Shown: piece by piece, positions 1 to 64,000 of the stretch | How positions within the stretch are numbered: the first letter of the stretch is position 1 | Layout: every line of letters starts with the position of its first letter | From: Actinocorallia herbida | Lineage (GTDB): Bacteria > Actinomycetota > Actinomycetes > Streptosporangiales > Streptosporangiaceae | Length of the DNA stretch: 64,000 nt | Assembly (NCBI RefSeq): GCF_003751225.1 | Contig: NZ_RJKE01000001.1 | Coordinates: forward strand, 3,038,001-3,102,000 | Reading direction: 5' to 3' | Made by a program: the position numbers and the translations under genes | Notes under the pieces: model-generated | What the model saw: the letters and a program-made list of their open reading frames with translations, nothing else | What the model was told of the DNA's origin: nothing | Databases searched by the model: none

Positions 1-365
1 AGGTGCTCGCCGTACCGGGCGGCGTAGGAGAGGGCGACCATGCCGCCGTAGGAGGCGCCGAGCAGAGCGATCTTCTCCAGGCCGAGGTGAAGGCGGAGCG
101 CCTCCAGATCCTCGACGTTGTTCTCCAGCGTGTAGGTCTCGCGGGGGCCGCGCGCGGAGCGGCCGCTCCCGCGATGGTCCAGGTAGACGATCTGCGCCTT
201 GTCGGCGAGCCGGGAGAGCACCGGCTTGTAGGCGCTGTGTTCGCCTCCCGGGCCGCCGTGCAGCGCGATCAGGACGGGCTTCTCCCGCATCTCGCCCTTG
301 TAGTGGACGAGCCCGGCACCTTCAACGTCGAAATACAGACTCGTGTCACGGACCCGCGCGTACAT
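1..365 (-). CDS. Alpha/beta hydrolase, proline iminopeptidase-like (3' end outside window)
   Basis: Only the N-terminal ~121 residues are inside the window; the gene runs off the left edge. The protein starts MYARVRDTSLYFDVEG and shows the oxyanion-hole motif HGGPGG near residue 35, a DHRGSGRS strand-turn and a GASYGG nucleophile elbow, the order and spacing of S33 proline iminopeptidases and related alpha/beta hydrolases. The family cleaves N-terminal proline or small esters in the cytoplasm; the real substrate cannot be told. It follows the decarboxylase gene on the same strand, with a hairpin between them, so it is probably transcribed separately. Confidence 0.75.
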   Translation of the reverse strand, partial: MYARVRDTSLYFDVEGAGLVHYKGEMREKPVLIALHGGPGGEHSAYKPVLSRLADKAQIVYLDHRGSGRSARGPRETYTLENNVEDLEALRLHLGLEKIALLGASYGGMVALSYAARYGEH

Positions 366-415
366 CGGCCGCCCCTCGGTGCTCAGAAGACTCTTCGTTG
401 TCTACCGCACCGGGT

Positions 416-454
416 CCCGTCCCGCCTAGTGCGCTTCCCACCGGCCGGGACGGG
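416..454 (-). terminator. Hairpin downstream of the decarboxylase gene
   Basis: A 9-bp perfect inverted repeat (CCCGTCCCG / CGGGACGGG) with a 21-nt loop sits just past the stop codon of the decarboxylase gene. There is no T-run, as is common for actinobacterial terminators. Confidence 0.45.
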
Positions 455-458
455 CTCG

Positions 459-1910
459 TCAGCCGGAGGAGCCGCCGAGGCGCGCGGCGAGGGCGGGGCC
501 CAGTTCGCGGAGCACGTCGAGGAGGAGGTCCACGTCGTCCGTCGTGGTGCGCCAGTTGACGATGGCCGGACGGAAGACCTTCCTTCCCCGGTAGGTCGAC
601 GTACCGGCGTACACCCTTCCGTCGGCCAGGAGAGCCTCTCCCAGAAGGGCGTTGAGCTCGTCCAGCCTGTCGTCGGGGACGCCCGGCGGGCGGTAGCGGA
701 AGCACACGATGGACAGGCGGACCGGCGCGCGCAGCTCGAGGTCGGGGGCCTCCTCGATCCGCCGGCCCAGGTGGGCGGCGATGTCGAGATGCCGCTCGAC
801 CATCGCGCGGTGCCCTTCCCGGCCGTAGGCGCGCAGCGTGGCCCAGATCGGAAGCGCGCGCGCTCGGCGTGACGACTCCGGACCCAGGACGTTGTAGTCG
901 ACCTGCCCGCCCGCGGCCTCCGGCAGGTACGAGACGCCCCAGCCGCCGAAGGCGCGGGACGGGAAGGCCGCGTCGCGGACGAAGGAGAAACCGCTCTCGT
1001 AGGGCACGTTGAGCCATTTGTGCCCGTCGGCGGTGACGGAGTCGGCGCGCGCCACGCCGTCGGTCAGGTGCGCGGTGCGGGGAGAGAGCGCGGCGAACAG
1101 GCCGAAGGCCCCGTCCACGTGCAGCCAGCAGCCGTAGCGGTCGCGCAGGTCGGCGAGCGCGCCGATCGGGTCGGAGTCGCCGCTGTGCACCTCGCCGACA
1201 TTGCCGACGAGGATCGCCGGGGCGCCGTCGAGGTCGGCGAGGGCGCCCTCCAGGGCGGCGAGGTCGAGCGCGCCCGTGTCGTCGCGAGAGAAGGTGCGAA
1301 GGGTGTCCCGGCCGTGGCCGAGGATCTGGAGCGCCTTGCGGGTGCTCGGATGCACCAGGCCGCTGCTGAACACGGGCATCGGCGGCAGCCCCGCGAGGCC
1401 CTGGGAGGCGACGTCGGCCCCGTGCCGCTCGGCCCACCACGTCCGCGCGCACGCCAGGCCCGTCACGTGCGCGAGCGTCGCGCTGGGCGTGAGCACCCCG
1501 CCGAACGAGGCGGGCAGCCCGAACAGGTCCTTCAGCCATCGCAGGACCGTCGTCTCCATGTGGGCGGCCAGCGGGGAGGACACCCACAGCCCGCTGACCT
1601 GGTCGAGGAGCGAGGCGGTCCAGTCCGCGGCCATCGCCGCGGGCGTGGCGCCGCCGACGACCAGATGGAAGAACCGCGGACCCGAGGAATGGGTCGCGGC
1701 CCGGGTGCCGATCCCGAGCAGCCTCTCGATGCTCTCCGGCCCGCCCTCCCCCTCGTCGGGTAGCGGCCCGTCGAGTTCCGCGAGCAGTCCGTCCACCGAC
1801 CTGTCGTGCACCTTGCGATCGCCCAGGCCGTCGAGATAGGGCCCGGCGGCCCGGAGGACGAGTTCGAGCGGCGTGGCGGCACCGGCGATTTCGGAGAGCG
1901 GATCACCCAT
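459..1910 (-). CDS. PLP-dependent group II decarboxylase family protein
   Basis: A 483-aa fold-type I PLP enzyme of the group II decarboxylase family (aromatic amino acid, glutamate and diaminobutyrate decarboxylases). Visible features are the substrate-side segment SGLWVSSPLAAHMET, a central HVDGAFG motif with the aspartate that contacts the pyridine nitrogen, and the cofactor lysine in TADGHKWLNVPYESG around residue 300. The length matches the family. It would decarboxylate an amino acid to an amine in the cytosol; the substrate is not evident. The ATG start lies at the divergent junction with the phytase gene, with no strong ribosome binding site. It stands alone, so no pathway can be inferred. 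Confidence 0.85.
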   Translation of the reverse strand: MGDPLSEIAGAATPLELVLRAAGPYLDGLGDRKVHDRSVDGLLAELDGPLPDEGEGGPESIERLLGIGTRAATHSSGPRFFHLVVGGATPAAMAADWTASLLDQVSGLWVSSPLAAHMETTVLRWLKDLFGLPASFGGVLTPSATLAHVTGLACARTWWAERHGADVASQGLAGLPPMPVFSSGLVHPSTRKALQILGHGRDTLRTFSRDDTGALDLAALEGALADLDGAPAILVGNVGEVHSGDSDPIGALADLRDRYGCWLHVDGAFGLFAALSPRTAHLTDGVARADSVTADGHKWLNVPYESGFSFVRDAAFPSRAFGGWGVSYLPEAAGGQVDYNVLGPESSRRARALPIWATLRAYGREGHRAMVERHLDIAAHLGRRIEEAPDLELRAPVRLSIVCFRYRPPGVPDDRLDELNALLGEALLADGRVYAGTSTYRGRKVFRPAIVNWRTTTDDVDLLLDVLRELGPALAARLGGSSG

Positions 1911-2058
1911 GCCGCAAGTGATACATCATCGCGCGCAGCACGTCGACGCCGTGGCCGGGGACGCCGTCGGGATCGGCGGCCGCGCCGCCTCGGCCGAGCC
2001 CCTGCAGAGGCCATCTCGCGGACACCCGGCGGCCATCTGCGGGTGGGATTTTTCCGGG

Positions 2059-3336
2059 ATGAAGAGGATTCTGGCGCTCGGTGCGCTGCTCATTCCGTTC
2101 GCCGCCCTGCCCGCGGGCGCGGCACCGGGGCTTCCCACCGTCCTTCCGCAGGCCGAGACGCGGCCGATGCTCGACGACGAGGCGGGCGGCAACGCCAACG
2201 CCGACGACCCCGCCATCTGGGTCCACCCTTCCGACAGCGGAAGGAGCCTCGTTCTCGGCACCGCCAAGGAAGGCGGCCTGGACGTCTACCGCCTCGACGG
2301 CTCCCTCGTGCAGCACTTCGCCGCGCCGCCCGCGCCGGGTGAGGACGACGAGAACGGCAGGTTCAACAACGTCGACGTGGTGTACGGGCTCGGCGGGAGG
2401 GACGTGGCCGTCGTCACCGACCGGGGCCGGGACACGCTCCGCTTCTACGCGATCGACCCGTCCCGTCCGGGCGGGCCGCTGTCCGACGTGACGGACGGGG
2501 ACGTCCCCTTCCTGTTCAACGCGACCCAGGAAGAGGTGAACGAGCAGCGGACCCCCTACGGACTCACCACCTGGAAGGACAAGGGCCGCTCCTACGCGCT
2601 GCTGAGCCGCCGCAGCACCACGACGGTCGCGCTCGTGGAGATCGTGAAGTCCGGACGCGGCCTCACCTACCGGCTCGTCCGGCAGATCGCGCTTCCGAAG
2701 GAGTTCCCGATCCCCGGAGGCATCTGGACGCCTTGCGGCGACCCGGGGGACGAACCCCAGGTCGAGGGCATGGTCGTCGACCAGGATCGCGACGTTCTCT
2801 ACGCCGCGCAGGAGGACGTCGGGATCTGGCGCATCCCCGCCGACCTCAAGGGCGAGCCCCGCCTGATCGAGCGCGTCCGCGAGTTCGGCACCCCCGCCGC
2901 CTACGACGCCGAGGCCGACGAGTGCCTGCCCACCGGCCCGAACCCCGGGACCGGCGGCGCGCACCTCACCGCGGACGCCGAAGGGCTGACGATCTACGAG
3001 ACCCGCGGCGGGGGCGGCTACCTCCTCGCCTCCAGCCAGGGCGACAGCACCTTCGCCGTCTACTCCCGCACGTCTCCGTCCACCTACCTGGGCGGCTTCG
3101 TGGTCGGCGGTCCGGACGGCGCCCAGCACAGCGACGGCGCCGCCGTCGTCAACGTCCCCCTCGGCCGCGCCTTCCCCACCGGCCTCATCGCGGTCCACGA
3201 CGGCGAGAACACCCCCGTCGAACTCGACGGAGAGGGCGAGGCCCGCGAGAACACGAACTTCAAGTTCGTCCGCTGGGACGCCGTGGCCAAGCCCCTGCAC
3301 CTCAAGGTCGACCTCAGCGGCGGTCCTCGCCACTGA
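2059..3336 (+). CDS. Secreted beta-propeller 3-phytase
   Basis: A 425-aa protein with a Sec-type signal peptide (MKRILALGALLIPFAALPAGA) followed by a beta-propeller phytase domain. Diagnostic stretches are DDPAIWVHP near the mature N-terminus, RFNNVDVVYG, VEGMVVDQD and a C-terminal NTNFKFVRW. These enzymes hydrolyse phytate outside the cell in a calcium-dependent way and serve phosphate acquisition. The frame is open upstream from 1873, but the ATG at 2059 is chosen because it starts the signal peptide. It is divergent from the decarboxylase. No Pho box could be recognised. Confidence 0.88.
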   Translation: MKRILALGALLIPFAALPAGAAPGLPTVLPQAETRPMLDDEAGGNANADDPAIWVHPSDSGRSLVLGTAKEGGLDVYRLDGSLVQHFAAPPAPGEDDENGRFNNVDVVYGLGGRDVAVVTDRGRDTLRFYAIDPSRPGGPLSDVTDGDVPFLFNATQEEVNEQRTPYGLTTWKDKGRSYALLSRRSTTTVALVEIVKSGRGLTYRLVRQIALPKEFPIPGGIWTPCGDPGDEPQVEGMVVDQDRDVLYAAQEDVGIWRIPADLKGEPRLIERVREFGTPAAYDAEADECLPTGPNPGTGGAHLTADAEGLTIYETRGGGGYLLASSQGDSTFAVYSRTSPSTYLGGFVVGGPDGAQHSDGAAVVNVPLGRAFPTGLIAVHDGENTPVELDGEGEARENTNFKFVRWDAVAKPLHLKVDLSGGPRH

Positions 3337-3405
3337 CACCGCCCTTCGCGCGCCCGGTCCGCCCTCACCACGGAAATGTCGGTGGGGGCGGTTAAGGTCC
3401 CGGGC

Positions 3406-6006
3406 ATGGCGAGCAGCGGCGACGAAGTGGCGTGGGAGCGGGTGCGGGCGGCGATCGCGCAGGGTGATGCGCGGAAGGTCGCCGCGGTCGTGGGCGGGTT
3501 CGGCGAGGAGACGCGCAAAGAGGTGGGGAAGCGGCTGCCCGAGGCGCTGCGCGGCATCGACGACCGCACCAGGTGGACGGATCAGCGGCTCGGGCCCCTG
3601 CGGGTCGCCGGGGCCGGGTGCCTCGGGGGCGCCGCCGCGGCGGCGGCCTGGGTGGCGCGGCGGGATCTTCGAGGATGGCGCGACAGGGACGGGCTCGGTG
3701 CGGCGATCGCGGCGGCCGTCGCCGGGCGGCCGAGCGAGTGGCGGCTCGATTTCGCGCGCCGCCTCACCGATCGGATAAGGCTCACGGACCTCTTGGACTG
3801 GCGCGCGGACCGGGTCCTGTGGGACGCGTCCGCGGCGCTGCTGCGCGCCGAAGGCGGCGCGCCGCCCGCGAGCGCGGCCTTCGCCGCGGGATGGCTGCTC
3901 TGGCGGCCCGCCGAACCCCTCGCCGAGGACCCGTTCTTTCCCGTGCTGCTGCCCGCCCTGTTCGACGCCGACGGGATCGGGCCGCTGCTCGGCGGCCGAG
4001 CGCCGTTCGGCACGGCCGGCCCGCCCGAGCCCGGTGCCGTGCCCGCCCTCGGCGCGCAGATCCTCGCGCACGCCGACCGCGCCTTCCTGCTCGACGGATG
4101 CGTGCGCAGGTTCCTGCGCGGCGGCGACGGGGCGCGTATCGCCTGGTACGTCGCGCTGCACCGCGCGCTCGCGCCGGCCCCGGAGGAGTCCGCGCCACGG
4201 CTGCGCGACTACGTCAGGCTGCTCCCGAATGCCGCGCCGCCCATCGCCGAGACCGCCTTCGAGCAGGTCAAGGCGGTCGACGCGCTGGCGCCGCTCGCCC
4301 CCGAGATGTTCACCGAGACCGCGAACGCGCTGCTGTTCCGGCCGGAGCGCAAGCTCCTGAAGGCCGCCTTGATCTGGCTCGACAAGACCGCGAAGGGCAG
4401 GGAGACCGCCGCGGTGGCGCAGGCCGCCGTCGCGTTCGCCATCGAGCACACCGACACCCGGGAACGGGCCGTGCGCCTCGCCGTCCGGCACGCGGCGGCC
4501 GTCGATCCGCTCACCGCCGAGACCGTCCGGGACGCGGCCGGGGCCTTGCCCGGCCCGCTGCGCGCGAGGATCGCCGATGCCTACGGGGGCGCCGTCGAGC
4601 CGGAGGCGCCGATCGAGGCGCCGGTGCTGTACGCGCCGGCGCCCAGCGAGCTGGATCCGCCGATCGCCTCGGCCGCCGAACTCCGCGAAGCCGTCCTGGC
4701 CCATCTGCACGCGTCCCGGTCGACGCGCTGGCCCGAGGTGGAGCGGCTGCTCGCCGGGCTCGTCGTGTACGGCCCCGACATCATCGCCGACCTGCGCGGC
4801 TACGGGGCGCGGTTCCCCTGGATCGTGCACCCCGACTTCAGCCACCTGGACGGCGCCTTCCTGGTGATGCACCGGCTCGCCCAGGGAAGCGCGCGGCGCG
4901 GCGTGGTCGACTACCTCCGCCACCGGCACGGCAGGACGAAGCTCCCGGATCGTCCCGCCCCCGCCCAGTTCGTCTATCGGCGCCTCATCGACGCCACCGC
5001 GCGCTTCGGCGCGCCGGCCCTGCTCGCCACGCCCACCGTCTCGACGGGCCACGTGGATCCCGAGGTCTTCGCCGAGCGCGTGCGCCTGCTGGAGGAGGCC
5101 GGCCGGGAGCCGGGTGCCTACGACCTTGATCAGGCCCTGCTCCGGCTGCCCGGCGACGCCTCCGCGAGGGTCCTTGACGGCCTGGTGTCGCCCGCCGCCA
5201 AGAGCGCGCGAGCCTGGATCGAGGGCGGCGGCCTGCCAGAGCCCGCGGTCTCCTATGAGGTCGTCGGATTCCGCAGGCGCAAGCTCGAATACTGGGAGGA
5301 ACAGCCGAAGAAGGAGAACGGGAAGCGTCTGCGCACCGTCCTCAGGGGCACCGCGACGGGTTCCGCCGGCCTCCTGACCGACCTGGACACCGGTGCCTTG
5401 GAGGACAGCAGGGCCGTCCGCGCCGTCGCCCGGTGGTGGGCCCCGATCCTGCCTTCGCACCGCGAGCTGACGGCCGCCCACCTGCTCCGCCAGGCCGAAC
5501 GCTGGCCGCTCGACCGCTACGAACAGGGCGAGGCGGTCCTCGACCTGGCCGACGCCACGGGCAAGACCGGCGCGGCGACGGCCGCCCTCCTTCTCTACGC
5601 CCTGTCCTCCCCGCACTCCGCCGACCGTGCCGGAGCACTCGACGCCGTCCTGTCCTTCGCCGCCCAGGACGCGCTCCCCGCCGCCGCCATGGGGGAACTC
5701 CTCCCCGTCTTCGTGAAGTCCGGCGACGTCTCCCTCTCCCGCGTGGTCCAAGGTCTCACCGAAGCCGCCCGCGCGGGCGCCCCCCTCTGGCCACTCTTCG
5801 CCAACGCCGTCCCCACCCTCCTCCCCACCGCCGACGAGTCCACCCCCGCCCCTCTGGCCGACCTCCTGGCCGCCGCCTCCACCACCGCCACCCTCCACCA
5901 CATCCGCACCCCCCTCCCCGCCCTCACCACCTGGACCCCCAAGTCCCCCACCTCCCGAGCCGCCAAGGAAGCCCTCCACCTGACCGCCCTCCTCACCACC
6001 CCCTGA
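3406..6006 (+). CDS. DUF6493-like large alpha-helical protein, copy 1
   Basis: An 866-aa cytoplasmic protein rich in Ala and Leu, with short repeated helices suggesting an alpha-solenoid; no signal peptide or membrane segment. It is a clear paralogue of the protein at 8813-11422: both start (M)AWERV-type, contain LRVAGAGCLGGAAAAAAW, LLFRPERKLL, PTxSTGHVDPEVF and LPSHRELTAAHLL, and end in nearly the same HxIRTPLPALTTWTP segment. The family resembles DUF6493, known from actinomycetes but without a defined activity. An ATG at 3376 is also possible; 3406 is preferred because it aligns with the paralogue start. The last ~200 nt of the coding strand are strikingly C-rich. The paralogues flank the rsr/Y-RNA locus, suggesting a functional link. 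Confidence 0.8.
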   Translation: MASSGDEVAWERVRAAIAQGDARKVAAVVGGFGEETRKEVGKRLPEALRGIDDRTRWTDQRLGPLRVAGAGCLGGAAAAAAWVARRDLRGWRDRDGLGAAIAAAVAGRPSEWRLDFARRLTDRIRLTDLLDWRADRVLWDASAALLRAEGGAPPASAAFAAGWLLWRPAEPLAEDPFFPVLLPALFDADGIGPLLGGRAPFGTAGPPEPGAVPALGAQILAHADRAFLLDGCVRRFLRGGDGARIAWYVALHRALAPAPEESAPRLRDYVRLLPNAAPPIAETAFEQVKAVDALAPLAPEMFTETANALLFRPERKLLKAALIWLDKTAKGRETAAVAQAAVAFAIEHTDTRERAVRLAVRHAAAVDPLTAETVRDAAGALPGPLRARIADAYGGAVEPEAPIEAPVLYAPAPSELDPPIASAAELREAVLAHLHASRSTRWPEVERLLAGLVVYGPDIIADLRGYGARFPWIVHPDFSHLDGAFLVMHRLAQGSARRGVVDYLRHRHGRTKLPDRPAPAQFVYRRLIDATARFGAPALLATPTVSTGHVDPEVFAERVRLLEEAGREPGAYDLDQALLRLPGDASARVLDGLVSPAAKSARAWIEGGGLPEPAVSYEVVGFRRRKLEYWEEQPKKENGKRLRTVLRGTATGSAGLLTDLDTGALEDSRAVRAVARWWAPILPSHRELTAAHLLRQAERWPLDRYEQGEAVLDLADATGKTGAATAALLLYALSSPHSADRAGALDAVLSFAAQDALPAAAMGELLPVFVKSGDVSLSRVVQGLTEAARAGAPLWPLFANAVPTLLPTADESTPAPLADLLAAASTTATLHHIRTPLPALTTWTPKSPTSRAAKEALHLTALLTTP

Positions 6007-6650
6007 CCCCCGGGCCCGCGAAAGCCACCGGCCAAGCGCCCGTCCCGGGCGTTTCCGGCCTTCCGGTCGGGCGGCGAGGCGTGGGGCGTGTGCGTCCCTC
6101 GGGCGTCCGGTGCGCGGGTACGGCGGGGCGGCTGCGTGTCCTGCCGCGTGTGGTGAGTGGGCGCGGTGGGCGCCGCGTCTGCTTCGGGCGGCTCCTTCGG
6201 CTTTGCTGCACGGACCGGTGCGCTGCGCGGTCGCTTCGCGTGCGGCGGGGGACGGAGTGGGAGGGGGGCGACGGCCGCCGCGCGGGCCGCCCGTGCTCGG
6301 CGAAGCCGCGGGACCGCGCGGCGGTATCGCGCGAGGCGTCCGGGAGGGGGCACGGAGCTCAGGTGGGGTTCGGCCGTGTGGTCGGGTCGGTGCGAAGTAC
6401 GCGGTTCGGTCGGCCCCGTCCTGGGGCTCGAGACGCGGTGAGGTCTCGGGCGGGCACGCGCTGCGTGGCCGCCGGACTGGAGGAGCCGTCTTCCGCGCAG
6501 GTGACGACGTAGAGATCTCGGGCGGGCATGCGTGGCGGCCGGAGGTGCCCGGGGCGCCGAGGAAGCGCGCTCGGCCGGGTCCGAGGCGCGGCGTCGGGCG
6601 ATGCGGGACGGCCTCGGCCCGGCAGGCCGTCCCGCGGGTCGTGGTGGGCG
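6007..6650. other. Intergenic stretch without a convincing gene
   Basis: About 640 bp of very G/C-rich DNA between the first DUF6493-like gene and the rsr terminator. Open frames exist on both strands but have Arg/Gly/Pro-rich translations without recognisable motifs. A decayed direct repeat (GAGGTCTCGGGCGGGCACGC near 6440 and GAGATCTCGGGCGGGCATGC near 6512) is the only structure seen. It may be a gene remnant. Confidence 0.5.
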
Positions 6651-6681
6651 TGAGTCGTGGGGACGGGTGCCCCACGACTCA
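6651..6681 (-). terminator. Terminator-like hairpin at the 3' end of rsr
   Basis: A perfect 12-bp inverted repeat (TGAGTCGTGGGG / CCCCACGACTCA) with a 7-nt loop overlaps the TGA stop codon of the rsr gene. There is no T-run. It should form a very stable 3' end on the rsr transcript. Confidence 0.6.
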
Positions 6682-8289
6682 AGGGGCGTGGGTGGTGGGG
6701 AGCCAGGGCCAGGTGGCGGAGCGGGCGGATTCGAGGAGGGGGATCATGCGGAAGGCGGCGTCGGTGAGGCCGCCGAGCTCGTGGCGGGTGCCGGAGCCGG
6801 TGGGGATCGCGCCGTGGCGGTGGCCCGCCAGGTTGAAGGCGTACATCGGGATGCGGGCCGGGGCGGCCTCGGTGACGCTGCGGCGACCGTGGAACGTCTG
6901 CATGTCCGACAAGATGACGACCCTGTCGTGGCCGCGGTAAGTCCCGCTGACGGCTTCGGCGATCCGGGTGCCGTGGCCCACCTCGCCGATCCGGCGCACG
7001 AACGCGGCGACCTCGGCGAGGACGGCGCCGCCGGGAGCGACCCGGTGCGGGAACGTCCCGTCGGCGAACCCGTGCAGATCGACGTCGGCGCCGCGCAGGG
7101 TGAGCACGACCCCGAACAATGCGGCGGCCTGGGCGTGGGTCATCTGGGACCGCCCGGACAGCCGGGTTTCCATCGACGAGGACGTGTCGACCAGGACGAG
7201 CGTCCGGCCCGGAAAGCGGGGAACGTTCTGCGTGGCGAGTCCCAGCGCCGTCTCCAGCGCGTGCCCCCAGCCTGCGCTCGGTGCCGCCGCGTACGCCTGA
7301 AACCAGCGGAACGGGAACATCCGCGACCTGGCGATGGTCACCGGATCGGTGAAGCGCCGCGCGACGGCCTCGGCCGCCTCGTCGCCGACACCCGCCTCGT
7401 CGAAGTTGCGGAGGTTGCGGGCCAGCGCCATGACGCCCATGCCCGGGATGACCGCCTCCCACGCCCGCGCGTCCATCGGCCCCTGGAGCCAGCCGGCGAG
7501 GGCTTCCCAGGTGATGCCGGCGGCCTGCAGGCGCGCCGGGCCGTCCGCGGAGAGGAGGACGGCACGCCGCTCGGCGACCGGGAGCGCGAGCAGCTCGGCC
7601 CGGGCGCGGAGCAGCGGGAGATCCTCCGGCACCGGCCCGCCCCGCTCGTGGCGCCGGTCGAGAGCGTGCCGGTACAGGCTGGACCGCCAGGTGCCGCGCA
7701 CCTCCGGGTGGTGGTGGGCGGGCGTGACGAGGTCGACCACATCGCCCATCCGGACGGCCCGGTCGACCGGGTCGTACTTTGCCAGGGACCGCTCCGTGTA
7801 GAGGCGCACGACGGCGTCGGCGACGCCCCGCTTCAACGCGATGGGGATCGGCTTGCCGTAGGTCGTCAGCCAGTAGGCGAGGATTTCGGCCGGCTCGTCG
7901 GCGCGCTGCAGCACCGCGTCGACGACGGCCCGGGTGCGCATCCCGGACGGCCTGGCGCGCACCAGCTCGGCGGCCGCGACGAGTGGCGCGGACCGTACGT
8001 TGCCCTCGCCGCGCAGCCAGGTCAGGAACGCGACGGTCCACTCCGGGTCCTGCGCGGCGGCCTCTACGACGAGCCGCCGGAACCGTTCCGCGCGCTCACG
8101 GGCCTTCTCGTAGAAGGCGTCCTCGGCGACCATCGCGGAGACGCCGAGCAGGAACAGCTCGGACTTGACGTCGCGGCCGTGCCCCGGCGCGCCCTCATGG
8201 GTGGTGCCGGTGACGCCGGTCGTGGTGATCGGGCTCGTCGGGCCGCGGCGCCCGACGCGCGCGGCGGACTTGGCGTTGAACCTGGTCAT
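6679..8289 (-). CDS. rsr: Ro60 orthologue (Rsr): TROVE and vWA domain RNA-binding protein
   Basis: A 536-aa protein. Residues ~20-350 form an all-helical TROVE (HEAT-like) ring domain; residues ~360-536 form a von Willebrand factor A domain with an intact metal site DTSSSM at 368-373 and a later ILSDMQTFHG. Ro60 rings bind Y RNAs on the outside and misfolded RNA ends in the cavity, and in bacteria tether exoribonucleases such as PNPase for RNA decay and stress recovery. The ATG at 8289 is chosen over upstream in-frame codons because MTRFNAKSAARVG looks like a normal start for the family and because the upstream frame would run into the Y RNA gene. The two RNAs immediately upstream on the same strand identify this as a complete Ro60/Y-RNA locus. 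Confidence 0.9.
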   Translation of the reverse strand: MTRFNAKSAARVGRRGPTSPITTTGVTGTTHEGAPGHGRDVKSELFLLGVSAMVAEDAFYEKARERAERFRRLVVEAAAQDPEWTVAFLTWLRGEGNVRSAPLVAAAELVRARPSGMRTRAVVDAVLQRADEPAEILAYWLTTYGKPIPIALKRGVADAVVRLYTERSLAKYDPVDRAVRMGDVVDLVTPAHHHPEVRGTWRSSLYRHALDRRHERGGPVPEDLPLLRARAELLALPVAERRAVLLSADGPARLQAAGITWEALAGWLQGPMDARAWEAVIPGMGVMALARNLRNFDEAGVGDEAAEAVARRFTDPVTIARSRMFPFRWFQAYAAAPSAGWGHALETALGLATQNVPRFPGRTLVLVDTSSSMETRLSGRSQMTHAQAAALFGVVLTLRGADVDLHGFADGTFPHRVAPGGAVLAEVAAFVRRIGEVGHGTRIAEAVSGTYRGHDRVVILSDMQTFHGRRSVTEAAPARIPMYAFNLAGHRHGAIPTGSGTRHELGGLTDAAFRMIPLLESARSATWPWLPTTHAP

Positions 8290-8324
8290 CTCGATTCCCG
8301 GGGAGAACAGAGGAGACGGCCCGG

Positions 8325-8489
8325 GCCGCCGCCGGCGGGTGCCCGAGAACGGAGTCGGAGGTGGAGACATGGTGCTCTGTCCAGCTGAGCCACCGGCTCC
8401 CAGGGAGCCGGACGGGACTCGAACCCGCGACCACCCGATCTCAAGTCGAAGTATCCATCGCCTGCACTTCGGGCACCGCCGACGGCGGC
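8325..8489 (-). ncRNA. yrlA: YrlA-type Y RNA with circularly permuted tRNA-like domain
   Basis: Read on the minus strand, the ends pair in a long stem: 12 bp (8489-8478 with 8336-8325, one G-T), a single bulged C at 8337, then 9 bp GGTGCCCGA/TCGGGCACC (8477-8469 with 8346-8338). Inside is a tRNA in permuted order. First comes the T-arm GCGGG-TTCGAGT-CCCGT (8428-8412), then acceptor strand CCGGCTCC, a 3-nt loop CTG (8403-8401), acceptor strand GGAGCCGG, T8-G9, and the D-arm GCTC-AGCTGGACA-GAGC (8390-8374). The acceptor stem has 8 perfect pairs. Where an anticodon arm would be, TGG/CCA and GAGA/TCTC pairs lead through internal loops into the outer stem. There is no free CCA end and no anticodon loop. 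This is the architecture described for YrlA RNAs, which dock on Ro60. It ends 35 nt before the rsr start codon. Exact ends and promoter are unknown. Confidence 0.88.
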
Positions 8490-8575
8490 ACGGACCTCTC
8501 CGAGAACAGAAGTGGCGACGGCCTGAAATGACCCGTCGAATGTGACAGGTGAAGTATCCGTCGCCGGCACTTCGG
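8448..8575 (-). repeat. Direct repeat pair shared by the two Y-like RNAs
   Basis: Two 25-nt copies, 8575-8551 and 8472-8448 on the minus strand, differ at two positions only. The consensus is CCGAAGTGC-M-GGCGA-Y-GGATACTTC. Each begins in the closing stem of one of the two RNAs. The duplication suggests a shared Ro60-binding element or origin by tandem duplication. Confidence 0.8.
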
Positions 8576-8581
8576 AGAGGT
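8494..8581 (-). ncRNA. Second Y-like structured RNA upstream of YrlA
   Basis: On the minus strand, ACCTCTCCGA (8581-8572) pairs perfectly with TCGGAGAGGT (8503-8494), and GGCGACGG (8565-8558) pairs with CCGTCGCC (8521-8514). An asymmetric internal loop separates the two helices and a ~36-nt loop caps the inner one. The 5' strand carries the same CCGAAGTGC element and the 3' strand the same GTTCTCGG element as the YrlA stem, in the same places. Bacterial rsr loci often carry two Y RNAs in tandem, so this is read as a YrlB-like partner without a tRNA-like module. It could instead be a 5' regulatory structure of the YrlA transcript. Confidence 0.6.
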
Positions 8582-8812
8582 GCTGAAGGGAACGCTAACG
8601 ATCAGCGATCCGGAGCGCATCCGATTACTTCCCGGACGGTCCGGGTTCACGGTGGCCACCGCGAGTACGCCGAAGAGCGGGGACCACCGGCCGAAGAGAG
8701 CGCGGACCACGGCGTCGACGCCGGGTCGCGCGAACTCTTCGCAGGCCACCACGAAGGGACCGGAGATCTTCCCGGCGCTGTTCTGTCGGTGCCGGGAGAT
8801 AGCTTGCGGGCC
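8582..8812. other. Divergent intergenic region between the Y RNAs and DUF6493-like copy 2
   Basis: About 230 bp that must hold the promoters for the minus-strand Y RNA/rsr transcripts and for the plus-strand DUF6493-like gene. No promoter elements could be assigned with confidence. Confidence 0.4.
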
Positions 8813-11422
8813 GTGACGGATCAGCGAGTGCCGATGGCCTGGGAGCGGGTCGAGAAGGCGATCAGGGCGGCGGACCCGGCGAGCACGGCCGCGGTCGTCG
8901 CCGGTCTCGACGCGGCGGATCGCAAGGAGGTCGGGGCAAGGCTGCCGGGGCTCTTGCGGGAACTCGCCAAGGACCCGTGGGGCTGCGACCGCAGTTCCGG
9001 CGCGTTGCGCGCGGCGGGCGCGGGATGTCTGGCCGGCGCCGCCGCCGCGGCCGCGTGGCTCCATCGCAGGGAGCTCCGGACGCCCATGTGGCGTGAGCCG
9101 GGCGAGGAGGAGGACACCTCACGGGCCGTCCTGTCTGTGCTGGAAGGCCGGCCGAGGGTCTGGCGGCTCGACCTCGCCGCGCGGCTCGCCGCCCGCCTGC
9201 GGCCGTCCGAACTCCAGAACTGGAACGCCGACCGGATCCCGTGGGAGGTCTCCGCCGGACTGCTCCGGGCCGAGGGCGAGCCGCCGCCCGCGACGGAGGC
9301 CTTCGCCGCCGGATGGCTGCGCTTCCGGGAAGCGGAACCGGCGGCGGCCGATCCGTTCTTCCCCGTGCTGGTGCCCGTCCTGTTCGCCGCGGACGCACTC
9401 GGTCCGATCCTCCTGGAAGACGCGCCCTTCGCGGACCCGGATCCCTTCGAGGAGAGCGCTTCACGCGGCCTCGCCGAGGAGATCGTCGCACTCGTCGCCC
9501 GCGAGGACCTGCTCGAAGGGTGCGTCCGCAGGCTCCTGCGCGGCGGCGAGGGACGGGCCGTCGCCTGGTACGTCGGTCTGCACGAGCGCCTCGCGCCCAT
9601 CGCGGCGGAATCGGCCGGCCGCCTGCGCGACTACCTCCGGCTGCTGCCCGCCGCCGCCCTTCCCGTCGCCGAGGCCGCGTTCGCCCAGATCCGGGTGGTC
9701 GACGCCGCCGCGCCGCTCGCGGAGGAGGCGTTCGCGGAGGCCGCGGGCGCGCTGCTGTTCCGGCCGGAGCGCAAACTCCTCAGATCCACTCTCGGCTGGC
9801 TCGACAGGACCGCCGCCGGACGCGAGCGCGCGACCGTCGCGGCGGCCGTGGCCGCGTTCGCGATCGAGCACCCCGACACCCGCGAGCGGGCGGTGCGCCT
9901 CGTGCTGAAGCACAAGGACGCGGTCGATCCGCGTACCGCCCAGGAGGTCCGGGAGGCGTCCGCCGAACTGCCGGCCCCCCTGCGGGAGAAGGTGGCCGCG
10001 GCGTACGGAGGGGCCGCCGAGCCCGTCCGGGCCGAGGCGCCGGTCCTGTACCCGGTGGCGCCGCGCGAACTCGACCCGCCGATCGCCTCGCCCGCCGGCC
10101 TCCTCCCCGAGCTGATCGCCTACCTGCACGAGTCCGACGACGTGGGTCCCTGGCCGGAGGCCGAGCGCCTGATCGCGGGGCTGGTGGCGCACGGCGGAGG
10201 CGTCTTCCGTGAGGTGCGCGCCTATGCGGAGAAGGAGAGGCCCTGGCTGCTGCGCAAGGACGCCCACGGCCACATGGAGGGCGTCGAACTCGTCTTCAAC
10301 GCGCTCGTGCGGGACCGGCCGCGCGGCACCCTGGACGACGAGCTCCGCACCCGTCTCGCGAAGGCGGGACGGGCGTCCTCCAGTCCCGCCCCCGCGAGGT
10401 TCCTGCGCCGGCGGTTCCTGGAGGCCGCCCTGCACCTGGGCGACCCGGTCCTGCTGGCCACCCCGACGAGCTCGACGGGCCACGTCGATCCCGAGGTGTT
10501 CGCCGCCAGGCTGCGCGCCCTGGAGGAGGCGGGCGCGGAGCCCGGTCCGGTCGACCTGGCCCAGGGGCTGCTGCGCCTGCCACGCGGGACGGGCCCGCTG
10601 CCCGCGCTCGCCGGGCTGGGCTCGCCCGCGGCGAAGACCGCTCGCGCCTGGCTCGCCGCCGACGGCCTGCCCGACCCGGACACCGCGTTCGCCTCCGCCG
10701 TCGCCGAACGCCTGGACGGGTTCGTGACGCGGTCCTCACCGCGCTTCCCGGCGGCCCTGCGATACCCCGAGCCGCCGGAACCGCTCGCTGAGGCGGCCCC
10801 GCTGCTGGAGGCCAAGCCCTGGTTCTTCGAGTTCCAGGCGACGGCCACCTGGTGGCCGTCGCTGCTGCCCTCGCACCGGGAGCTGACCGCCGCGCACCTC
10901 CTCGGCCAGCTCAGGAACTGGCCCGAGCGGCGGCTCGGCCAGGGCACCGCCGCCCTCGGCCTCGCCGACGCGACGGGCCCCACGGGCCGGGCGACCGCCG
11001 CCGTCCTGCTGTTCGCCCTGTCGTCCCAGCACGCCCCGGAACGCGCCGGGGCCCTCGACGCCGTCATCTCGTTCGCCGCCCAGGACGCCCTGCCCGCCGC
11101 CGACCTGGGCGCCCAGCTCGGTATGTTCGCCGAGTCCGGTGACATCGTCCTGTCCCGTGTGGTCCGGGGCCTCTCCGAAGCCGCCCGCGCGGGCGTCCCC
11201 CTGTGGCCTCTCTTCGCCGAGGCGGTCCCGGCCCTTCTCCCCGCCGCCGGCACATCCCCGGCCCGCGGCCTGAACGACCTCCTGTCCCTCGCCACCCGCA
11301 CCGCGGAGACCCACGGCATCCGCACTCCCCTCCCCGCCCTCACCACCTGGACCCCCACCTCCCGAACCTCCCGCACCGCCAAGGAGGCCGCCACCCTCCA
11401 CGCCACCCTCACCGCCCCCTGA
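8813..11422 (+). CDS. DUF6493-like large alpha-helical protein, copy 2
   Basis: An 869-aa protein, paralogous over its full length to the one at 3406-6006. It starts at a GTG (VTDQRVPMAWERVEKAI); the longer open frame upstream would overlap the Y RNA region. Shared blocks are LRAAGAGCLAGAAAAAAW, LLFRPERKLL, IEHPDTRERAVRL, SSTGHVDPEVF, LPSHRELTAAHLL, FAAQDALPAADLG and the C-terminal IRTPLPALTTWTP. It is soluble and helical, likely a solenoid scaffold. The gene is divergent from the Y RNA/rsr transcript, so the two copies bracket the Ro60 locus. Function is unknown; an adaptor role for the Ro60 particle is inferred from position only. Confidence 0.8.
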   Translation: MTDQRVPMAWERVEKAIRAADPASTAAVVAGLDAADRKEVGARLPGLLRELAKDPWGCDRSSGALRAAGAGCLAGAAAAAAWLHRRELRTPMWREPGEEEDTSRAVLSVLEGRPRVWRLDLAARLAARLRPSELQNWNADRIPWEVSAGLLRAEGEPPPATEAFAAGWLRFREAEPAAADPFFPVLVPVLFAADALGPILLEDAPFADPDPFEESASRGLAEEIVALVAREDLLEGCVRRLLRGGEGRAVAWYVGLHERLAPIAAESAGRLRDYLRLLPAAALPVAEAAFAQIRVVDAAAPLAEEAFAEAAGALLFRPERKLLRSTLGWLDRTAAGRERATVAAAVAAFAIEHPDTRERAVRLVLKHKDAVDPRTAQEVREASAELPAPLREKVAAAYGGAAEPVRAEAPVLYPVAPRELDPPIASPAGLLPELIAYLHESDDVGPWPEAERLIAGLVAHGGGVFREVRAYAEKERPWLLRKDAHGHMEGVELVFNALVRDRPRGTLDDELRTRLAKAGRASSSPAPARFLRRRFLEAALHLGDPVLLATPTSSTGHVDPEVFAARLRALEEAGAEPGPVDLAQGLLRLPRGTGPLPALAGLGSPAAKTARAWLAADGLPDPDTAFASAVAERLDGFVTRSSPRFPAALRYPEPPEPLAEAAPLLEAKPWFFEFQATATWWPSLLPSHRELTAAHLLGQLRNWPERRLGQGTAALGLADATGPTGRATAAVLLFALSSQHAPERAGALDAVISFAAQDALPAADLGAQLGMFAESGDIVLSRVVRGLSEAARAGVPLWPLFAEAVPALLPAAGTSPARGLNDLLSLATRTAETHGIRTPLPALTTWTPTSRTSRTAKEAATLHATLTAP

Positions 11423-11721
11423 CTCCCGCGCACCCACGCTCACCGTCTGGGAAGCCGCCGCCCTTCTCACCGCGCGTCACCGCCCCTGACCCTCATCGCG
11501 CCCACGGCGTAGCCGGGCGGCCGTTTCATGGGAGGCGCCCGCGCCATCTCCGCCCGCGCGGCCATGGGAGGTGGTGGCGCTGAGGACGGTGATCGGCGGC
11601 CTTCGACGCTGGGGAGGGGTGGCGGAAGTGGGGGACTTTCGGGTGTCGGCGCAGGCTCGGGCGGTGGCTGGGGTGGCGTGACCTACGCGTTATCTAAGTT
11701 TCCCTACCTGGTCTGTAGGTT
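11423..11721. other. Intergenic region upstream of the gntR operon
   Basis: About 300 bp with no supported gene. The 3' end holds CCTAC-N7-GTAGG (11703-11719) directly before the gntR start codon and another CCTAC shortly upstream, suggesting an operator and autoregulation by the GntR protein. Confidence 0.45.
11703..11719 (+). promoter_or_regulatory. Candidate GntR operator
   Basis: Inverted repeat CCTAC-CTGGTCT-GTAGG ends three bases before the regulator's ATG. A third CCTAC lies about 28 bp upstream. Position over the start region would suit autorepression. No experimental consensus is claimed. Confidence 0.4.
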
Positions 11722-12471
11722 ATGGGCGTGACCAGCGCACTTGATCTGAATGACGCACGGCGGCTGCGGTCGGACCGGGCCCGGCAGGTGGCCGATCTGC
11801 TCCGGTGCCAGATTCAGCGCGGCGCCTTCGAGAGCGGGGTGCTGCCGAAGGAGGAGCGGATCGTCGCCGAGTTCGGCACGACCCGCAACGCCGTCCGCGA
11901 CGCCCTCGACCTGCTGCGCGCCGAAGGGCTCGTGGAGAGGCTGCCCGGGGTCGGCACGCTCGTGACCGCCGTCAAGGTCCCGCACGGGCTGCACCGGCTG
12001 CTCGGCCTCAACGAGACCCTGCACGAGCACGGCGACATCGTCAACGAGCTGCGGGCGGGCGGCCGCATCACCCCGCCCGCCGCGATCAGCGCGCGGCTCG
12101 GCCTGCCCGAGGGCGAACCCGTCGTCTACATCGAGCGGCTCCGCAGGCTGGGCGGAGTCCCGCTCAGCCTCGACCAGACCTACCTGGAGCCCGAGCTGGG
12201 CACCTCGCTGCTGGCGCAGGACCTCGAACACGAGGACGTCTTCGTGCTCATCGAGCGCCTGTCCGGCCCCCTCGGCCGCGCCGACCTCACCATCGAGGCC
12301 GTCAACGCCGACCCCCATTCCGCGGCGGTCCTGGAGGCGCCGCGCGGCGCGGCGCTCCTCCTGGCCGAGCGGCTCACCCATCTCGCCGACGGCCGGCCGG
12401 TCGACCTCGAGTTCATCCGCTTCCGCGGCGACCGGCTGACCATGCGCGGCACCCTTCACCGGAGCCTCTGA
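11722..12471 (+). CDS. GntR/HutC family transcriptional regulator
   Basis: A 249-aa regulator. Residues ~16-85 form a winged helix-turn-helix (QVADLLRCQIQRGAF, FGTTRNAVRDALDLLRAEGLVERLPGVGT). Residues ~95-245 form a UTRA ligand-binding domain (LPEGEPVVYIERLRRLGGVPLSLDQTYL). UTRA proteins sense small metabolites and repress adjacent catabolic or transport operons. It is the first gene of the operon and its stop overlaps the ferredoxin start (TGATG). It probably controls the downstream importer and oxidoreductase genes in response to their substrate. Confidence 0.88.
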   Translation: MGVTSALDLNDARRLRSDRARQVADLLRCQIQRGAFESGVLPKEERIVAEFGTTRNAVRDALDLLRAEGLVERLPGVGTLVTAVKVPHGLHRLLGLNETLHEHGDIVNELRAGGRITPPAAISARLGLPEGEPVVYIERLRRLGGVPLSLDQTYLEPELGTSLLAQDLEHEDVFVLIERLSGPLGRADLTIEAVNADPHSAAVLEAPRGAALLLAERLTHLADGRPVDLEFIRFRGDRLTMRGTLHRSL

Positions 12472-12698
12472 TGCCCCTCGTCCCGCACCGCCAGGACGTC
12501 CCCGTCACCATCGACGCGAGCCTCTGCATCGAGGGCTGCACCCTCTGCATCGATGTCTGCCCCCTCGACTCCCTCGCCCTCGACCCGGAGACCGGCAAGG
12601 CCCACATGTACGTGGACGAGTGCTGGTACTGCGGCCCGTGCGCCGACCGCTGCCCGACGGGCGCCGTCACCGTCGACATCCCCTACCTCCTGCGCTAG
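12471..12698 (+). CDS. AprB-like two-cluster ferredoxin
   Basis: A 75-aa ferredoxin with two cysteine groups, CIEGCTLCIDVCP and CWYCGPCADRCP, enough for two [4Fe-4S] clusters. The second group preceded by DE and the CW start recall the beta subunit of adenylylsulfate reductase (AprB), although the long AprB tail is missing. It starts at the stop of gntR and lies in the same operon as an AprA-like flavoprotein, its obvious electron partner. It would pass electrons between the FAD subunit and an unknown carrier. Confidence 0.8.
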   Translation: MPLVPHRQDVPVTIDASLCIEGCTLCIDVCPLDSLALDPETGKAHMYVDECWYCGPCADRCPTGAVTVDIPYLLR

Positions 12699-12706
12699 GC
12701 GGACCC

Positions 12707-14071
12707 ATGAAGAACAGATCCCTGCTCACCCTGCTGATCGCGCCCGTGCTCGCCGCCTGCACCGTCGCCGGGAACGCCGCCGACGACGACGGCAGGATCG
12801 AGGTCGTCGTCGGCTACCAGTCCAAGACGATCAACACGGTCACCGCCGGGACGCTGCTGCGCTCCCTCGGCTACTTCGAGAAGAACCTCGGCGACGAGTA
12901 CCGGGTCGTCTGGCAGGACTACGAGTCCGGCGCCCCGATCACCGCCGAGATGCTCGCCGGGAAGATCGACATCGGCTCCATGGGCGACTACCCGCTGCTC
13001 ATCAACGGCTCCCGCGCCCAGGCCCAGGGCGGCGACGCGCGCACCGAGCTGGTCTCCATCACCGGCTACAACCTGCGGGGCGCGCTCAACGGCGTCGTGG
13101 TGGCCGAGGACTCGGACGCCGGGACCCTCGCCGACCTCAAGGGCGGGACGGTGTCGGCGAGCGTCGGCTCGGCCGGGCACGGCACCCTCGTGCAGGCGCT
13201 CGGCCGGATCGGCCTGGACCCGGCCGAGGACGTGAAGATCGAGAACCAGCAGCCGTCCGTCGGCGCCTCCTCGCTCCAGTCCGGCGGCGCGGCGGCGCTC
13301 GCCCAGTTCGTCGCCTGGCCGGGGCAGCTGGTCCAGGCCGGGCAGGCCAGGCTCCTGTACGACGGCGGCGCCCTCGACGTCCCGACGTTCCACGGCGTCG
13401 TCGTCCGGAAGGGCTTCGCCGACGTCGAGGGCGACGTCCTCCAGGCCTTCCTCAAGGCCCAGATCGAGGCGACGACCTACCTTCACGAGCACCCGCTGGA
13501 CGCGGCCGAGTCCGTCGCGAAGGAGACGGGACTGGCCCCCGAGACCGTCTACCTTTACAACGGGGCCAACGGGATCGCCACCTTCGACGTCACCGTCAAG
13601 CCGGAGCTGCGCGCGGCGTTCGAGCAGGACGTGCCGTTCCTGAAGTCCATCGGCGTGCTGGAGCAGCCCCTGGACGTCGCGGCCTTCTTCGACGACTCCC
13701 ACCTGCGCGAGGCCTACGGTCCGTCCTACGACGCCGACACCGGGAAGAAGGCCAATGGCGCCGCCCTGCCCGGCGACCCCCTGAAGGCGGGCGAGGTCTG
13801 GCTCGACGGAGAGACGGCCACCCATCCCGTCGCCGATCCCGCGGCTCTGCTCAGGTTCGTCCGGGAAGCGGGGGAGAAGGGGCAGAAGGTCCGCGCCGCC
13901 TACGTGCCCGACGCGCGGACCGGCACCCGCTGGTACGCCGACCACAGCGTCTGGCTCCGCGACGGCGACGCCCTGCTGCCGTTCGCGACCCGAGAGAACG
14001 CCGCCGCCTACCGCGAGGACCACGCCGGAACCCAGGAGGTCTCCTACGAGGCGGCGGTGAAGGCCGCATGA
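12707..14071 (+). CDS. NitT/TauT-type substrate-binding lipoprotein with NosL-like C-terminal domain
   Basis: A 454-aa lipoprotein with lipobox LAAC (lipidated Cys18). Residues ~28-340 resemble substrate-binding proteins for nitrate, taurine and sulfonates (VVGYQSKTINTVTAG, KIDIGSMGDYPLLING). Residues ~370-454 look like the NosL fold: YVPDARTGTRWYADHSVWLR, then PFATRENAAAYREDHAG and SYEAAV. NosL is a copper-binding accessory lipoprotein of nitrous oxide reductase; the fusion is unusual. The ATG at 12707 gives the signal peptide. The stop overlaps the permease start (ATGA), so the two are co-translated. Confidence 0.8.
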   Translation: MKNRSLLTLLIAPVLAACTVAGNAADDDGRIEVVVGYQSKTINTVTAGTLLRSLGYFEKNLGDEYRVVWQDYESGAPITAEMLAGKIDIGSMGDYPLLINGSRAQAQGGDARTELVSITGYNLRGALNGVVVAEDSDAGTLADLKGGTVSASVGSAGHGTLVQALGRIGLDPAEDVKIENQQPSVGASSLQSGGAAALAQFVAWPGQLVQAGQARLLYDGGALDVPTFHGVVVRKGFADVEGDVLQAFLKAQIEATTYLHEHPLDAAESVAKETGLAPETVYLYNGANGIATFDVTVKPELRAAFEQDVPFLKSIGVLEQPLDVAAFFDDSHLREAYGPSYDADTGKKANGAALPGDPLKAGEVWLDGETATHPVADPAALLRFVREAGEKGQKVRAAYVPDARTGTRWYADHSVWLRDGDALLPFATRENAAAYREDHAGTQEVSYEAAVKAA

Positions 14072-14832
14072 GGATCCTGCTGCGGACGGTGTCCCCGCTG
14101 GCCTTCCTCGCCCTGTGGCACCTGCTGACCGCCCACGATGTCGTGTTCCTCCTGCGCTTCGACCGCTTCCCCGGCCCCGCCGACGTCCTCGCCGAGTTCG
14201 GCCGCCAGCTGGGCACCGGGGTCTACTACCAGGACCTCGCGCAGAGCCTGGTCCGGATCCTCACCGGCTTCGCGCTCGCCGCGGTGCTCGGCGGACTGCT
14301 CGGCACGGTCGTCGCCCGGTCCCGCCGGGCCGGGGACCTGCTGCTGCCGCTGGTCGAGTTGGCCCGGCCGATTCCCGCGATCGCGCTCGTGCCCATCGCG
14401 ATCCTGCTGTTCCCGGCGAACGAGCAGGGCATCGTGTTCATCACCTTCGCCGCCGCCTTCTTCCCGATCATGGTCTCGACCCGGCATGCGGTCCGCGCGC
14501 TGCCGACGGTCTGGGAGGAGGCGGTGCGCACCCTCGGTGGCGGGCCGCTCCGGATCCTGCGCAGCGTCCTGCTGCCGGGCATCCTCCCCGGTGTGTTCGG
14601 CGGGCTGTCGGTCGGCATGGGCGTCGCCTGGATCTGCCTGATCTCCGCCGAGATGATCTCCGGCCAGTTCGGCGTCGGATACCGGACGTGGTCGGCCTAC
14701 ACCGTCGTGGACTACCCGGGCGTCATCGTCGGCATCATCACCATCGGCCTGCTCGGCTTCCTCACCTCGGCGGCCGTCGAGGTGCTCGGCCGCCGCGCCA
14801 CGCGCTGGCTGCCCGCGGAGGCACGCCGATGA
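14068..14832 (+). CDS. ABC transporter permease, NitT/TauT type
   Basis: A 254-aa integral membrane protein with about six transmembrane helices and the binding-protein-dependent permease loop EEAVRTLGGGPLRILRSVLLPGILPG, which contacts the ATPase. The length and the first-helix pattern match SsuC/TauC-like permeases. It overlaps the binding protein and the ATPase gene by 4 nt each, so the three form one importer. Confidence 0.9.
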   Translation: MRILLRTVSPLAFLALWHLLTAHDVVFLLRFDRFPGPADVLAEFGRQLGTGVYYQDLAQSLVRILTGFALAAVLGGLLGTVVARSRRAGDLLLPLVELARPIPAIALVPIAILLFPANEQGIVFITFAAAFFPIMVSTRHAVRALPTVWEEAVRTLGGGPLRILRSVLLPGILPGVFGGLSVGMGVAWICLISAEMISGQFGVGYRTWSAYTVVDYPGVIVGIITIGLLGFLTSAAVEVLGRRATRWLPAEARR

Positions 14833-15560
14833 CGGGTCTCGCGCTCCACCTCGAAGACGTCACGGTGACCTACGGCGGCAAGGCCGTCCTCACCGGCCTC
14901 GATCTCGACGTAGCCCCCGGCGAGATCCTCGCCGTCACCGGCGCGTCGGGCTGCGGGAAGTCCACGCTGCTGCGGGTGCTCGCCGGGCTGCTGCCCGTCG
15001 CGGCCGGCACCGTGCGCGCCGACGGCGAGCCCGTGCGCGGCACCTCCCCGGACCGGGCGCTGATGTTCCAGGACGACGCGCTGCTGCCCTGGCGCACGGC
15101 GCGCGCCAACGTCGCGCTTCCCCTGGCCATCCGCGGCGTCCCGCGCGCCGAGCGGGCCGTCCGCGCCGACGCCTGGCTCGCCCGGGTCGGCCTCGCCGGG
15201 CTGGAGCGGCGGTTGCCGCGCGACCTGTCCGGCGGGCAGCGCCAGCGCGTCCAGCTCGCCCGCACGCTCGCCGGGGCGCCGCGCACCGTCCTCATGGACG
15301 AGCCGTTCGGCGCGCTGGACGCGCAGACCCGGCACGGCATGCAGCGGCTGCTCGCCGAGGTGTGGGATACGGGCACGACGGTCGTGCTCGTCACCCACGA
15401 CGTGGACGAGGCGCTGCTGCTCGGCGACCGCGTCGCCGTCCTCGGCGAGGGCGGCCTCACCGAGCTCGTCGAGGTCGCCCGCCCCCGCACCGTAGTCGAC
15501 CCCTCGCTCCGCGCGCGCGTCCTCGCCGCGCTGGGCGCCCCCACCCTGGAGACCACCTGA
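14829..15560 (+). CDS. ABC transporter ATP-binding protein, NitT/TauT type
   Basis: A 243-aa ATPase with Walker A GASGCGKST (~38-46), Q-loop MFQDDALLPW typical of nitrate/sulfonate importers, signature LSGGQRQRVQLART and Walker B VLMDEPFGALD. It energises uptake through the permease encoded just upstream. The TGA overlaps the ATG of the flavoprotein gene by one base, tying import to the oxidoreductase. Confidence 0.92.
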   Translation: MTGLALHLEDVTVTYGGKAVLTGLDLDVAPGEILAVTGASGCGKSTLLRVLAGLLPVAAGTVRADGEPVRGTSPDRALMFQDDALLPWRTARANVALPLAIRGVPRAERAVRADAWLARVGLAGLERRLPRDLSGGQRQRVQLARTLAGAPRTVLMDEPFGALDAQTRHGMQRLLAEVWDTGTTVVLVTHDVDEALLLGDRVAVLGEGGLTELVEVARPRTVVDPSLRARVLAALGAPTLETT

Positions 15561-18229
15561 TGGACACCGCCCCGCTCACGATCCCCCCGCTCAGCGAGCG
15601 GACCGAACTGACCTGCGACGTGCTCGTCGTCGGCGGAGGCACCGCCGGGACCATGGCCGCGATCGCCGCCGCCGAGAACGGCGCGCGCGTGCTGCTGCTG
15701 GAGAAGGCCCACGTCCGGCATTCAGGGGCGCTCGCGATGGGCATGGACGGCGTCAACAACGCCGTCATTCCCGGCATCGCCGACCCCGAGGACTACGTCG
15801 CGGAGATCACCCGCGCCAACGACGGGATCGTGAACCAGCGGACGGTCCACCAGACCGCCACCCGGGGCTACGCCATGGTCAAGCGGCTGGAGGGCTACGG
15901 CGTCAAGTTCGAGAAGGACGAGCACGGCCAGTACGCGGTCCGGCGGGTGCACAGGTCGGGCGCGTACGTGCTGCCGATGCCCGAGGGCAAGGACGTGAAG
16001 AAGGTCCTCTACCGGGTGCTGCGCCGGAGGGACATGCGCGAACGCATCCGCATAGAGAACCGGGTGATGCCCGTCCGCGTACTGACCTCGGAAGGGCGGG
16101 CCGTAGGGGCGGCGGGATTCAACACCCGTACGGGCGAGTTCGTCGTGGTGCGCGCCGGAGCCGTCATCCTCGCGACGGGCCCTTGCGGACGTCTCGGGCT
16201 GCCCGCCTCCGGCTACCTGTACGGCACCTACGAGAACCCCGCCAACGCGGGCGACGGGTATGCGATGGCCTACCACGCGGGCGCGGAACTGAGCGGTCTG
16301 GAGTGCTTCCAGATCAACCCGCTCATCAAGGACTACAACGGCCCTGCCTGCGCGTATGTCGCGAACCCCTTCGGCGGCTACCAGGTGAACGCCGACGGCG
16401 ACAGGTTCGTCGACTGCGACTACTGGTCCGGCCAGATGATGGCCGAGGTCAAGCGGGAGATCGACTCGGCGCGCGGCCCCATCTACCTCAAGACCACCCA
16501 CCTGCCCGACGAGACCCTGACGGCGCTCGAAGGCATCCTGCACACCACCGAGCGGCCGACCCGGGGCACCTTCCACGCCGGACGCGGCCACGACTACCGG
16601 ACCCACGACATCGAGATGCACATCTCGGAGATCGGCCTGTGCGGCGGGCATTCCGCGTCGGGTGTGTGGGTGGACGAGAACGCCCGCACGACGGTCCCCG
16701 GCCTCTACGCGGCGGGCGATCTGGCGTGCGTGCCGCACAACTACATGATCGGCGCGTTCGTCTTCGGCGAGCTGGCCGGGACCGACGCCGCCGCCTCCGC
16801 CCGGCCCGGTGAACCCGACGAGGCCCAGATCGCCGAGGCGCACGAGCTGGTCTACCGGCCGCTGCGCCATCCGGACGGGCCGCCGCAGCAGCAGGTCGAG
16901 TACAAGCTCCGGCGCTTCGTGAACGACTACGTCGCCCCGCCCAAGACCGGGACAAGGCTGGAGCTCGCCCTTGAGGCGTTCACCCGGATGTCCGGGGAGA
17001 TCGCCGGGATGGGCGGCCGGACCCCGCACGAGCTGATGCGCTGCGTCGAGGTCTCCTTCATCCGGGACTGCGCCGAACTCGCCGCGCGCTCCTCCCTGGT
17101 GCGGACGGAGAGCCGCTGGGGCCTCTACCACGACCGCGCCGACCTGCCGGGACGCGACGACGACGCCTGGTTCGCGCATCTGAACGTCCGGCGGGCGCCC
17201 GACGGGCGGATGGAGTTCGTCCGGGTCCCGGTCGCCGACTACCTCGTCGACGTGGACGGCTTCACCGTGCCGAGCGGCGGGGCCAGGACGGTGCTGGAGC
17301 GCTTCGCGCCGATGGAGTTCACCGCGTCCGGCCACGTCCCCTCGGGCGGGGGAGCCCCCGCGGCGGCCCGCTCGCCCCGCATCCTCGAACTCCTCGCCCT
17401 CGCCGAGACCGCCCCCGGCGTCGACGCTTTCGCGCCCTACCTGGCCGACCCCGATCCGAAGGTCCGGCGCGCCGCGGTCGCGACCCTTACCGAGACCGTC
17501 CCGGAAGGGTTCGCGCCGGTCCTCGCCGCGGCGCTGGACGACGCGCACGCCTCGGTCCGGCACGCGGCGGCCGCCGCGCTCCGGGAGCTGGTCGAGGTGG
17601 TTCCGCCAGGCCCCGGCCTGGCCGCCGCGCTGCGCGCCCCGCACGCCGATCCCGTCGCCCGCGCGGCCTGCCTCGACGTGCTGCGCGCGCTGCGCCTCGG
17701 CGACACCGCCCTGTTCGCGGACGCGCTGGCCGACCCCGACCAGCGGGTCCGCCTCCAGGCGGTGCGCGGCCTCGTCTCGCTCGACGCGGCGGACGGCGTC
17801 GCCAGGGCCGCCGCGGACCAGTCCCGGGAGGTCCGCATCGCGGTCGCCGCCGGACTGGGGCAGCTCGCCGCCCCCGAAGGCCCGGAGGCGCTGGGCGCCC
17901 TGGCCGCCGACCCCGATCCGCTCGTCCGTGCCGCGGCCTTGAAGGCGTTCGCCGGATATGACGGCGCCCCCGGGATCTCCGTCGCGGCCCTGGCCGACCC
18001 GTCCTGGGAGGTCCGTGCCGGAGCCGCCGCCGCCCTGGCCGTCGCCTCGGCCCATGGCCGGGACCTCGCGCGCGCGCTTGCGGACCCGCACCTCGATGTC
18101 CGCAAGGCAGCGGTGATCGCGCTCTCCGCCCACCCCGCCGCCCCAGCCAGGGACGAGGTACTCACCGGGGCCCTCGCCGACCCCGACGCCGACGTCAGGG
18201 CCTACGCGCGAAGGGCCCTCGCCCCCTGA
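15560..18229 (+). CDS. AprA-like FAD oxidoreductase fused to HEAT repeats
   Basis: An 889-aa fusion. Residues ~1-590 form a fumarate reductase/AprA-type flavoprotein: dinucleotide-binding VLVVGGGTAGTMAAIAA, SGALAMGMDGVNNAV, LATGPCGRLGLPASG and VPGLYAAGDLA. MDGVNNAV and the tandem small ferredoxin favour the adenylylsulfate reductase alpha branch over succinate dehydrogenase. Residues ~605-889 hold about nine short HEAT repeats (LADPDPKVRRAAVATL, ALADPDQRVRLQAV, ALADPSWEVRAGAAAAL), a scaffold not normal in AprA. No signal peptide is seen, so it acts in the cytoplasm. Last gene of the operon. The substrate is unknown; an imported sulfur oxyanion or sulfonate is the best guess. Confidence 0.78.
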   Translation: MDTAPLTIPPLSERTELTCDVLVVGGGTAGTMAAIAAAENGARVLLLEKAHVRHSGALAMGMDGVNNAVIPGIADPEDYVAEITRANDGIVNQRTVHQTATRGYAMVKRLEGYGVKFEKDEHGQYAVRRVHRSGAYVLPMPEGKDVKKVLYRVLRRRDMRERIRIENRVMPVRVLTSEGRAVGAAGFNTRTGEFVVVRAGAVILATGPCGRLGLPASGYLYGTYENPANAGDGYAMAYHAGAELSGLECFQINPLIKDYNGPACAYVANPFGGYQVNADGDRFVDCDYWSGQMMAEVKREIDSARGPIYLKTTHLPDETLTALEGILHTTERPTRGTFHAGRGHDYRTHDIEMHISEIGLCGGHSASGVWVDENARTTVPGLYAAGDLACVPHNYMIGAFVFGELAGTDAAASARPGEPDEAQIAEAHELVYRPLRHPDGPPQQQVEYKLRRFVNDYVAPPKTGTRLELALEAFTRMSGEIAGMGGRTPHELMRCVEVSFIRDCAELAARSSLVRTESRWGLYHDRADLPGRDDDAWFAHLNVRRAPDGRMEFVRVPVADYLVDVDGFTVPSGGARTVLERFAPMEFTASGHVPSGGGAPAAARSPRILELLALAETAPGVDAFAPYLADPDPKVRRAAVATLTETVPEGFAPVLAAALDDAHASVRHAAAAALRELVEVVPPGPGLAAALRAPHADPVARAACLDVLRALRLGDTALFADALADPDQRVRLQAVRGLVSLDAADGVARAAADQSREVRIAVAAGLGQLAAPEGPEALGALAADPDPLVRAAALKAFAGYDGAPGISVAALADPSWEVRAGAAAALAVASAHGRDLARALADPHLDVRKAAVIALSAHPAAPARDEVLTGALADPDADVRAYARRALAP

Positions 18230-18331
18230 CCCGCCGGGTCGGCCGCGGATCGGCTCGCCTCCGGCGGATCCGCCCGCCTCGGCCGGCTCCGGGACACGGG
18301 GTGACCCGCCTTCCCGGACGTGAGGCAGAGG

Positions 18332-19519
18332 CTAAAGGGCGGGTTGCCGGGCCGGGGCGGTGATCGGCGCGCGGTGCTGCCAGACGACCCCGGCGATGGC
18401 GAGGACCAGCAGGAACGGCACGATGAGGAAGGCCGGGTGCGGCCCGAACCCGTCGGCGAGCGCGCCGAGGACGAACGGGCCCGCGCCCACCCCGACGCCC
18501 GCGAACAGCGAGGCCCGCGCGTTGGCGAGGTCGGTCCGTCCCCCCGACGCCTCGCCGAGCATGGCCACGCACATCGGGAAGTGCAGCGAGACCCCGAGTC
18601 CCGACAGCGCGAGCCCCGCGTACCCGAGGACGGGGTCGGTCGCCAGCCAGAACACCAGCCAGCCCGCCCCGGTGACGCCCAGCGCGCCGACCAGCAGGAA
18701 GGCGGGGGCGTACCGCAGCGCCAGCCGCGCGCCCGCGAACCGCCCGACGGCGAGCCCCGCGGTGAACGCGGTGAGCCCGGTCGCCGCGGCCTCCAGGGTG
18801 AGTCCGGTCCGTCGCGCGAACAGTTCGGCCCCCCACAGGTTGAAGCAGAACTCGACGGCCGCGACGCAGAGCAGCACCATGCCCATGATCTGGAAGCGCG
18901 CGCCGAGCGCGCCGCCGCTCCGGCCCGCGGTCTTCGCGGCGGGGCGCTCGCGCACCCAGCGCCGCCCGAGCACGAGCGCCAGCAGCACCGACGCGATCGG
19001 CGGCACGAGCAGGCCGGCCCGCCATCCGAAGGCGGACTGGGCGAGCACGCTGAGCAGGAAGGTCGAGCCGATCCCGATGGTGACCGCGACCGCGTTGGCC
19101 TCGCTGATGGCCGCCGCGCCGCGGCCCGCCCCGTGGTGCTCGGTGAGCGCGGCCATGCCCGCGTAGAGCACGAGGGAGCCCGCCGCGTTGGCGAGGCAGT
19201 AGCCCGCGAGGGTCACCGGGAGCAGCGGCAGCGCGGCGATCAGCAGCACCGCCGCGTTCATGATCGCGAGCCCGGTCCACACCACGCGGCGCCGCCCGAA
19301 GCGCCGGGTCAGCGGGCCGAGCGAAGCGCCGCACAGGATCGTGCCGACCGCGAGCGCGGTGCCGTGCAGCCCGGCGACGGCCTGGGACGCCCCCTGCTCG
19401 GCGCGCAGGATCGGCAGGGCCGCGCTCAGCCCGTACAGCATCGTGGCGTAGACGCCGACCTGCAGATATACCAGCCAGGTGGCGCCATCTCTGGTGAGCC
19501 CCCCGTTCGCTCCGCCCAC
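18332..19519 (-). CDS. MFS transporter
   Basis: A 395-aa membrane protein with twelve predicted helices and the conserved loop RRFGRRRVVWTG between helices 2 and 3, typical of the major facilitator superfamily. The N-terminus MGGANGGLTRDGATW is short and polar. It converges on the AprA-like operon and may export a product or import a related substrate, but the sequence does not reveal which. The region upstream of its start contains TACCGG repeated with 14-nt spacing (around 19544-19563), a possible operator. Confidence 0.85.
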   Translation of the reverse strand: MGGANGGLTRDGATWLVYLQVGVYATMLYGLSAALPILRAEQGASQAVAGLHGTALAVGTILCGASLGPLTRRFGRRRVVWTGLAIMNAAVLLIAALPLLPVTLAGYCLANAAGSLVLYAGMAALTEHHGAGRGAAAISEANAVAVTIGIGSTFLLSVLAQSAFGWRAGLLVPPIASVLLALVLGRRWVRERPAAKTAGRSGGALGARFQIMGMVLLCVAAVEFCFNLWGAELFARRTGLTLEAAATGLTAFTAGLAVGRFAGARLALRYAPAFLLVGALGVTGAGWLVFWLATDPVLGYAGLALSGLGVSLHFPMCVAMLGEASGGRTDLANARASLFAGVGVGAGPFVLGALADGFGPHPAFLIVPFLLVLAIAGVVWQHRAPITAPARQPAL

Positions 19520-19947
19520 CGAACCCCGCTTCTTGAAATGGCTACCGGGAAATAGTACCGGTTAGTTACTAATTCTCCTGGTGCGCAGTGATTCATTGGA
19601 CCGTGCCAAAGGGCTGTGGTCAATGCCTTCGCCGTCCCGGCGACAGCACGTTCCGCGCTCTGATCGGCGAGCCCGGGGTCGCCGGGTGCGCATGGCCACG
19701 CTGTGTCGCAGGGCGAAGTGGCGAGGGGAAGGATCACGGGCCTGACGCGTCCGTCGACGGACACGGAGCCGGCCTCACCTGGCAGAGGGCCGCCGTCGGG
19801 CGTGTGATCCCGGCCTGCGCGCGTGTGCGGTGGCCCGGGCGGATCCTGCTCTGCCCGCACTACCCGGCGGCCGTGCTCACCTGCGGGGGCGTCAGGTAGG
19901 GCGCCCGGGCCGCCGTGGAGGTGGCCAGGGAGCCGGGCTGAGGGGCG
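19520..19947. other. Intergenic region without a convincing gene
   Basis: About 430 bp upstream of the MFS gene. The first 70 bp are notably A/T-rich and hold the TACCGG direct repeat. A 14-bp palindrome GTCCGTCGACGGAC lies at 19749-19762. Short open frames on both strands have no family features and were not accepted. Confidence 0.45.
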
Positions 19948-20094
19948 TCAGCCGTACCAGCGGACGACCCACTCGCGGTCCAGCTCGACCTGGTCGGGCA
20001 GGGGCTCGCCGTGCTCGAGGACGGGCTGGGCGGCGACCATGTCCTCAGGCCGGACGCGATCGGGGAGTCTGGTGAAACGCGCGTCGTCGCTCAT
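19948..20094 (-). CDS. Small conserved-looking protein, 48 aa
   Basis: The frame starts MSDDARFTRLPDRVRPEDMV and ends EWVVRWYG. It is acidic, soluble and has no cysteine or membrane segment. It begins 12 nt after the stop of the upstream alpha/beta hydrolase gene on the same strand, with ATG start and actinobacterial codon use, so it is probably translated from the same mRNA. No function can be assigned. Confidence 0.6.
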   Translation of the reverse strand: MSDDARFTRLPDRVRPEDMVAAQPVLEHGEPLPDQVELDREWVVRWYG

Positions 20095-20106
20095 GCCCTC
20101 AGGATG

Positions 20107-20982
20107 TCACCCGAGCATCCGGGTGGCCAGAGCCACGACGGCCTGGGTGAAGGTGTAATTGTCCGAGCCCGCGGCGGTGTGCCCGGCGTCGGAGAGCTCC
20201 ACCACCTCGGCCTGCGGGGCGATCTCGCGGAAGCGGGCGAGCGCCTCCTCGCCGACCACGTCCGACAGCGCGCCCCGGATGACGGCGAGCGGCACGGTCA
20301 GGTCGCGGGCGGCCCGGTCCATGTCGGCGACGTAGCGCTGGTAGGACTGGATGTCGCCGTCGTGCGGGGTGAGGAACGCCGGGTCCCAGTGCCAGTACCA
20401 GCGGCCGTTCTCGCGCTGGCGGAGGTTGCGGCGCAGGCCGTTGGCGCTCTTGGGCCGCTCCTGGTGCGGCAGGTAGGCCGAGACGGCGTCGGCCGCCTCC
20501 TCCAGGCTGGCGAAGCCGTCCGGGCTGCTGCTCATGAACGCCACGACCCGCTCGCCGCCCGCGTTGTCGAACCCCGGCACGATGTCCACCAGGACGAGGC
20601 CGGCCGCGCCCTCGGCGCCTAGCCTGTCGGCCAGCATCAGGCCGGTCAGCCCGCCCATGGAGGCGCCGACGACGACCGGGCGGCCCGGCACCGTCTGGAG
20701 CACCCGCTCGACGTCCTCGACCATGGAGACGCCCCGGTAGTCGCCGTCGGCGACCCATTCGCTGTCACCGTGGCCGCGTGCGTCGAGGGCCAGCGCCCGG
20801 ACGCCCTCGGCGGCCAGGGCGGCGCCCGCGCGGCGCCAGGAGTGCCGGGTCTGGCCGCCGCCGTGCAGCAGTACCACCAGCGGACCGTCCTCGGGCCCCC
20901 AGAGATCGCCGACGAGCGTGTTGCCCGTCGCGCCGGGGAACCGCAGCGTGCGCGGGGAACGTTCCGTTTCGACGATGGCCAT
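20107..20982 (-). CDS. Alpha/beta hydrolase
   Basis: A 291-aa hydrolase. HGGGQTRHSW is the oxyanion-hole segment, LDARGHGDS the following strand and turn, VGASMGGLTG the nucleophile elbow, and GHTAAGSDN holds the catalytic His. The start is set at 20982 because GGAGG lies nine bases upstream; an ATG 42 nt further up lacks this. The family includes peroxidase-like hydrolases and esterases. It precedes the 48-aa gene. Between it and narI lies an A/T-rich segment (21040-21080) that may hold its promoter. Confidence 0.85.
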   Translation of the reverse strand: MAIVETERSPRTLRFPGATGNTLVGDLWGPEDGPLVVLLHGGGQTRHSWRRAGAALAAEGVRALALDARGHGDSEWVADGDYRGVSMVEDVERVLQTVPGRPVVVGASMGGLTGLMLADRLGAEGAAGLVLVDIVPGFDNAGGERVVAFMSSSPDGFASLEEAADAVSAYLPHQERPKSANGLRRNLRQRENGRWYWHWDPAFLTPHDGDIQSYQRYVADMDRAARDLTVPLAVIRGALSDVVGEEALARFREIAPQAEVVELSDAGHTAAGSDNYTFTQAVVALATRMLG

Positions 20983-21073
20983 GGCCGTCACCTCCGGGGG
21001 GAAGGGGCACCGGGGTGCCCGCACGCGCCAACCGGTGTGAGCTGGCGCACATTATGAGACCGTTGTACTCAAA

Positions 21074-21808
21074 TCATACCCGCGGACTCTTCCCGGGTTG
21101 GCGGGAAGGCGTCCATCCGCGCGGCGCGGGCCGGGGCGTCCGTGAACGGTAGACGATGTACGGCCTGGTCAGGTACCCGACCGGGGCCGTCAGCACATGG
21201 ACGAGGCGGGTGAACGGCCAGATGACGAACAGGGTGATCGCGCTCAGTGCGTGCGCCTGGTAGAGCACGGGGACGCCGGACATCAGATCGGGGTCGGGTC
21301 GCAGCAGGAAGATCGACCGGAACCAGGGCGAGACGGTGTGCCGGTAGTCGTAGCCGCCGACCGCGACGTTGGCCAGCGCGGTCGCGGCGAGGCCGAGCAG
21401 GATCGTCACGGCCAGGACGAGGTACATGAGCTTGTCGTTCCAGGTCGTGGCGATGAAGACCGGCCCGACGGTCCGCCGCCGGTAGATCAGGATCGCCATC
21501 CCGCAGACGGTGAGCACTCCGGCGACGGCCCCGAGGACGATCGCGATCCAGTGGTAGGCGGTCTCGCTCAGGCCGATCGCGTCGGTCCAGGACTCGGGGA
21601 TGAGCAGGCCGCCGACGTGGCCGAGGAAGACGAAGATGATCCCGAAGTGGAACATCGGGCTGCCCCAGCGCAGGAGGCGCCGCTCGTACAGCTCCGACGA
21701 GCGGGTCGTCCAGCCGAACTTGTCGTACCGGTAGCGCCAGAGGTGCCCGAGGACGAAGACGAGGATGGCGACGTAGGGCAGGACCGCCCAGAGCAGGATC
21801 GAGGTCAC
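21074..21808 (-). CDS. narI: Respiratory nitrate reductase gamma subunit NarI
   Basis: A 244-aa membrane cytochrome b with five hydrophobic segments. The His residues in MFHFGIIFVFLGHVGG and YQAHALSAITLF...RLVHVL are the expected ligands for two b-type haems. It anchors NarGH to the membrane and oxidises menaquinol. It starts at GTG overlapping the narJ stop (GTGA) and is the last gene of narK-GHJI. Confidence 0.95.
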   Translation of the reverse strand: MTSILLWAVLPYVAILVFVLGHLWRYRYDKFGWTTRSSELYERRLLRWGSPMFHFGIIFVFLGHVGGLLIPESWTDAIGLSETAYHWIAIVLGAVAGVLTVCGMAILIYRRRTVGPVFIATTWNDKLMYLVLAVTILLGLAATALANVAVGGYDYRHTVSPWFRSIFLLRPDPDLMSGVPVLYQAHALSAITLFVIWPFTRLVHVLTAPVGYLTRPYIVYRSRTPRPAPRGWTPSRQPGKSPRV

Positions 21809-22467
21809 GGGCGGGCTCCTGTTGAGGCGGGTGCTGAGACGGGCTCGGCGTAGGCCGCGGCGTCCGGGCCGTATCCCGGGAGGCCGACCTCTTCTTCCGG
21901 CGGCCCCTCTGCGGCGAGCCTGAGGACCGCGTCGGCGGCCCTGCCCGTCAGCGGAGGCAGGGTCGCGTGGACGCCGTCGAGGACGTGCGCCCAGGGCGAG
22001 GCGGACTCCTTGAGGGAGCGCCGCAGCAGCTCCAGCCCCGCGCGGTGCTCGACGAGCAGGTTCCGGCCCGCCCCGTCGAAGGCCGCGAACTCCAGCACGA
22101 CGGGCAGGTGGTCGGCGATCTCCTCGCCGGTGAGGACGAGTCCGGCGGCCCGGTAGGCCCGCTGGAACCGCAGCAGGGCCATCCCGCGCTTCCGGGTGTC
22201 ACCGTAGGCGTAGTAGGTGAGGTACAGGCAGCCGCGCTTGCGGTGGTCGAAGGTGTCCACATAGGCGACGGTCAGGTCCTGCGGCCTGGTCGCGGCGACG
22301 TGGTCGAGGAACCGCCCGAACGGCTCGGCGATGGGGCGCGGCAGGCCCGCGAGGACGTCGCGCAGCTCGGGCACGAGCGCGTGCAGCTCGTCGGGGTACC
22401 GCAGCAGCACCGACGCCGTCTGCCAGGCCGCCGCGGCCTCGGCGGGGGCCGGGCCCCGGGGCCTCAC
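21805..22467 (-). CDS. narJ: Nitrate reductase molybdenum cofactor assembly chaperone NarJ
   Basis: A 220-aa soluble chaperone with the family motif EEIADHLPVVLEFAA and an N-terminal SVLLRYPDE. NarJ binds apo-NarG and guides Mo-bisMGD insertion and membrane attachment. GTG start overlaps the narH stop by 4 nt and its own stop overlaps narI likewise, so translation is coupled through the operon. Confidence 0.94.
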   Translation of the reverse strand: MRPRGPAPAEAAAAWQTASVLLRYPDELHALVPELRDVLAGLPRPIAEPFGRFLDHVAATRPQDLTVAYVDTFDHRKRGCLYLTYYAYGDTRKRGMALLRFQRAYRAAGLVLTGEEIADHLPVVLEFAAFDGAGRNLLVEHRAGLELLRRSLKESASPWAHVLDGVHATLPPLTGRAADAVLRLAAEGPPEEEVGLPGYGPDAAAYAEPVSAPASTGARP

Positions 22468-24122
22468 GCCTCGTCCTTGCGCTCGGGGAACATGCCCGTC
22501 GGCGTGCCCTTGCCGTCCCAGTTGAGCAGGTTGACCCGGGTCGCCCGGTCGAACGAGCCCGTGGGCGCGTCGCTGGTCTGCCGGTCCTTCAGGACCTGGA
22601 AGTTCTCGACGGCGACCGGCACCGGCGCGCCCGAGGCCTCCCCGAACGGGCCCGAGCCGCCCATGCCGGGCCCGCCCTCGTAGTTCAGGGAGCAGTCCGT
22701 GGCCAGCTCCTCCAGGTGGTGCGCCTGCTCGGCGTGCGCGGCGGGGATGACGTAGCGCTCGTCGTACTTGGCGAGCGCGAGCAGCCGGAACATCTCGTAC
22801 ATCTGCTCCGGCGCCATGCCGACGCGCTGCGGAATGCCCGCGTCGGGCGCACGGCCGAGGTTGATGTCGCGCATGTACGCCCGCATCGCGGCGAGCCTGC
22901 GCAGCACGGCCTCCACGGGCGCGGGGTCGCCCGCGGTGAACAGTTCGGCGAGGTAGCCGATCGGGATGCGCAGCGCGTCGAGCGCGGCGAAGAGGTTCCC
23001 GGCGTCCTCGGCGTCGTGCCCGGTCTCGCGCACGACGTCCACGACGGGGGACAGCGGCGGGATGTACCAGACCATCGGCAGCGTCCGGTACTCCGGATGC
23101 AGTGGCAGCGCCACCTTGTAGGTGTTGATGAGCGCGTGCACGGGGGAGCGGCGGGCCGCCTCGATCCAGTCGTGCGGGATGCCCGCCTCCTCCGCGGCCC
23201 GCTGGACGCCCGGGTCGTCGGGATCGAGGAACACGCTCCGCTGCGCCTCGTAGAGGTCGGTGTCCTCAGGCGTGCAGGCCGCTTCGAGCACCTTGTCGGC
23301 GTCGTACAGGACGAGGCCGATATAGCGGAGCCGTCCTACGCAGGTCTCGGAGCACACCGTAGGCAGGCCGACCTCTACGCGCGGGTAGCAGAAGGTGCAC
23401 TTCTCGGCCTTGCCTGTGCGGTGGTTGAAGTACACCTTCTTGTACGGGCAGCCTGTGACGCACATGCGCCAGCCGCGGCACTTGTCCTGGTCGACCAGGA
23501 CGATCCCGTCCTCTTCGCGCTTGTAGATCGCCCCGGACGGGCAGGACGCCGCGCAGCTCGGGTTCAGGCAGTGCTCGCAGATCCGCGGCAGGTAGAACAT
23601 GAAGGTCTGCTCGAACTCCAGCTTCACCTGGTCGGAGATCTTCTCCAGCACGACGTCGCCGCGCGCGTGCTCCAGCGAGCCGCCGAGGTCGTCGTCCCAG
23701 TTGGCCGACCAGATGATCTTGGTGTTCTCGCCGGTGAGCAGCGACTTCGGCCGGGCGACCGGCATGTGCTCCTGGAGCGGCGCGTTCGTGAGCGTCGCGT
23801 AGTCGTAGGTCCAGGGCTCGTAGTAGTCCTGGATGCGGGGGAGCACGGGGTTGGCGAAGATGGTGAGCAGCTTCTTCAGCCGGCCGCCCGCCGTGAGGGT
23901 CAGCCTGCCGCGCTTGGTGAGCCGCCAGCCGCCGCGCCACCGGTCCTGGTCCTCGTACGTGCGCGGATAGCCGAGCCCCGGCCTGGTCTCGACGTTGTTG
24001 AACCAGACGTACTCGACACCTGTCCGGTTCGTCCAGGTCTGTTTACAGGTGACCGAGCAGGTGTGGCACCCGATGCACTTGTCTAGGTTCATCACCATCG
24101 CCATCTGGGCCATGATGCGCAT
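22464..24122 (-). CDS. narH: Nitrate reductase beta subunit NarH
   Basis: A 552-aa iron-sulfur protein with four clusters: CIGCHTCSVTCKQTW near the N-terminus, CEHCLNPSCAASCP, CRGWRMCVTGCPYKK (Trp in place of a ligand, the usual [3Fe-4S] site) and CTFC...CSETC. It wires electrons from NarI haems to NarG. The start is the ATG overlapping the narG stop (TGATG); although the frame stays open upstream, that part is antisense to narG. Confidence 0.95.
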   Translation of the reverse strand: MRIMAQMAMVMNLDKCIGCHTCSVTCKQTWTNRTGVEYVWFNNVETRPGLGYPRTYEDQDRWRGGWRLTKRGRLTLTAGGRLKKLLTIFANPVLPRIQDYYEPWTYDYATLTNAPLQEHMPVARPKSLLTGENTKIIWSANWDDDLGGSLEHARGDVVLEKISDQVKLEFEQTFMFYLPRICEHCLNPSCAASCPSGAIYKREEDGIVLVDQDKCRGWRMCVTGCPYKKVYFNHRTGKAEKCTFCYPRVEVGLPTVCSETCVGRLRYIGLVLYDADKVLEAACTPEDTDLYEAQRSVFLDPDDPGVQRAAEEAGIPHDWIEAARRSPVHALINTYKVALPLHPEYRTLPMVWYIPPLSPVVDVVRETGHDAEDAGNLFAALDALRIPIGYLAELFTAGDPAPVEAVLRRLAAMRAYMRDINLGRAPDAGIPQRVGMAPEQMYEMFRLLALAKYDERYVIPAAHAEQAHHLEELATDCSLNYEGGPGMGGSGPFGEASGAPVPVAVENFQVLKDRQTSDAPTGSFDRATRVNLLNWDGKGTPTGMFPERKDEA

Positions 24123-27100
24123 CAGTAGGTGACCTCCTGGCTTCTGCGGCGGATTGTGGTGATCTCGTCCCGCTGGTTGCCTGTTGGGCCGAGGTAGTTG
24201 AAGGCGAACGCGAGTTGCGCGTACCCGCCGATGAGGTGGCTCGGCTTGATGAGGATCCGCGTCAGCGCGTTGTGCACGCCGCCGCGCTTCCCGGACGTCT
24301 CCGCCAGCGGCACGTCGATCAGCCGGTCCTGCGCGTGGTGCATGTAGACGGTGCCCTCGGGCATCCGGTGCGAGACGACCGCGCGGGCGACGACCACGCC
24401 GTTGGCGTTCACCGCCTCGATCCAGTCGTTGTCGCGGACCCCGACCTTCGCGGCGTCCTGAGGGCTCATCCAGATGTTCGGCCCGCCGCGCGACAGGGAG
24501 AGCATCAGGAGGTTGTCCTGGTATTCGGAGTGGATCGACCATTTGTTGTGCGGCGTGAGGTACCGGACGGTCACCCCCATGCCGCCGACCGACCCGATCT
24601 CGGGCTCGCCGCGCAGCCCCGCGACGTTCAGGGGCGGCCGGAACACCGGGAGCTGCTCGCCGATCTCGGCGATCCAGTCGTGGTCGAGGTAGAGGTGCTG
24701 GCGGCCGCTGAGCGTGTGCCAGGGCTTCAGCCGCTCGACGTTCACGGTGAACGGCGAGTACCTCCGGCCGCCCGACTCCGAGCCCGACCACTCCGGCGAG
24801 GTGATCACCGAGACGGGCCTGGCCTGGGTGTCGGCGAACGTGATCCGCTCGCCCTCCCGCTCCGCGGCGAGGTCGGCGAGCTGGACGCCGGTCCGCTTCT
24901 CCAGCTGGTGGAAGCCCTGGACGGCGAGGCGTCCGTTCGTCGTCCCGGAAAGGGCGAGGACCGCCTCGCACGCCTCGATCTCCGAGCGCAGCGAGGGTCG
25001 GCCGTCGGCGGGGCCGCCCCGGATCACCCCGTTCTTGGACCGCAGGTACTCGACCTCGCGCTCCGGGTGGAACACCACGCCCTTGGTGGCCGCGCCCAGT
25101 TCCTCCACCAGCGGGCCGAGCGCCGCCATCTTCGCGCCGACCGCGCCGTAGTCCCGCTCGATCACGCTGAGCTTCGGCATCGTCCTGCCCGGGACGGGCT
25201 CGCACTCCCCGGCCGCCCAGTCGCGGACCCTGCCGTGCGGAGTCGCCATCGCGTCCGGCGAGTCGTGCAGGAGCGGGGCGGCGACCACGTCCTCGCGGAC
25301 GCCCAGGTGGCCTTCGGCGAGCCTGCTGAACTCGCGGGCGATCGTCTGGAAGGCCGACCAGTCCGTCCGGGTCTGCCAAGGCGGGGCGATCGCCGGATTG
25401 AAGGAGTGCACGAACGGGTGCATGTCGGTGGTGTTCAGGTCGTGCTTCTCGTACCAGGTCGCGGCGGGCAGGACCACGTCGGACAGCAGGGTCGTCGAGG
25501 TCATCCGGAAGTCGAGGGTGAGCAGCAGATCGAGCTTGCCGACCGGGGCGTCCTCCCGCCAGACGACGTCCTTCGGCCGGGCCTCGGGCGGCGCCTCCTC
25601 GGCCCGCAGCGCGTCGGCCGCGCCGAGCAGGTGCCGCAGGAAGTACTCGGTGCCCTTTCCGGACGAGCCGAAGAGGTTCGCCCGCCAGATCGAGAGCACC
25701 CTGGGGAAGTTCTCCGGGGCGTCGGGGTCCTGGCAGGCGAAGCCCAGCCTGCCCGCCTTCAGCTCGTCCACGACGTACTCGCCGACCTGTCGGCCCGACG
25801 CTCGGACGTCATCGGCCAGATCGAGCGGATTGCGGTTGAACGTCGGATAGGACGGCATCCAGCCGAGCCGTGCCGAAAGCGCGATCACGTCGGCGGTCGT
25901 CCGGCCCGCGAGGGTGCCGCCGGGCCTTGCCGCGGCGAGGGTGTCGGCGCCGAAGTCGTCGTAGCGGAACTGGTCGGCGTTGAGGTACCAGTAGGCCGTC
26001 TGCACCATCTGACGGGCGGGCCGCGACCAGTCGAGCGCGTTCGCGACCTGCGCCCAGCCGGTGATCGGCCTGACCTTCTCCTGCCCGACGTAGTGCGCCC
26101 ACCCGCCCCCGTTGACGCCCTGGCAGCCGGTGAGCGTGGTGAGCATGAGGAAGGTGCGGTAGATGGTGTCGGAGTGGAACCAGTGGTTGGTGCCCGCGCC
26201 CATCACGATCATCGACCTGCCGCGGGACGCCTCGGCGTTGGCCGCGAACTCCCGGGCGATCCTGGCCGCCGCCTGCGCGGGGACGCCCGTGATGGGCTCC
26301 TGCCAGCCGGGCGTGTAGGGCACCGACGCGTCGGCGTAGTCGCGCGGCCAGAGGCCGGGAAGCCCGTCCCGGCCCACCCCGTACTGGGCGAGCAGCAGGT
26401 CGAACACGGTGGTCACCAGATGCCCGGCGACGGTCCTGGCCGGGACGCCGCGGCGCAGCTCACCGGGCTTGTCGAACCTGGCGAGGGTGATCTCGACGCC
26501 GTCGGAACCGTCGCCGAGGAGGGTGAGCACCGGCCGGGCGCCGCCGAGGTCGAGGTTCCAGCGGCCCTCGCCCTCCTCGCCGAACCGGAACCCCAGCGAG
26601 CCGTTCGGGACCAGCGGCGAGCCCGTCGCGGCGTCGAGGACGACCGTCTTGAAGGCGGCGTTCTCGCTCTGCGCCAGGTCGCCGGGCAGGTCGGCGGCGG
26701 TGAGGAACTTGCCGGGCCGGTACCCGCCGGTCCCGTCCTCGTCGAGCCGGACCAGGAACGGCAGATCGGTGTACTTGGTGACGTACTCCGTGAAGTACTC
26801 CACCTGGCGGTCGACGAAGAACTCCTTGAGCAGCACATGGCCCATCGCCATGCCGAGCGCGCCGTCCGTGCCGGGCGCGACCGCGAGCCACTCGTCGGCG
26901 AACTTCACGTTGTCGGCGTAGTCCGGTGAGACCGCGATGACCTTCTGGCCCCGGTAGCGCGCCTCCGCCATCCAGTGGGCGTCCGGCGTGCGCGTCACCG
27001 GGAGGTTCGAGCCCCACATGATGAGGTAGGAGGCGTCCCACCAGTCGCCGGACTCCGGCACGTCGGTCTGGTCGCCGAACACCTGCGGCGAGGCGACGGG

Positions 27101-27808
27101 CAGGTCGGCGTACCAGTCGTAGAACGACAGCATCGTGCCGCCGATCAGCGACATGAACCGGGCGCCGGACGCGTGCGAGACGATCGACATCGCGGGGATC
27201 GGCGAGAAACCGGCGATCCTGTCGGGGCCGAACTCCTTGATCGAGTGCACATGGGCGGCCGCGACGATCTCGACCGCCTCCTCCCAGGACGCCCGGACGA
27301 GACCGCCCTTGCCGCGGACCGATTTGTACCGCCGTGCGGCCTCCGGATCGGACACGATCGACGCCCAGGCCGTCACCGGGTCGCCGGTCGTGGCCTTCGC
27401 CTCGCGGTACAGGTCGAGCAGGACGCCCCGGACGTACGGGTAGCGCACCCGCGTCGGCGAGTAGGTGTACCAGGAGAACGCCGCGCCGCGCGGGCAGCCC
27501 CGCGGCTCGTACTCCGGCTTGTCCGGGCCCACCGACGGGTAGTCGGTCTGCTGGGTCTCCCAGGTGATGATCCCGTCCTTGACGTAGACCTTCCATGAGC
27601 AGGAGCCCGTGCAGTTCACCCCGTGCGTGGAGCGGACGATCTTGTCGTAGGACCAGCGGTCGCGGTAGAAGACGTCCGCGTCACGGCCGCCCTCCTTGCG
27701 CAGAGTCCGGAGGTCCCCGGAGACCTCGCCCTTGGTGAAGAACCTTCGAGTCCGTACGAGGACGTCGCTTACCGGCCCGTCCAGGCCCGCCTTCTCGTCA
27801 GCGGCCAC
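24122..27808 (-). CDS. narG: Nitrate reductase alpha subunit NarG
   Basis: A 1228-aa Mo-bisMGD enzyme, normal length for NarG. The N-terminal FS0 cluster motif is H-x3-C-x3-C (HGVNCTGSCSW) with the fourth Cys in PRGCPRG; VYVKDGIITWE follows. Nitrate is reduced to nitrite at the cytoplasmic side. The C-terminal PHNKWSIHSEYQDNLLMLSLSRGGP block is typical. Its start overlaps the narK end by 11 nt. Confidence 0.96.
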   Translation of the reverse strand: MAADEKAGLDGPVSDVLVRTRRFFTKGEVSGDLRTLRKEGGRDADVFYRDRWSYDKIVRSTHGVNCTGSCSWKVYVKDGIITWETQQTDYPSVGPDKPEYEPRGCPRGAAFSWYTYSPTRVRYPYVRGVLLDLYREAKATTGDPVTAWASIVSDPEAARRYKSVRGKGGLVRASWEEAVEIVAAAHVHSIKEFGPDRIAGFSPIPAMSIVSHASGARFMSLIGGTMLSFYDWYADLPVASPQVFGDQTDVPESGDWWDASYLIMWGSNLPVTRTPDAHWMAEARYRGQKVIAVSPDYADNVKFADEWLAVAPGTDGALGMAMGHVLLKEFFVDRQVEYFTEYVTKYTDLPFLVRLDEDGTGGYRPGKFLTAADLPGDLAQSENAAFKTVVLDAATGSPLVPNGSLGFRFGEEGEGRWNLDLGGARPVLTLLGDGSDGVEITLARFDKPGELRRGVPARTVAGHLVTTVFDLLLAQYGVGRDGLPGLWPRDYADASVPYTPGWQEPITGVPAQAAARIAREFAANAEASRGRSMIVMGAGTNHWFHSDTIYRTFLMLTTLTGCQGVNGGGWAHYVGQEKVRPITGWAQVANALDWSRPARQMVQTAYWYLNADQFRYDDFGADTLAAARPGGTLAGRTTADVIALSARLGWMPSYPTFNRNPLDLADDVRASGRQVGEYVVDELKAGRLGFACQDPDAPENFPRVLSIWRANLFGSSGKGTEYFLRHLLGAADALRAEEAPPEARPKDVVWREDAPVGKLDLLLTLDFRMTSTTLLSDVVLPAATWYEKHDLNTTDMHPFVHSFNPAIAPPWQTRTDWSAFQTIAREFSRLAEGHLGVREDVVAAPLLHDSPDAMATPHGRVRDWAAGECEPVPGRTMPKLSVIERDYGAVGAKMAALGPLVEELGAATKGVVFHPEREVEYLRSKNGVIRGGPADGRPSLRSEIEACEAVLALSGTTNGRLAVQGFHQLEKRTGVQLADLAAEREGERITFADTQARPVSVITSPEWSGSESGGRRYSPFTVNVERLKPWHTLSGRQHLYLDHDWIAEIGEQLPVFRPPLNVAGLRGEPEIGSVGGMGVTVRYLTPHNKWSIHSEYQDNLLMLSLSRGGPNIWMSPQDAAKVGVRDNDWIEAVNANGVVVARAVVSHRMPEGTVYMHHAQDRLIDVPLAETSGKRGGVHNALTRILIKPSHLIGGYAQLAFAFNYLGPTGNQRDEITTIRRRSQEVTY

Positions 27809-29042
27809 CGGGGCTCCCTTCCGTACTTCGTCGGGCGACCGCCTTGGTGACGTACGTCGCGGTGAAGACGGTGGCCGCGGCGGCCACCAGGGCGAGCAGG
27901 ACGAGACCGATCCCGTAGCCGCCCGTGGCCTCGTAGACCGCGCCCATCACCAGCGGCGGGACGAACCCGCCCAGACCGCCCGCCGCACCCACCACGCCCG
28001 TCACCCCGCCGACCTTCCCGGCCGGGGCGAGCAGCGCGACCAGCGCGAACACCGCGCCGCTGCCCGCGCCGAGCGCGGCCGCCATGAGCAGGAACGCGAA
28101 CGTGCCGAGCGGCATCAGCGGCGGCGTGAACGCCTGGATCACCGCGCCGACCGCGACCGCCGCGAGCACCGCCGAGAGGACCTTGACGGCGCCGATCCGA
28201 TCCGACATCCAGCCGCCGACCGGCCGCATGACGACCGCGAGGATGACGAACCCCGCCATCCGGTTCGAGGCGTCCGAAGGCGTCAGCCGGTAGGCGTTCT
28301 CCAGGTAGGTCGGCAGATAGACAGAGAACGCCACATAGCCGCCGAAGGCCACCGCGTACAGCGCCGACGCCTGCCAGGTGACGCCGAGCCTGCACGTCTC
28401 CTTGAGTCCGGCGAGTGCCGACCCCGACGGCACGGGCCGGGCCGGCGAGTCCCGCAGCACGAACCACGCCACCACCGCGTACACCGCGAGGACCGCGGCG
28501 ACCAGCAGGAACGGCGCGGCGAGGCCCCACGCCTCGGCGAGCCGGACCGTGGTGAACGCGCTGATCGCGGTGCCGCCCATGCCCATGCCGAAGATGCCGA
28601 TCGCGGTGCCGCGCCGCTCCGGCCGGTACCAGGCGTTGACGAACGGGACGCCGACCGCGAAGGCGGTGCCGCCGACACCGAGCAGGAACCCGAAGACCAG
28701 CAGGCCCGCGAGCGAGGAGTGGCCGAACCAGGCGAGGCACAGCACCGGGATGATCGTCACCGCCGACACCACGGTGAACATCGCCCGGCCGCCGTACCGG
28801 TCGGTGAGCAGCCCGACCGGGATCCGGCCGAGCGATCCGACGATCACCGGCACCGCCACCAGCAGCGACTGCTGGAACGGGCTCAGCCCCAGGTTCTCCT
28901 TGAACCGCGACGCGAGCGGGCTCAGCAGCGACCAAGCCCAGAAGTTCACCGCGAAGCCGATGGTCGCCAACGCCAGCATCGCCCCGGGCGAGCGCCGTCC
29001 CCCGGTCGGTCCCGCCGTACTTGCCGTACTCGCCGTACTCAT
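27798..29042 (-). CDS. narK: Nitrate/nitrite MFS transporter NarK
   Basis: A 414-aa, twelve-helix MFS protein of the nitrate/nitrite porter family. FAVNFWAWSLLSPLA in helix 1, GRIPVGLLTDRYGGR in the loop and the glycine-rich segment GIFGMGMGGTAIS match the nitrate signature. It is first in the operon, and would import nitrate or exchange it for nitrite. The N-terminus has a short STAST repeat. A long palindrome lies 69-92 bp upstream. Confidence 0.93.
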   Translation of the reverse strand: MSTASTASTAGPTGGRRSPGAMLALATIGFAVNFWAWSLLSPLASRFKENLGLSPFQQSLLVAVPVIVGSLGRIPVGLLTDRYGGRAMFTVVSAVTIIPVLCLAWFGHSSLAGLLVFGFLLGVGGTAFAVGVPFVNAWYRPERRGTAIGIFGMGMGGTAISAFTTVRLAEAWGLAAPFLLVAAVLAVYAVVAWFVLRDSPARPVPSGSALAGLKETCRLGVTWQASALYAVAFGGYVAFSVYLPTYLENAYRLTPSDASNRMAGFVILAVVMRPVGGWMSDRIGAVKVLSAVLAAVAVGAVIQAFTPPLMPLGTFAFLLMAAALGAGSGAVFALVALLAPAGKVGGVTGVVGAAGGLGGFVPPLVMGAVYEATGGYGIGLVLLALVAAAATVFTATYVTKAVARRSTEGSPGGR

Positions 29043-29110
29043 CCGTTTCGGCCCTCCCGCTCCAGGCCGGTCATGCCCTTGAGCGGGTGGAACGGACGTG
29101 CCGCCGCAGA

Positions 29111-29134
29111 ATCTTGGCCCGCGCGGGCGAAGAT
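29111..29134 (-). promoter_or_regulatory. 24-bp palindrome upstream of narK, candidate operator
   Basis: ATCTT-G-GCCCGC / GCGGGC-G-AAGAT is an inverted repeat broken only by a G/G mismatch and has no spacer. It lies 69-92 bp upstream of the narK start codon. It does not look like an FNR box (TTGAT-N4-ATCAA). It could bind a dimeric regulator of the nar operon or be a bidirectional terminator for the converging transcript; the position favours an operator. Confidence 0.4.
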
Positions 29135-29296
29135 CTTGACCCCGGGCGGCGCGTCCCGCGCGGCGCGCAGGGCGGGCACGGGTAAGCGGCGGCCTGCCCT
29201 TCGCTACCGGACGCGGGTGGTCCGGCGGGCGTCAGCGGTGCGGGCGGGCGTGGAGCCGACCGGGCAGGGGAGCGCGGTGCCCCGGCGGTTCGGGCG

Positions 29297-30049
29297 TCAG
29301 GACACCGAGGCGCGGAGCAGGGTGAGAACCTGGTCGAGCTTGGCGTTGGTGGCGGCCAGCTCGCTCTCGAGGCCGGTGACCTGGCTCTGCAGGGCGCGGA
29401 CCTTCTTGTCGACGTCGGTGAGGACGCTGCTGGGCTTCCAGGTCGGGTTCGACTTGGAACCGTCGGGGGCCGCCATGACGTCCTGCTCCCAGACGGCTTC
29501 GTAGATCTCCTTGGGCGACGGCATGTCGTCCTCCTCCTTGATGAGCTGCATGAACTTCGCCCAGGGGAACGGCCCGGCGACCTCGGGATCGCCGTGGTCG
29601 GACTGCCCGAACGCGTCGCTGACCGCGACATGCGAGCAGATGCCGCGCTTGCCCGCCCTGAGCTGCGCGGCGGTCACCCGGACGAGCGGCACGTCGTGCT
29701 TCGCCGCGAGTTCCCTGACGAGCTTCGCGGCGAGCACGAGCATCGCCTGGTGGGCCTCGTTGCTCCACCGCTTCGGCGATCCGGCCTGCGGGTCGCACAG
29801 CTCGATCCCGAGCGTTCCGGTGTTGGGCGGCGCGTGGTAGGCCACCACGTCGTCCTTGACACACTGGATGATCTCACCGGGATCCACCACGTAGTGGGCG
29901 CTGCCTCCGGCGGCTGAACTCTGAAAGTACTTCGCGACGTTCCGGGCACCGCCCCGCACACAGGGCGAAACCGTGGCATGGATGACGATCCGCTGGATCT
30001 TGCCCTGCTTGCCGCCATGCTTCAATGCCCCGATATAGGGATAGGCCAC
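29297..30049 (-). CDS. N-acetylmuramoyl-L-alanine amidase, phage endolysin-like
   Basis: A 250-aa protein. Residues ~18-165 form an amidase_2/PGRP domain: VIHATVSPC (Zn ligand His), GSAHYVVDPGEIIQCV, YHAPPNTGTLGIEL and HGDPEVAGPFPWAKFM. The tail (~200-248) is a predicted coiled coil (VDKKVRALQSQVTGLESELAATNAKLDQVL). The arrangement resembles lysin A proteins of actinophages. No signal peptide, holin or other phage gene is nearby, so it is an orphan endolysin or a tailocin/prophage remnant. GTG start. Confidence 0.82.
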   Translation of the reverse strand: MAYPYIGALKHGGKQGKIQRIVIHATVSPCVRGGARNVAKYFQSSAAGGSAHYVVDPGEIIQCVKDDVVAYHAPPNTGTLGIELCDPQAGSPKRWSNEAHQAMLVLAAKLVRELAAKHDVPLVRVTAAQLRAGKRGICSHVAVSDAFGQSDHGDPEVAGPFPWAKFMQLIKEEDDMPSPKEIYEAVWEQDVMAAPDGSKSNPTWKPSSVLTDVDKKVRALQSQVTGLESELAATNAKLDQVLTLLRASVS

Positions 30050-30158
30050 CCAAGCCCCCTCGGATCTTCGGCCGATCCCCGATCATAGGCACCTTAGCGC
30101 GTGCACCCTCGCCGATTCCGGCAAATAGCCACAGTCTCCTCACCTTCCCGTCACTTGG

Positions 30159-30920
30159 CTAGCGCGCCTCGGGGTGCCCGAGCGCCCCGCGTCCCAGCAC
30201 TTCCGGCAGCGCCAGATCAACCCGGGTGAACGCGGCGAAGTGCCCGCAACCCGGGAGAACGGCGACGTCGCCGTGGGGGAGTACGTCGGCGGTGCGGCGG
30301 ATCGTCGTCAGGTCGTCGTCGTGCTCGCCCGCCAGGAGCAGCACGGGATTCGGCGCCTTCGCCAGATCCGCCAGCGCGCTAGGACGCCGGGGCAACGCCT
30401 CGGCCAAGGCGGCGAGCGCAAGGGGATCGGCGGCCCGCATGGTCGCTGCCATCCATCCGGGCACGTCGCCCAGTTCCGGGATGAGCGGCGCCACGCCCCG
30501 GGCGCGAAGGGTCCGCGCCAGGTCGTCGTCCTCCTGCGAGGGGACGGCGTCGCCGTGCGCTCCCGTGGCGACGACCCTGTCCATCCGCGCCGGATGCCGT
30601 GCGAGCAGGTGCAGCGCCACGATCCCGCCCATCGAGGATCCCCACACCGACGCCTTCGCGATCCCGAGCGCGTCGAGCACCGCCAGCACGTCGTCTCCCT
30701 GCCGTGTCACGTCGTAGGCGCCGGGGTCGTGCGGCCTCCCGCTCTCCCCGTGCCCTCGCCCGTCGACGAGGACGAGCCGGAATCCCGCGAGCCCGGCGAC
30801 ATACCCGGCGTCCCGCCATGTGCTCCGATCCCCGAAGAACCCGTGCAGCAACACCACGGGCGGTCCTTCCCCGACCACCTCGAACCCGATCTGCACACCG
30901 TCGTCGCTCATCACCCGCAT
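30159..30920 (-). CDS. Alpha/beta hydrolase
   Basis: A 253-aa hydrolase with HGFFGDRSTW (oxyanion hole), VDGRGHGESG, GSSMGG (nucleophile Ser) and PGCGHFAAF (catalytic His). ATG at 30920 is chosen because the protein then begins with the first beta strand (MRVMSDDGVQIGFEVVG). The family covers lactonases, esterases and haloperoxidase-like enzymes; substrate unknown. It is divergent from the small membrane protein gene, separated by about 100 bp. Confidence 0.82.
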   Translation of the reverse strand: MRVMSDDGVQIGFEVVGEGPPVVLLHGFFGDRSTWRDAGYVAGLAGFRLVLVDGRGHGESGRPHDPGAYDVTRQGDDVLAVLDALGIAKASVWGSSMGGIVALHLLARHPARMDRVVATGAHGDAVPSQEDDDLARTLRARGVAPLIPELGDVPGWMAATMRAADPLALAALAEALPRRPSALADLAKAPNPVLLLAGEHDDDLTTIRRTADVLPHGDVAVLPGCGHFAAFTRVDLALPEVLGRGALGHPEAR

Positions 30921-31021
30921 CCGGCCATCCTCCCGCGCGCCGCCCACCCCGGCACACGCCCCCGCAGATCTCCGGACCCCCGCTCCTCGGTTGCGACGGA
31001 TATGTCGGGAGACCGCGTGCC

Positions 31022-31537
31022 ATGATCCTTCACATGACACGGCAGGAGCACGGACCCGGCGGACGCGCGCTGCGGGCCGGGGGGCAGGGCGCGGTCGCGG
31101 CGGCGGCAGCGGGAGCATTCGCCGGGCTGGTCTTCATGGCGGGTTTCGCGGTCGAGACCGGCGGGACCTTCGCCGCCGACGGCCGGGACTTCGTCGGCTG
31201 GCTCTCCCTCATCGCCGCGTCCTGTTCGAGCGTGGTGGCCTTCCCCGTGTTCGCCTACCTGCTCTTCCGCAGGAACCGCCTCGGCCGGGAAGCCGGTGCG
31301 GTGCCGGCTTCGGTCGTGGTCACGTACGCCGCGGGCGGCAACGCGATGCTGCTGTCCGCCACCTGGCCGCACTCGCCGACGGTCGTCGTGCTCGCGGTGG
31401 TCGGCGTCGCCACTGCGGCGCTCTGCTTCGCCGCGGTCGCGCTGGGCCTGGACGAGCGCGCGGCCGGCCGCCGGCGCGCGGTGGCCTTCGCGGTTCTCGT
31501 GATCGTGCTCGCCCCGAGCCTCTTCCGGATCTTCTGA
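31022..31537 (+). CDS. Small membrane protein, four predicted helices
   Basis: A 171-aa protein with hydrophobic segments at about 23-45, 58-82, 97-112 and 118-138 and a final one at the C-terminus. Arg-rich loops suggest a cytoplasmic N-terminus. No family was recognised. ATG 31034 is an equally possible start. Single gene between a divergent hydrolase and a convergent HAD phosphatase. Confidence 0.65.
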   Translation: MILHMTRQEHGPGGRALRAGGQGAVAAAAAGAFAGLVFMAGFAVETGGTFAADGRDFVGWLSLIAASCSSVVAFPVFAYLLFRRNRLGREAGAVPASVVVTYAAGGNAMLLSATWPHSPTVVVLAVVGVATAALCFAAVALGLDERAAGRRRAVAFAVLVIVLAPSLFRIF

Positions 31538-31575
31538 GCACATGCGGAAACGATCCCGGCGTTCTGCTTCGGGAG

Positions 31576-32253
31576 TCAGATCAGGTCGAGGACGCGGGCG
31601 AGGGAGTCCGGCCTGAGGTCGACCGGCAGGTGGTCGACGAGGTGCACGCGGCAGCCCAGCGCGGCGGCGCCCGTGTCGGCCTGGCGGTCGTCCCCGACCA
31701 TGAGCACGTCCGCGGGCGGGAGGCCGAGCTCGTCGCAGGCCGCCTGGAAGATCCGGGGATCGGGCTTCTCCACCCCCACCTCGTAGGACAGGATGAGGAC
31801 GTCGAAGTACCGGTCGAGTCCGTGGAACTTCAGGACGGGCCGCGGGTCCCAGCCGATGTTGCTGACGACGGCCAGCCGGATGCCCCGCTCGCGCAGGGCG
31901 TGGAGCGTCTTCTCGGCGTCGGGGTAGGGCCGCCACGCCACCGGCAGCGAACTCCGGTCATAGAGGGCGTCCGCGAGCGCGGGGTCGGGCAGCCCCGCCG
32001 CGCGGGCGAGCCCCGTGTAGCAGGCCCGGTGGAACTCCGCGCTCAGGTCTTCCCGGTCCCGCCAGAGCGCGGCCACGTGGGCGGGCACCTCGCGGGGCGG
32101 TGCTCCGCCCGGAATCGCCCCCATGGCCTCCAGCCGCCCGGCGCACGCCGTGAACTCGGCGTCGTCCATCTTCGGACCCGACGAGCCGAGCACGCCCCGC
32201 AGCGCCTGCTCGGCCGATTCGACCCGCATCAGCGTGCCCGAGAAGTCGAACAT
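31576..32253 (-). CDS. HAD-superfamily hydrolase
   Basis: A 225-aa phosphatase-type protein. Motif I is MFDFSGTL at the extreme N-terminus, where the usual second Asp (DxD) is a Ser; motif II is VVSNIG; motif III Lys is in GVEKPDPRIF; motif IV is MVGDDRQAD. The cap lies between motifs I and II. D-x-S in place of D-x-D could weaken phosphatase activity. TTG 32268 and GTG 32256 are alternative starts. Substrate unknown. Confidence 0.8.
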   Translation of the reverse strand: MFDFSGTLMRVESAEQALRGVLGSSGPKMDDAEFTACAGRLEAMGAIPGGAPPREVPAHVAALWRDREDLSAEFHRACYTGLARAAGLPDPALADALYDRSSLPVAWRPYPDAEKTLHALRERGIRLAVVSNIGWDPRPVLKFHGLDRYFDVLILSYEVGVEKPDPRIFQAACDELGLPPADVLMVGDDRQADTGAAALGCRVHLVDHLPVDLRPDSLARVLDLI

Positions 32254-32331
32254 CACCCCGCCGACCAACTGCCCTCCCCGCTTCGTTCGCCGATCCGGGG
32301 CAAGCCTGCCACGCCGCGGGCTCGGGCGCGG

Positions 32332-33246
32332 TCAGGCGGGCGTCCAGTCGGTGTTCGCGCCGCAGAGGACGAGGCAGGGAAGGGCGCCGGGGACGCGGCC
32401 GGCGAGCCAGGCGGCGAACGGGGTCGCGGCCGCGGGTTCGACCGCGACGCGGAAGTGCTCCCAGAGCAGGTCGCGGGCCGCGCGGATCTCGTCGTCGGAG
32501 ACGAGGACGGAGCGGACGGAATCGGTGGAGAGCAGAGCATAGGGAAGGACGCCGATGCGGGTTGCGCCGAGGGCGGAGGAGGCCACGGAGTCGATCTCGG
32601 TGTCGACGGGGCGGCCCGCCTCCAGCGCGGCGGCGAGTGCCCGGCAGCCGTGCGGCTCGACGGCGACGGTGGTGCGCGATCCGGCGGCGAGCACGGTTCC
32701 CGCGGCGAGGCCGCCGCCGCCCACCGCGACCGCGATCGCGTCGACGGCGGGCTCGTCCGCGACGATCTCGGCGGCGAGCGTGCCCTGGCCCGCGATCACG
32801 GCGGCGTCGTCATAGGCGGGGAGGTACCTGTGGCCGGGCCGGGCGGCGGCCTCCTCCGCGGCGGCGGCGGCCTCCGCGTAACTCGCCCCGAACCGGACGA
32901 GCCGGGCGCCCGCCGCCTCGATCCGGCGTGCCTTGCCCTCGGGGACCGTCTCCGGCACGTACACGGTGGCCCCCACCCCGAGCAGCGACGCCGCGGTGGC
33001 GACGCCCAGTCCGTGGTTGCCGCCCGAGGCCGTGACGATGTGCAGGTCCTGCGGCCCGGCGAGGATGGCGTTGACCGCGCCCCGCAGCTTGAACGACCCG
33101 CTGCGCTGGAGGTACTCGAGTTTCAGCAGGATCCGGCGCCCGTCGACCTGGGCGTCCAGCAGCGGAGTGCGGCGGACATGAGGAGCGATCCTCGCGGCGG
33201 CGGCCGCGACGTCCGCGGCGTCCGGCAGCGGCATGGTGACGGTCAT
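32332..33246 (-). CDS. Threonine/serine dehydratase, PLP-dependent
   Basis: A 304-aa fold-type II PLP enzyme. The cofactor lysine is in QRSGSFKLRGA (about residue 54), the Asn-containing loop is TASGGNHGLG, and the phosphate-binding glycine loop is VAVGGGGLAAG. It would deaminate threonine or serine to the 2-oxo acid. At 304 aa it has no C-terminal ACT domain, so it is the catabolic, non-allosteric type. It is divergent from the LysR gene with about 70 bp between, so LysR probably controls it. Confidence 0.88.
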   Translation of the reverse strand: MTVTMPLPDAADVAAAAARIAPHVRRTPLLDAQVDGRRILLKLEYLQRSGSFKLRGAVNAILAGPQDLHIVTASGGNHGLGVATAASLLGVGATVYVPETVPEGKARRIEAAGARLVRFGASYAEAAAAAEEAAARPGHRYLPAYDDAAVIAGQGTLAAEIVADEPAVDAIAVAVGGGGLAAGTVLAAGSRTTVAVEPHGCRALAAALEAGRPVDTEIDSVASSALGATRIGVLPYALLSTDSVRSVLVSDDEIRAARDLLWEHFRVAVEPAAATPFAAWLAGRVPGALPCLVLCGANTDWTPA

Positions 33247-33316
33247 GACCCCATCCTGCGCGGCTCGCGGCCATTAGCACCAGCGACCATTCCTGAGGTC
33301 CCGTTAGCATTGCTTA

Positions 33317-34216
33317 ATGACCCTTGACGTCGGGAGGCTGCGCGTCCTGGTCGAGGTGGCCCGCGCGGGCTCGATCGCCGAGGCCGCCCGCCGCATGGCC
33401 TACACGCCTTCGGCCGTGTCGCAGCAACTGGCCAAGCTGGAAACGGAACTCCAGACCCGTCTGGTGGAGCGCACCGGCTCCGGCGTGCGCCTCACCGAGG
33501 TCGGCGCGGTCCTCCTCCGGCACGCCGAACGCGTCCTGGGCGAGCTCCGCGAGGCGGAGGCCGCCGCCCGAGCCGCGATCGGCGCCACCCAGCACCGGAT
33601 CGCCCTGGGCACCTTCGCGACGGCCGGGACCGCCCTGGTTCCCACGGTCCTCGCCGAGCTCCGCCTCCGCCACCCCGAGACCCACCTGACGCTCCTCGAC
33701 CTGGAGCCCCCCGACGGCTACGCCCTGGTGACCTCCGGCGACCTCGACCTCCTCATCACGCACCGCTACCCCGGCGTCCCGGCGGTCCCCACCCAGGGAC
33801 TCACCCGCAGCCCCCTCCTCGCCGACCCCCTCCGCCTGGTCCTCCCCGCCACCCACCCCCTGTCCGCCCACTCCGGCCCCATCCCCCTCGCCGCCCTCCG
33901 CGACGACCACTGGATCTCCGGCACCCCCGGCGTCCCCAACCGCGTCTGCCTCACCACGCTCACCACCGCCGCGGGCTTCACCCCCCAGGTCAGCTACGAG
34001 ACCCGCGACTACGCCCTCACCCTCGCCCTGATCCGCGCCGGCCTGGGCATCTCCCTCATCCCCTCCCTCATCCTCCCCACCCCCACCGACCTCACCGTCC
34101 ACTCCCTGGCCGACGCCTCACCGACCCGCAGAATCTCCCTCATCCACCGCTCCCGCCCCACCCCCCTCACCACCGAACTCATCACCCTCCTCCGATCCAC
34201 CGCCCGAACCCTCTGA
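33317..34216 (+). CDS. LysR family transcriptional regulator
   Basis: A 299-aa regulator. Residues 1-60 hold the winged HTH (LRVLVEVARAGSIAEAARRMAYTPSAVSQQL). Residues ~90-299 form the periplasmic-binding-like effector domain. The divergent dehydratase gene is its likely target. The 3' half of the coding strand is strongly C-rich, leaving a G-rich template. Confidence 0.9.
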   Translation: MTLDVGRLRVLVEVARAGSIAEAARRMAYTPSAVSQQLAKLETELQTRLVERTGSGVRLTEVGAVLLRHAERVLGELREAEAAARAAIGATQHRIALGTFATAGTALVPTVLAELRLRHPETHLTLLDLEPPDGYALVTSGDLDLLITHRYPGVPAVPTQGLTRSPLLADPLRLVLPATHPLSAHSGPIPLAALRDDHWISGTPGVPNRVCLTTLTTAAGFTPQVSYETRDYALTLALIRAGLGISLIPSLILPTPTDLTVHSLADASPTRRISLIHRSRPTPLTTELITLLRSTARTL

Positions 34217-34412
34217 CCCCCGCAGAACCCGCCCAGCCGCGGAAGCCCCCGTCCTTGACGAGTGCCACATGACGGCGACCTGCGGTGGAGACCCGATGCC
34301 GCCTCGAGGCCGACCCTCGAAGTCCCGGGGCAGGGCCCCTCGGGACCCGGGTGGGCCGTCTGCGGGTTTCGCCGGAGGGCGGCCGGGTCGGGAAGCGGGA
34401 TGGAGCAGGGAG

Positions 34413-35105
34413 TCAGGCGGCCTTGGGGGTGGCGGGGGTGCGGGGGGTTCTGGGGTGGAGGCGGGTGATGGGGGTGGGTGGGGCCAGGAGGGTTTCGAGG
34501 GGGGTGAGGTCGCCGGTTCGGGAGGCGGTGCGGAAGGCGGTGAGGAGGGGGCGGGGGTCGAGGGTGGCGGACCTGGTGCGGGGGGCGGCGAGGAGGCGTT
34601 TGCGCGCGCGGCTGACGAGCTGGCGGGTGGCGGGTTCGGTGAGGTGGATGATGGCGGCGATGTCGGCGTAGGGGTAGTCGAAGGCTTCGCGGAGGATGTA
34701 GGCGGCGCGTTCGTTGGGGGAGAGTCGTTCGAGGATGAGGAGGACCGCGGACTCCAGCGCTTCGGCGCGCTCCGCGCCGAGGTGGGGGTCGGCCGAGGTG
34801 TCGACGGGGTCGGGGAGCCAGGGTCCGATGTAGGTCTCGCGGCGGAGGCGGGCCGACTGGGCGGTGTTGATGGCGAGGCGCGTGGTGGTCGTCGCCAGGA
34901 AGGCCGCCGGGTTGGTGACGGCGGCGCGATCGCAGGTCTGCCAGCGGAGCCAGGCGTCCTGGACGAGGTCCTCGGCTTCCTGGACGCTGCCGAGCATGCG
35001 GTAGGCGATGCCGAAGAGGCGCGGACGGACCTCGTCGAAGATCCGCGCGGCGTGCCCTAGATCGTCAGGTCCGGTGGTTTCCTTTCGCGGTGCGGCGAGC
35101 GCCAC
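34413..35105 (-). CDS. ECF sigma factor of the ECF41/SigJ type with shortened C-terminal domain
   Basis: A 230-aa sigma factor. Region 2 (RPRLFGIAYRMLGSVQEAEDLVQDAWLRW) and region 4 (LSPNERAAYILREAFDYPYADIAAIIHL...LVSRARKRLL) are complete, joined by the ECF41-typical WLPDP. ECF41 proteins normally carry a SnoaL-like tail of about 100 residues that regulates activity; here only its first helix remains, followed by a Pro/Thr-rich end, so the total is ~100 aa shorter than the relative at 50068-51054. GTG start with AAAGG upstream. It lies downstream of two hydrolases on the same strand. Confidence 0.82.
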   Translation of the reverse strand: MALAAPRKETTGPDDLGHAARIFDEVRPRLFGIAYRMLGSVQEAEDLVQDAWLRWQTCDRAAVTNPAAFLATTTTRLAINTAQSARLRRETYIGPWLPDPVDTSADPHLGAERAEALESAVLLILERLSPNERAAYILREAFDYPYADIAAIIHLTEPATRQLVSRARKRLLAAPRTRSATLDPRPLLTAFRTASRTGDLTPLETLLAPPTPITRLHPRTPRTPATPKAA

Positions 35106-35200
35106 GGTGTGCCCTTTCTGCGAGCTGTTGAAGAGGAGTGGACGGGCGCCGCTTGTCCCCGCCCCCGAGCCGGGGACAAGCGGGCGGTTCTGCGGACGGC

Positions 35201-36013
35201 TCAGCGGGCGGCCTTCTCGATGACGTCCGCGACGGCGCCCGCCTTGGTGATCAGCGCGACGTGCGAGGCGTTGAGCTCGAGGGTGTGGGAGCCGGCGCGG
35301 GCCGTCATGAAGCGCTGCGCGGCCACCGGGATGGCCTGGTCGGTCTTGGAGATGACGGCCCAGGACGGCAGCCGCTTCCAGGCCGGGGTGCCCTGGGCGG
35401 GCTCGGACAGCGCGCCGTAGGTGATGGGCCGCTGGGTGGCGCCGAGGAGGCGGGCGGTCTTGGCGGACAGGCCGCCCGCGAAGACCTCGGCGAACGTCTC
35501 GGTGCGCAGGTAGATGTCGGCGTCGCCCGACGGGAGCGGGACGGTCCGGATGGTGTCCGGGCCGATCTTGCTGCCCGGGAAGCGGGCGGAGATCGAGAAG
35601 GCGTCCTCGCCCGTGTCGGGGATGAAGGCCGAGACGTAGACGAGGGACTTCACGTCGGGGTCGGGGGTGGTCTGGCCGATGACCTCGCCGCCGTAGGAGT
35701 GGCCGACGAGGACGATCGGGCCTTCGATGCTGGCGATGACCGTGTCGAGGTAGGTCGAGTCGGCGGCGAGGCCGCGCAGCGGGTTGGCGACGGCGACGGC
35801 GGTGTAGCCGTCCTTCTGGAGGCGCTCGATGACGCCGTTCCAGCCGGAGGCGTCGGCCCACGCGCCGTGCACGAGCACGATGGTCGGCTTGACGGGCTTC
35901 GGGCCGCCCGCGGTGGCGGGCCCGCTGGAGAAGGACAGGGACGCGGCGGTCAGCGCGAGGCCGGTGAGCAGCCCGGCGAAGCGCAGCGGACGGGTACGGC
36001 GTGTGGTGTTCAT
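35201..36013 (-). CDS. Secreted alpha/beta hydrolase
   Basis: A 270-aa protein with a Sec signal peptide (Arg-rich start, LRFAGLLTGLALTAASL, cleavage near residue 35). It shows HGAWADASGW, VGHSYGG (nucleophile) and NASHVALITK (His). It is similar to the cytoplasmic hydrolase at 49039-49761 (shared WNGVI, VAVANPLRGL, LVGHSYGG, GATQRP). Its gene lies between another hydrolase and the ECF sigma gene, all on one strand. Confidence 0.85.
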   Translation of the reverse strand: MNTTRRTRPLRFAGLLTGLALTAASLSFSSGPATAGGPKPVKPTIVLVHGAWADASGWNGVIERLQKDGYTAVAVANPLRGLAADSTYLDTVIASIEGPIVLVGHSYGGEVIGQTTPDPDVKSLVYVSAFIPDTGEDAFSISARFPGSKIGPDTIRTVPLPSGDADIYLRTETFAEVFAGGLSAKTARLLGATQRPITYGALSEPAQGTPAWKRLPSWAVISKTDQAIPVAAQRFMTARAGSHTLELNASHVALITKAGAVADVIEKAAR

Positions 36014-36050
36014 ACGGGTTCCTTGTTCTCGTGTGGTGCGGAAGGCGCGG

Positions 36051-36881
36051 TCAGCGGAGGAAGTCGATGAGGGCGGCGTTGACCTCGTCGGCGTGGGTCC
36101 AGCCGATGGCGTGCGGGCCGCCTTCGACGACCTCGTAGCGGAGGTCGTGGAGGTGGCCCTTGAGCCGGTCTCCGGTCACGGCGATCGGCATGATCCGGTC
36201 GTCCTCGCCCTGAACGGCGAGGACGGGGATGTCGAACTTCGCGAGGTCGTCGCGGAAGTCGGCGGTCCAGGCGGCGACGCTGTCGTGGGTGGCGGTCGCG
36301 CTCGCCGCGGCGGCGACGGTGAAGAACGCCCGCAGCGCGTCGAAGCCGATCCGGGAGCCGCCCAGGACGTCGGCGTTGTGCGCCTCTTCGAGGAAGTTCT
36401 TCAGGAAGGCGAACCGGTCGGTGCGGATCTCGCGCCGCATGTCGGCGAAGATGGACCAGTCGATGCCCTCGGGGTTGTCGTCGTCCCAGCCGAGGCAGGG
36501 CGGCAGCGGCGCGAGCATCACCGCCTTGGCGACCCGCGCGGAGCTGTACGTCCCGATGTAGCGGGCGACTTCGCCGGTGCCCATGCAGGACCCGACGAGA
36601 ACGCCGTCGCGCAGGTCGAGCGCTTCCATGAGGACGCTGAGGTCGGCGGCGAAGGTGTCGAAGTCATAGCCGAACGAGGGCTGGTCGGACTTGCCGAATC
36701 CACGCCGGTCGTAGGTGATGACGCGATGCCCCTCGTCCAGCAGCGCCGCCGTCTGCTTCTCCCAGGCCGCCCCGCTCAGCGGGAAGCCGTGGACGAGTAC
36801 CACGGGAGTTCCCGAACCGTGGTCCTCGTAGAAGAGATGAATCGCCTTGCCGTTCTCTTCACCGACTTTCACGTACGGCAT
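36051..36881 (-). CDS. Haloperoxidase-like alpha/beta hydrolase with Cys at the nucleophile elbow
   Basis: A 276-aa protein of the cofactor-free haloperoxidase/arylesterase type: HGFPLSGAAW, YDRRGFGKSD, a nucleophile elbow G-S-C-M-G at 97-101, GEDDRIMP (acid) and GGPHAIGWTH (His). The elbow normally reads G-F/N-S-M-G; here the nucleophile position is Cys99, as in dienelactone hydrolases. The codon is TGC, so this is not a translation ambiguity. First gene of the hydrolase-hydrolase-sigma group. Confidence 0.85.
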   Translation of the reverse strand: MPYVKVGEENGKAIHLFYEDHGSGTPVVLVHGFPLSGAAWEKQTAALLDEGHRVITYDRRGFGKSDQPSFGYDFDTFAADLSVLMEALDLRDGVLVGSCMGTGEVARYIGTYSSARVAKAVMLAPLPPCLGWDDDNPEGIDWSIFADMRREIRTDRFAFLKNFLEEAHNADVLGGSRIGFDALRAFFTVAAAASATATHDSVAAWTADFRDDLAKFDIPVLAVQGEDDRIMPIAVTGDRLKGHLHDLRYEVVEGGPHAIGWTHADEVNAALIDFLR

Positions 36882-37053
36882 TTGCGTCTCCTTCGGGCCG
36901 GCGCTCCACCCGGACGTTCCGGGCTTGCCACCTCACCATCCCTGTTTCGCGGGAGAACGGCATGACATGAACGAATGAGATCTCCTGCCGCAGTTCGGGG
37001 GGACTTCGGTCCCGACGGAACAGGGTGTGGCCAAGGGCTTTCGCGGGCACGCG

Positions 37054-37093
37054 AAGGACCGGAACCGCCCGTCAGGGAATGGTCCCGGTCCTT
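37054..37093 (-). terminator. Hairpin downstream of the first LuxR-ATPase gene
   Basis: AAGGACCGG / CCGGTCCTT, 9 bp perfect with a 22-nt loop, begins 13 bp past the stop codon of the minus-strand regulator gene. It has no T-run. Confidence 0.45.
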
Positions 37094-37105
37094 GTCGCCG
37101 TTCCG

Positions 37106-39889
37106 TCAGTCGACGGTTCCGTCGCGCTCCAGGTAAGCGCGGGCGAGTTCCACACGGGAATTCACGCCGATTTTGTGGAAGATGTGCATGACGTGGGTGC
37201 CGACGGTCGCGGGGGAAAGGAAGAGCCGTTCCGCGGCCTGCCGGTTGGTCGCGCCCTCGGCGACGAGCGCGGCGACCCGCCGTTCGGCGGGGGTGAGCGC
37301 GCCCCAGCCCCGCTCGGCGCGCCGCCGGGTCCTGCGCCGCCGGTGCCCGGCCGCGCTCAGCCTGCGCCGGACCTCGGCCGCGGCGTGCTCGGCGCCGGTG
37401 CGCGTGTAGCCGCTCTCGGCCCGGGTGAGGTGCTGGACGGCGGCGGCCTGGTCGGATTCCAGGAGCAGTCTTCCGGCGTCCTCCGCCGCGGCGGCGAGCG
37501 GCAGCGGGCAGGGCAGCCCGTCGAGGATCCCGACGGCCCGCAGGACGGCGTCGGCCTCGCCGTCGAGGAGCCCGCGGGTGTGCGCCGCGATCGCCGCGAA
37601 GTAGGGGACACCGGGGTTGAGCCCGGCCCGGAGCTCCGCCTCGGCGACCAGGGCGGCGGCGTGGTCGCGGAGGCCGCCGTCCAGGAGGGCCCGCACGAGA
37701 TGCGGATCGTCGGCCGGGTCCGCGGGGAACCCGGACGCGGTCGGGGGCCCGCAGGTCGTCGCGGCCTCTTCCAGCAGGGCGCAGGCCCGGTCGGGGGCGG
37801 CGAGGAGCGCCGCGGACCGGGCGCCCGCCCGGCGCAGCGGTCCCGCCCCGTCGCTCAGCCGGGTAGCCGCGAGCTCCGCCGCGGCGTGGTCGCCGGTGAG
37901 CGCCGCGACCCGTCCGATGACGGCGAGGGCCTCGAAGGCGACGGCCTCGCCCGAGCCGGATTCCTCCGCCAGCGCGAGCGCGGCCTCGGCTTCCGTACGT
38001 GCTTCGGCCAGGCGTCCGGTGGTGAAGAGCAGCCGGGCGCGGACCGCGCGCCAGAGGTCGAGCCCCTGGCCGTGGCCCGGCCGCTGCGCCGCCGCGACGC
38101 CCTCGTCGGCGGCGCGCAGCCCGTCGTCGACCCTGCCGGTGATGCCGTGCAGCGCCGCCGCCCAGACCGCGGGGAAGAACAGCGCGGAGGAGTCCGGAGC
38201 CGCGGCGACGGCCGCCGCGGCCAGGCTTTCGGCCTCGGTGAAGTCCAGCCGGAAGGCCCGCAGCAGGGAGTCGGCGGTCCGCAGCAGCGCGACGGCCGGG
38301 TCGCTCCCGGCCCGTGCGACGGACTCGCCGGCGGGCGCGAGCAGCAGTTCGGCGGCCCCGTCGTCCCCGGTCAGAAGGGTGGTGAGGCAGTGCAGCGCCG
38401 TGAGCTGCGCGCGCGGCTCGTCCGGCGCCCCGTCGAGGCGGGCGCCCGCCCGGCTGTGCCGCAGCGCCTCGGCCGACGACCCCCGCAGCGCCGCCATGGC
38501 CGCGCCCAGCCTGACCCGTGCTTCGACGGCCACAGGCAGGGCGCCTTCCAGGACGGACTCCGCGAGCGCCAGCCCTTCGCCGGCCCGGCCGGTCCGCGCG
38601 AGCAGGGGAAGAGCGTCCGCGACGGCGTCGGCGCGTTCCGCCGAGCCTTCGGGGGCGAGCTTGACGGCCTGGAGCGCGATCGGCACCGCGGCCTCGGGTG
38701 AGCCCTCCGACAGGTCGGCGAGCGCCCTGCGCAGCAGCGCGGCGGCCTCGGCGTCGCCGGGCTCCGCGGTCTCCGCCATGGCCAGCGCGACCTGGGAGAG
38801 TGCCGCGCCGCGCGCCAGGCTGAGGTCGGCGGCTTGCTTGCGCAGCGCCCGGCGCAGCGACACCGGCACGGTCCCGCGGATCGCCTCGCGGACGAGGTCG
38901 TGCCGGAAGGTGAGGGGGTCGGTGGGCCGGACGAGGTCGGCGTCGACGGCCTCCTGAAGGGCCGCGACGAGTTCGGCGATGGTCCGGCCGCTGAGGTCGG
39001 CGAGCCGGTCGGCCTCCAGGTCGCGGCCGAGGACCGACGCGAGCTGGAGCACCTCCCTGGCCAGCGGGGAGAGGTGGCCGAGGAGGCGCTGCGCGGAGCC
39101 GTAGGAGTGGATCGGCGAGTGCCGCCCGGTCAGGTGGGCGACCGCGTCCGACCGGGTGACGGCGCCCTCGCCGACGAGCCCGCGGAGGGTCTCGGTCACC
39201 TGGAGCGGACGTCCTTCGGCCTGCCGGAGGAGGGCGAGGATGTCCGCGTCCGGTTCGGCGGCCAGCAGGTCGCGGGCGATGAGGGCGACCTCGTCGTCGG
39301 GCAGGGGGTCGAGGCGCAGGGTGCGGGCGCCGCTGTAGGTGAGCTTGGCGACGGTGGCCCGGACGTCGGCGTCCGGCGAGCCGGTACGGACGGTGGCCAG
39401 CCACAGGACGGGCTGGCCGGTGAGCCGGTCCGCGAGGGTGCGCAGCGCGAGGAGCGTCCCGGCGTCGCACCACTGGAGGTCGTCGATGACGATGAGCAGC
39501 GGCCGGTCCTGCGCGGCCCGCCGCAGCTGGTCCTGTACCGCCTGGAACAGCCAGAACCGCTGGTCGGCGGCCTCCGACAGGGTCCGGAGCACCCCGGCGT
39601 CCACGACGGGCCGGCCGTCGGAGACCAGCGCCTGGAGCAGCGCGCCGAACGGGATGATCTGGTGGTCGCGCTCGCCGGTCCCGGCGAGGACGCGGACCCC
39701 GGTGGACTCCGCGAGCGCCCGCGCCTCACGGGCGAGACGGCTCTTCCCGACGCCGGGGCCGCCCTCCACGAGGAGGACACCGCCGTTCCCTTCGCACAGC
39801 CGCTTGATCAGTCCGGCCAGGTGGGCGACTTCCCTATCGCGTCCCCTGAGCCGGGGCTCACACAGAGACCCTTCCTCCACCGACTGCAT
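37106..39889 (-). CDS. Large LuxR family ATPase regulator (LAL type), copy 1
   Basis: A 927-aa regulator. The N-terminus carries an AAA/STAND ATPase with Walker A GGPGVGKS (43-50) and Walker B LLIVIDDLQW; the middle is a helical TPR-like sensor region; the C-terminus (~865-925) is a LuxR HTH (LTPAERRVAALVAEGATNRQAAERLFLSPATVGTHV). ATG 39889 has GGGAG upstream; an earlier ATG at 39970 lacks one. It follows another regulator of the same kind, encoded upstream on the same strand with about 75 bp between them. Confidence 0.88.
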   Translation of the reverse strand: MQSVEEGSLCEPRLRGRDREVAHLAGLIKRLCEGNGGVLLVEGGPGVGKSRLAREARALAESTGVRVLAGTGERDHQIIPFGALLQALVSDGRPVVDAGVLRTLSEAADQRFWLFQAVQDQLRRAAQDRPLLIVIDDLQWCDAGTLLALRTLADRLTGQPVLWLATVRTGSPDADVRATVAKLTYSGARTLRLDPLPDDEVALIARDLLAAEPDADILALLRQAEGRPLQVTETLRGLVGEGAVTRSDAVAHLTGRHSPIHSYGSAQRLLGHLSPLAREVLQLASVLGRDLEADRLADLSGRTIAELVAALQEAVDADLVRPTDPLTFRHDLVREAIRGTVPVSLRRALRKQAADLSLARGAALSQVALAMAETAEPGDAEAAALLRRALADLSEGSPEAAVPIALQAVKLAPEGSAERADAVADALPLLARTGRAGEGLALAESVLEGALPVAVEARVRLGAAMAALRGSSAEALRHSRAGARLDGAPDEPRAQLTALHCLTTLLTGDDGAAELLLAPAGESVARAGSDPAVALLRTADSLLRAFRLDFTEAESLAAAAVAAAPDSSALFFPAVWAAALHGITGRVDDGLRAADEGVAAAQRPGHGQGLDLWRAVRARLLFTTGRLAEARTEAEAALALAEESGSGEAVAFEALAVIGRVAALTGDHAAAELAATRLSDGAGPLRRAGARSAALLAAPDRACALLEEAATTCGPPTASGFPADPADDPHLVRALLDGGLRDHAAALVAEAELRAGLNPGVPYFAAIAAHTRGLLDGEADAVLRAVGILDGLPCPLPLAAAAEDAGRLLLESDQAAAVQHLTRAESGYTRTGAEHAAAEVRRRLSAAGHRRRRTRRRAERGWGALTPAERRVAALVAEGATNRQAAERLFLSPATVGTHVMHIFHKIGVNSRVELARAYLERDGTVD

Positions 39890-39966
39890 CGGTCTCCCTC
39901 TCTCCTGCTCGCCGGGACGGCTTCGTGCCGTCCCGTCCACCGCTCCGCCGAACTGCCGGCGGGGCG

Positions 39967-42816
39967 TCACGCCAAAAAGTCCGGTCGGTCCAGCACCAGC
40001 CGCGTCAGTTCCACCCGTGAGACGACCGCCAGTTTCTGGAAGGCGTGCCGCAGGTGGGAGCTGACGGTGTGCGGGGAGAGGTACAGGTGCGCCGCCGCCT
40101 CCCGGTTCGTCGCGCCCTCGGCCACGAGCCGGACGACGTCGAGTTCGGCGGGGGTCAGCCCGAGCGGGCCCTCCCCACCCCGTTCCGCCGGCGAGGGGCG
40201 GCGCACGCCGAGGCCGCGCAGCCGCCGCCGTACGCGGGCGGCCTCCCTGGCCGCGCCGCTCGTGGTGTGCCGGTCGAGCGCGGCGTCCAGGAGGGCGACG
40301 GCCCGGTCGGTGTCCCCGCCGAGGGCGAGCAGCCGTCCGGCGTCCTCCGCCGCGGAGGCGTGCAGTGGCCTTCGTTCGGCGTCCGCCAGCAGCGCGACGG
40401 CCTCCTCCGCAAGGTCGCCGTCCACCTGGAGCAGCGCGCGGGCGTGCCGGGCCAGCCCCCGCACGAGCCGCACGTCAGGGTTGCGCGCGGCGAGCCGGTC
40501 GAGTTCCGCGACGGCCTGGGCGGCCCGCTCCGGCGCCCCGGCCCGCATGGCGATCCGGGTGAAGACGACGAGGTCCGCGAGGTCGGGCGGGGTCGCGAAG
40601 CACGGTTCGAGCCCGCCGACGACGGACCCGGACAGGAGGTCGAGGGCCCGGACGGAGTCGTCTTCGGCGTCGGCCGCGAGCGCCGCCATCCACGCGCCGG
40701 TGCGGTGCGCCGCGGGGAGGGGGTCGGCCAGGAAGCGCGTCCCATCGGCGGCGCACCGCCGGATGCCCTCCTTGTCGCCGACCGCCAGCGCGACCCGGCC
40801 GAGCACATAGCGCGCGGTCACCTCGGTGAAGACGCCGGAACCGAGGTCACCGGACATGGCGAGGCCCGCCTCGGCTTCGGCCTTGGCGTCGGCGAGCCGT
40901 CCGGCGTCCAAGAGGAGCCTGGCCCGGGTCATCGTCCACAGGCACAGCGCGGGGGCCTGTCCGGTCTTCTGCGCCCGCGCGATGCCGGCCTCGGCTTCGC
41001 GCAGGCCCTCGCCCGTCCGTCCCGCCGCGCCGAGCAGCAGGGTGTGCCAGCAGGATTCGGGGATCCACCGGGCGTCCGGCACGTCGGCGGAGGCGGCGAG
41101 GCCGACCGCGCGGTGCTGGAGGCGGAAGGCCTCGGCGAGGTCGCCCCGGTACAGCGCGACCACCGAGGACGCGGCGAGCGCGGTCGCCTCGGCGACCCGG
41201 TCTCCGCAGGCCAGCGCCTCGGCCTCGGCGAGCCGCGCGGCCCGGTCGGTCTCGCCGATCTCCGCGCAGAGCGAGAGGTTCAGCGCCTGCACGGACAGGA
41301 GCGCCGCGCGCATCCGGGTCGACAGGCCGGGCAGGTCCAGCGCGGTCCGGCACTCGCGCACCGCGTCGGCGAAGGAGTGCCTGCCGGACAAACGCGCTAC
41401 GCCGAGTCGTACCCGTGCCTCGGCTTCCGGCTCCAACCGGCCGCTCAAGGCCCGATCTGCAAGCGCGCGCGCTTCGTCGGCCTGCCCGTCCCGCCACAGC
41501 AGCATGACCGTCTCGCCGACGACATCGGCCGTCTGCGGGCCGGCCGGACCGGACAGCTCGAGGGCGCGCCTGCTGACGGCGGCGGCCGCCGCCGGGTCGT
41601 GCGGCGCGAGGTCGGCGGCGGCGCCGCGCAGCAGCTCGACGGCCCGGTGATCGCCGGGCAGCGCGGTCGCGGCGAGTTCGGCGGCCACCCGGGCCGGGGG
41701 CTGCCCCTGGTCGAGCCGGACGTCCACGGCGCGCCGCCGCAGGCTCCGGCGCAGCGCGGCGGGAAGGGTGGCGGCGACGGCCTGCCGGATGAGGTCGTGC
41801 CGGAAGACGAGCCCGTCGTGCCCGTCCACGAGAAGGTCGGCCGCGACCGCCTCCCGGGTGGCGGCGGTGAGTTCGAGCGCGGACACGTCGAGCAGCGCGG
41901 CGAGCTCGCCGACGGTGACGGTCCGGCCGAGCGCCGCGGCGATCCGGACGGCGTCACGGGTCGACGGCGCGAGTTCGTCGAGGCGGTGGCGGATCGAGGA
42001 GCCGAACCGCAGGGGCAGTCCCTCGCGGAGGGGCCGCGCCGACGGGCCGCGTTCGTCGCGCAGGCCGCGCAGCAGCTCGACCAGCAGCAGCGGGTTCCCC
42101 TGGGCACGGCGGGCCGAGCAGAGCAGGTTGGCGTCGGCGTCGGCGCCCAGGACGTCCCGGGCGAGCGCGGCGACCGCGTCATCGGGCAGCGCGCCGAGTT
42201 CCAGCCGGACCGCGCCGGTCTCGCGCAGCCGCTCGGCGAGCAGGCCGAGGGAGGCCGTCGGGGCACAGCCCTCGGCGCGCGCCAGGGATCCCGGCCGCAG
42301 CGCCAGCACCCAGAGGATCGCCTGCCCGGCCAGCCGCTGGGGCAGCGTGCGCAACGCGAGCAGCGACGCGGCGTCGCACCGGTGCGCGTCGTCGATGAGG
42401 ACGACCAGCGGCCGCTCGGCGGCGCGCTTCTCCAGCCGCTCCTGGATCTCCTGGAGCACCCAGAAGCGCTGGTCCTCGGAGGTGAGCCCGCGCAGGACCG
42501 CCTCGTCCAGCACCGGGTCGGGGCCCGAGAGCAATGCCTCGAAGAGCGCCCCGAACGGCGTCATCCGGCTGTCGGGCACCCCCGTGGCGCACCTGCGGTC
42601 GATGCCGGCGGCCCCGGCCCGTCGGCTGATCTCGGCCAGCAGCCGGGTCTTGCCCGCCCCGGGCGCGCCTTCGACGACCACCACGCCGCCCGAGCCCGCC
42701 GCGAGCGCGGCGAGCCGGGCGTCGATCAAGGCGAGTTCGGCGGCGCGGCCGCGCAGCGGACGGGAGGACAGGTCATCGGCCTGAGGCGGGAAGACGCACG
42801 CGACGGCCCGGTTCAT
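39967..42816 (-). CDS. Large LuxR family ATPase regulator (LAL type), copy 2
   Basis: A 949-aa paralogue of the neighbouring regulator. Walker A is GAPGAGKT (50-57), Walker B VVLIDDAHRCD, followed by the same HRHDL-type winged segment (GLVFRHDLIRQAV), a TPR-like middle and a C-terminal LuxR HTH (LTPAELDVVRLVAEGATNREAAAHLYLSPHTVSSHL). Such proteins activate catabolic or secondary-metabolite genes on ligand binding. The frame is open far upstream, but the ATG at 42816 starts right before the conserved RGRAAEL block. Lies downstream of ltrA on the same strand. Confidence 0.88.
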   Translation of the reverse strand: MNRAVACVFPPQADDLSSRPLRGRAAELALIDARLAALAAGSGGVVVVEGAPGAGKTRLLAEISRRAGAAGIDRRCATGVPDSRMTPFGALFEALLSGPDPVLDEAVLRGLTSEDQRFWVLQEIQERLEKRAAERPLVVLIDDAHRCDAASLLALRTLPQRLAGQAILWVLALRPGSLARAEGCAPTASLGLLAERLRETGAVRLELGALPDDAVAALARDVLGADADANLLCSARRAQGNPLLLVELLRGLRDERGPSARPLREGLPLRFGSSIRHRLDELAPSTRDAVRIAAALGRTVTVGELAALLDVSALELTAATREAVAADLLVDGHDGLVFRHDLIRQAVAATLPAALRRSLRRRAVDVRLDQGQPPARVAAELAATALPGDHRAVELLRGAAADLAPHDPAAAAAVSRRALELSGPAGPQTADVVGETVMLLWRDGQADEARALADRALSGRLEPEAEARVRLGVARLSGRHSFADAVRECRTALDLPGLSTRMRAALLSVQALNLSLCAEIGETDRAARLAEAEALACGDRVAEATALAASSVVALYRGDLAEAFRLQHRAVGLAASADVPDARWIPESCWHTLLLGAAGRTGEGLREAEAGIARAQKTGQAPALCLWTMTRARLLLDAGRLADAKAEAEAGLAMSGDLGSGVFTEVTARYVLGRVALAVGDKEGIRRCAADGTRFLADPLPAAHRTGAWMAALAADAEDDSVRALDLLSGSVVGGLEPCFATPPDLADLVVFTRIAMRAGAPERAAQAVAELDRLAARNPDVRLVRGLARHARALLQVDGDLAEEAVALLADAERRPLHASAAEDAGRLLALGGDTDRAVALLDAALDRHTTSGAAREAARVRRRLRGLGVRRPSPAERGGEGPLGLTPAELDVVRLVAEGATNREAAAHLYLSPHTVSSHLRHAFQKLAVVSRVELTRLVLDRPDFLA

Positions 42817-42857
42817 GAGGGAGCTACCGCCTTTCGGGGGAGTGGCGCAGGGGAGGG

Positions 42858-44069
42858 TCAGGACAACCGGCAGAAACGGGACACCGAGGGGAAGGTGATG
42901 AGGACCATCAGCACGGACACCGCGGCGAGCGCCGCGATGACGGAGGCCGCCCCGGTGTACGGGGCCGCCAGGGGAAGCAGGAGGAGGGCGGCGACCCCGC
43001 AGCCGACCACGATCGGACGGAGCACGTGGTCGGCCAGGATCGGCGTGTGGATCAGCCACAGCAGCCCGACGAAGATCGCGGCGGGCACCGCGACGGCGTA
43101 GCAGATCGCCAGGGGTGAGGCCGCGACGCCGTGTCCGGTCTGCTCGACCGCCACCTCGAGTCCGGCCCCGAGGGCCGCGAGGGCCGCGAACACGCCGTAG
43201 TGCCCGTACCCCCACAGGTAGGAGGCGTGCCGCCGGGCGCTCAGCCCCTCCCCGGAGGGCAGGAGGAAGTAGAGCCACCACAGCGCGAACAGCAGGACCA
43301 GGCTGGACGCCGCGATGACCACGAGGGTGCCGCTGACATCGGCGGCCTCCAGGGCGGCGCGAACTCCGTTGGACGAGGCGAGCACGCTCTCGCCGAAGAG
43401 GATGATCGTGAACAGCCCGTAGCGCTCGGCGATGTGGTGGGGGTGCCACGTCGTCGGCTGCTCGCGCTCGGCCCACCGAGGCACGCCGAGTTCCAGCGCG
43501 GCCAGCAGCACGAACGAGGGGACCTGCGCCGCGGACGGCAGTGCGCCCGCCTCGGCCAGCACGAGGCGGAGGATCCAGCCGCCCTCCAGCACCGTGATCC
43601 CGGCGGCGTACCGCAGCGCGGTCCGGCGGCTCGCCGGATGCTCGGCCGCGGCCCGCAGCCACTGCGCGACGAGCGCGACGCGCATGATCAGGTAGCCGAT
43701 GGTGATCAGCAGGAAGTCGCCGTGGTCGGACGCCGCCGGCACCCCCGCGGCCAGGACCAGCACCCCGCCCATCTGGACCATCGTCAGCAGCCGGTAGGGG
43801 GCGTCGTCGGTGTCGTAGGACGAGGCGAACCAGGTGAAGTTCATCCACGCCCACCACACCGCGAAGAACACCTGGAGGAACGGGAGCACCCCGTTCAGCG
43901 CGTGCCCCTCGGCGACGTGGTGCGCGAACTGCGCGGTGACCGCGGCGACCGCGACCACGAAGGTCAGGTCGAAGAGCAGTTCGAGCTGGCTCGCGGTGCG
44001 GTGCGGCTCGTCGACGGCGCGCGCGGTCATCCGCACCCGGATCCGGTACTCGGCGCCTGCGGGGGGCAT
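42858..44069 (-). CDS. ltrA: Low temperature requirement protein A (LtrA) family membrane protein
   Basis: A 403-aa protein with about eleven hydrophobic helices. The N-terminal ELLFDLTFVVAV and WWAWMNFTWFAS, and the central IAERYGLFTIILFGESVL, are LtrA signatures. The function of LtrA is poorly defined. GGAAGGAGAG precedes the ATG. A TGTCACA-N16-TGTC element lies 76-102 bp upstream, suggesting ECF41 control. Confidence 0.85.
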   Translation of the reverse strand: MPPAGAEYRIRVRMTARAVDEPHRTASQLELLFDLTFVVAVAAVTAQFAHHVAEGHALNGVLPFLQVFFAVWWAWMNFTWFASSYDTDDAPYRLLTMVQMGGVLVLAAGVPAASDHGDFLLITIGYLIMRVALVAQWLRAAAEHPASRRTALRYAAGITVLEGGWILRLVLAEAGALPSAAQVPSFVLLAALELGVPRWAEREQPTTWHPHHIAERYGLFTIILFGESVLASSNGVRAALEAADVSGTLVVIAASSLVLLFALWWLYFLLPSGEGLSARRHASYLWGYGHYGVFAALAALGAGLEVAVEQTGHGVAASPLAICYAVAVPAAIFVGLLWLIHTPILADHVLRPIVVGCGVAALLLLPLAAPYTGAASVIAALAAVSVLMVLITFPSVSRFCRLS

Positions 44070-44144
44070 GGCCTCTCTCCTTCCGTCGGTGGAGTCCCCT
44101 TGGCGACGGCCTTCGCGGGCCGTCGAGACTCCGTATGCCGAGAA

Positions 44145-44171
44145 GACAAGGCGGCGCGCGCTCCTGTGACA
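44145..44171 (-). promoter_or_regulatory. Candidate ECF41 promoter for ltrA
   Basis: TGTCACA, 16 bases, then TGTC, reading toward ltrA. Known ECF41 promoters have TGTCACA at -35 and CGTC at -10. It is the weakest of the four sites because the -10 differs from the GGTC seen in the others. Confidence 0.4.
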
Positions 44172-44215
44172 CGGGTCGTGGATCGTTTTTGATCTGCCTT
44201 CGATTTCCGCCGACC

Positions 44216-44246
44216 TGTCACAGCGGGTGGCGGTGCCCGGTCATAG
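44216..44246 (+). promoter_or_regulatory. Candidate ECF41 promoter for the NmrA-like gene
   Basis: TGTCACA-N16-GGTCATAG, 51 bp upstream of the start codon. The stretch from the -35 through the -10 has the same length and largely the same bases as the element at 50993-51023. Confidence 0.65.
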
Positions 44247-44296
44247 CTGTCGACCGGGCACCAAGGGAGTCCCGGCGGACACAGAAGGGCCTTGGC

Positions 44297-45040
44297 ATGA
44301 AGATCGTGGTCATCGGCGGCACCGGCTTGATCGGCTCGAAGCTCGTCACCAAGCTCGGTGAGCACGGGCACGAGGCGATCGCGGCCTCGCCGAACACCGG
44401 CGTGAACACGCTCACCGGCGAAGGGCTCGCGGAGGTCATGAAGGGCACGGACGTCGTGATCGACGTGTCCAACTCGCCGTCGTTCGAGGACGCCGCGGTG
44501 CTGGAGTTCTTCACCACCTCCACCCGCAACCTGCTGGCCGCGGAGAAGGAGGCCGGGGTCGGCCACCACGTCGCGCTGTCGGTCGTCGGCACCGGCCGGC
44601 GCCCCGACATCGGCTACTTCGCGGCGAAGGTCGCTCAGGAGAACCTCATCAAGGAGTCGGGCATCCCGTTCTCCATCGTGCACGCGACCCAGTTCTTCGA
44701 ATTCGGCCAGCGCATCGCCGATGGCGCCACCAAGGGCAACGAGGTGTACATCGCACCCGTCGCCTTCCAGCCGATCGCGGGCGACGAAGTGGCACAGAAC
44801 GTCGGCCGGACCGCGGTGGGCACCCCGCTGAACGGGTCGATCGAGATCGCGGGCCCGACGCGCTACCAGATGGACGAGTTCTTCCGGAAGGCGCTCGCGG
44901 CATGGGGCGACCCGCGCGAGGTCGTCACCGACCCGCACGCGCACTACTTCGGCGCGGAGATCGACGAGCTGACGCTGGTCCCGGGCGAGGGCGCGACCCT
45001 CGGCCAGATCACCTACAAGGACTGGCTGAAGACCGCCTGA
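44297..45040 (+). CDS. NmrA-like NAD(P)-binding oxidoreductase
   Basis: A 247-aa atypical SDR. GGTGLIGS at 7-14 binds the dinucleotide; the 'SNSPSFED' and 'SVVGTGRRPDIGYFAAK' segments follow the NmrA/YtfG pattern, in which Tyr-x3-Lys is not strictly kept. Oxidoreductases and epimerases of this kind are classic partners of ECF41 sigma factors. A clear ECF41-type promoter is upstream. Confidence 0.85.
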   Translation: MKIVVIGGTGLIGSKLVTKLGEHGHEAIAASPNTGVNTLTGEGLAEVMKGTDVVIDVSNSPSFEDAAVLEFFTTSTRNLLAAEKEAGVGHHVALSVVGTGRRPDIGYFAAKVAQENLIKESGIPFSIVHATQFFEFGQRIADGATKGNEVYIAPVAFQPIAGDEVAQNVGRTAVGTPLNGSIEIAGPTRYQMDEFFRKALAAWGDPREVVTDPHAHYFGAEIDELTLVPGEGATLGQITYKDWLKTA

Positions 45041-45186
45041 CACGGCACGTCCGTGCCCATTGCGGGGGACGCGGCGGAGCCTGGCGCAGAGTGTGCCGCC
45101 GTGTCCCCTCCCACCCCGACCCCTGACGCACCGAGGAAGCGCACGGCCGCCGCCGCAGCGGCGCCGGAGAGGTAAGGACAGGCCAG

Positions 45187-46248
45187 ATGACCGCAGTGGC
45201 GATGGAAGCCGAGTTCGACGACATCGCGGGCTGGACCGCGGACGCCGTCGCGCAGCTGGGGGAGCGCTACGCGATCCCGGCGGCCTGCCGCGGCAGCGCG
45301 AGCCCCGCCGCGCTGGCCTGGCTGGCCGAGGCGTGCGAGCTGTCGACCGGGACGGTCCTGCTCGACGTCGGCGCGGGCGCCGGGGGCCCCGCGGCCTGGG
45401 CGGCCAAGCGGTTCGGCGTCCGGCCGATCCTGGTGGAGCCGATGCCGGCCGCGTGCCGCGCCGCCGCCCGGATGTTCGGACTGCCCGTCATCATGGCGGA
45501 CGGCCGGGACATGCCCCTGCGGTCGGCGTCGATCGACGTCGCCTGGTGCCTGGGCGTGCTCGACACCGTCCGGGATCAGGCGGGGCTGCTCGCGGAGATC
45601 CACCGGGTCCTGCGGCCCGGCGCGTCGCTGGGGCTGCTGGTGGTCGTCGCCCGGGATCCGGGGATCTCACCGGTGCCTGAGGGCAACCACTTCCCTACCC
45701 AAACCGCACTTGCCGCGCTCCTCGACGCCGCGGGCTTCGACCTGGTCGAACAGGTCGAGCGGCCGAGTGACGCGCCCCTGTCCTGGTCGCGGCGCGCCGC
45801 GCAGGTCGCCGAGGTCGTCGCGACCCGGCACCGCGCGGACCGCGCCTACGCGCTCGCGGCGCACCAGAGCGCGAGCTTCACCCGCCTGTTCGCGTCCGGA
45901 CAGGCCTCGATTCAGCTGATCCATGCGGTCAGGCGACCGGATCGCCGGACGCAGGGCCCGACCCCCCATGGAGGAGAGATGAGCACGCAGAACGGCGACG
46001 ACGACGTCGAGTTCGACCTCGAGATCGAGATCGAGGTGGAACTGAGGGAGGCCGTGGCGAGCCACGCGGAAGAGGTCATGGCGCAGCCGCCGGAACAGTG
46101 GCTGTTCGACCCGGTCGAGGAGCAGGCCTACGAGGTCGAACTGCGCAGCCTTCTCGGCGCGGTCGTGGAGCTGAAACACGGCGCGCCGGAACCGGCGGAC
46201 CAGCCGGCGCACCCCGACCCTTCGACCGATGAGACGAGACTCCCGTGA
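45187..46248 (+). CDS. SAM-dependent methyltransferase fused to an acidic C-terminal module
   Basis: A 353-aa protein. Residues ~1-255 form a class I methyltransferase: VLLDVGAGAGGPAAWAA (motif I), PLRSASIDVAWCLGVLDTV and LAEIHRVLRPGASLGLLV. Residues ~265-353 are acidic (DDDVEFDLEIEIEVELREAV) and unrelated. An internal ATG at 45979 has a perfect GGAGGAGAG ribosome binding site, so the tail may also be made as a separate 89-aa protein; no stop codon separates the two. The gene overlaps the ferritin-like gene by 4 nt (GTGA). Confidence 0.75.
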   Translation: MTAVAMEAEFDDIAGWTADAVAQLGERYAIPAACRGSASPAALAWLAEACELSTGTVLLDVGAGAGGPAAWAAKRFGVRPILVEPMPAACRAAARMFGLPVIMADGRDMPLRSASIDVAWCLGVLDTVRDQAGLLAEIHRVLRPGASLGLLVVVARDPGISPVPEGNHFPTQTALAALLDAAGFDLVEQVERPSDAPLSWSRRAAQVAEVVATRHRADRAYALAAHQSASFTRLFASGQASIQLIHAVRRPDRRTQGPTPHGGEMSTQNGDDDVEFDLEIEIEVELREAVASHAEEVMAQPPEQWLFDPVEEQAYEVELRSLLGAVVELKHGAPEPADQPAHPDPSTDETRLP

Positions 46249-48080
46249 ACGCCCCCGTACAGCACCTCACCGTGCCCGTGCCCGCGCCCGACCCGGTCGC
46301 GCCCGCCCGCATCACCACGCTCGACGACCTGCGCGAGCACCTCCAGTGGGCGATCGAACTGGAGCACGCGACCCTCCCGCCGTACCTGTGCGCGCTCTAC
46401 TCGCTGGACCCCGAGCGAAACCCCGAGGCCGCCCAGCTCGTCGCGGGCGTCTTCGTGGAGGAGATGCTCCACATGGCGCTCGCCGCGAACCTGCTCAACG
46501 CGGTGGGCGGCCGGCCGGAGCTCGACACGCCCCGGATGCTGCCCCGGCACCCCCGGCGGCTGCCGCACGGCGACCCGTCCCTCGAGCTGTCGCTGCTCCC
46601 GTTCGGCCCCGAGGCGCTCGACCTGTTCCTCAGGCTCGAGCAGCCCGCGCCCTTCGACGCCCCGGCGCAGGCCGACGGCTACGCGACGATCGGCCAGTTC
46701 TACGCCGCGATCGAGGAGGGCTTGCGGGACCTGTGCGCCCAGCTCGGCGAGGAAGCGGTGTTCTCCGGCGACCCGGTACGCCAGGTGCAGAACCGCCACT
46801 TCCGGCACACCGCGGGACGGATCATCGCGGTCACCGACCTGGAGTCGGCGCTGACCGCGCTCGCCGAGATCGTCGAACAGGGCGAGGGCCTGCTCCGCAA
46901 CGAGGTCTGGGACGGCGACCGCGATGTGCACCACCCCGAACGGGACGAGGTCGCGCACTACTACCGCTTCCACGAGCTCAAGGTCGGGCGGCGCTACCGG
47001 CGCGGCGACACCCCGGCGTCGGGCCCGACCGGCGAGGCGATCGGCTTCGACCCCGACGGCGTGCACCGGATGCGGCGCGACCCGCGGCTGGACGACCACG
47101 AGCCGGGCGACCCGATCCGGGACGCGCAGGAGGAGTTCAACCACACCTACTCCGCGCTGCTGCACCTGCTGGAGCAGGCGTTCAACGGGAGCCCGCGGCT
47201 GCTCTCGGTCGCGACCGGCACCATGTACGGGCTCCAGGAGCAGGCCGAGGCCCTGATGCTGATGCCCGACGGCGACGGCATGACCTCGGGCCCGACGTTC
47301 GACTACGTCCCGCCGGAGGAACGCGGCTGGAGCCAGACCGACCGGCGGCGCATCGCGGTGCTGCCCGACGGCCCCTACCTCGTCTACGGCAAGGTCCCGC
47401 TCCGCCGCAAGACCAAGATCGTCGGCCCGGAGAACAAGGACGCGCTGACCTGGAAGACCGGCGAGCGGCTGGAGACCGAGGAGACCTACGCGCTCTGCCG
47501 CTGCGGCCGCTCCGCCTCCAAGCCCTTCTGCGACGGGACCCACGCGGTCGTCGGCTTCGACGGCGCCGAGAACGCCATCACCACGCCGTACCGGGAGCTC
47601 CAGCACGTCCACGACGGCACCGGCATCTCGCTCCAGCGCGTCGGCGAACTGTGCGTCCACGCGGCGTTCTGCATCGGGCACACCAGGCCGATCGCCAAGA
47701 TGCTCGACGACACCGCGGACCCCGACGTGCGCTCCAACATCATGGGCCGCGTCGACCACTGCCCGTCCGGGTCCTACACCTACGCCCTGGAACGCGGAGG
47801 GCAGACCGTCGAGGTCGACCTCCCCGAGGCGATCTCGGTCCTCGAAGAAGAGGACGGCCTGGCCAGCGCGCTCTGGGTCACCGGCGGCGTGCAGGTGCAC
47901 CGCTCGGACGGCAAGCCCCTGGAGACCCGCAACCGGATGACCCTGTGCCGGTGCGGCCACTCCGCCAACAAGCCTCTCTGTGACGGAACACACCGGTCGA
48001 TCGGCTTCCGTGAGGAGCCGGTCGGCGATTTCGGCCGGGCCACCGATGCCCCGGCCACTACGGAAGGAAAGCCGGAATGA
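46245..48080 (+). CDS. Ferritin-like / double CDGSH iron-sulfur multidomain protein
   Basis: A 611-aa protein. Residues ~20-330 are a ferritin-like domain of the iminophenyl-pyruvate dimer synthase (VioB/RebD-related) type, with ELEHATLPPYLCALYS, VEEMLHMALAANLLNAVGG and EEFNHTYSALLHLLE. Then come CDGSH domain 1 (CRCGRSASKPFCDGTH, from ~417), a cysteine module (CVHAAFC...HCPSGSYTYAL) and CDGSH domain 2 (CRCGHSANKPLCDGTH, from ~567). CDGSH domains bind [2Fe-2S]. Redox or iron handling is likely; substrate unknown. It starts with GTG overlapping the previous stop and overlaps the next gene by 4 nt. Confidence 0.85.
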   Translation: MNAPVQHLTVPVPAPDPVAPARITTLDDLREHLQWAIELEHATLPPYLCALYSLDPERNPEAAQLVAGVFVEEMLHMALAANLLNAVGGRPELDTPRMLPRHPRRLPHGDPSLELSLLPFGPEALDLFLRLEQPAPFDAPAQADGYATIGQFYAAIEEGLRDLCAQLGEEAVFSGDPVRQVQNRHFRHTAGRIIAVTDLESALTALAEIVEQGEGLLRNEVWDGDRDVHHPERDEVAHYYRFHELKVGRRYRRGDTPASGPTGEAIGFDPDGVHRMRRDPRLDDHEPGDPIRDAQEEFNHTYSALLHLLEQAFNGSPRLLSVATGTMYGLQEQAEALMLMPDGDGMTSGPTFDYVPPEERGWSQTDRRRIAVLPDGPYLVYGKVPLRRKTKIVGPENKDALTWKTGERLETEETYALCRCGRSASKPFCDGTHAVVGFDGAENAITTPYRELQHVHDGTGISLQRVGELCVHAAFCIGHTRPIAKMLDDTADPDVRSNIMGRVDHCPSGSYTYALERGGQTVEVDLPEAISVLEEEDGLASALWVTGGVQVHRSDGKPLETRNRMTLCRCGHSANKPLCDGTHRSIGFREEPVGDFGRATDAPATTEGKPE

Positions 48081-49039
48081 GCAAGCACATCCTGGAGCCG
48101 GCGGCGCAGGCGATCGCCGACGCCACCTCCAAGCCCCCGTTCCTCTACGAGCTGGGCGCCGAGGGCGCGCGCAAGGTCCTGGACGACCTCCAGAAGACCC
48201 CCGTCACGCTGCCGGAGGTCGACGACAAATGGCTCACCGTGCCGTCGGAGGTCGGCGAGGTGAAGGTCAGGATCGTCAAGCCCGCCGGGACCGCCGACGA
48301 GATCCTGCCGGTCGTGCTGTACGTGCACGGCGGCGGCTGGGTGATCGGCAACGCCGGCACCCACGACCGGCTCGTCCGCGAACTCGCCGTCGGCGCGCAC
48401 GCCGCCGTCGCGTTCGTGGAGTACGACCGCTCGCCCGAGTCCCGCTACCCGGTCGCGATCGAGCAGGCCTACGCGGCCGCCCGGTTCCTGACCGCCAACG
48501 GCGCGAAGGGCAACCTCGACGTCTCCCGCATGGCGATCGCGGGCGACTCCGTCGGCGGCAACATGACCGCGGCCCTCACCCTGATGGCCAAGCAGCGCGG
48601 CGACGTCAAGTTCGTGCACCAGTCGCTGTACTACCCCGTGACCGACGCGGGCCAGGACACCGACAGCTACCGCGAGTTCGCCGACGGCCCCTACCTGACC
48701 GCCAAGGCCATGGCCTGGTTCTGGGACGCCTACACCACCGACCCCGCGCAGCGCGCCGAGATCACCGCGTCGCCGCTGCGCGCCACCCTCGACGAGCTGG
48801 CCGGCCTGCCGCCCGCGTTCATCATCGTGGACGAGAACGACGTGCTCCGCGACGAGGGCGAGGCCTACGCCCGCAAGCTCACCGAGGCGGGCGTGCCGAC
48901 CATCAGCGTCCGCTACAACGGCACCCTGCACGACTTCATGATGCTCAACCCCCTGGCCGACTCCCGCGCCGTGCGCGGCGCCGTCGCCCAGTCGATCGTG
49001 GTCCTCAAGTACGCCCTGCACTCCGGAAAGGCCAACTGA
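48077..49039 (+). CDS. HSL-family esterase (alpha/beta hydrolase fold-3)
   Basis: A 320-aa esterase: oxyanion motif HGGGW at 84-88, nucleophile in GDSVGG (156-161), acid in DENDVLRDEG and His in GTLHDFMML. These hydrolyse short acyl esters. ATGA overlap with the ferritin-like gene and TGATG overlap with the next hydrolase place it firmly in this operon. Confidence 0.88.
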   Translation: MSKHILEPAAQAIADATSKPPFLYELGAEGARKVLDDLQKTPVTLPEVDDKWLTVPSEVGEVKVRIVKPAGTADEILPVVLYVHGGGWVIGNAGTHDRLVRELAVGAHAAVAFVEYDRSPESRYPVAIEQAYAAARFLTANGAKGNLDVSRMAIAGDSVGGNMTAALTLMAKQRGDVKFVHQSLYYPVTDAGQDTDSYREFADGPYLTAKAMAWFWDAYTTDPAQRAEITASPLRATLDELAGLPPAFIIVDENDVLRDEGEAYARKLTEAGVPTISVRYNGTLHDFMMLNPLADSRAVRGAVAQSIVVLKYALHSGKAN

Positions 49040-49761
49040 TGAGCACCACCGAGAAGCCCGTCATCGTCCTGGTCCACGGCGCCTTCGCCGAGTCGGCCAG
49101 CTGGAACGGCGTCATCCGGAACCTGCACGGTCGCGGCTACCGCTCGGTCGCGGTGGCGAACCCGCTGCGCGGCCTGGACGGCGACGCCACCTACGTCCGC
49201 GACGTGATCAACGGCCTCGGGGGCCCGGTCGTCCTCGTCGGGCACTCCTACGGCGGCATGGTCATCACCGAGGCCGCGGCGGGGCTCGCCTCCGTGCAGT
49301 CCCTGGTCTACGTGGGCGCGTTCGCCCCCGAGACCGGTGAGAGCGCGTTCGAGCTGTCCGGCAAGTTCCCGGGCAGCTCCCTGGGCGCGGCGCTGGTGTC
49401 CTACCCGGTCTCCACCGGCGGCGACGAGTTCCGCATCGACCCGGCCAAGTTCCACTTCCAGTTCTGCGCCGACCTCGGCGCCGAGGAGGCGGGCCTGATG
49501 GGCGCCACCCAGCGCCCGGTGACCGAGCGGGCCCTCACCGACGGCCTGAGCACCGCCACGCCGGCGTGGCGCACGACCCCGTCGTGGTTCGTGCACGGCG
49601 AGCGGGACCTCAACATCCCGGCCGAGGCGCTCCGGTTCATGGCCGAGCGCGCCTCCTCTCGCGGGACCCGCGAGGTCGCCGGCGCGTCCCACGCGGTCGG
49701 CGCCTCCCGGCCCGACGAGGTGGCCGCCGTCATCCTCGAGGCCGCGGGCGAGAAGGCCTGA
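49039..49761 (+). CDS. Alpha/beta hydrolase
   Basis: A 240-aa cytoplasmic hydrolase with HGAFAESASW, GHSYGGMV (nucleophile), HGERDLNIP (acid) and AGASHAVGASR (His). It is a close relative of the secreted hydrolase at 35201-36013. Last gene of the methyltransferase/ferritin-like operon and followed by a strong terminator. Confidence 0.87.
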   Translation: MSTTEKPVIVLVHGAFAESASWNGVIRNLHGRGYRSVAVANPLRGLDGDATYVRDVINGLGGPVVLVGHSYGGMVITEAAAGLASVQSLVYVGAFAPETGESAFELSGKFPGSSLGAALVSYPVSTGGDEFRIDPAKFHFQFCADLGAEEAGLMGATQRPVTERALTDGLSTATPAWRTTPSWFVHGERDLNIPAEALRFMAERASSRGTREVAGASHAVGASRPDEVAAVILEAAGEKA

Positions 49762-49813
49762 GCGCACCACCCCGTCAGCGCGGGCACCGCCTGAGCTGAC
49801 GGAACGAGAGCGG

Positions 49814-49850
49814 CGCGCCGCGTGGATCAAGGGAGGATCCACGCGGCGCG
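49814..49850 (+). terminator. Strong terminator hairpin after the hydrolase operon
   Basis: A 15-bp perfect inverted repeat (core GCGCCGCGTGGATC / GATCCACGCGGCGC) with loop AAGGGAG, followed by a short T-containing stretch. It lies about 50 bp after the last stop codon. Confidence 0.8.
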
Positions 49851-49976
49851 GCCGTTTCCAGGATGGCACCCCACCGGGCGGGGCGTCCCCACCGCCTCAT
49901 ACGTCGCCCGGACCGGAGATCGACCCGTTCCCGCGCGGGTGCGCGTCAGAGGGGCCGGAACCGCCCTTGCCGATCT

Positions 49977-50005
49977 CGTCACAAATCGCGGGCCTGTCCG
50001 GTCAT
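49977..50005 (+). promoter_or_regulatory. Candidate autoregulated ECF41 promoter
   Basis: CGTCACA-N16-GGTCAT, 62 bp upstream of the ECF41 sigma gene start. Same spacing as the elements at 44216 and 50993. ECF41 genes commonly control their own promoters. Confidence 0.6.
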
Positions 50006-50067
50006 TCCTTGACCATGGGCGGGCGAGTGCCGGATCCGCCCGCGACCAGCGCGAGGAGACGATCACC

Positions 50068-51054
50068 ATGGCGGACGCCGGGCAGGCGCACACCGGCGGG
50101 CCGGAGGATCCCGACAAGGCGGCGGAGGTCTTCACGGCCGCACGGCCCCGCCTGTTCGGCATCGCCTACCGGATGCTGGGCAGCGCGACCGAGGCCGAGG
50201 ACGTGCTCCAGGAGGTGTGGCTGCGCTGGCAGACCTATGACCGGGCCTCGGTGACCACCCCCGTCGCGTTCCTGACGACGGCGACGACCCGGCTCGCGAT
50301 CAACGTCCTGCAGTCCGCGCGGGTCCGGCGCGAGACCTATGTCGGGCCCTGGCTGCCCGAGCCCGTCGCCACCGGCGGCGACCCGTTCCTCGGCGCGGAG
50401 CGCGCCGAGGCGCTCGGCCTCGCGGTCCTGATGCTCCTGGAACGGCTCTCGCCCACCGAACGCGCGGCGTTCATCCTGCGGGAGGCGTTCGAGTATCCGT
50501 ATCCGCAGATAGCCGACATCGTCCAGGTGAACGACACGGCGGCGCGGAAGCTCGTCAGCAGGGCGCGCCGGCACCTGTGGTCCGAGCGCCGGGCGCCGGT
50601 GAGCGACGCCGAGCACCGCGAACTGCTGACCGCCTTCGTCGCCGCCGCCCGGATCGGGGATCTCGCCGCCCTGGAGAAACTGCTCGCCGCGGACGTGGTC
50701 AGCTACTCCGACGGCGGAGGCGGCCACCGGGCGGCCCGGCTTCCGGTGGTCGGGTCGGCGCGCGTCGCCTACTTCACCGCCTCGATCGCGACCCGGGCGT
50801 GGCCCGGGGTCACCGTCGACTGGGGTGAGATCAACGGGGAGCGGGCGGCCCTCCTGCGCGACGACGGCCGGCTGATCGCCGTACTCGCCGTCAGCGCCTC
50901 CGCCGAGGGCATCGACCAGGTCCTGTGGATGGTGAATCCCGTCAAGATCGCCGCGGCGTCCGCGGACTTAGCCGACCGCCTCACCTGGGGTGGGTCACAG
51001 CGCGACCGGGTGCCCGGTCATAGTGGCGAGCGAAGGAGGACGACGTGCGCATGA
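50068..51054 (+). CDS. sigJ: ECF41/SigJ-type sigma factor with SnoaL-like regulatory domain
   Basis: A 328-aa sigma factor. Region 2 is RPRLFGIAYRMLGSATEAEDVLQEVWLRW, the ECF41 linker motif is GPWLPEP, region 4 is LSPTERAAFILREAFEYPYPQIADIV, and the SnoaL-like tail (~195-310) holds the DGGGG motif that tunes activity. No separate anti-sigma gene is needed in this group. GAGGAG precedes the ATG. Its end contains a second ECF41-type promoter and overlaps the following short frame (ATGA). Best candidate to read the four TGTCACA-type sites. Confidence 0.88.
   Translation: MADAGQAHTGGPEDPDKAAEVFTAARPRLFGIAYRMLGSATEAEDVLQEVWLRWQTYDRASVTTPVAFLTTATTRLAINVLQSARVRRETYVGPWLPEPVATGGDPFLGAERAEALGLAVLMLLERLSPTERAAFILREAFEYPYPQIADIVQVNDTAARKLVSRARRHLWSERRAPVSDAEHRELLTAFVAAARIGDLAALEKLLAADVVSYSDGGGGHRAARLPVVGSARVAYFTASIATRAWPGVTVDWGEINGERAALLRDDGRLIAVLAVSASAEGIDQVLWMVNPVKIAAASADLADRLTWGGSQRDRVPGHSGERRRTTCA
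50993..51023 (+). promoter_or_regulatory. Candidate ECF41 promoter inside the sigma gene 3' end
   Basis: GGTCACA-N16-GGTCATAG. Its downstream half (GGTGCCCGGTCATAG) is identical to the element before the NmrA-like gene. It would drive the short frame, the sigma-like gene and osmC independently of the sigma gene. Confidence 0.55.
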
Positions 51055-51149
51055 TTCCGACGGCCGGAAGCCGCCCCGCCCCATCGGGCCGGGCGGGAGG
51101 TCCCCGCCCGCCGGTGGCCGCGGCGAGGCACGGGGACGGTGGGTCGTGA
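51045..51149 (+). CDS. Short leader frame coupled to the sigma-like gene, 34 aa
   Basis: AAGGAGG lies 5 bases upstream of a GTG (51045); an in-frame ATG at 51051 overlaps the sigma stop (ATGA). The frame (begins VRMIPTAGSRPAPSG, Pro/Gly-rich) ends at a TGA that overlaps the next gene's GTG (GTGA). It may exist to couple translation rather than to make a useful protein. Confidence 0.4.
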   Translation: MRMIPTAGSRPAPSGRAGGPRPPVAAARHGDGGS

Positions 51150-51934
51150 CCGGCGCGAGCGCGGTCTCCCTGGCCGAGATGCTCGACGAGCGGCGCCATC
51201 TGCTGGAGATCGCGACCTGGCTGTTCGATCCGGCGGCCGCCGACGAGATCGTCCACGCGACCTACCGCCGCTGGTACGCGCTGGCCGACCGGGACCGCGC
51301 GGGCATCGCCGTGCCCCGGGCATGGCTGACCAGGACCGCGGGGGGCATCTGCCTGGAACTGCTCGCCTCCACCGCGGCGGTGACCGTGCCCGAGGGGCTG
51401 CTCCCGGACGTCCCGGGCGACGTGGAGCACCGGCCTGAGCCGCGCGGAGGTCCCGATCCCGTCAGCGAGTGGCTGCGCCGCAACCCCCCTCGGGACGACG
51501 CGAACCCCGACCTGCTCGCCGGGCACGACGCGGTCGTGCGGCGGTTCGCCGGGGCCTGCGCCACCGGGGACGCGGCGGCGCTGCGGGCGGTCCTGGCGGC
51601 GGACGCGATGGTGGTGAGCGACGGCGGCGGCAAGGTGCGCGCCGCGTCGGAACCCACCCTCGGCGCGGCCGCGGTCGCCCGGTTCGTCACCGACCTGCTG
51701 GGCGGGGAACCGCGGCCCGCGGTCGCCCTCGGCTCGGTCAACGGCAGGGCGGGGGTGCTCCTCCGCGCGGAGGAGCAGGTCGTGGCGGTGGTCAGCGCGA
51801 GCGTCGCGGGCGATGACGTCACCGCGGTGTGGATCATGCTGAACCCCGACAAACTGCGGCGCTGGCAGCTCGGGCTGGCGGGCGACGCCTCCCACCGGAC
51901 GCCCGCGGGCCCCGGAAGGGGGACGGGAACGTGA
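51146..51934 (+). CDS. ECF41-derived protein: sigma region 2 plus SnoaL domain, no region 4
   Basis: A 262-aa protein. Residues ~8-75 resemble sigma region 2 (EMLDERRHLLEIATWLFDPAAADEIVHATYRRWY). Region 4 is missing: a short linker leads straight to a SnoaL-like domain (~125-250) with the ECF41 motif DGGGK and a closing AVWIMLNPDKL. Without region 4 it cannot read a -35 element as a normal sigma factor. It may compete for core polymerase or bind the neighbouring ECF41. GTG start and 4-nt overlaps on both sides. Confidence 0.7.
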   Translation: MTGASAVSLAEMLDERRHLLEIATWLFDPAAADEIVHATYRRWYALADRDRAGIAVPRAWLTRTAGGICLELLASTAAVTVPEGLLPDVPGDVEHRPEPRGGPDPVSEWLRRNPPRDDANPDLLAGHDAVVRRFAGACATGDAAALRAVLAADAMVVSDGGGKVRAASEPTLGAAAVARFVTDLLGGEPRPAVALGSVNGRAGVLLRAEEQVVAVVSASVAGDDVTAVWIMLNPDKLRRWQLGLAGDASHRTPAGPGRGTGT

Positions 51935-52425
51935 GCGACCCGACCGCGGACGGCGCGCCCGGCGGCACCCGGTTCAAGCCGCTCTACGAGGCCCGGGTCG
52001 CGGTGGACGGCGGGATCCTCGCGCACGGCCGGGCGACCGGCCGCGCCAGATCCGGTGACGGCGCCCTCGCGTTCGACCTGCGGATGCCCGCGGAACTCGG
52101 CGGCGACGGCGGCGGCCCGAACCCCGAGCAGCTCTTCGCCGCGGCCTTCGCCGCCTCGGTGCACGGCGAACTCACCCTGGTCGCCCGCCAGCACCTGCTG
52201 GACCCCGCCCCGATCACGGTCCAGGCGACCGTCGCCGTCGGCCGCGACCCCGCCGATGGCGGCTACCTCCTCCAGGCGAACGTCGAGGTCGCCTGGCCGG
52301 GTGTTCCCCGGGCCACCGCCCGCCGCCTGCTCGCCCGCGCGCTCACGCACTGCCCGTACACGAAGATGACCGCCCGCGGCATCCCCGCCACCGTCGCCCT
52401 CGCCCCGGAGCCCGGCGCCGGATGA
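51931..52425 (+). CDS. OsmC/Ohr-like protein lacking the peroxidatic cysteine
   Basis: A 164-aa protein with the Ohr layout: FKPLYEARVAVDGG, NPEQLFAAAFAASVHGEL and THCPYTKM. In Ohr the first element reads AxCF/AxCH with the peroxidatic Cys; here it is Ser76, while the resolving Cys141 is kept. It may bind but not reduce organic hydroperoxides by the usual route. GTG start overlaps the preceding stop; last gene of the ECF41 operon. Confidence 0.8.
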   Translation: MSDPTADGAPGGTRFKPLYEARVAVDGGILAHGRATGRARSGDGALAFDLRMPAELGGDGGGPNPEQLFAAAFAASVHGELTLVARQHLLDPAPITVQATVAVGRDPADGGYLLQANVEVAWPGVPRATARRLLARALTHCPYTKMTARGIPATVALAPEPGAG

Positions 52426-52566
52426 TCCTTCGCGGTACCCGATGAGCCGCCGGCCCGTCGGGTACGCGTCGGGCACGGCGGGAGGATGGGGGACAAGAGG
52501 TTGTGGGACGGGCGCGCGGATGTTACAACGACATCCTGTATAAAGTATTTAGTCAGGAGTCGTGCT

Positions 52567-53346
52567 GTGACCGAGCGCGTGAGGTTGGACGTCGACGGGC
52601 CCATCGCCACCATCACCAACGACAACCCGGGCAAGCACAACGCCTTCGACGACGAGATGGACGCGAGGCTGTTCGCGATCCTGGGCGAGTTGAAGGCCGA
52701 CCCCGGTATCCGGGCCGTCATCTGGCGCGGTGAAGGCAAGTCGTTCTCTTCGGGGCGCGATGTCGGGGCCCTCGGCGGGGGAGAGGTGGCGCTGACCCAC
52801 CACGAGCTGATGAAGCGCGGGCACCGCGGCATCCAGCAGCTCTTCGACCTCGAGGCGCCCGTCATCGTGGCGATGAAGGGCTGGTCGATCGGCGCCTCGT
52901 TCCAGCGCGCGCTGCTGTGCGACATCCGGATCGCGGCGGAGGGCGCCCGGATGATGCTGCCCGAGACCGGCCACGGCGTCATCCCCGACACCGGAGGCAT
53001 GGCGCGGCTGTTCCAGATGTGCGGGCACGGGGTGGTCGCCGACCTGGTGCTCACCGGCCGCGCCATGCACGCCGCCGAGGCGCTCGGGCACGGTGTGGTC
53101 TCCCGGGTCGTTCCCGAGGCCGACCTGGACACCGTGGCGCGCGAGATGGCCGAGAAGATCGCCGCCGCGCCCAAGGCGACCGTGAACATGGCCCGCCGGG
53201 TCCTGTCCCGTCTCGCCGAGCCCGAGGTCAGGGCGTCGATGGCGGACGAACTGATCTACCAGACGTTCCTCAGCGCCTCCCACGACCTCGCCGAGATGCG
53301 CGGGGCCCGCGCCGAGAACCGCGCACCGCACTACACCGGGAGCTGA
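52567..53346 (+). CDS. Enoyl-CoA hydratase/isomerase family protein
   Basis: A 259-aa crotonase. SGRDVGALGGG is the first oxyanion strand, MKGWSIGASFQRALLCDIRIA the second, and the acid is in LPETGHGVIPDTGG. It hydrates 2-enoyl-CoA or performs a related step in acyl-CoA catabolism. GTG start. The 50 bp upstream are unusually A/T-rich (TTACAA and TATTTA spaced by 17 bp) and probably hold the promoter. It leads a group of two SDR-separated acyl-CoA dehydrogenases. Confidence 0.86.
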   Translation: MTERVRLDVDGPIATITNDNPGKHNAFDDEMDARLFAILGELKADPGIRAVIWRGEGKSFSSGRDVGALGGGEVALTHHELMKRGHRGIQQLFDLEAPVIVAMKGWSIGASFQRALLCDIRIAAEGARMMLPETGHGVIPDTGGMARLFQMCGHGVVADLVLTGRAMHAAEALGHGVVSRVVPEADLDTVAREMAEKIAAAPKATVNMARRVLSRLAEPEVRASMADELIYQTFLSASHDLAEMRGARAENRAPHYTGS

Positions 53347-53348
53347 CC

Positions 53349-54248
53349 ATGACCGAGCCCACCGCCGCGACCCCTACCCCCGGCCTGCCCGAGCCGCCTC
53401 CCATCGGCGCCGCCGCGCTGCCGCCGGGCACGTTCGCGGGCACGAGCGTGCTGGTCACCGGCGGCGGTACCGGCCTGGGCCTGGCGATCGCCGTCGAGTT
53501 CGCGAGGCTCGGCGCCGACCTCGTCATCGCCAGCCGCAAGCGGGAGCACCTGGAGCAGGGCGAGGCGGTGCTCCGCGAGCTCGGCGGGCGGGTGCTCGCC
53601 GTGCCCTGCGACATCCGCGACCCCGAGCGGATCGCGGCGGCCTTCGACACGGCGGCCGAGGCGTTCGGGCCGCCCGGCGTGCTCGTCAACAACGCGGCCG
53701 CCAACTTCCCCGTCCCGGCCGAGGACATGTCGCCGAACGCCTGGCGGACGGTCGTGGACATCACGCTCAACGGCACGTACTTCTGCGCCAGGGAGTTCGC
53801 CCGCCGCCACCTGGAGGCCGGGACGCCCGGCTCGATCGTCAACGTCGGCGCGTCCTACGCCTGGACGGGCGGGCCGGGGTTCGCGCACAGCGCCGCCGCG
53901 AAGGCCGGGGTGAAGAACCTCGTGGAGACCCTCGCCGTCGAGTGGGGGCCGTACGGGATCCAGGTCAACGGACTGGTGCCGGGGATGTTCCCGCACGAGG
54001 ACATGACCGCCGACATCAAGGGCAATCTGGACCGGACGCAGGTGAAGGACGCGTGCCAACCGGCCCTGCGCGTCGGACGGCTGCGCGAACTCGGCTGGGC
54101 CGCGACCTTCCTCGCCTCCCCCTATGCCCGGTTCGTCTCCGGGCACACCCTGGTCGTGGACGGCGCCAACTGGCAGCGGCGGAGCCTCACCAACCCGCCC
54201 GTCGTGACCGTCCGCGAGCAGATGGGCCGCGGCCCGTTCCAGCCGTAG
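53349..54248 (+). CDS. 2,4-dienoyl-CoA reductase-like SDR
   Basis: A 299-aa short-chain dehydrogenase with VTGGGTGLGLAIA (cofactor), NNAAANFPVPAEDMS and an active site HSAAAKAG, where the usual Tyr of YxxxK is Ser. That substitution, and the NNAAANF block, are typical of the dienoyl-CoA reductase branch. It starts two bases after the crotonase stop and so belongs to the same operon. It probably reduces an unsaturated CoA ester. Confidence 0.82.
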   Translation: MTEPTAATPTPGLPEPPPIGAAALPPGTFAGTSVLVTGGGTGLGLAIAVEFARLGADLVIASRKREHLEQGEAVLRELGGRVLAVPCDIRDPERIAAAFDTAAEAFGPPGVLVNNAAANFPVPAEDMSPNAWRTVVDITLNGTYFCAREFARRHLEAGTPGSIVNVGASYAWTGGPGFAHSAAAKAGVKNLVETLAVEWGPYGIQVNGLVPGMFPHEDMTADIKGNLDRTQVKDACQPALRVGRLRELGWAATFLASPYARFVSGHTLVVDGANWQRRSLTNPPVVTVREQMGRGPFQP

Positions 54249-54258
54249 GGGAGGACCG

Positions 54259-55299
54259 ATGGACGCGCGGCTCACCGCCGAGCAGCGGATGCTGGACGAG
54301 GTCGCCGCACGGTTCGCGGTGGACCTCGCCGGGCACGAGGTCGCCGATCCCGGCGCCTGGACGGACCGGGACGCCCGGGGCTGGGCGGATCTGTCCGCGA
54401 CCGGGCTGATCGGCCTGCACACGCCGGCCTCAGTCGGCGGAGGCGACGCGGGAGTCGTCGAGACGGCCTTGGTCGCTGAAAGGTTCGCCGCGGCCTTGTC
54501 GGCTGCGCCCTTCCTCGCCGCCTCATGGAGCACCGCGTCGCTCGCCGCCGCGGGCGCCGACGCGGCGCTCCGGGCCGTCAACGAGGGCGGGCTGCGGCTC
54601 GCGCCGGTGCTGCGGCCCGACCTGTCGGGCCCGGCCCTGCGCGGCGAGGACGGCATCGCCGTCGACGCCAGGGGAGCCCGCGCGGGATTGCTGACGGACG
54701 CGGACGGCGCCCTGCACGCGGTGGCCCTCGGTCCGCCGACGCGGGGCGCCGACCTCACCCGGACCCTGTGCCCGGTCGCGGCCGACGCGGCGGAGATCGA
54801 CCTCGGCGTGCCACTCGGCTCTCCGCTCGCCCCGGCGGATCTGATCCGCGTCGAGGCCACGGCCCTCGCCGTCCTGTCCGCCGACCTCCTCGGCACCATG
54901 CGCCGGGCCCTGGACGACGCGGTCGCCCATGTCGCGCGCCGAGAGCAGTTCGGCGTTCCCGTCGGGTCCTTCCAGGCGGTCCAGCACCTCGCCGCGCACG
55001 CCGCGACGCGTACCGAGGGATCGCGCGGCGCGATGTGGCACGCCGCCTGGGCCGCGACCCGGCTCGCCCCCGATGACGCGCTCCTCGCCGCCCGCCAGGC
55101 CAAGGCCTACTGCGCGGAATCGGCACTCGAAGTCGCCGAGACCGCGGTGCAGCTGCTCGGCGGCATCGCGCTCACCCGCGAGCACCCCGGCCATCTGCGG
55201 CTGCGCCGCGTCCTGCTGTCGAGGGCGCTGCTCGGCGACGAGAACGCTCAGTACGCCGCCATCGCCGCTCGGCGGCTCGCCCCCTCCGGAACGGGCTGA
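54259..55299 (+). CDS. Acyl-CoA dehydrogenase family protein (short subunit)
   Basis: A 346-aa protein with the acyl-CoA dehydrogenase C-terminal helical domain (AVAHVARREQFGVPVGSFQAVQHLAAH, AVQLLGGIALTREHPGHLRLRR). The catalytic Glu normally found before the final helices is not obvious and the N-terminal FAD-binding motifs are weak. Such degenerate subunits pair with a full dehydrogenase in actinobacterial heterotetramers. The stop overlaps the next gene (TGATG). Confidence 0.8.
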   Translation: MDARLTAEQRMLDEVAARFAVDLAGHEVADPGAWTDRDARGWADLSATGLIGLHTPASVGGGDAGVVETALVAERFAAALSAAPFLAASWSTASLAAAGADAALRAVNEGGLRLAPVLRPDLSGPALRGEDGIAVDARGARAGLLTDADGALHAVALGPPTRGADLTRTLCPVAADAAEIDLGVPLGSPLAPADLIRVEATALAVLSADLLGTMRRALDDAVAHVARREQFGVPVGSFQAVQHLAAHAATRTEGSRGAMWHAAWAATRLAPDDALLAARQAKAYCAESALEVAETAVQLLGGIALTREHPGHLRLRRVLLSRALLGDENAQYAAIAARRLAPSGTG

Positions 55300-56426
55300 T
55301 GGACTTCCACGACACCCCGCAGGAGGCCGCTTTCCGGGGCGAACTACGCTCCTGGCTCGCCGCCCACGCGCCCGCCGACCTGCCCCGTGACCCCGACGAG
55401 CGGGCCGCCGCGCTGAACGGCTGGCACCGGGCCCTCGCCGGTGCCGGATATGTCGGCCTGTCCTTCCCCTCCCGCTACGGGGGCCGCGGCCTGCCCCCGA
55501 CCTACGAGGCGATCCTCAACGACGAACTGGGCGCGGGCGGGCACCCTCCGCCCCCGGCCATCGGGCACCTCACCAACGCCGTGCGGCTCTTCGGCACCGA
55601 GGCGCAGCGGACCGGGCACCTGCCCGGCATGCTCGCCTGCACCGAACGCTGGTGCCAGGGCTTCAGCGAGCCCGACGCGGGCAGCGACCTCGCCTCGGTG
55701 CGCACCCGGGCCGTGCTCGCCCCGGACGGGTCCGGCTGGGTCGTCACCGGGCGGAAGATCTGGACGAGTGAGGCGATGTGGTCCGACTGGTGCCTGCTCC
55801 TGTGCCGGACCGGGTCCGACGGCCGGGGCCACCACGGCCTGTCGATGCTGCTCGTGCCCCTCGACGCCCCGGGCGTCACGCGGCGGGCCATCACCACCGC
55901 CTCGGGCACCAGGGAGTTCGCCGAGGTCGCCTTCGACGGCGCCCGCGTCCCGGCCGGGCACGTCCTGGGCGAGCCGGGCCAGGGGTGGGCCATCGCGATG
56001 CGGCTCCTGGGCTACGAGCGCGGCCCCGCCGACATCGGCTGGGTGGCCCGCCTCGGGCGCATGCTCACCCTCCTGGAGCGGGACATCCGCACCGGAACCG
56101 TCGCGGCCGATGAGGCGGCGCGGCTCTCCGTCGCGCGCGCCTGGGTCGCTCTGCGGACCCTGGAACTGCACGTCCAGCGGACCCTCTCCGCGCGCTTGGA
56201 CGGCTCACTTCCCGGGCCCGAAGGCTCCCTCGACAAGCTCCTGCTCACCGAGGCAGATCAGCTCCTCAACCACGTGATCATGAACGTCCGGGGCGCCGCC
56301 GCGCTGATCGAGGAGGATCCCGTCCTCGACGCCTACTTCTGGTCCCGCGCCCAGTCCCTCTTCGGCGGCACCCAGCAGATCCAGCGCACCATCGTCGCCC
56401 AGCGCCTCCTCCACCTGCCCCGCTGA
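55299..56426 (+). CDS. Acyl-CoA dehydrogenase
   Basis: A 375-aa flavoenzyme. ERWCQGFSEPDAGSDLAS and WVVTGRKIWTSEA contact FAD, and FGGTQQIQRTIVAQRLL is the C-terminal flavin-binding helix. It would dehydrogenate an acyl-CoA, likely as the partner of the shorter subunit. The paired FadE arrangement is known from steroid catabolism. Confidence 0.9.
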   Translation: MDFHDTPQEAAFRGELRSWLAAHAPADLPRDPDERAAALNGWHRALAGAGYVGLSFPSRYGGRGLPPTYEAILNDELGAGGHPPPPAIGHLTNAVRLFGTEAQRTGHLPGMLACTERWCQGFSEPDAGSDLASVRTRAVLAPDGSGWVVTGRKIWTSEAMWSDWCLLLCRTGSDGRGHHGLSMLLVPLDAPGVTRRAITTASGTREFAEVAFDGARVPAGHVLGEPGQGWAIAMRLLGYERGPADIGWVARLGRMLTLLERDIRTGTVAADEAARLSVARAWVALRTLELHVQRTLSARLDGSLPGPEGSLDKLLLTEADQLLNHVIMNVRGAAALIEEDPVLDAYFWSRAQSLFGGTQQIQRTIVAQRLLHLPR

Positions 56427-56522
56427 CCGAGGCCCGAGGGGTCGGCCGGGTACGCGGGTGGCGGGCCGGCGCCGGAGAACGTGCGGGGCCGTGCGCTTTC
56501 GGCGGCTCCTCGATTCGGGAAT

Positions 56523-56536
56523 TGAAACGTGTTCTA
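56523..56536 (+). promoter_or_regulatory. Perfect KstR-type operator
   Basis: TGAAACGTGTTCTA fits the KstR consensus TnnAACnnGTTnnA at every fixed position and lies 21 bp upstream of the SDR start codon. KstR is the TetR-family repressor of cholesterol catabolism in mycobacteria and relatives. Confidence 0.6.
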
Positions 56537-56556
56537 GGTTGGCCTAGGTTGGGGGC

Positions 56557-57342
56557 ATGATCCTTGAGCGGTTTGCGGTGTCGGGCAAGGTCGCGGTGGT
56601 GACCGGGGCGGGTCGGGGGATCGGGGCGGCGAGCGCGGTCGGGCTCGCCCAGGCCGGCGCGGACGTCGTCCTGTCGGCCCGGACCGAAGAGCAGCTGCGC
56701 AAGGTGGCGGCGGAGATCGAGGCCTTGGGAAGACGGGCGCTCGTCGTCCCGGCCGACCTCAGCGACCTGGACGCCGTCGCCGGGCTGGCCGACGCCGCGG
56801 TGGCGGAGTTCGGCCGGCTCGACATCGTCGTCAACAATGTCGGCGGGGCCATGCCGAACGCGTTCACGGCCACCAGCGGACGGGCGCTCAAGAACGCGTT
56901 CCACTTCAATGTGGCGACCGCGCACGCTCTCACCCAGGCCGCGGTTCCGCACCTGCTGGAGACGCAGGGCGGCGTCGTCAACATCTCCTCGGCCATCGGC
57001 CGGATCGCCGGGCGCGGCTACCTCGCCTACGGCACCGCCAAGGCCGCGCTCGCCCACTACACCCGGCTGGCCGCCCTCGACCTGGCCCCGAAGATCCGGG
57101 TCAACGCGATCGCCGCCGGATCCGTCGCCACCTCCGCGCTCGACATCGTCATGGCCAGCGACGAACTCCGCATCGCGATGGAGGACGGCACCCCGCTCGG
57201 CCGGATCGCCGCCCCCGAGGACATCGCCGCGGCGGTCCTCTACCTCGCCTCGCCCGCGGGCTCCTACCTCACCGGCAAGGTCCTCGAAGTCGACGGCGGC
57301 ATCGGCGCGCCTCCGCTCGACATGGGCATCCCGGATCTTTAG
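56557..57342 (+). CDS. SDR family oxidoreductase, possibly hydroxysteroid or 3-hydroxyacyl-CoA dehydrogenase
   Basis: A 261-aa classical [16 protein letters not shown] (NAD(P) binding), [17 protein letters not shown] with the catalytic Ser, and YGTAKAAL (Tyr-x3-Lys). The KstR-type operator directly upstream and the acyl-CoA genes before it suggest a role in steroid nucleus or side-chain breakdown; a fatty-acid type 3-oxoacyl reductase is the alternative. Confidence 0.85.
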
Positions 57343-57402
57343 CGCGGAATTCCGGTACAAGGGCGAACCTCGCCGGGCACATCATGATCCAAGACGGGTG
57401 AA

Positions 57403-57432
57403 AGCCCGGGCCGCACGCAGCCGGCCCGGGCT
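57403..57432 (+). terminator. Hairpin between the SDR and cupin genes
   Basis: AGCCCGGGCCG / CGGCCCGGGCT, 11 bp perfect with an 8-nt loop, ends 16 bp before the cupin start and just before its ribosome binding site GAGGAGG. It could terminate the SDR transcript or shape the cupin 5' leader. Confidence 0.5.
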
Positions 57433-57448
57433 CCGATGAGGAGGAACG

Positions 57449-57937
57449 ATGTCCTATCCCGACGCCCTCTACCTGGCGGACAAGGGCGAGGTCAGCGCCG
57501 TGCTCCGGGCCGCGACCGCCGCGCCCGACCTGTCGATGTTCGGCATGACCGACGTGCACTACCTCGCGACCGGCGCGAGCACCGGCGGCCAGTACGGGCT
57601 CTACCGGTGGGAGATGAGCGACGGCGCGCCGGGCCCCGCGGCCCACTTCCACAAGACCATCTCCGAGGCGTTCTATGTCCTGGACGGCACCGTCGGCATC
57701 TACGACGGCGAAACCTGGCACGACGCCGCACCGGGCGAGTTCGTGTTCGTCCCGCCCGGCGGCATCCACGCCTTCCGCAACGCCCAGGGCCCCGCCACCA
57801 TGCTCATCCTCTTCGCCCCCGGAGCCCCCCGCGAGGCCTACTTCGAGGACCTCGCCGACATCATCACCAACGGCACCGAGCTCACCCCCGACGAATGGAC
57901 CGCCTTCTACAACCGCCACGACCAGTACATGCTCTGA
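57449..57937 (+). CDS. Cupin domain protein
   Basis: A 162-aa single-domain cupin. Motif 1 is AHFHKTISEAFYVLDG with two His and a Glu, motif 2 is FVPPGGIHAFRN with the last His, so a metal site is probably intact. GAGGAGGAACG precedes the ATG. The function is unknown; cupins include dioxygenases and isomerases. Convergent with fadD-like gene. Confidence 0.8.
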   Translation: MSYPDALYLADKGEVSAVLRAATAAPDLSMFGMTDVHYLATGASTGGQYGLYRWEMSDGAPGPAAHFHKTISEAFYVLDGTVGIYDGETWHDAAPGEFVFVPPGGIHAFRNAQGPATMLILFAPGAPREAYFEDLADIITNGTELTPDEWTAFYNRHDQYML

Positions 57938-58063
57938 CCCGGCCGCGGTCGCCGTCGCGGGCACGGGCGCGCATGGTCTCGGCCCGCCGCGCCCGGTGAA
58001 GCAGGTACGAGACCGTCCCGGCGCCGTTGGACCCGGCTGGTGAGGCGGGCGTCGGGACAGGGT

Positions 58064-59710
58064 TCAGGGTGACCCGGGGCGGGTGCGGAGCTCACGGCGG
58101 AGGAGCTTTCCGGTGGCCGTCTTGGGGAGGTCGGGGAGGATGGTCACCCGTCTCGGATACTTGTAGGCGGCGAGGCGGGGCTTGCAGAAGGCGATGAGGT
58201 CCTGCTCGTTCGCGTGGTGGCCGGGGCGGAGGCTGACGAAGGCGGCCACGGTCTCACCCCGGTAGGGGTCGGGGACGCCGACGACGGCGGCCTCGTGCAC
58301 GGCGGGGTGCTCGTAGAGGACGTCCTCGACCTCGCGCGGCCAGACCTTGTATCCGCCCGCGTTGATCTGGTCCTTCTTGCGGTCGACGATGAAGAACCAG
58401 CCCGCGGCGTCCATGTATCCGACGTCGCCGGTGTGCAGGCCGCCGTCGCGGAAGGTCCCGGCGGTCGCCTCGGGCTTGCGCCAGTACCCGGGCACCACCT
58501 GCGGGCCGGCGACGACGATCTCGCCGACCTCCCCGGCGGGCAGCGGCACGCCGTCGTCGCCGACCACGCGCACGACGGTGCCGTACACCGGCACGCCGAC
58601 CGACAGCGCGCCGGTGGCCTCGTCGACGGGGGCGGCGGAGCGCAGGGGTACGGCCAGCGCGGGCGAGGTGGTCTCGGTCAGGCCGTAGATGTTGTGGATG
58701 TAGGTGCCGAACCTCTCCACGAAGGCCTTGACGACGGCGGGCGGGATCGGCGCGCCGCCGGAGTAGATCGTGGTCAGGCCGCCGAGCGCCGCGCGGTCGG
58801 CGTTCGGGGCGTTCATGAGCGCCAGGAACACCGTGATCGAGCCGACCGTGAACGTCGCGCCGGACTCACGGACCGTGTCGACGGCCAGCGACGGCTCGAA
58901 CCGGTGGAAGAGCACCAGCGGGCAGCCGACCAGGAGCGCGAGCCCGATGTGGCCGATCAGCCCCGTCACGTGGAAGAGCGGCGCGACCCCGAGGATGACG
59001 TCCTCGGGACCCGTCTCCGTCCAGTCCCGGTAGACCGAGGCGGTGAAGACGATATTGCCGTGCGTGTTCAACGCGCCCTTCGGCGGCCCGGTCGTCCCGG
59101 AGGTGTAGGTGAGCACCGCGACGTCGTCCGGTCGGGGCCGCACCTCCGGCGGCCGCCGCCCGGCGTACCGGGCGATCGCCTCTTCCAGGTCGAGCGCGTC
59201 CGGACAGGCGAGGCGTTCGACACCCGCGAAGGCGCGCGGGTCGTTCCGGCTCTGGTGGCGCAGTTCGGAGGTGGTGAAGACCGTCCCGTCGAAGACCGCC
59301 CGGACGTTGGCGTACAGCCCCTCCAGGCAGACGACGGCCTTCGCCCCGCTGTCCCGCAGCAGCTCGTCCAGTTCGCGTGGTCTGTACATGGGGTTCACCG
59401 AGACAACGATCCCCCCGGCCTTCCAGACGCCCAGCAGCGCGACCACGAACTGGGGCACATTCTGGAGATAGAGGGCGACGCGATCGCCGTGCGCCACCCC
59501 GGAATCGAGCAGCCCGCAGGCGAACGCGTCCGAGAGCGCGTCGAGTTCGCGCAGCGTGGTGACCCCGTCGAAATAACGGAGGATCGGGGTCTCCGGCGCG
59601 CGTCCCACCGCCGCCGCGAACATCTCCAGCGCGTTGGCGAACTCCGGCCCGGCGTCGGCTGGGCGGCTCGTGTAGAGGCCGAGCCAGGGACGGCGGCTGT
59701 AGACGTCCAT
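58064..59710 (-). CDS. Acyl-CoA synthetase (FadD-like AMP-dependent ligase)
   Basis: A 548-aa ANL-superfamily ligase. The P-loop-like motif is YTSGTTGPPKGA (202-213), the adenine motif IYGLTETTSPA, the hinge HTGDVGYMD and the catalytic lysine PKTATGKLLRREL near the C-terminus. It activates a carboxylic acid to its CoA ester. It may supply the acyl-CoA enzymes encoded upstream on the other strand. ATG 59710 is chosen because homologues start near this point. Confidence 0.9.
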   Translation of the reverse strand: MDVYSRRPWLGLYTSRPADAGPEFANALEMFAAAVGRAPETPILRYFDGVTTLRELDALSDAFACGLLDSGVAHGDRVALYLQNVPQFVVALLGVWKAGGIVVSVNPMYRPRELDELLRDSGAKAVVCLEGLYANVRAVFDGTVFTTSELRHQSRNDPRAFAGVERLACPDALDLEEAIARYAGRRPPEVRPRPDDVAVLTYTSGTTGPPKGALNTHGNIVFTASVYRDWTETGPEDVILGVAPLFHVTGLIGHIGLALLVGCPLVLFHRFEPSLAVDTVRESGATFTVGSITVFLALMNAPNADRAALGGLTTIYSGGAPIPPAVVKAFVERFGTYIHNIYGLTETTSPALAVPLRSAAPVDEATGALSVGVPVYGTVVRVVGDDGVPLPAGEVGEIVVAGPQVVPGYWRKPEATAGTFRDGGLHTGDVGYMDAAGWFFIVDRKKDQINAGGYKVWPREVEDVLYEHPAVHEAAVVGVPDPYRGETVAAFVSLRPGHHANEQDLIAFCKPRLAAYKYPRRVTILPDLPKTATGKLLRRELRTRPGSP

Positions 59711-60216
59711 CTCGCACCCCTTCGCACGACGGCGTCGCCCGGACGCCTGACCGATCCCCACTCCCGGCCGCGGGGAACCGCGTCCGTGGCACGTTCAAAA
59801 CCCTAGTCCCGCCCTCGGACGCTTCCGCGCCCGGCACCGCCCGGGCCGTCCGCTCAGGCCCCTGGCCAAAGGGCGCCCGGCCACCGCATGCCCTGACCCG
59901 GCTCACCTGATCGTCGGAAGGCCGTGCGGTGCGGGCGCTTCAGCGCTGGGACGTTCCGAGCCCGGTCGCGCGTCAGGGCACGCGCTTCTCTGGTGGGCGC
60001 TTCAGGCGTGACCGGGACGTTCTGAGCCCGGTCGCGCGCCGGGGGGCCGGCCGGGCCGGGGGCGGCGCCGCGAGCCGGGAGGCCAGGGTGCGGCCGTCTC
60101 CTGCGCCGTGCAGGGGCGGTACCGACCTGGGGTACGGGCGGCGGAAGCCGCCGAGCCGGGCCGGACCGGCGCGGATCGTCCTCGTCCGTGGCCTCGTGCC
60201 GCGGCCGTGTCGCCGT
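59711..60216. other. Intergenic region with an imperfect direct repeat
   Basis: About 500 bp without a supported gene. Two ~40-bp copies (59933-59972 and 59995-60038) share GGGCGCTTCAG, GGGACGTTC/T and GAGCCCGGTCGCGCG. Open frames are Arg/Pro-rich without motifs. Confidence 0.45.
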
Positions 60217-60657
60217 TCATCCGGCGCAGGCGGGGTGCCGGGCCACCAACGTCAGGCCGGGCAGGCCCTCCCACCCCACGAGCCTCATCAGCTCCATGAG
60301 ATGCGGCGCCACCGAGCGAAGGATCAGGCCGCAGTCCCGGGCCGCCAGCCGACGGGCGGCCGCGATGAGGGACCGCAGCCCCGCGAGGTCGATGAAGTCG
60401 ACGCGCCCCAGGTCTATCCGCACGCTCCCGGCCGAGCCCTCGACCACGGCGGCCACCGCGCGGGCGAACAGCTCCGCGGTCGAGTGCTCCACCCGTCCGT
60501 CGACTCGCAGCGATCCCGGATCGAACGTCCCGTCCATCCGCAGGAGCGCCGTGCGCACCCGCACGCCGTCCGCCCCGATCCCTCGCGGAAGCGCGGCGGA
60601 CGGGCCGGCCGGGACGCGGTTCCCGTCCGTTCCCACCGCCCCCGCCCACCGCGCCAT
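60217..60657 (-). CDS. STAS domain protein without a phosphorylatable Ser
   Basis: A 146-aa protein with a STAS (anti-sigma factor antagonist) domain at ~38-140. The phosphorylation loop in RsbV/SpoIIAA reads D-S-S/T-G; here it is FIDLAGL, with no Ser or Thr. It therefore cannot be switched off by a RsbW-type kinase and may be a constitutive binder. AGGGGG precedes ATG 60657; an ATG 15 nt upstream is possible. No kinase or phosphatase gene is adjacent. Confidence 0.75.
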   Translation of the reverse strand: MARWAGAVGTDGNRVPAGPSAALPRGIGADGVRVRTALLRMDGTFDPGSLRVDGRVEHSTAELFARAVAAVVEGSAGSVRIDLGRVDFIDLAGLRSLIAAARRLAARDCGLILRSVAPHLMELMRLVGWEGLPGLTLVARHPACAG

Positions 60658-61580
60658 CTGCCCCCTGTCCATGTCCCGAACGATCCCGCGCCGACGCGCC
60701 GCCGCGCATCACACGAACCCATGAATCCCAGGCAAGGTGGGGAGGGCGCCCCCCCGCGCTGAGGCGGCCTCGCGGGCGAGTCCGCCGCGTGGGAGCACGG
60801 CGGCATGGTTCCCCGCCCGCGAGAACGTCCCGGCCTGCCTCGGCGAGTTCGACTTCGCCGCCGTCCACGACACGTTCGCGCTGCCTGCCCTCGGCACCGA
60901 CACCTCGGCCGCGGGCGCCCCCGGCCCCTGGGCGCTCGAGCCGAGCTCCGCTCGCGGCCCAAGCCCCTGCCGGGGCCGGCGCCACGAGATCCTCAACGGA
61001 GCCTGTCGTGAGTACCGCGACGGAACCGACCTCCCGGCCCGGCTCCGTCAGCGCCGGAGACACTGTCCCGGCCCACGGCCCGCCGTGCCGGTGGGCGTGC
61101 TGGACTCATGGTCTGCCGGGCCGTCGGGTGTGCTGGACCACGCCCGCCGTGCCGGTGGGCGTGCTGGACTCATGGTCTGCCGGGCCGTCGGGCGTCCCCC
61201 ACGGCTGTCGAGAGCCGCCGGGTGTGCTGGACCATGCCCGTCGTGTCGCTGGGTGTGTTGGGCCATGCCCGCCGGGAGCGGGCCCGCGGTCTGCCGGGGC
61301 GTCGCGTGCGCCTGGCCTCAAGGGCGTTCCGCAGGTTCGTTCGATGCTCCGTGGGACGCCGAGGGCGTCGGGTTTCGGCGAGTCGGGTGACGCGAGGGCG
61401 GGGGCGCATGGTGTGGAGACCCGTTCCGGGTGGGTGCCTCCCACGAAGGTGGGGGCTGTTCTTAGCGCGCGGGTGATACCGCGGGCGCGGTAGGCGGCGG
61501 GGGCGAATGACCGCGGATGGGGGACGTGGATCGGGGGGCCGGCTGCATAACGTGATCTGCGAGGAGTCGCGGAAAGTGAG
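60658..61580. other. Gene-poor region with a tandem repeat
   Basis: About 920 bp. From 61081 a 64-bp unit is present twice with 48 identical leading bases, then degenerates. The part 60800-61020 has one frame with less biased composition (ENVPACLGEFDFAAVHDTF), perhaps the remnant of a gene. No complete gene was accepted. Confidence 0.5.
61081..61192 (+). repeat. 64-bp tandem repeat, two copies
   Basis: CGCCGTGCCGGTGGGCGTGC begins at 61081 and again at 61145, and 48 consecutive bases are identical. Shorter echoes (GGGTGTGCTGGACCATGCCC) follow to about 61275. Confidence 0.8.
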
Positions 61581-63251
61581 GTGGCGGTCGTGAGGAGTGG
61601 TCAGGCGTGGTGGGGGCGGTGCCCGCGGGCGGTCGACGCGGCGGTGGCGTTCGTGACGCTCTTCCTGCTCATGGGAATCCTGCGGTTCGGCAGGCCCGCG
61701 GCGTCGCCACAGGTGTTGGGCCCGGCCGATCAGGCCTATGCGCTCTCGGCGTGCCTGGTCCTGCTGGCTCGGCGGCGGTGGCCGGTCGGGGTGCTCGTCA
61801 CGGTGACCCTGCTGGCGGCCGTCCACGGGTGGGCGGAGGGGCCGGGGGCGCACCAGATCCTGCCGGCGCTCGTGGCGCTGTACACGGTGACGGCGGCCAG
61901 GGGGAGCAGGTTCGGGCTGATCACGGGGGTGGTGCTCGTGGTCCTCGCGGGGATACAGGTGCTGATGGCGGAGGCCGGCGGGCCACCGCTGGGCGCGGTC
62001 GGGCTGGTCACCTCGACCGGGTTCGCGGTCGCGGCGGGGGCGGGGGTGCGGGCGCAGCGCGCCTATGTGGCGGCGCTGGAGGAACGGGCGGAGCGGGCCG
62101 AGCGGCAGCGCCGCGAGGAGGCGGACCGGCTCGTCGCCGAGGAGCGCATGCGCATCGCCGGGGAACTGCACGATGTGATCGCGCATCGGCTGACCCTGAT
62201 CAACGCGCAGGCGGGGGTGGCGCTCCATGTGAACGGCGCCGGGGCGCCGGAGCCGGCCCGGCTCGCCGAGACCCTCGCGCACGTGAAGCACGATTCCAAG
62301 GAGGCGCTGACGGAACTTCGCGCGATCGTGGGGCTGCTGGGCGGCGCCGAGGCCCCACGGGAGCCGATCCCGGGCCTGGGCCGGCTCGACGATCTGGCCG
62401 CCTCCTTCGCCCTCGCGGGCCTCGACGTCCGGGTGCGTCGCAAGGGCACGGTCGTCGCGCTGCCCTCGGCCGTGGACGTCTCGGGCTACCGCATCGTCCA
62501 GGAGGCGCTGACCAACGTCCGCAAGCACGCCGACACCCGCACGGCATGGGTGCGCCTGGACTACGGCCCCGACACCCTCCGCATCCGCATCGAGGACGAG
62601 GGTCCCGGCACCTGTCTCGGCGCCGTCCCAGGACGCGGCACCGGCCGGGGCCTGATCGGGATGCGCGAGCGCGCGTGCGCCGTCAACGGCAGCGTCCGCA
62701 CCGGCCGCCGAGAGGGGGGCGGCTTCCTCGTGGAGGCGGACCTCCCCCTGGGGACCCGCTTACCGGACTTCCCGTCCCGTCGGCACCCGGGGCGTGGACT
62801 GGTGTTCCTGCGCGCCATGCCGGTCGTGCGGGTCGGCGGAGGGCGTGCCCGGCCACCGCGAAGGGGTGAGCGTGCGATCGAGGGCGGCCAGGTCACCGGA
62901 CCGGATGGGACGGTGCTGGCGTACCTCACGGTCGGGAGCGGTCCGGACCTGGTGATGGTCCAGGGCACGATGAGCGACGGTCTGGAATGGCCCCGGTCGC
63001 CTCGCTGCTCCAGGACCGCTTCCGCGTCATCATGCCCGACCGCCGCGGCCACGGCCGTTCCTCGGCCGGGGGTCCTCATCGGTACCGGGAGCCCGGCCGT
63101 CGCCCGCACCGCGGAACAGGCCCTCACCGGCGGCTCCCGCCTCACCACGGCCCTCCTCGACGGGCAGGGGCACACCGCCCACCAGACCGATCCCCGCTCT
63201 TTCGCCGCCACCCGCACCCGGTTGATCCTGGGATCTGGTGAAGTGTGGTAG
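61581..63251 (+). CDS. NarL-type sensor histidine kinase reading through into hydrolase remnant
   Basis: The first ~392 residues are a complete kinase: four to five membrane helices, a short coiled coil, a HisKA_3 motif GELHDVIAHRL with the phospho-His, and an ATPase domain with EALTNVRKHA and IEDEGPG...GRGLIGMRERA. The frame then continues for ~160 residues, first a Pro/Arg-rich linker, then pieces of a decayed alpha/beta hydrolase. No response regulator gene is seen, so the partner is elsewhere. GTG 61590 is an alternative start with GAGG upstream. Confidence 0.8.
   Translation: MAVVRSGQAWWGRCPRAVDAAVAFVTLFLLMGILRFGRPAASPQVLGPADQAYALSACLVLLARRRWPVGVLVTVTLLAAVHGWAEGPGAHQILPALVALYTVTAARGSRFGLITGVVLVVLAGIQVLMAEAGGPPLGAVGLVTSTGFAVAAGAGVRAQRAYVAALEERAERAERQRREEADRLVAEERMRIAGELHDVIAHRLTLINAQAGVALHVNGAGAPEPARLAETLAHVKHDSKEALTELRAIVGLLGGAEAPREPIPGLGRLDDLAASFALAGLDVRVRRKGTVVALPSAVDVSGYRIVQEALTNVRKHADTRTAWVRLDYGPDTLRIRIEDEGPGTCLGAVPGRGTGRGLIGMRERACAVNGSVRTGRREGGGFLVEADLPLGTRLPDFPSRRHPGRGLVFLRAMPVVRVGGGRARPPRRGERAIEGGQVTGPDGTVLAYLTVGSGPDLVMVQGTMSDGLEWPRSPRCSRTASASSCPTAAATAVPRPGVLIGTGSPAVARTAEQALTGGSRLTTALLDGQGHTAHQTDPRSFAATRTRLILGSGEVW
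62870..63251 (+). pseudogene. Alpha/beta hydrolase remnant
   Basis: The N-terminal piece (TGPDGTVLAYLTVGSGPDLV, then QGTMSDGLEW) is in the kinase frame. The next piece (SLLQDRFRVIMPDRRGHGRS) is in another frame from about 62987. The end (LTTALLDGQGHTAHQTDP) is back in the first. The nucleophile-elbow region is absent. At least one frameshift and one internal deletion are needed to explain this. Confidence 0.75.
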
Positions 63252-63277
63252 CTTCGCGAAGCCAGTGCACCGCACTG
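63251..63277 (+). promoter_or_regulatory. Two adjacent palindromes upstream of the last hydrolase
   Basis: GCTTCGCGAAGC (63251-63262) is a perfect 12-bp palindrome. Directly next to it is CAGTGC-ACC-GCACTG (63263-63277). They lie about 110-140 bp before the next start codon and could be regulator sites or leader hairpins. A 17-codon frame with a GAGGAG upstream follows at 63294-63347. Confidence 0.35.
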
Positions 63278-63388
63278 CGCCGACTTCGAGGAGGTGAGAC
63301 CGATCAACGCTGTGACAGGTCGGGGCTCCCTCTCGCGCATCGCCTAGGGAGCGCCCGCACAAGGCATCCCGAAAGGCTTGAAAAGCGC

Positions 63389-64000
63389 ATGCGCTTCACT
63401 TCGCAGACGTCGGCCGACGGCGTCACCGAACGCTCCTTCACGCTCGGCGAGATCCCCGGTGTGCTGTGGACTCCGGAAGACGCCGAACCCCGTGCCCTCG
63501 TGCTCATCGGACACGGCGGCGGACAGCACAAGCAGGCTCCCGGCGTCACGGCCCGGGGGCTCCGGCTGGCCGCCGAGCTCGGCTTCGCCGCGGCGGCGAT
63601 CGACGCTCCGGCCCACGGCGACCGGCCCAGGACCGCCGACCACGACAGGCTCGTCACCGAACTGCGGGCCCGGATGACCGGCGGGGGAGACCCCGTTCCG
63701 GTGCTGGCCGAGTTCCACACGCTGCTGGCCGCGCAGATCGTCCCGGACTGGTGCGCGGTCCTCGACGCGCTCGGCGACCTGGGACCCGTCGGCTACTGGG
63801 GCATGTCGCTGGGCTGTGCCCTCGGCCTCCCCCTCGTCGCCGCCGAGCCGCGCATCCGCGCGGCGGTCGTCGGTCTGAGCGGCACCTCACTGGCCTCGCC
63901 CGAGGCCGCCGCCAAGGTCACCGTCCCGGTGAGGTTCCTGCTCCAGTGGGACGACGAACGGGTCCCGCGCACGGAGGCCCTGGCCCTCTTCGACGCCCTG
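63389..64000 (+). CDS. Alpha/beta hydrolase, dienelactone hydrolase-like (3' end outside window)
   Basis: The first 204 residues are visible. GHGGGQHKQAPGV matches the oxyanion loop, AIDAPAHGDRP the following turn, and YWGMSLGCALGLPLVAA the nucleophile elbow (Ser in G-M-S-L-G). LLQWDDERVPR marks the acid region. It resembles dienelactone hydrolase-like esterases. The gene continues beyond the right edge. Confidence 0.82.
   Translation, partial: MRFTSQTSADGVTERSFTLGEIPGVLWTPEDAEPRALVLIGHGGGQHKQAPGVTARGLRLAAELGFAAAAIDAPAHGDRPRTADHDRLVTELRARMTGGGDPVPVLAEFHTLLAAQIVPDWCAVLDALGDLGPVGYWGMSLGCALGLPLVAAEPRIRAAVVGLSGTSLASPEAAAKVTVPVRFLLQWDDERVPRTEALALFDAL

What the first reader, a model, noticed from the sequence alone, without database searches (positions are those of the whole stretch)
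8325..8489. Complete YrlA-type Y RNA: a circularly permuted tRNA on a Ro60-binding stem
The minus strand holds a near-canonical tRNA in permuted order: T-arm, acceptor 3' strand, 3-nt loop, acceptor 5' strand, U8-G9, D-arm with the G18G19 pair. All 8 acceptor pairs, the T-stem and the D-stem form. The anticodon-stem position runs into a stem of 21 pairs closed by the RNA ends and broken by one bulged C. The published YrlA crystal structure has this design (tRNA mimic without free CCA end). It lies 35 nt upstream of the rsr start codon and would be missed or miscalled by tRNA finders.
Basis: partly seen in the sequence, partly recalled or inferred. Interest (0 to 1): 0.93.

Follow-up and report, generated by a model that had tools for sequence, protein, structure and literature searches.

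The report
Y RNA carrying a complete permuted tRNA
Next to a bacterial Ro60-like gene lies a small RNA whose far end is a whole tRNA written in rearranged order, anticodon arm included, a build that recurs in several bacterial phyla and that the accessible literature and the current RNA library describe without the anticodon arm.

Summary
Window 8489-8325 (minus) contains a permuted tRNA on a long end-to-end stem, 35 nt upstream of an rsr (TROVE) gene. It is YrlA-like, but Rfam's YrlA model matches only its core (41.6 bits, threshold 69), and ARAGORN miscalls it as tRNA-Ser.

The interpretation needs correcting. The published YrlA domain mimics the D, T and acceptor arms. Here the anticodon arm is also present. 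Its stem is split: pairs 27:43 and 28:42 use the bases just after the D arm; 29:41, 30:40 and 31:39 use the bases just after the conserved UACUU. The Ro stem enters between 28 and 29. In the window this gives five Watson-Crick pairs and the loop CU-UGA-GA.

Evidence: 67 of 95 relatives in the family form all five pairs, against 2.1% of shuffles. In an independent set chosen by its 5' half alone, 28:42 covaries in 120 of 120. The loop keeps U33, R37 and A38 while the anticodon varies, and 36-37 mostly follows the tRNA rule.

The window also holds a second Y RNA (8580-8495). Relatives carry tandem arrays of up to four.

Function is inferred: a Rsr-tethered bait for proteins that recognise whole tRNAs. 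New variant of a known kind.

The parts
8591..8627 (-). promoter-like block TAATCGGATGCG-N-TTAGCGTT upstream of the first Y RNA
   Evidence: similar block (AATAATCGGATGCG...CTACCGTTG) upstream of the first Y RNA in about nine family loci; its 3' end lies about 10 nt before Y RNA 1; the sigma-70 consensus scan finds nothing; promoter function is inferred
8495..8580 (-). Y RNA 1: no tRNA part; outer stem CCUCUCCGA/UCGGAGAGG and inner stem GGCGACGG/CCGUCGCC
   Evidence: folding z-score -4.8, 0 of 200 shuffles as stable; shares a 25-nt block (92%) with Y RNA 2; same frame in relatives
8325..8489 (-). Y RNA 2 (the finding): Ro stem plus a complete permuted tRNA
8469..8489 (-). outer (Ro) stem, 5' strand, 21 nt
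   Evidence: pairs with 8346-8325, one bulged C; the outer stem is complementary across 181 relatives: 6.5 of 9 pairs against 4.4 with partners swapped
8449..8462 (-). conserved 5' motif GGCGAUGGAUACUU
   Evidence: shared by both Y RNAs of the window and used to frame Y RNAs across the family
8446..8448 (-). anticodon stem positions 29-31 (CGA), local strand
   Evidence: pairs with 41-39; 30:40 and 31:39 show all four Watson-Crick types in relatives
8439..8445 (-). anticodon loop 32-38, CUUGAGA (triplet UGA)
   Evidence: U33, R37 and A38 conserved, 34-36 free in relatives
8434..8438 (-). anticodon stem 3' strand 39-43 (UCGGG)
   Evidence: covariation
8429..8433 (-). variable loop UGGUC
   Evidence: relatives have 4 or 5 nt
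8412..8428 (-). T arm GCGGG-UUCGAGU-CCCGU
8393..8411 (-). acceptor: 3' strand, 3-nt loop CUG, 5' strand; 8 pairs, no CCA end
   Evidence: same arrangement in relatives
8374..8390 (-). D arm GCUC-AGCUGGACA-GAGC, after U8-G9
8371..8373 (-). position 26 (A) and anticodon stem positions 27-28 (CC), which pair with 43 and 42
   Evidence: 28:42 covaries in 120 of 120 independent relatives; pairing peaks in exactly this register in the family
8325..8346 (-). outer (Ro) stem, 3' strand, with one bulged C
6679..8289 (-). rsr: Ro60/TROVE protein, 536 aa
   Evidence: Pfam TROVE 6.3e-11

Best explanation
It is a bacterial Y RNA of YrlA type whose outer end is a complete, circularly permuted tRNA, anticodon arm included. 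Shown: the order is Ro stem 5' strand, 29-31, anticodon loop, 39-43, variable loop, T arm, acceptor 3' strand, short loop, acceptor 5' strand, D arm, 26-28, Ro stem 3' strand. The Ro stem is thus a side branch inserted between 28 and 29 of the anticodon stem, and a short loop replaces the CCA end, so the RNA cannot be charged or decode. Inferred: Rsr, encoded next door, holds the Ro stem, and the tRNA-shaped end recruits or distracts proteins that recognise a whole tRNA including its anticodon loop shape: modification enzymes, PNPase, and possibly anticodon nucleases or repair enzymes. It does so without depending on a particular anticodon. Tandem copies with different tRNA parts would give one Rsr several adaptors.
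For: Permuted tRNA upstream of rsr across the family. Split anticodon stem: all five pairs form in 67 of 95 units not selected for it, against 2.1% of shuffles, with two-sided changes at every pair. The register is exact: 27:43 and 28:42 pair in 71 and 70 of 76 with one spacer base, in 3 and 34 with none, in 60 and 47 with two. Independent set picked by a 5'-half pattern only: G42 always faces C28 (70/70) and A42 always faces U28 (50/50); 30:40 is complementary in all 120. TROVE lies nearby in 92 of 105 of those genome loci, and where it could be scored it is on the same strand, median 329 nt from the RNA. Loop constraint: U33 86/93, R37 84/93, A38 82/93, 34-36 near maximal entropy. G36 goes with G37, p 1e-8 and 2e-14. 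D-arm identity and anticodon identity are only weakly linked, p 0.03, so it looks like generic tRNA mimicry. Published biochemistry for the protein-recruiting part: YrlA is modified by DusA and TruB, and Y RNA tethers PNPase to Rsr (PMC8394870).
Against: No transcript, binding or structure data could be consulted for these RNAs. Nearest-neighbour folding prefers another structure for the window (-94 against -82 kcal/mol with the tRNA fold enforced), although such energies ignore tertiary contacts. 28 of 95 units with a D arm do not form all five split pairs; some of those form the stem entirely from bases after the D arm, like classical YrlA. Further units with a T arm have no room for an anticodon arm at all. 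In the window, R37 is G after A36, against the usual tRNA rule.
Confidence: 0.68

Rival explanations
1. It is an ordinary YrlA: only the T, acceptor and D arms matter, the Ro stem replaces the anticodon arm, and the apparent anticodon hairpin is incidental.
For: The Rfam YrlA model aligns the core with a 3-pair helix after the D arm and no hairpin. Some relatives do form the anticodon stem only from bases after the D arm. Minimum-energy folding does not favour the full tRNA.
Against: All five split pairs covary, 28:42 in 120 of 120; U33, R37 and A38 are conserved and 36-37 follows the tRNA rule. An incidental hairpin would show none of this.
Confidence: 0.06
2. It is a decoy or bait for anticodon-targeting nucleases, or a handle for tRNA repair, with tandem copies presenting a repertoire of anticodon loops.
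For: A complete anticodon loop with freely varying triplet. RtcB ligase next to rsr in 7 of 105 genome loci, all outside Actinomycetota by record title, and 1 of 31 viral ones. Some loci lie inside large tRNA arrays and several phages carry it beside tRNA genes. PMC7790460 proposes YrlA as a competitive inhibitor of an anticodon nuclease.
Against: No RtcB hit and no true tRNA gene in this window. In PMC7790460 YrlA was not cut. Most loci with the motif have no tRNA array. Anticodon variation may just be drift.
Confidence: 0.25
3. It is a cis-acting leader of the rsr mRNA that lets Rsr control its own synthesis.
For: The RNA ends 35 nt before the start codon on the same strand, and a conserved promoter-like block lies upstream of the first Y RNA, so a joint transcript is likely.
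Against: The elaborate tRNA part is not needed for that, and arrays of up to four different Y RNAs point to trans-acting RNAs. It could still be an added effect.
Confidence: 0.08
4. It is a permuted tRNA gene processed into a working tRNA, or a tRNA pseudogene.
For: ARAGORN calls it tRNA-Ser(tga) and 47 of 120 relatives are called tRNAs.
Against: A 3-nt loop joins the acceptor strands, leaving no room for a discriminator base, CCA or processing sites. The tRNA model scores 20.3 against a threshold of 29. The genome has 60 ordinary tRNA genes, among them a tRNA-Ser(tga). Linkage to TROVE is near-universal.
Confidence: 0.02

Closest known systems
YrlA (Y RNA-like A), Rfam RF02553; Salmonella structure PDB 6CU1
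   Same: Linked to rsr, end-closing stem, permuted order T arm - acceptor - D arm, short acceptor loop without CCA.
   Different: RF02553 and the review PMC8394870 describe only D, T and acceptor arms; here a complete anticodon arm with a split stem is present. The window scores 41.6 against the gathering score 69, and none of 18 distant loci passes it for YrlA.
YrlB and other Y RNAs without a tRNA part
   Same: Y RNA 1 (8580-8495) has the stem motifs without a tRNA, beside a tRNA-bearing one, as in the Salmonella rsr-yrlBA-rtcBA operon.
   Different: Sequence relation to YrlB not tested; no RtcB hit in this window.
tmRNA
   Same: An RNA using part of a tRNA shape for another purpose.
   Different: tmRNA is charged and lacks an anticodon arm; this one cannot be charged and has one. 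(Comparison from general knowledge.)
Permuted tRNA genes (algae, archaea)
   Same: 3' part of the tRNA precedes the 5' part.
   Different: Those mature into working tRNAs; here the acceptor strands are joined by a short loop and the ends form a Ro-type stem. (Comparison from general knowledge.)

Membership tests
Bacterial Y RNA (YrlA type) | Encoded next to a Ro60/TROVE gene | tested here: met
   PF05731 at 8289-6679; TROVE in 92 of 105 independent genome loci, same strand where scored
Bacterial Y RNA (YrlA type) | Permuted tRNA domain: T arm, acceptor, D arm, no CCA end | tested here: met
Bacterial Y RNA (YrlA type) | 5' and 3' ends form a long stem | tested here: met
   21 pairs in the window; complementary in relatives against a swapped-partner control
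Bacterial Y RNA (YrlA type) | Bound by Rsr in the cell | not testable with these tools
   needs pull-down or gel shift
Rfam RF02553 (YrlA) | Score at or above the gathering threshold of 69 bits | tested here: not met
   41.6 bits, model positions 24-84 only
Rfam RF02553 / published YrlA design | No anticodon arm; anticodon stem merges into the Ro stem | tested here: not met
   split anticodon stem and 7-nt loop supported by covariation
tRNA gene (RF00005) | Score above threshold, acceptor strands at the two ends, CCA | tested here: not met
   20.3 bits against 29; acceptor strands joined by a 3-nt loop

The most novel reading that the evidence does not exclude
Bacterial and phage Y RNAs of many phyla present complete anticodon arms with exchangeable anticodons as Rsr-tethered baits that are read as real tRNA loops by anticodon-loop enzymes (TrmD and t6A type modification, anticodon nucleases, RtcB repair); tandem arrays form a decoy or adaptor repertoire.
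Probability: 0.3. Interest if true: 0.9.

Novelty: new variant of a known kind. Interest (0 to 1): 0.72.

Why it matters
What the tRNA-like end of bacterial Y RNAs is for is open. If a large share of them, from Streptomyces to Bradyrhizobium, Planctomycetes and phages, mimics the whole tRNA including an anticodon loop that obeys tRNA rules, then the partner probably sees the anticodon arm. That narrows the candidates to anticodon-loop modification enzymes, anticodon nucleases, repair enzymes and the like, and each can be tested directly. It also has a practical side: tRNA finders call many of these Y RNAs tRNAs, two annotated phage tRNA genes beside TROVE genes coincide with Y RNAs, and the current Rfam model misses them.

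Tried and rejected
Rfam YrlA hits elsewhere in the genome (C1:8832499 and C1:9106401) overlap ordinary tRNA genes and were rejected. An all-local five-pair anticodon hairpin was tested first (59% against 2.9% in shuffles) and replaced by the split stem, because 27 and 28 after the D arm covary two-sidedly while the local bases give mostly one-sided or wobble pairs. The idea that each array member imitates one particular tRNA was tested: D arms look like tRNA-Glu, tRNA-Gln or tRNA-Asn, but anticodon and D-arm identity agree in only 11 of 67 (6.2 by chance, p 0.03), so it was not adopted. A protein-pattern scan of named genomes found no TROVE relatives; whole-genome searches worked instead. The key papers Chen 2014, Sim and Wolin 2018 and Wang 2018 are not in the library, so their figures could not be checked for an anticodon arm. 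A consensus promoter and terminator scan gave nothing.

Full report
WHAT IS IN THE WINDOW. It ends 35 nt before the ATG at 8289 of a 536-aa TROVE (Ro60) protein. Rfam's YrlA model matches the core with 41.6 bits, E 6e-8 over the 451 bases searched, below its gathering score of 69. ARAGORN reports a tRNA-Ser(tga) at 8476-8403.

A SECOND Y RNA. Directly upstream, 8580-8495, lies a second hairpin RNA without a tRNA part (folding z-score -4.8, no shuffle as stable). It shares a 25-nt block with the first (CCGAAGUGCNGGCGAYGGAUACUUC, 92% identical) and a similar 3' motif (GUUCUCGG). A promoter-like block, TAATCGGATGCG...TTAGCGTT, sits just upstream of it and a similar one recurs in about nine family loci. 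The genome (9.8 Mb, one contig) has a second rsr at about 66 kb with two more permuted tRNAs and one Y RNA without a tRNA part.

FAMILY CONTEXT. In 299 genomes of the family, 105 have a relative of the protein. From the upstream regions fetched, 84 rsr loci carry 197 framed Y RNAs; 67 loci have two or more, up to four. The tRNA parts differ within an array: D arms like those of tRNA-Glu, tRNA-Gln or tRNA-Asn, some with an anticodon arm, some with T and D arms only.

THE ANTICODON ARM. [quoted passage not shown] In the relatives there is one. Between the conserved UACUUC and the T arm lie, in exact tRNA spacing, a stem, a 7-nt loop, a 5-nt strand and a 4- or 5-nt variable loop. A local five-pair stem forms in 70 of 118 units against 2.9% of shuffles that keep UACUUC. 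On closer look the stem is split. Positions 27 and 28 are the bases after the D arm, one spacer base away: 71 and 70 of 76 paired in this register, 3 and 34 with no spacer, 60 and 47 with two. Positions 29-31 are local. With this model 67 of 95 units form all five pairs against 2.1% of shuffles; the pair types are 27:43 CG59/UA4/UG2/GC2, 28:42 UA33/CG25/GC4/AU4/UG1, 29:41 CG54/GC7/UG3/UA3, 30:40 CG39/GC24/UA3/AU1, 31:39 AU39/UA17/CG8/GC3. In the window the five pairs are C27-G43, C28-G42, C29-G41, G30-C40 and A31-U39. So the Ro stem enters between 28 and 29.

INDEPENDENT TEST. A DNA pattern covering only the 5' half (UACUUC, loop frame, T arm), with free choice at 42 and at 30/40, was run against public genomes and viral contigs: 105 and 31 stretches. 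120 unique ones have the permuted acceptor and D arm downstream. G42 is always matched by C28 (70/70) and A42 always by U28 (50/50); 30:40 is complementary in all 120; 27 is C opposite the fixed G43 in 119. Both 28:42 types occur within Alphaproteobacteria (Bradyrhizobium L252, Alphaproteobacteria MAG L279) and within the Actinomycetota family studied, so this is not one inherited change. TROVE lies nearby in 92 of 105 genome and 25 of 31 viral loci; in the 105 of these whose RNA was in the scored set it is on the same strand, median 329 nt from the RNA to the TROVE match. By record title the hits include Streptomyces and other Actinomycetota, Bradyrhizobium and other Alphaproteobacteria, Akkermansiaceae, Zavarzinella and Singulisphaera (Planctomycetes), Niastella and Chitinophagaceae (Bacteroidota), Acidobacteriota MAGs and a Ruminococcus MAG. 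A Deinococcus plasmid, a Rhodococcus plasmid, and phages of Gordonia and Xanthomonas have it too. None of 18 distant loci reaches Rfam's YrlA threshold. MAG titles can be wrong; named isolates cover Actinomycetota, Pseudomonadota, Planctomycetota, Bacteroidota and Deinococcota.

LOOP RULES. U33 is kept in 86/93, R37 in 84/93 and A38 in 82/93, while 34-36 have entropies of 1.8-2.0 bits with 32 triplets; congeners differ in the triplet. Positions 36 and 37 are linked as in tRNAs: G36 with G37 (17 of 18 and 15 of 17), U36 mostly with A37 (Fisher p 1e-8 and 2e-14 for G36/G37; sequences are related, so these p-values are optimistic). From general knowledge, G36-G37 is the TrmD (m1G37) context and U36-A37 the t6A context. 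The window's A36-G37 does not fit this rule. The triplet is only weakly tied to the D-arm type. This suggests selection for being a tRNA-like loop, not for a particular codon.

MECHANISM. Shown by sequence: architecture, linkage to rsr, loop constraint, arrays. Inferred: binding to Rsr through the outer stem and presentation of the tRNA-shaped end to tRNA-binding proteins. Known from papers: DusA and TruB modify YrlA, Y RNA tethers PNPase to Rsr (PMC8394870), and YrlA has been proposed as a competitive inhibitor of an anticodon nuclease (PMC7790460). The repair and nuclease link gets partial support: RtcB beside rsr in 7 of 105 genome loci, all outside Actinomycetota by title, and large tRNA arrays around some loci. 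Phage tRNAs are themselves thought to counter anticodon nucleases (PMC10264068). The window has no RtcB hit and no true tRNA gene.

LIMITS. Folding energies do not favour the full tRNA. Some family members do not form the split stem, and others have no anticodon arm at all. No expression data were available. The primary papers on bacterial Y RNAs could not be read, so the anticodon arm may have been noted there; novelty rests on the review, on Rfam and on literature searches that turned up no mention.

VERDICT. Confirmed feature, partly corrected interpretation, new variant of a known kind, with an anatomy that narrows the search for the partner of bacterial Y RNAs.

Noticed in passing
   Followed up: yes
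window 8298-8321 (minus): A lone copy of the 3' motif (GGCCGUCUCCUCUGUUCUCCCCGG) between the Y RNA and the rsr start codon, without an evident 5' partner; a decayed third Y RNA or a leader element.
   Followed up: no
L010 (own genome C1:60000-74000): A second rsr locus in the same genome with two permuted-tRNA Y RNAs and one Y RNA without a tRNA part.
   Followed up: partly
L011 (own genome C1:5090256-5090502): Two permuted tRNAs with acceptor pairs formed but without the UACUUC/CUCGG motifs; the TROVE search of the genome found no match near them. Unexplained.
   Followed up: partly
L165 879-950 and L166 2483-2550: Phage tRNA annotations (Gordonia phage VanLee tRNA-Arg(tct), Xanthomonas phage 10KY502B tRNA-Thr) coincide with split-stem Y RNAs beside TROVE genes; probably misannotated.
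   Followed up: yes
L220, L245, L279, L221, L213; viral L330, L331: Y RNA and rsr lie in or near large tRNA gene arrays (up to 36 tRNAs in 8 kb).
   Followed up: partly
L210, L245, L252, L253, L279, L296, L304: RtcB RNA ligase encoded close to rsr and the anticodon-bearing Y RNA in loci outside Actinomycetota by record title.
   Followed up: partly
window 3376-6006 and 8549-11422 (plus): Two large proteins that look alike by eye flank rsr (876 and 957 aa; the second has a weak DUF7824 match). The listed start of the second overlaps Y RNA 1 on the other strand, so its true start is probably further in.
   Followed up: no
units in L037, L070, L074, L075: Further Y RNAs in arrays carry only a T-arm-like hairpin or other hairpins: more effector types than tRNA mimics.
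   Followed up: no
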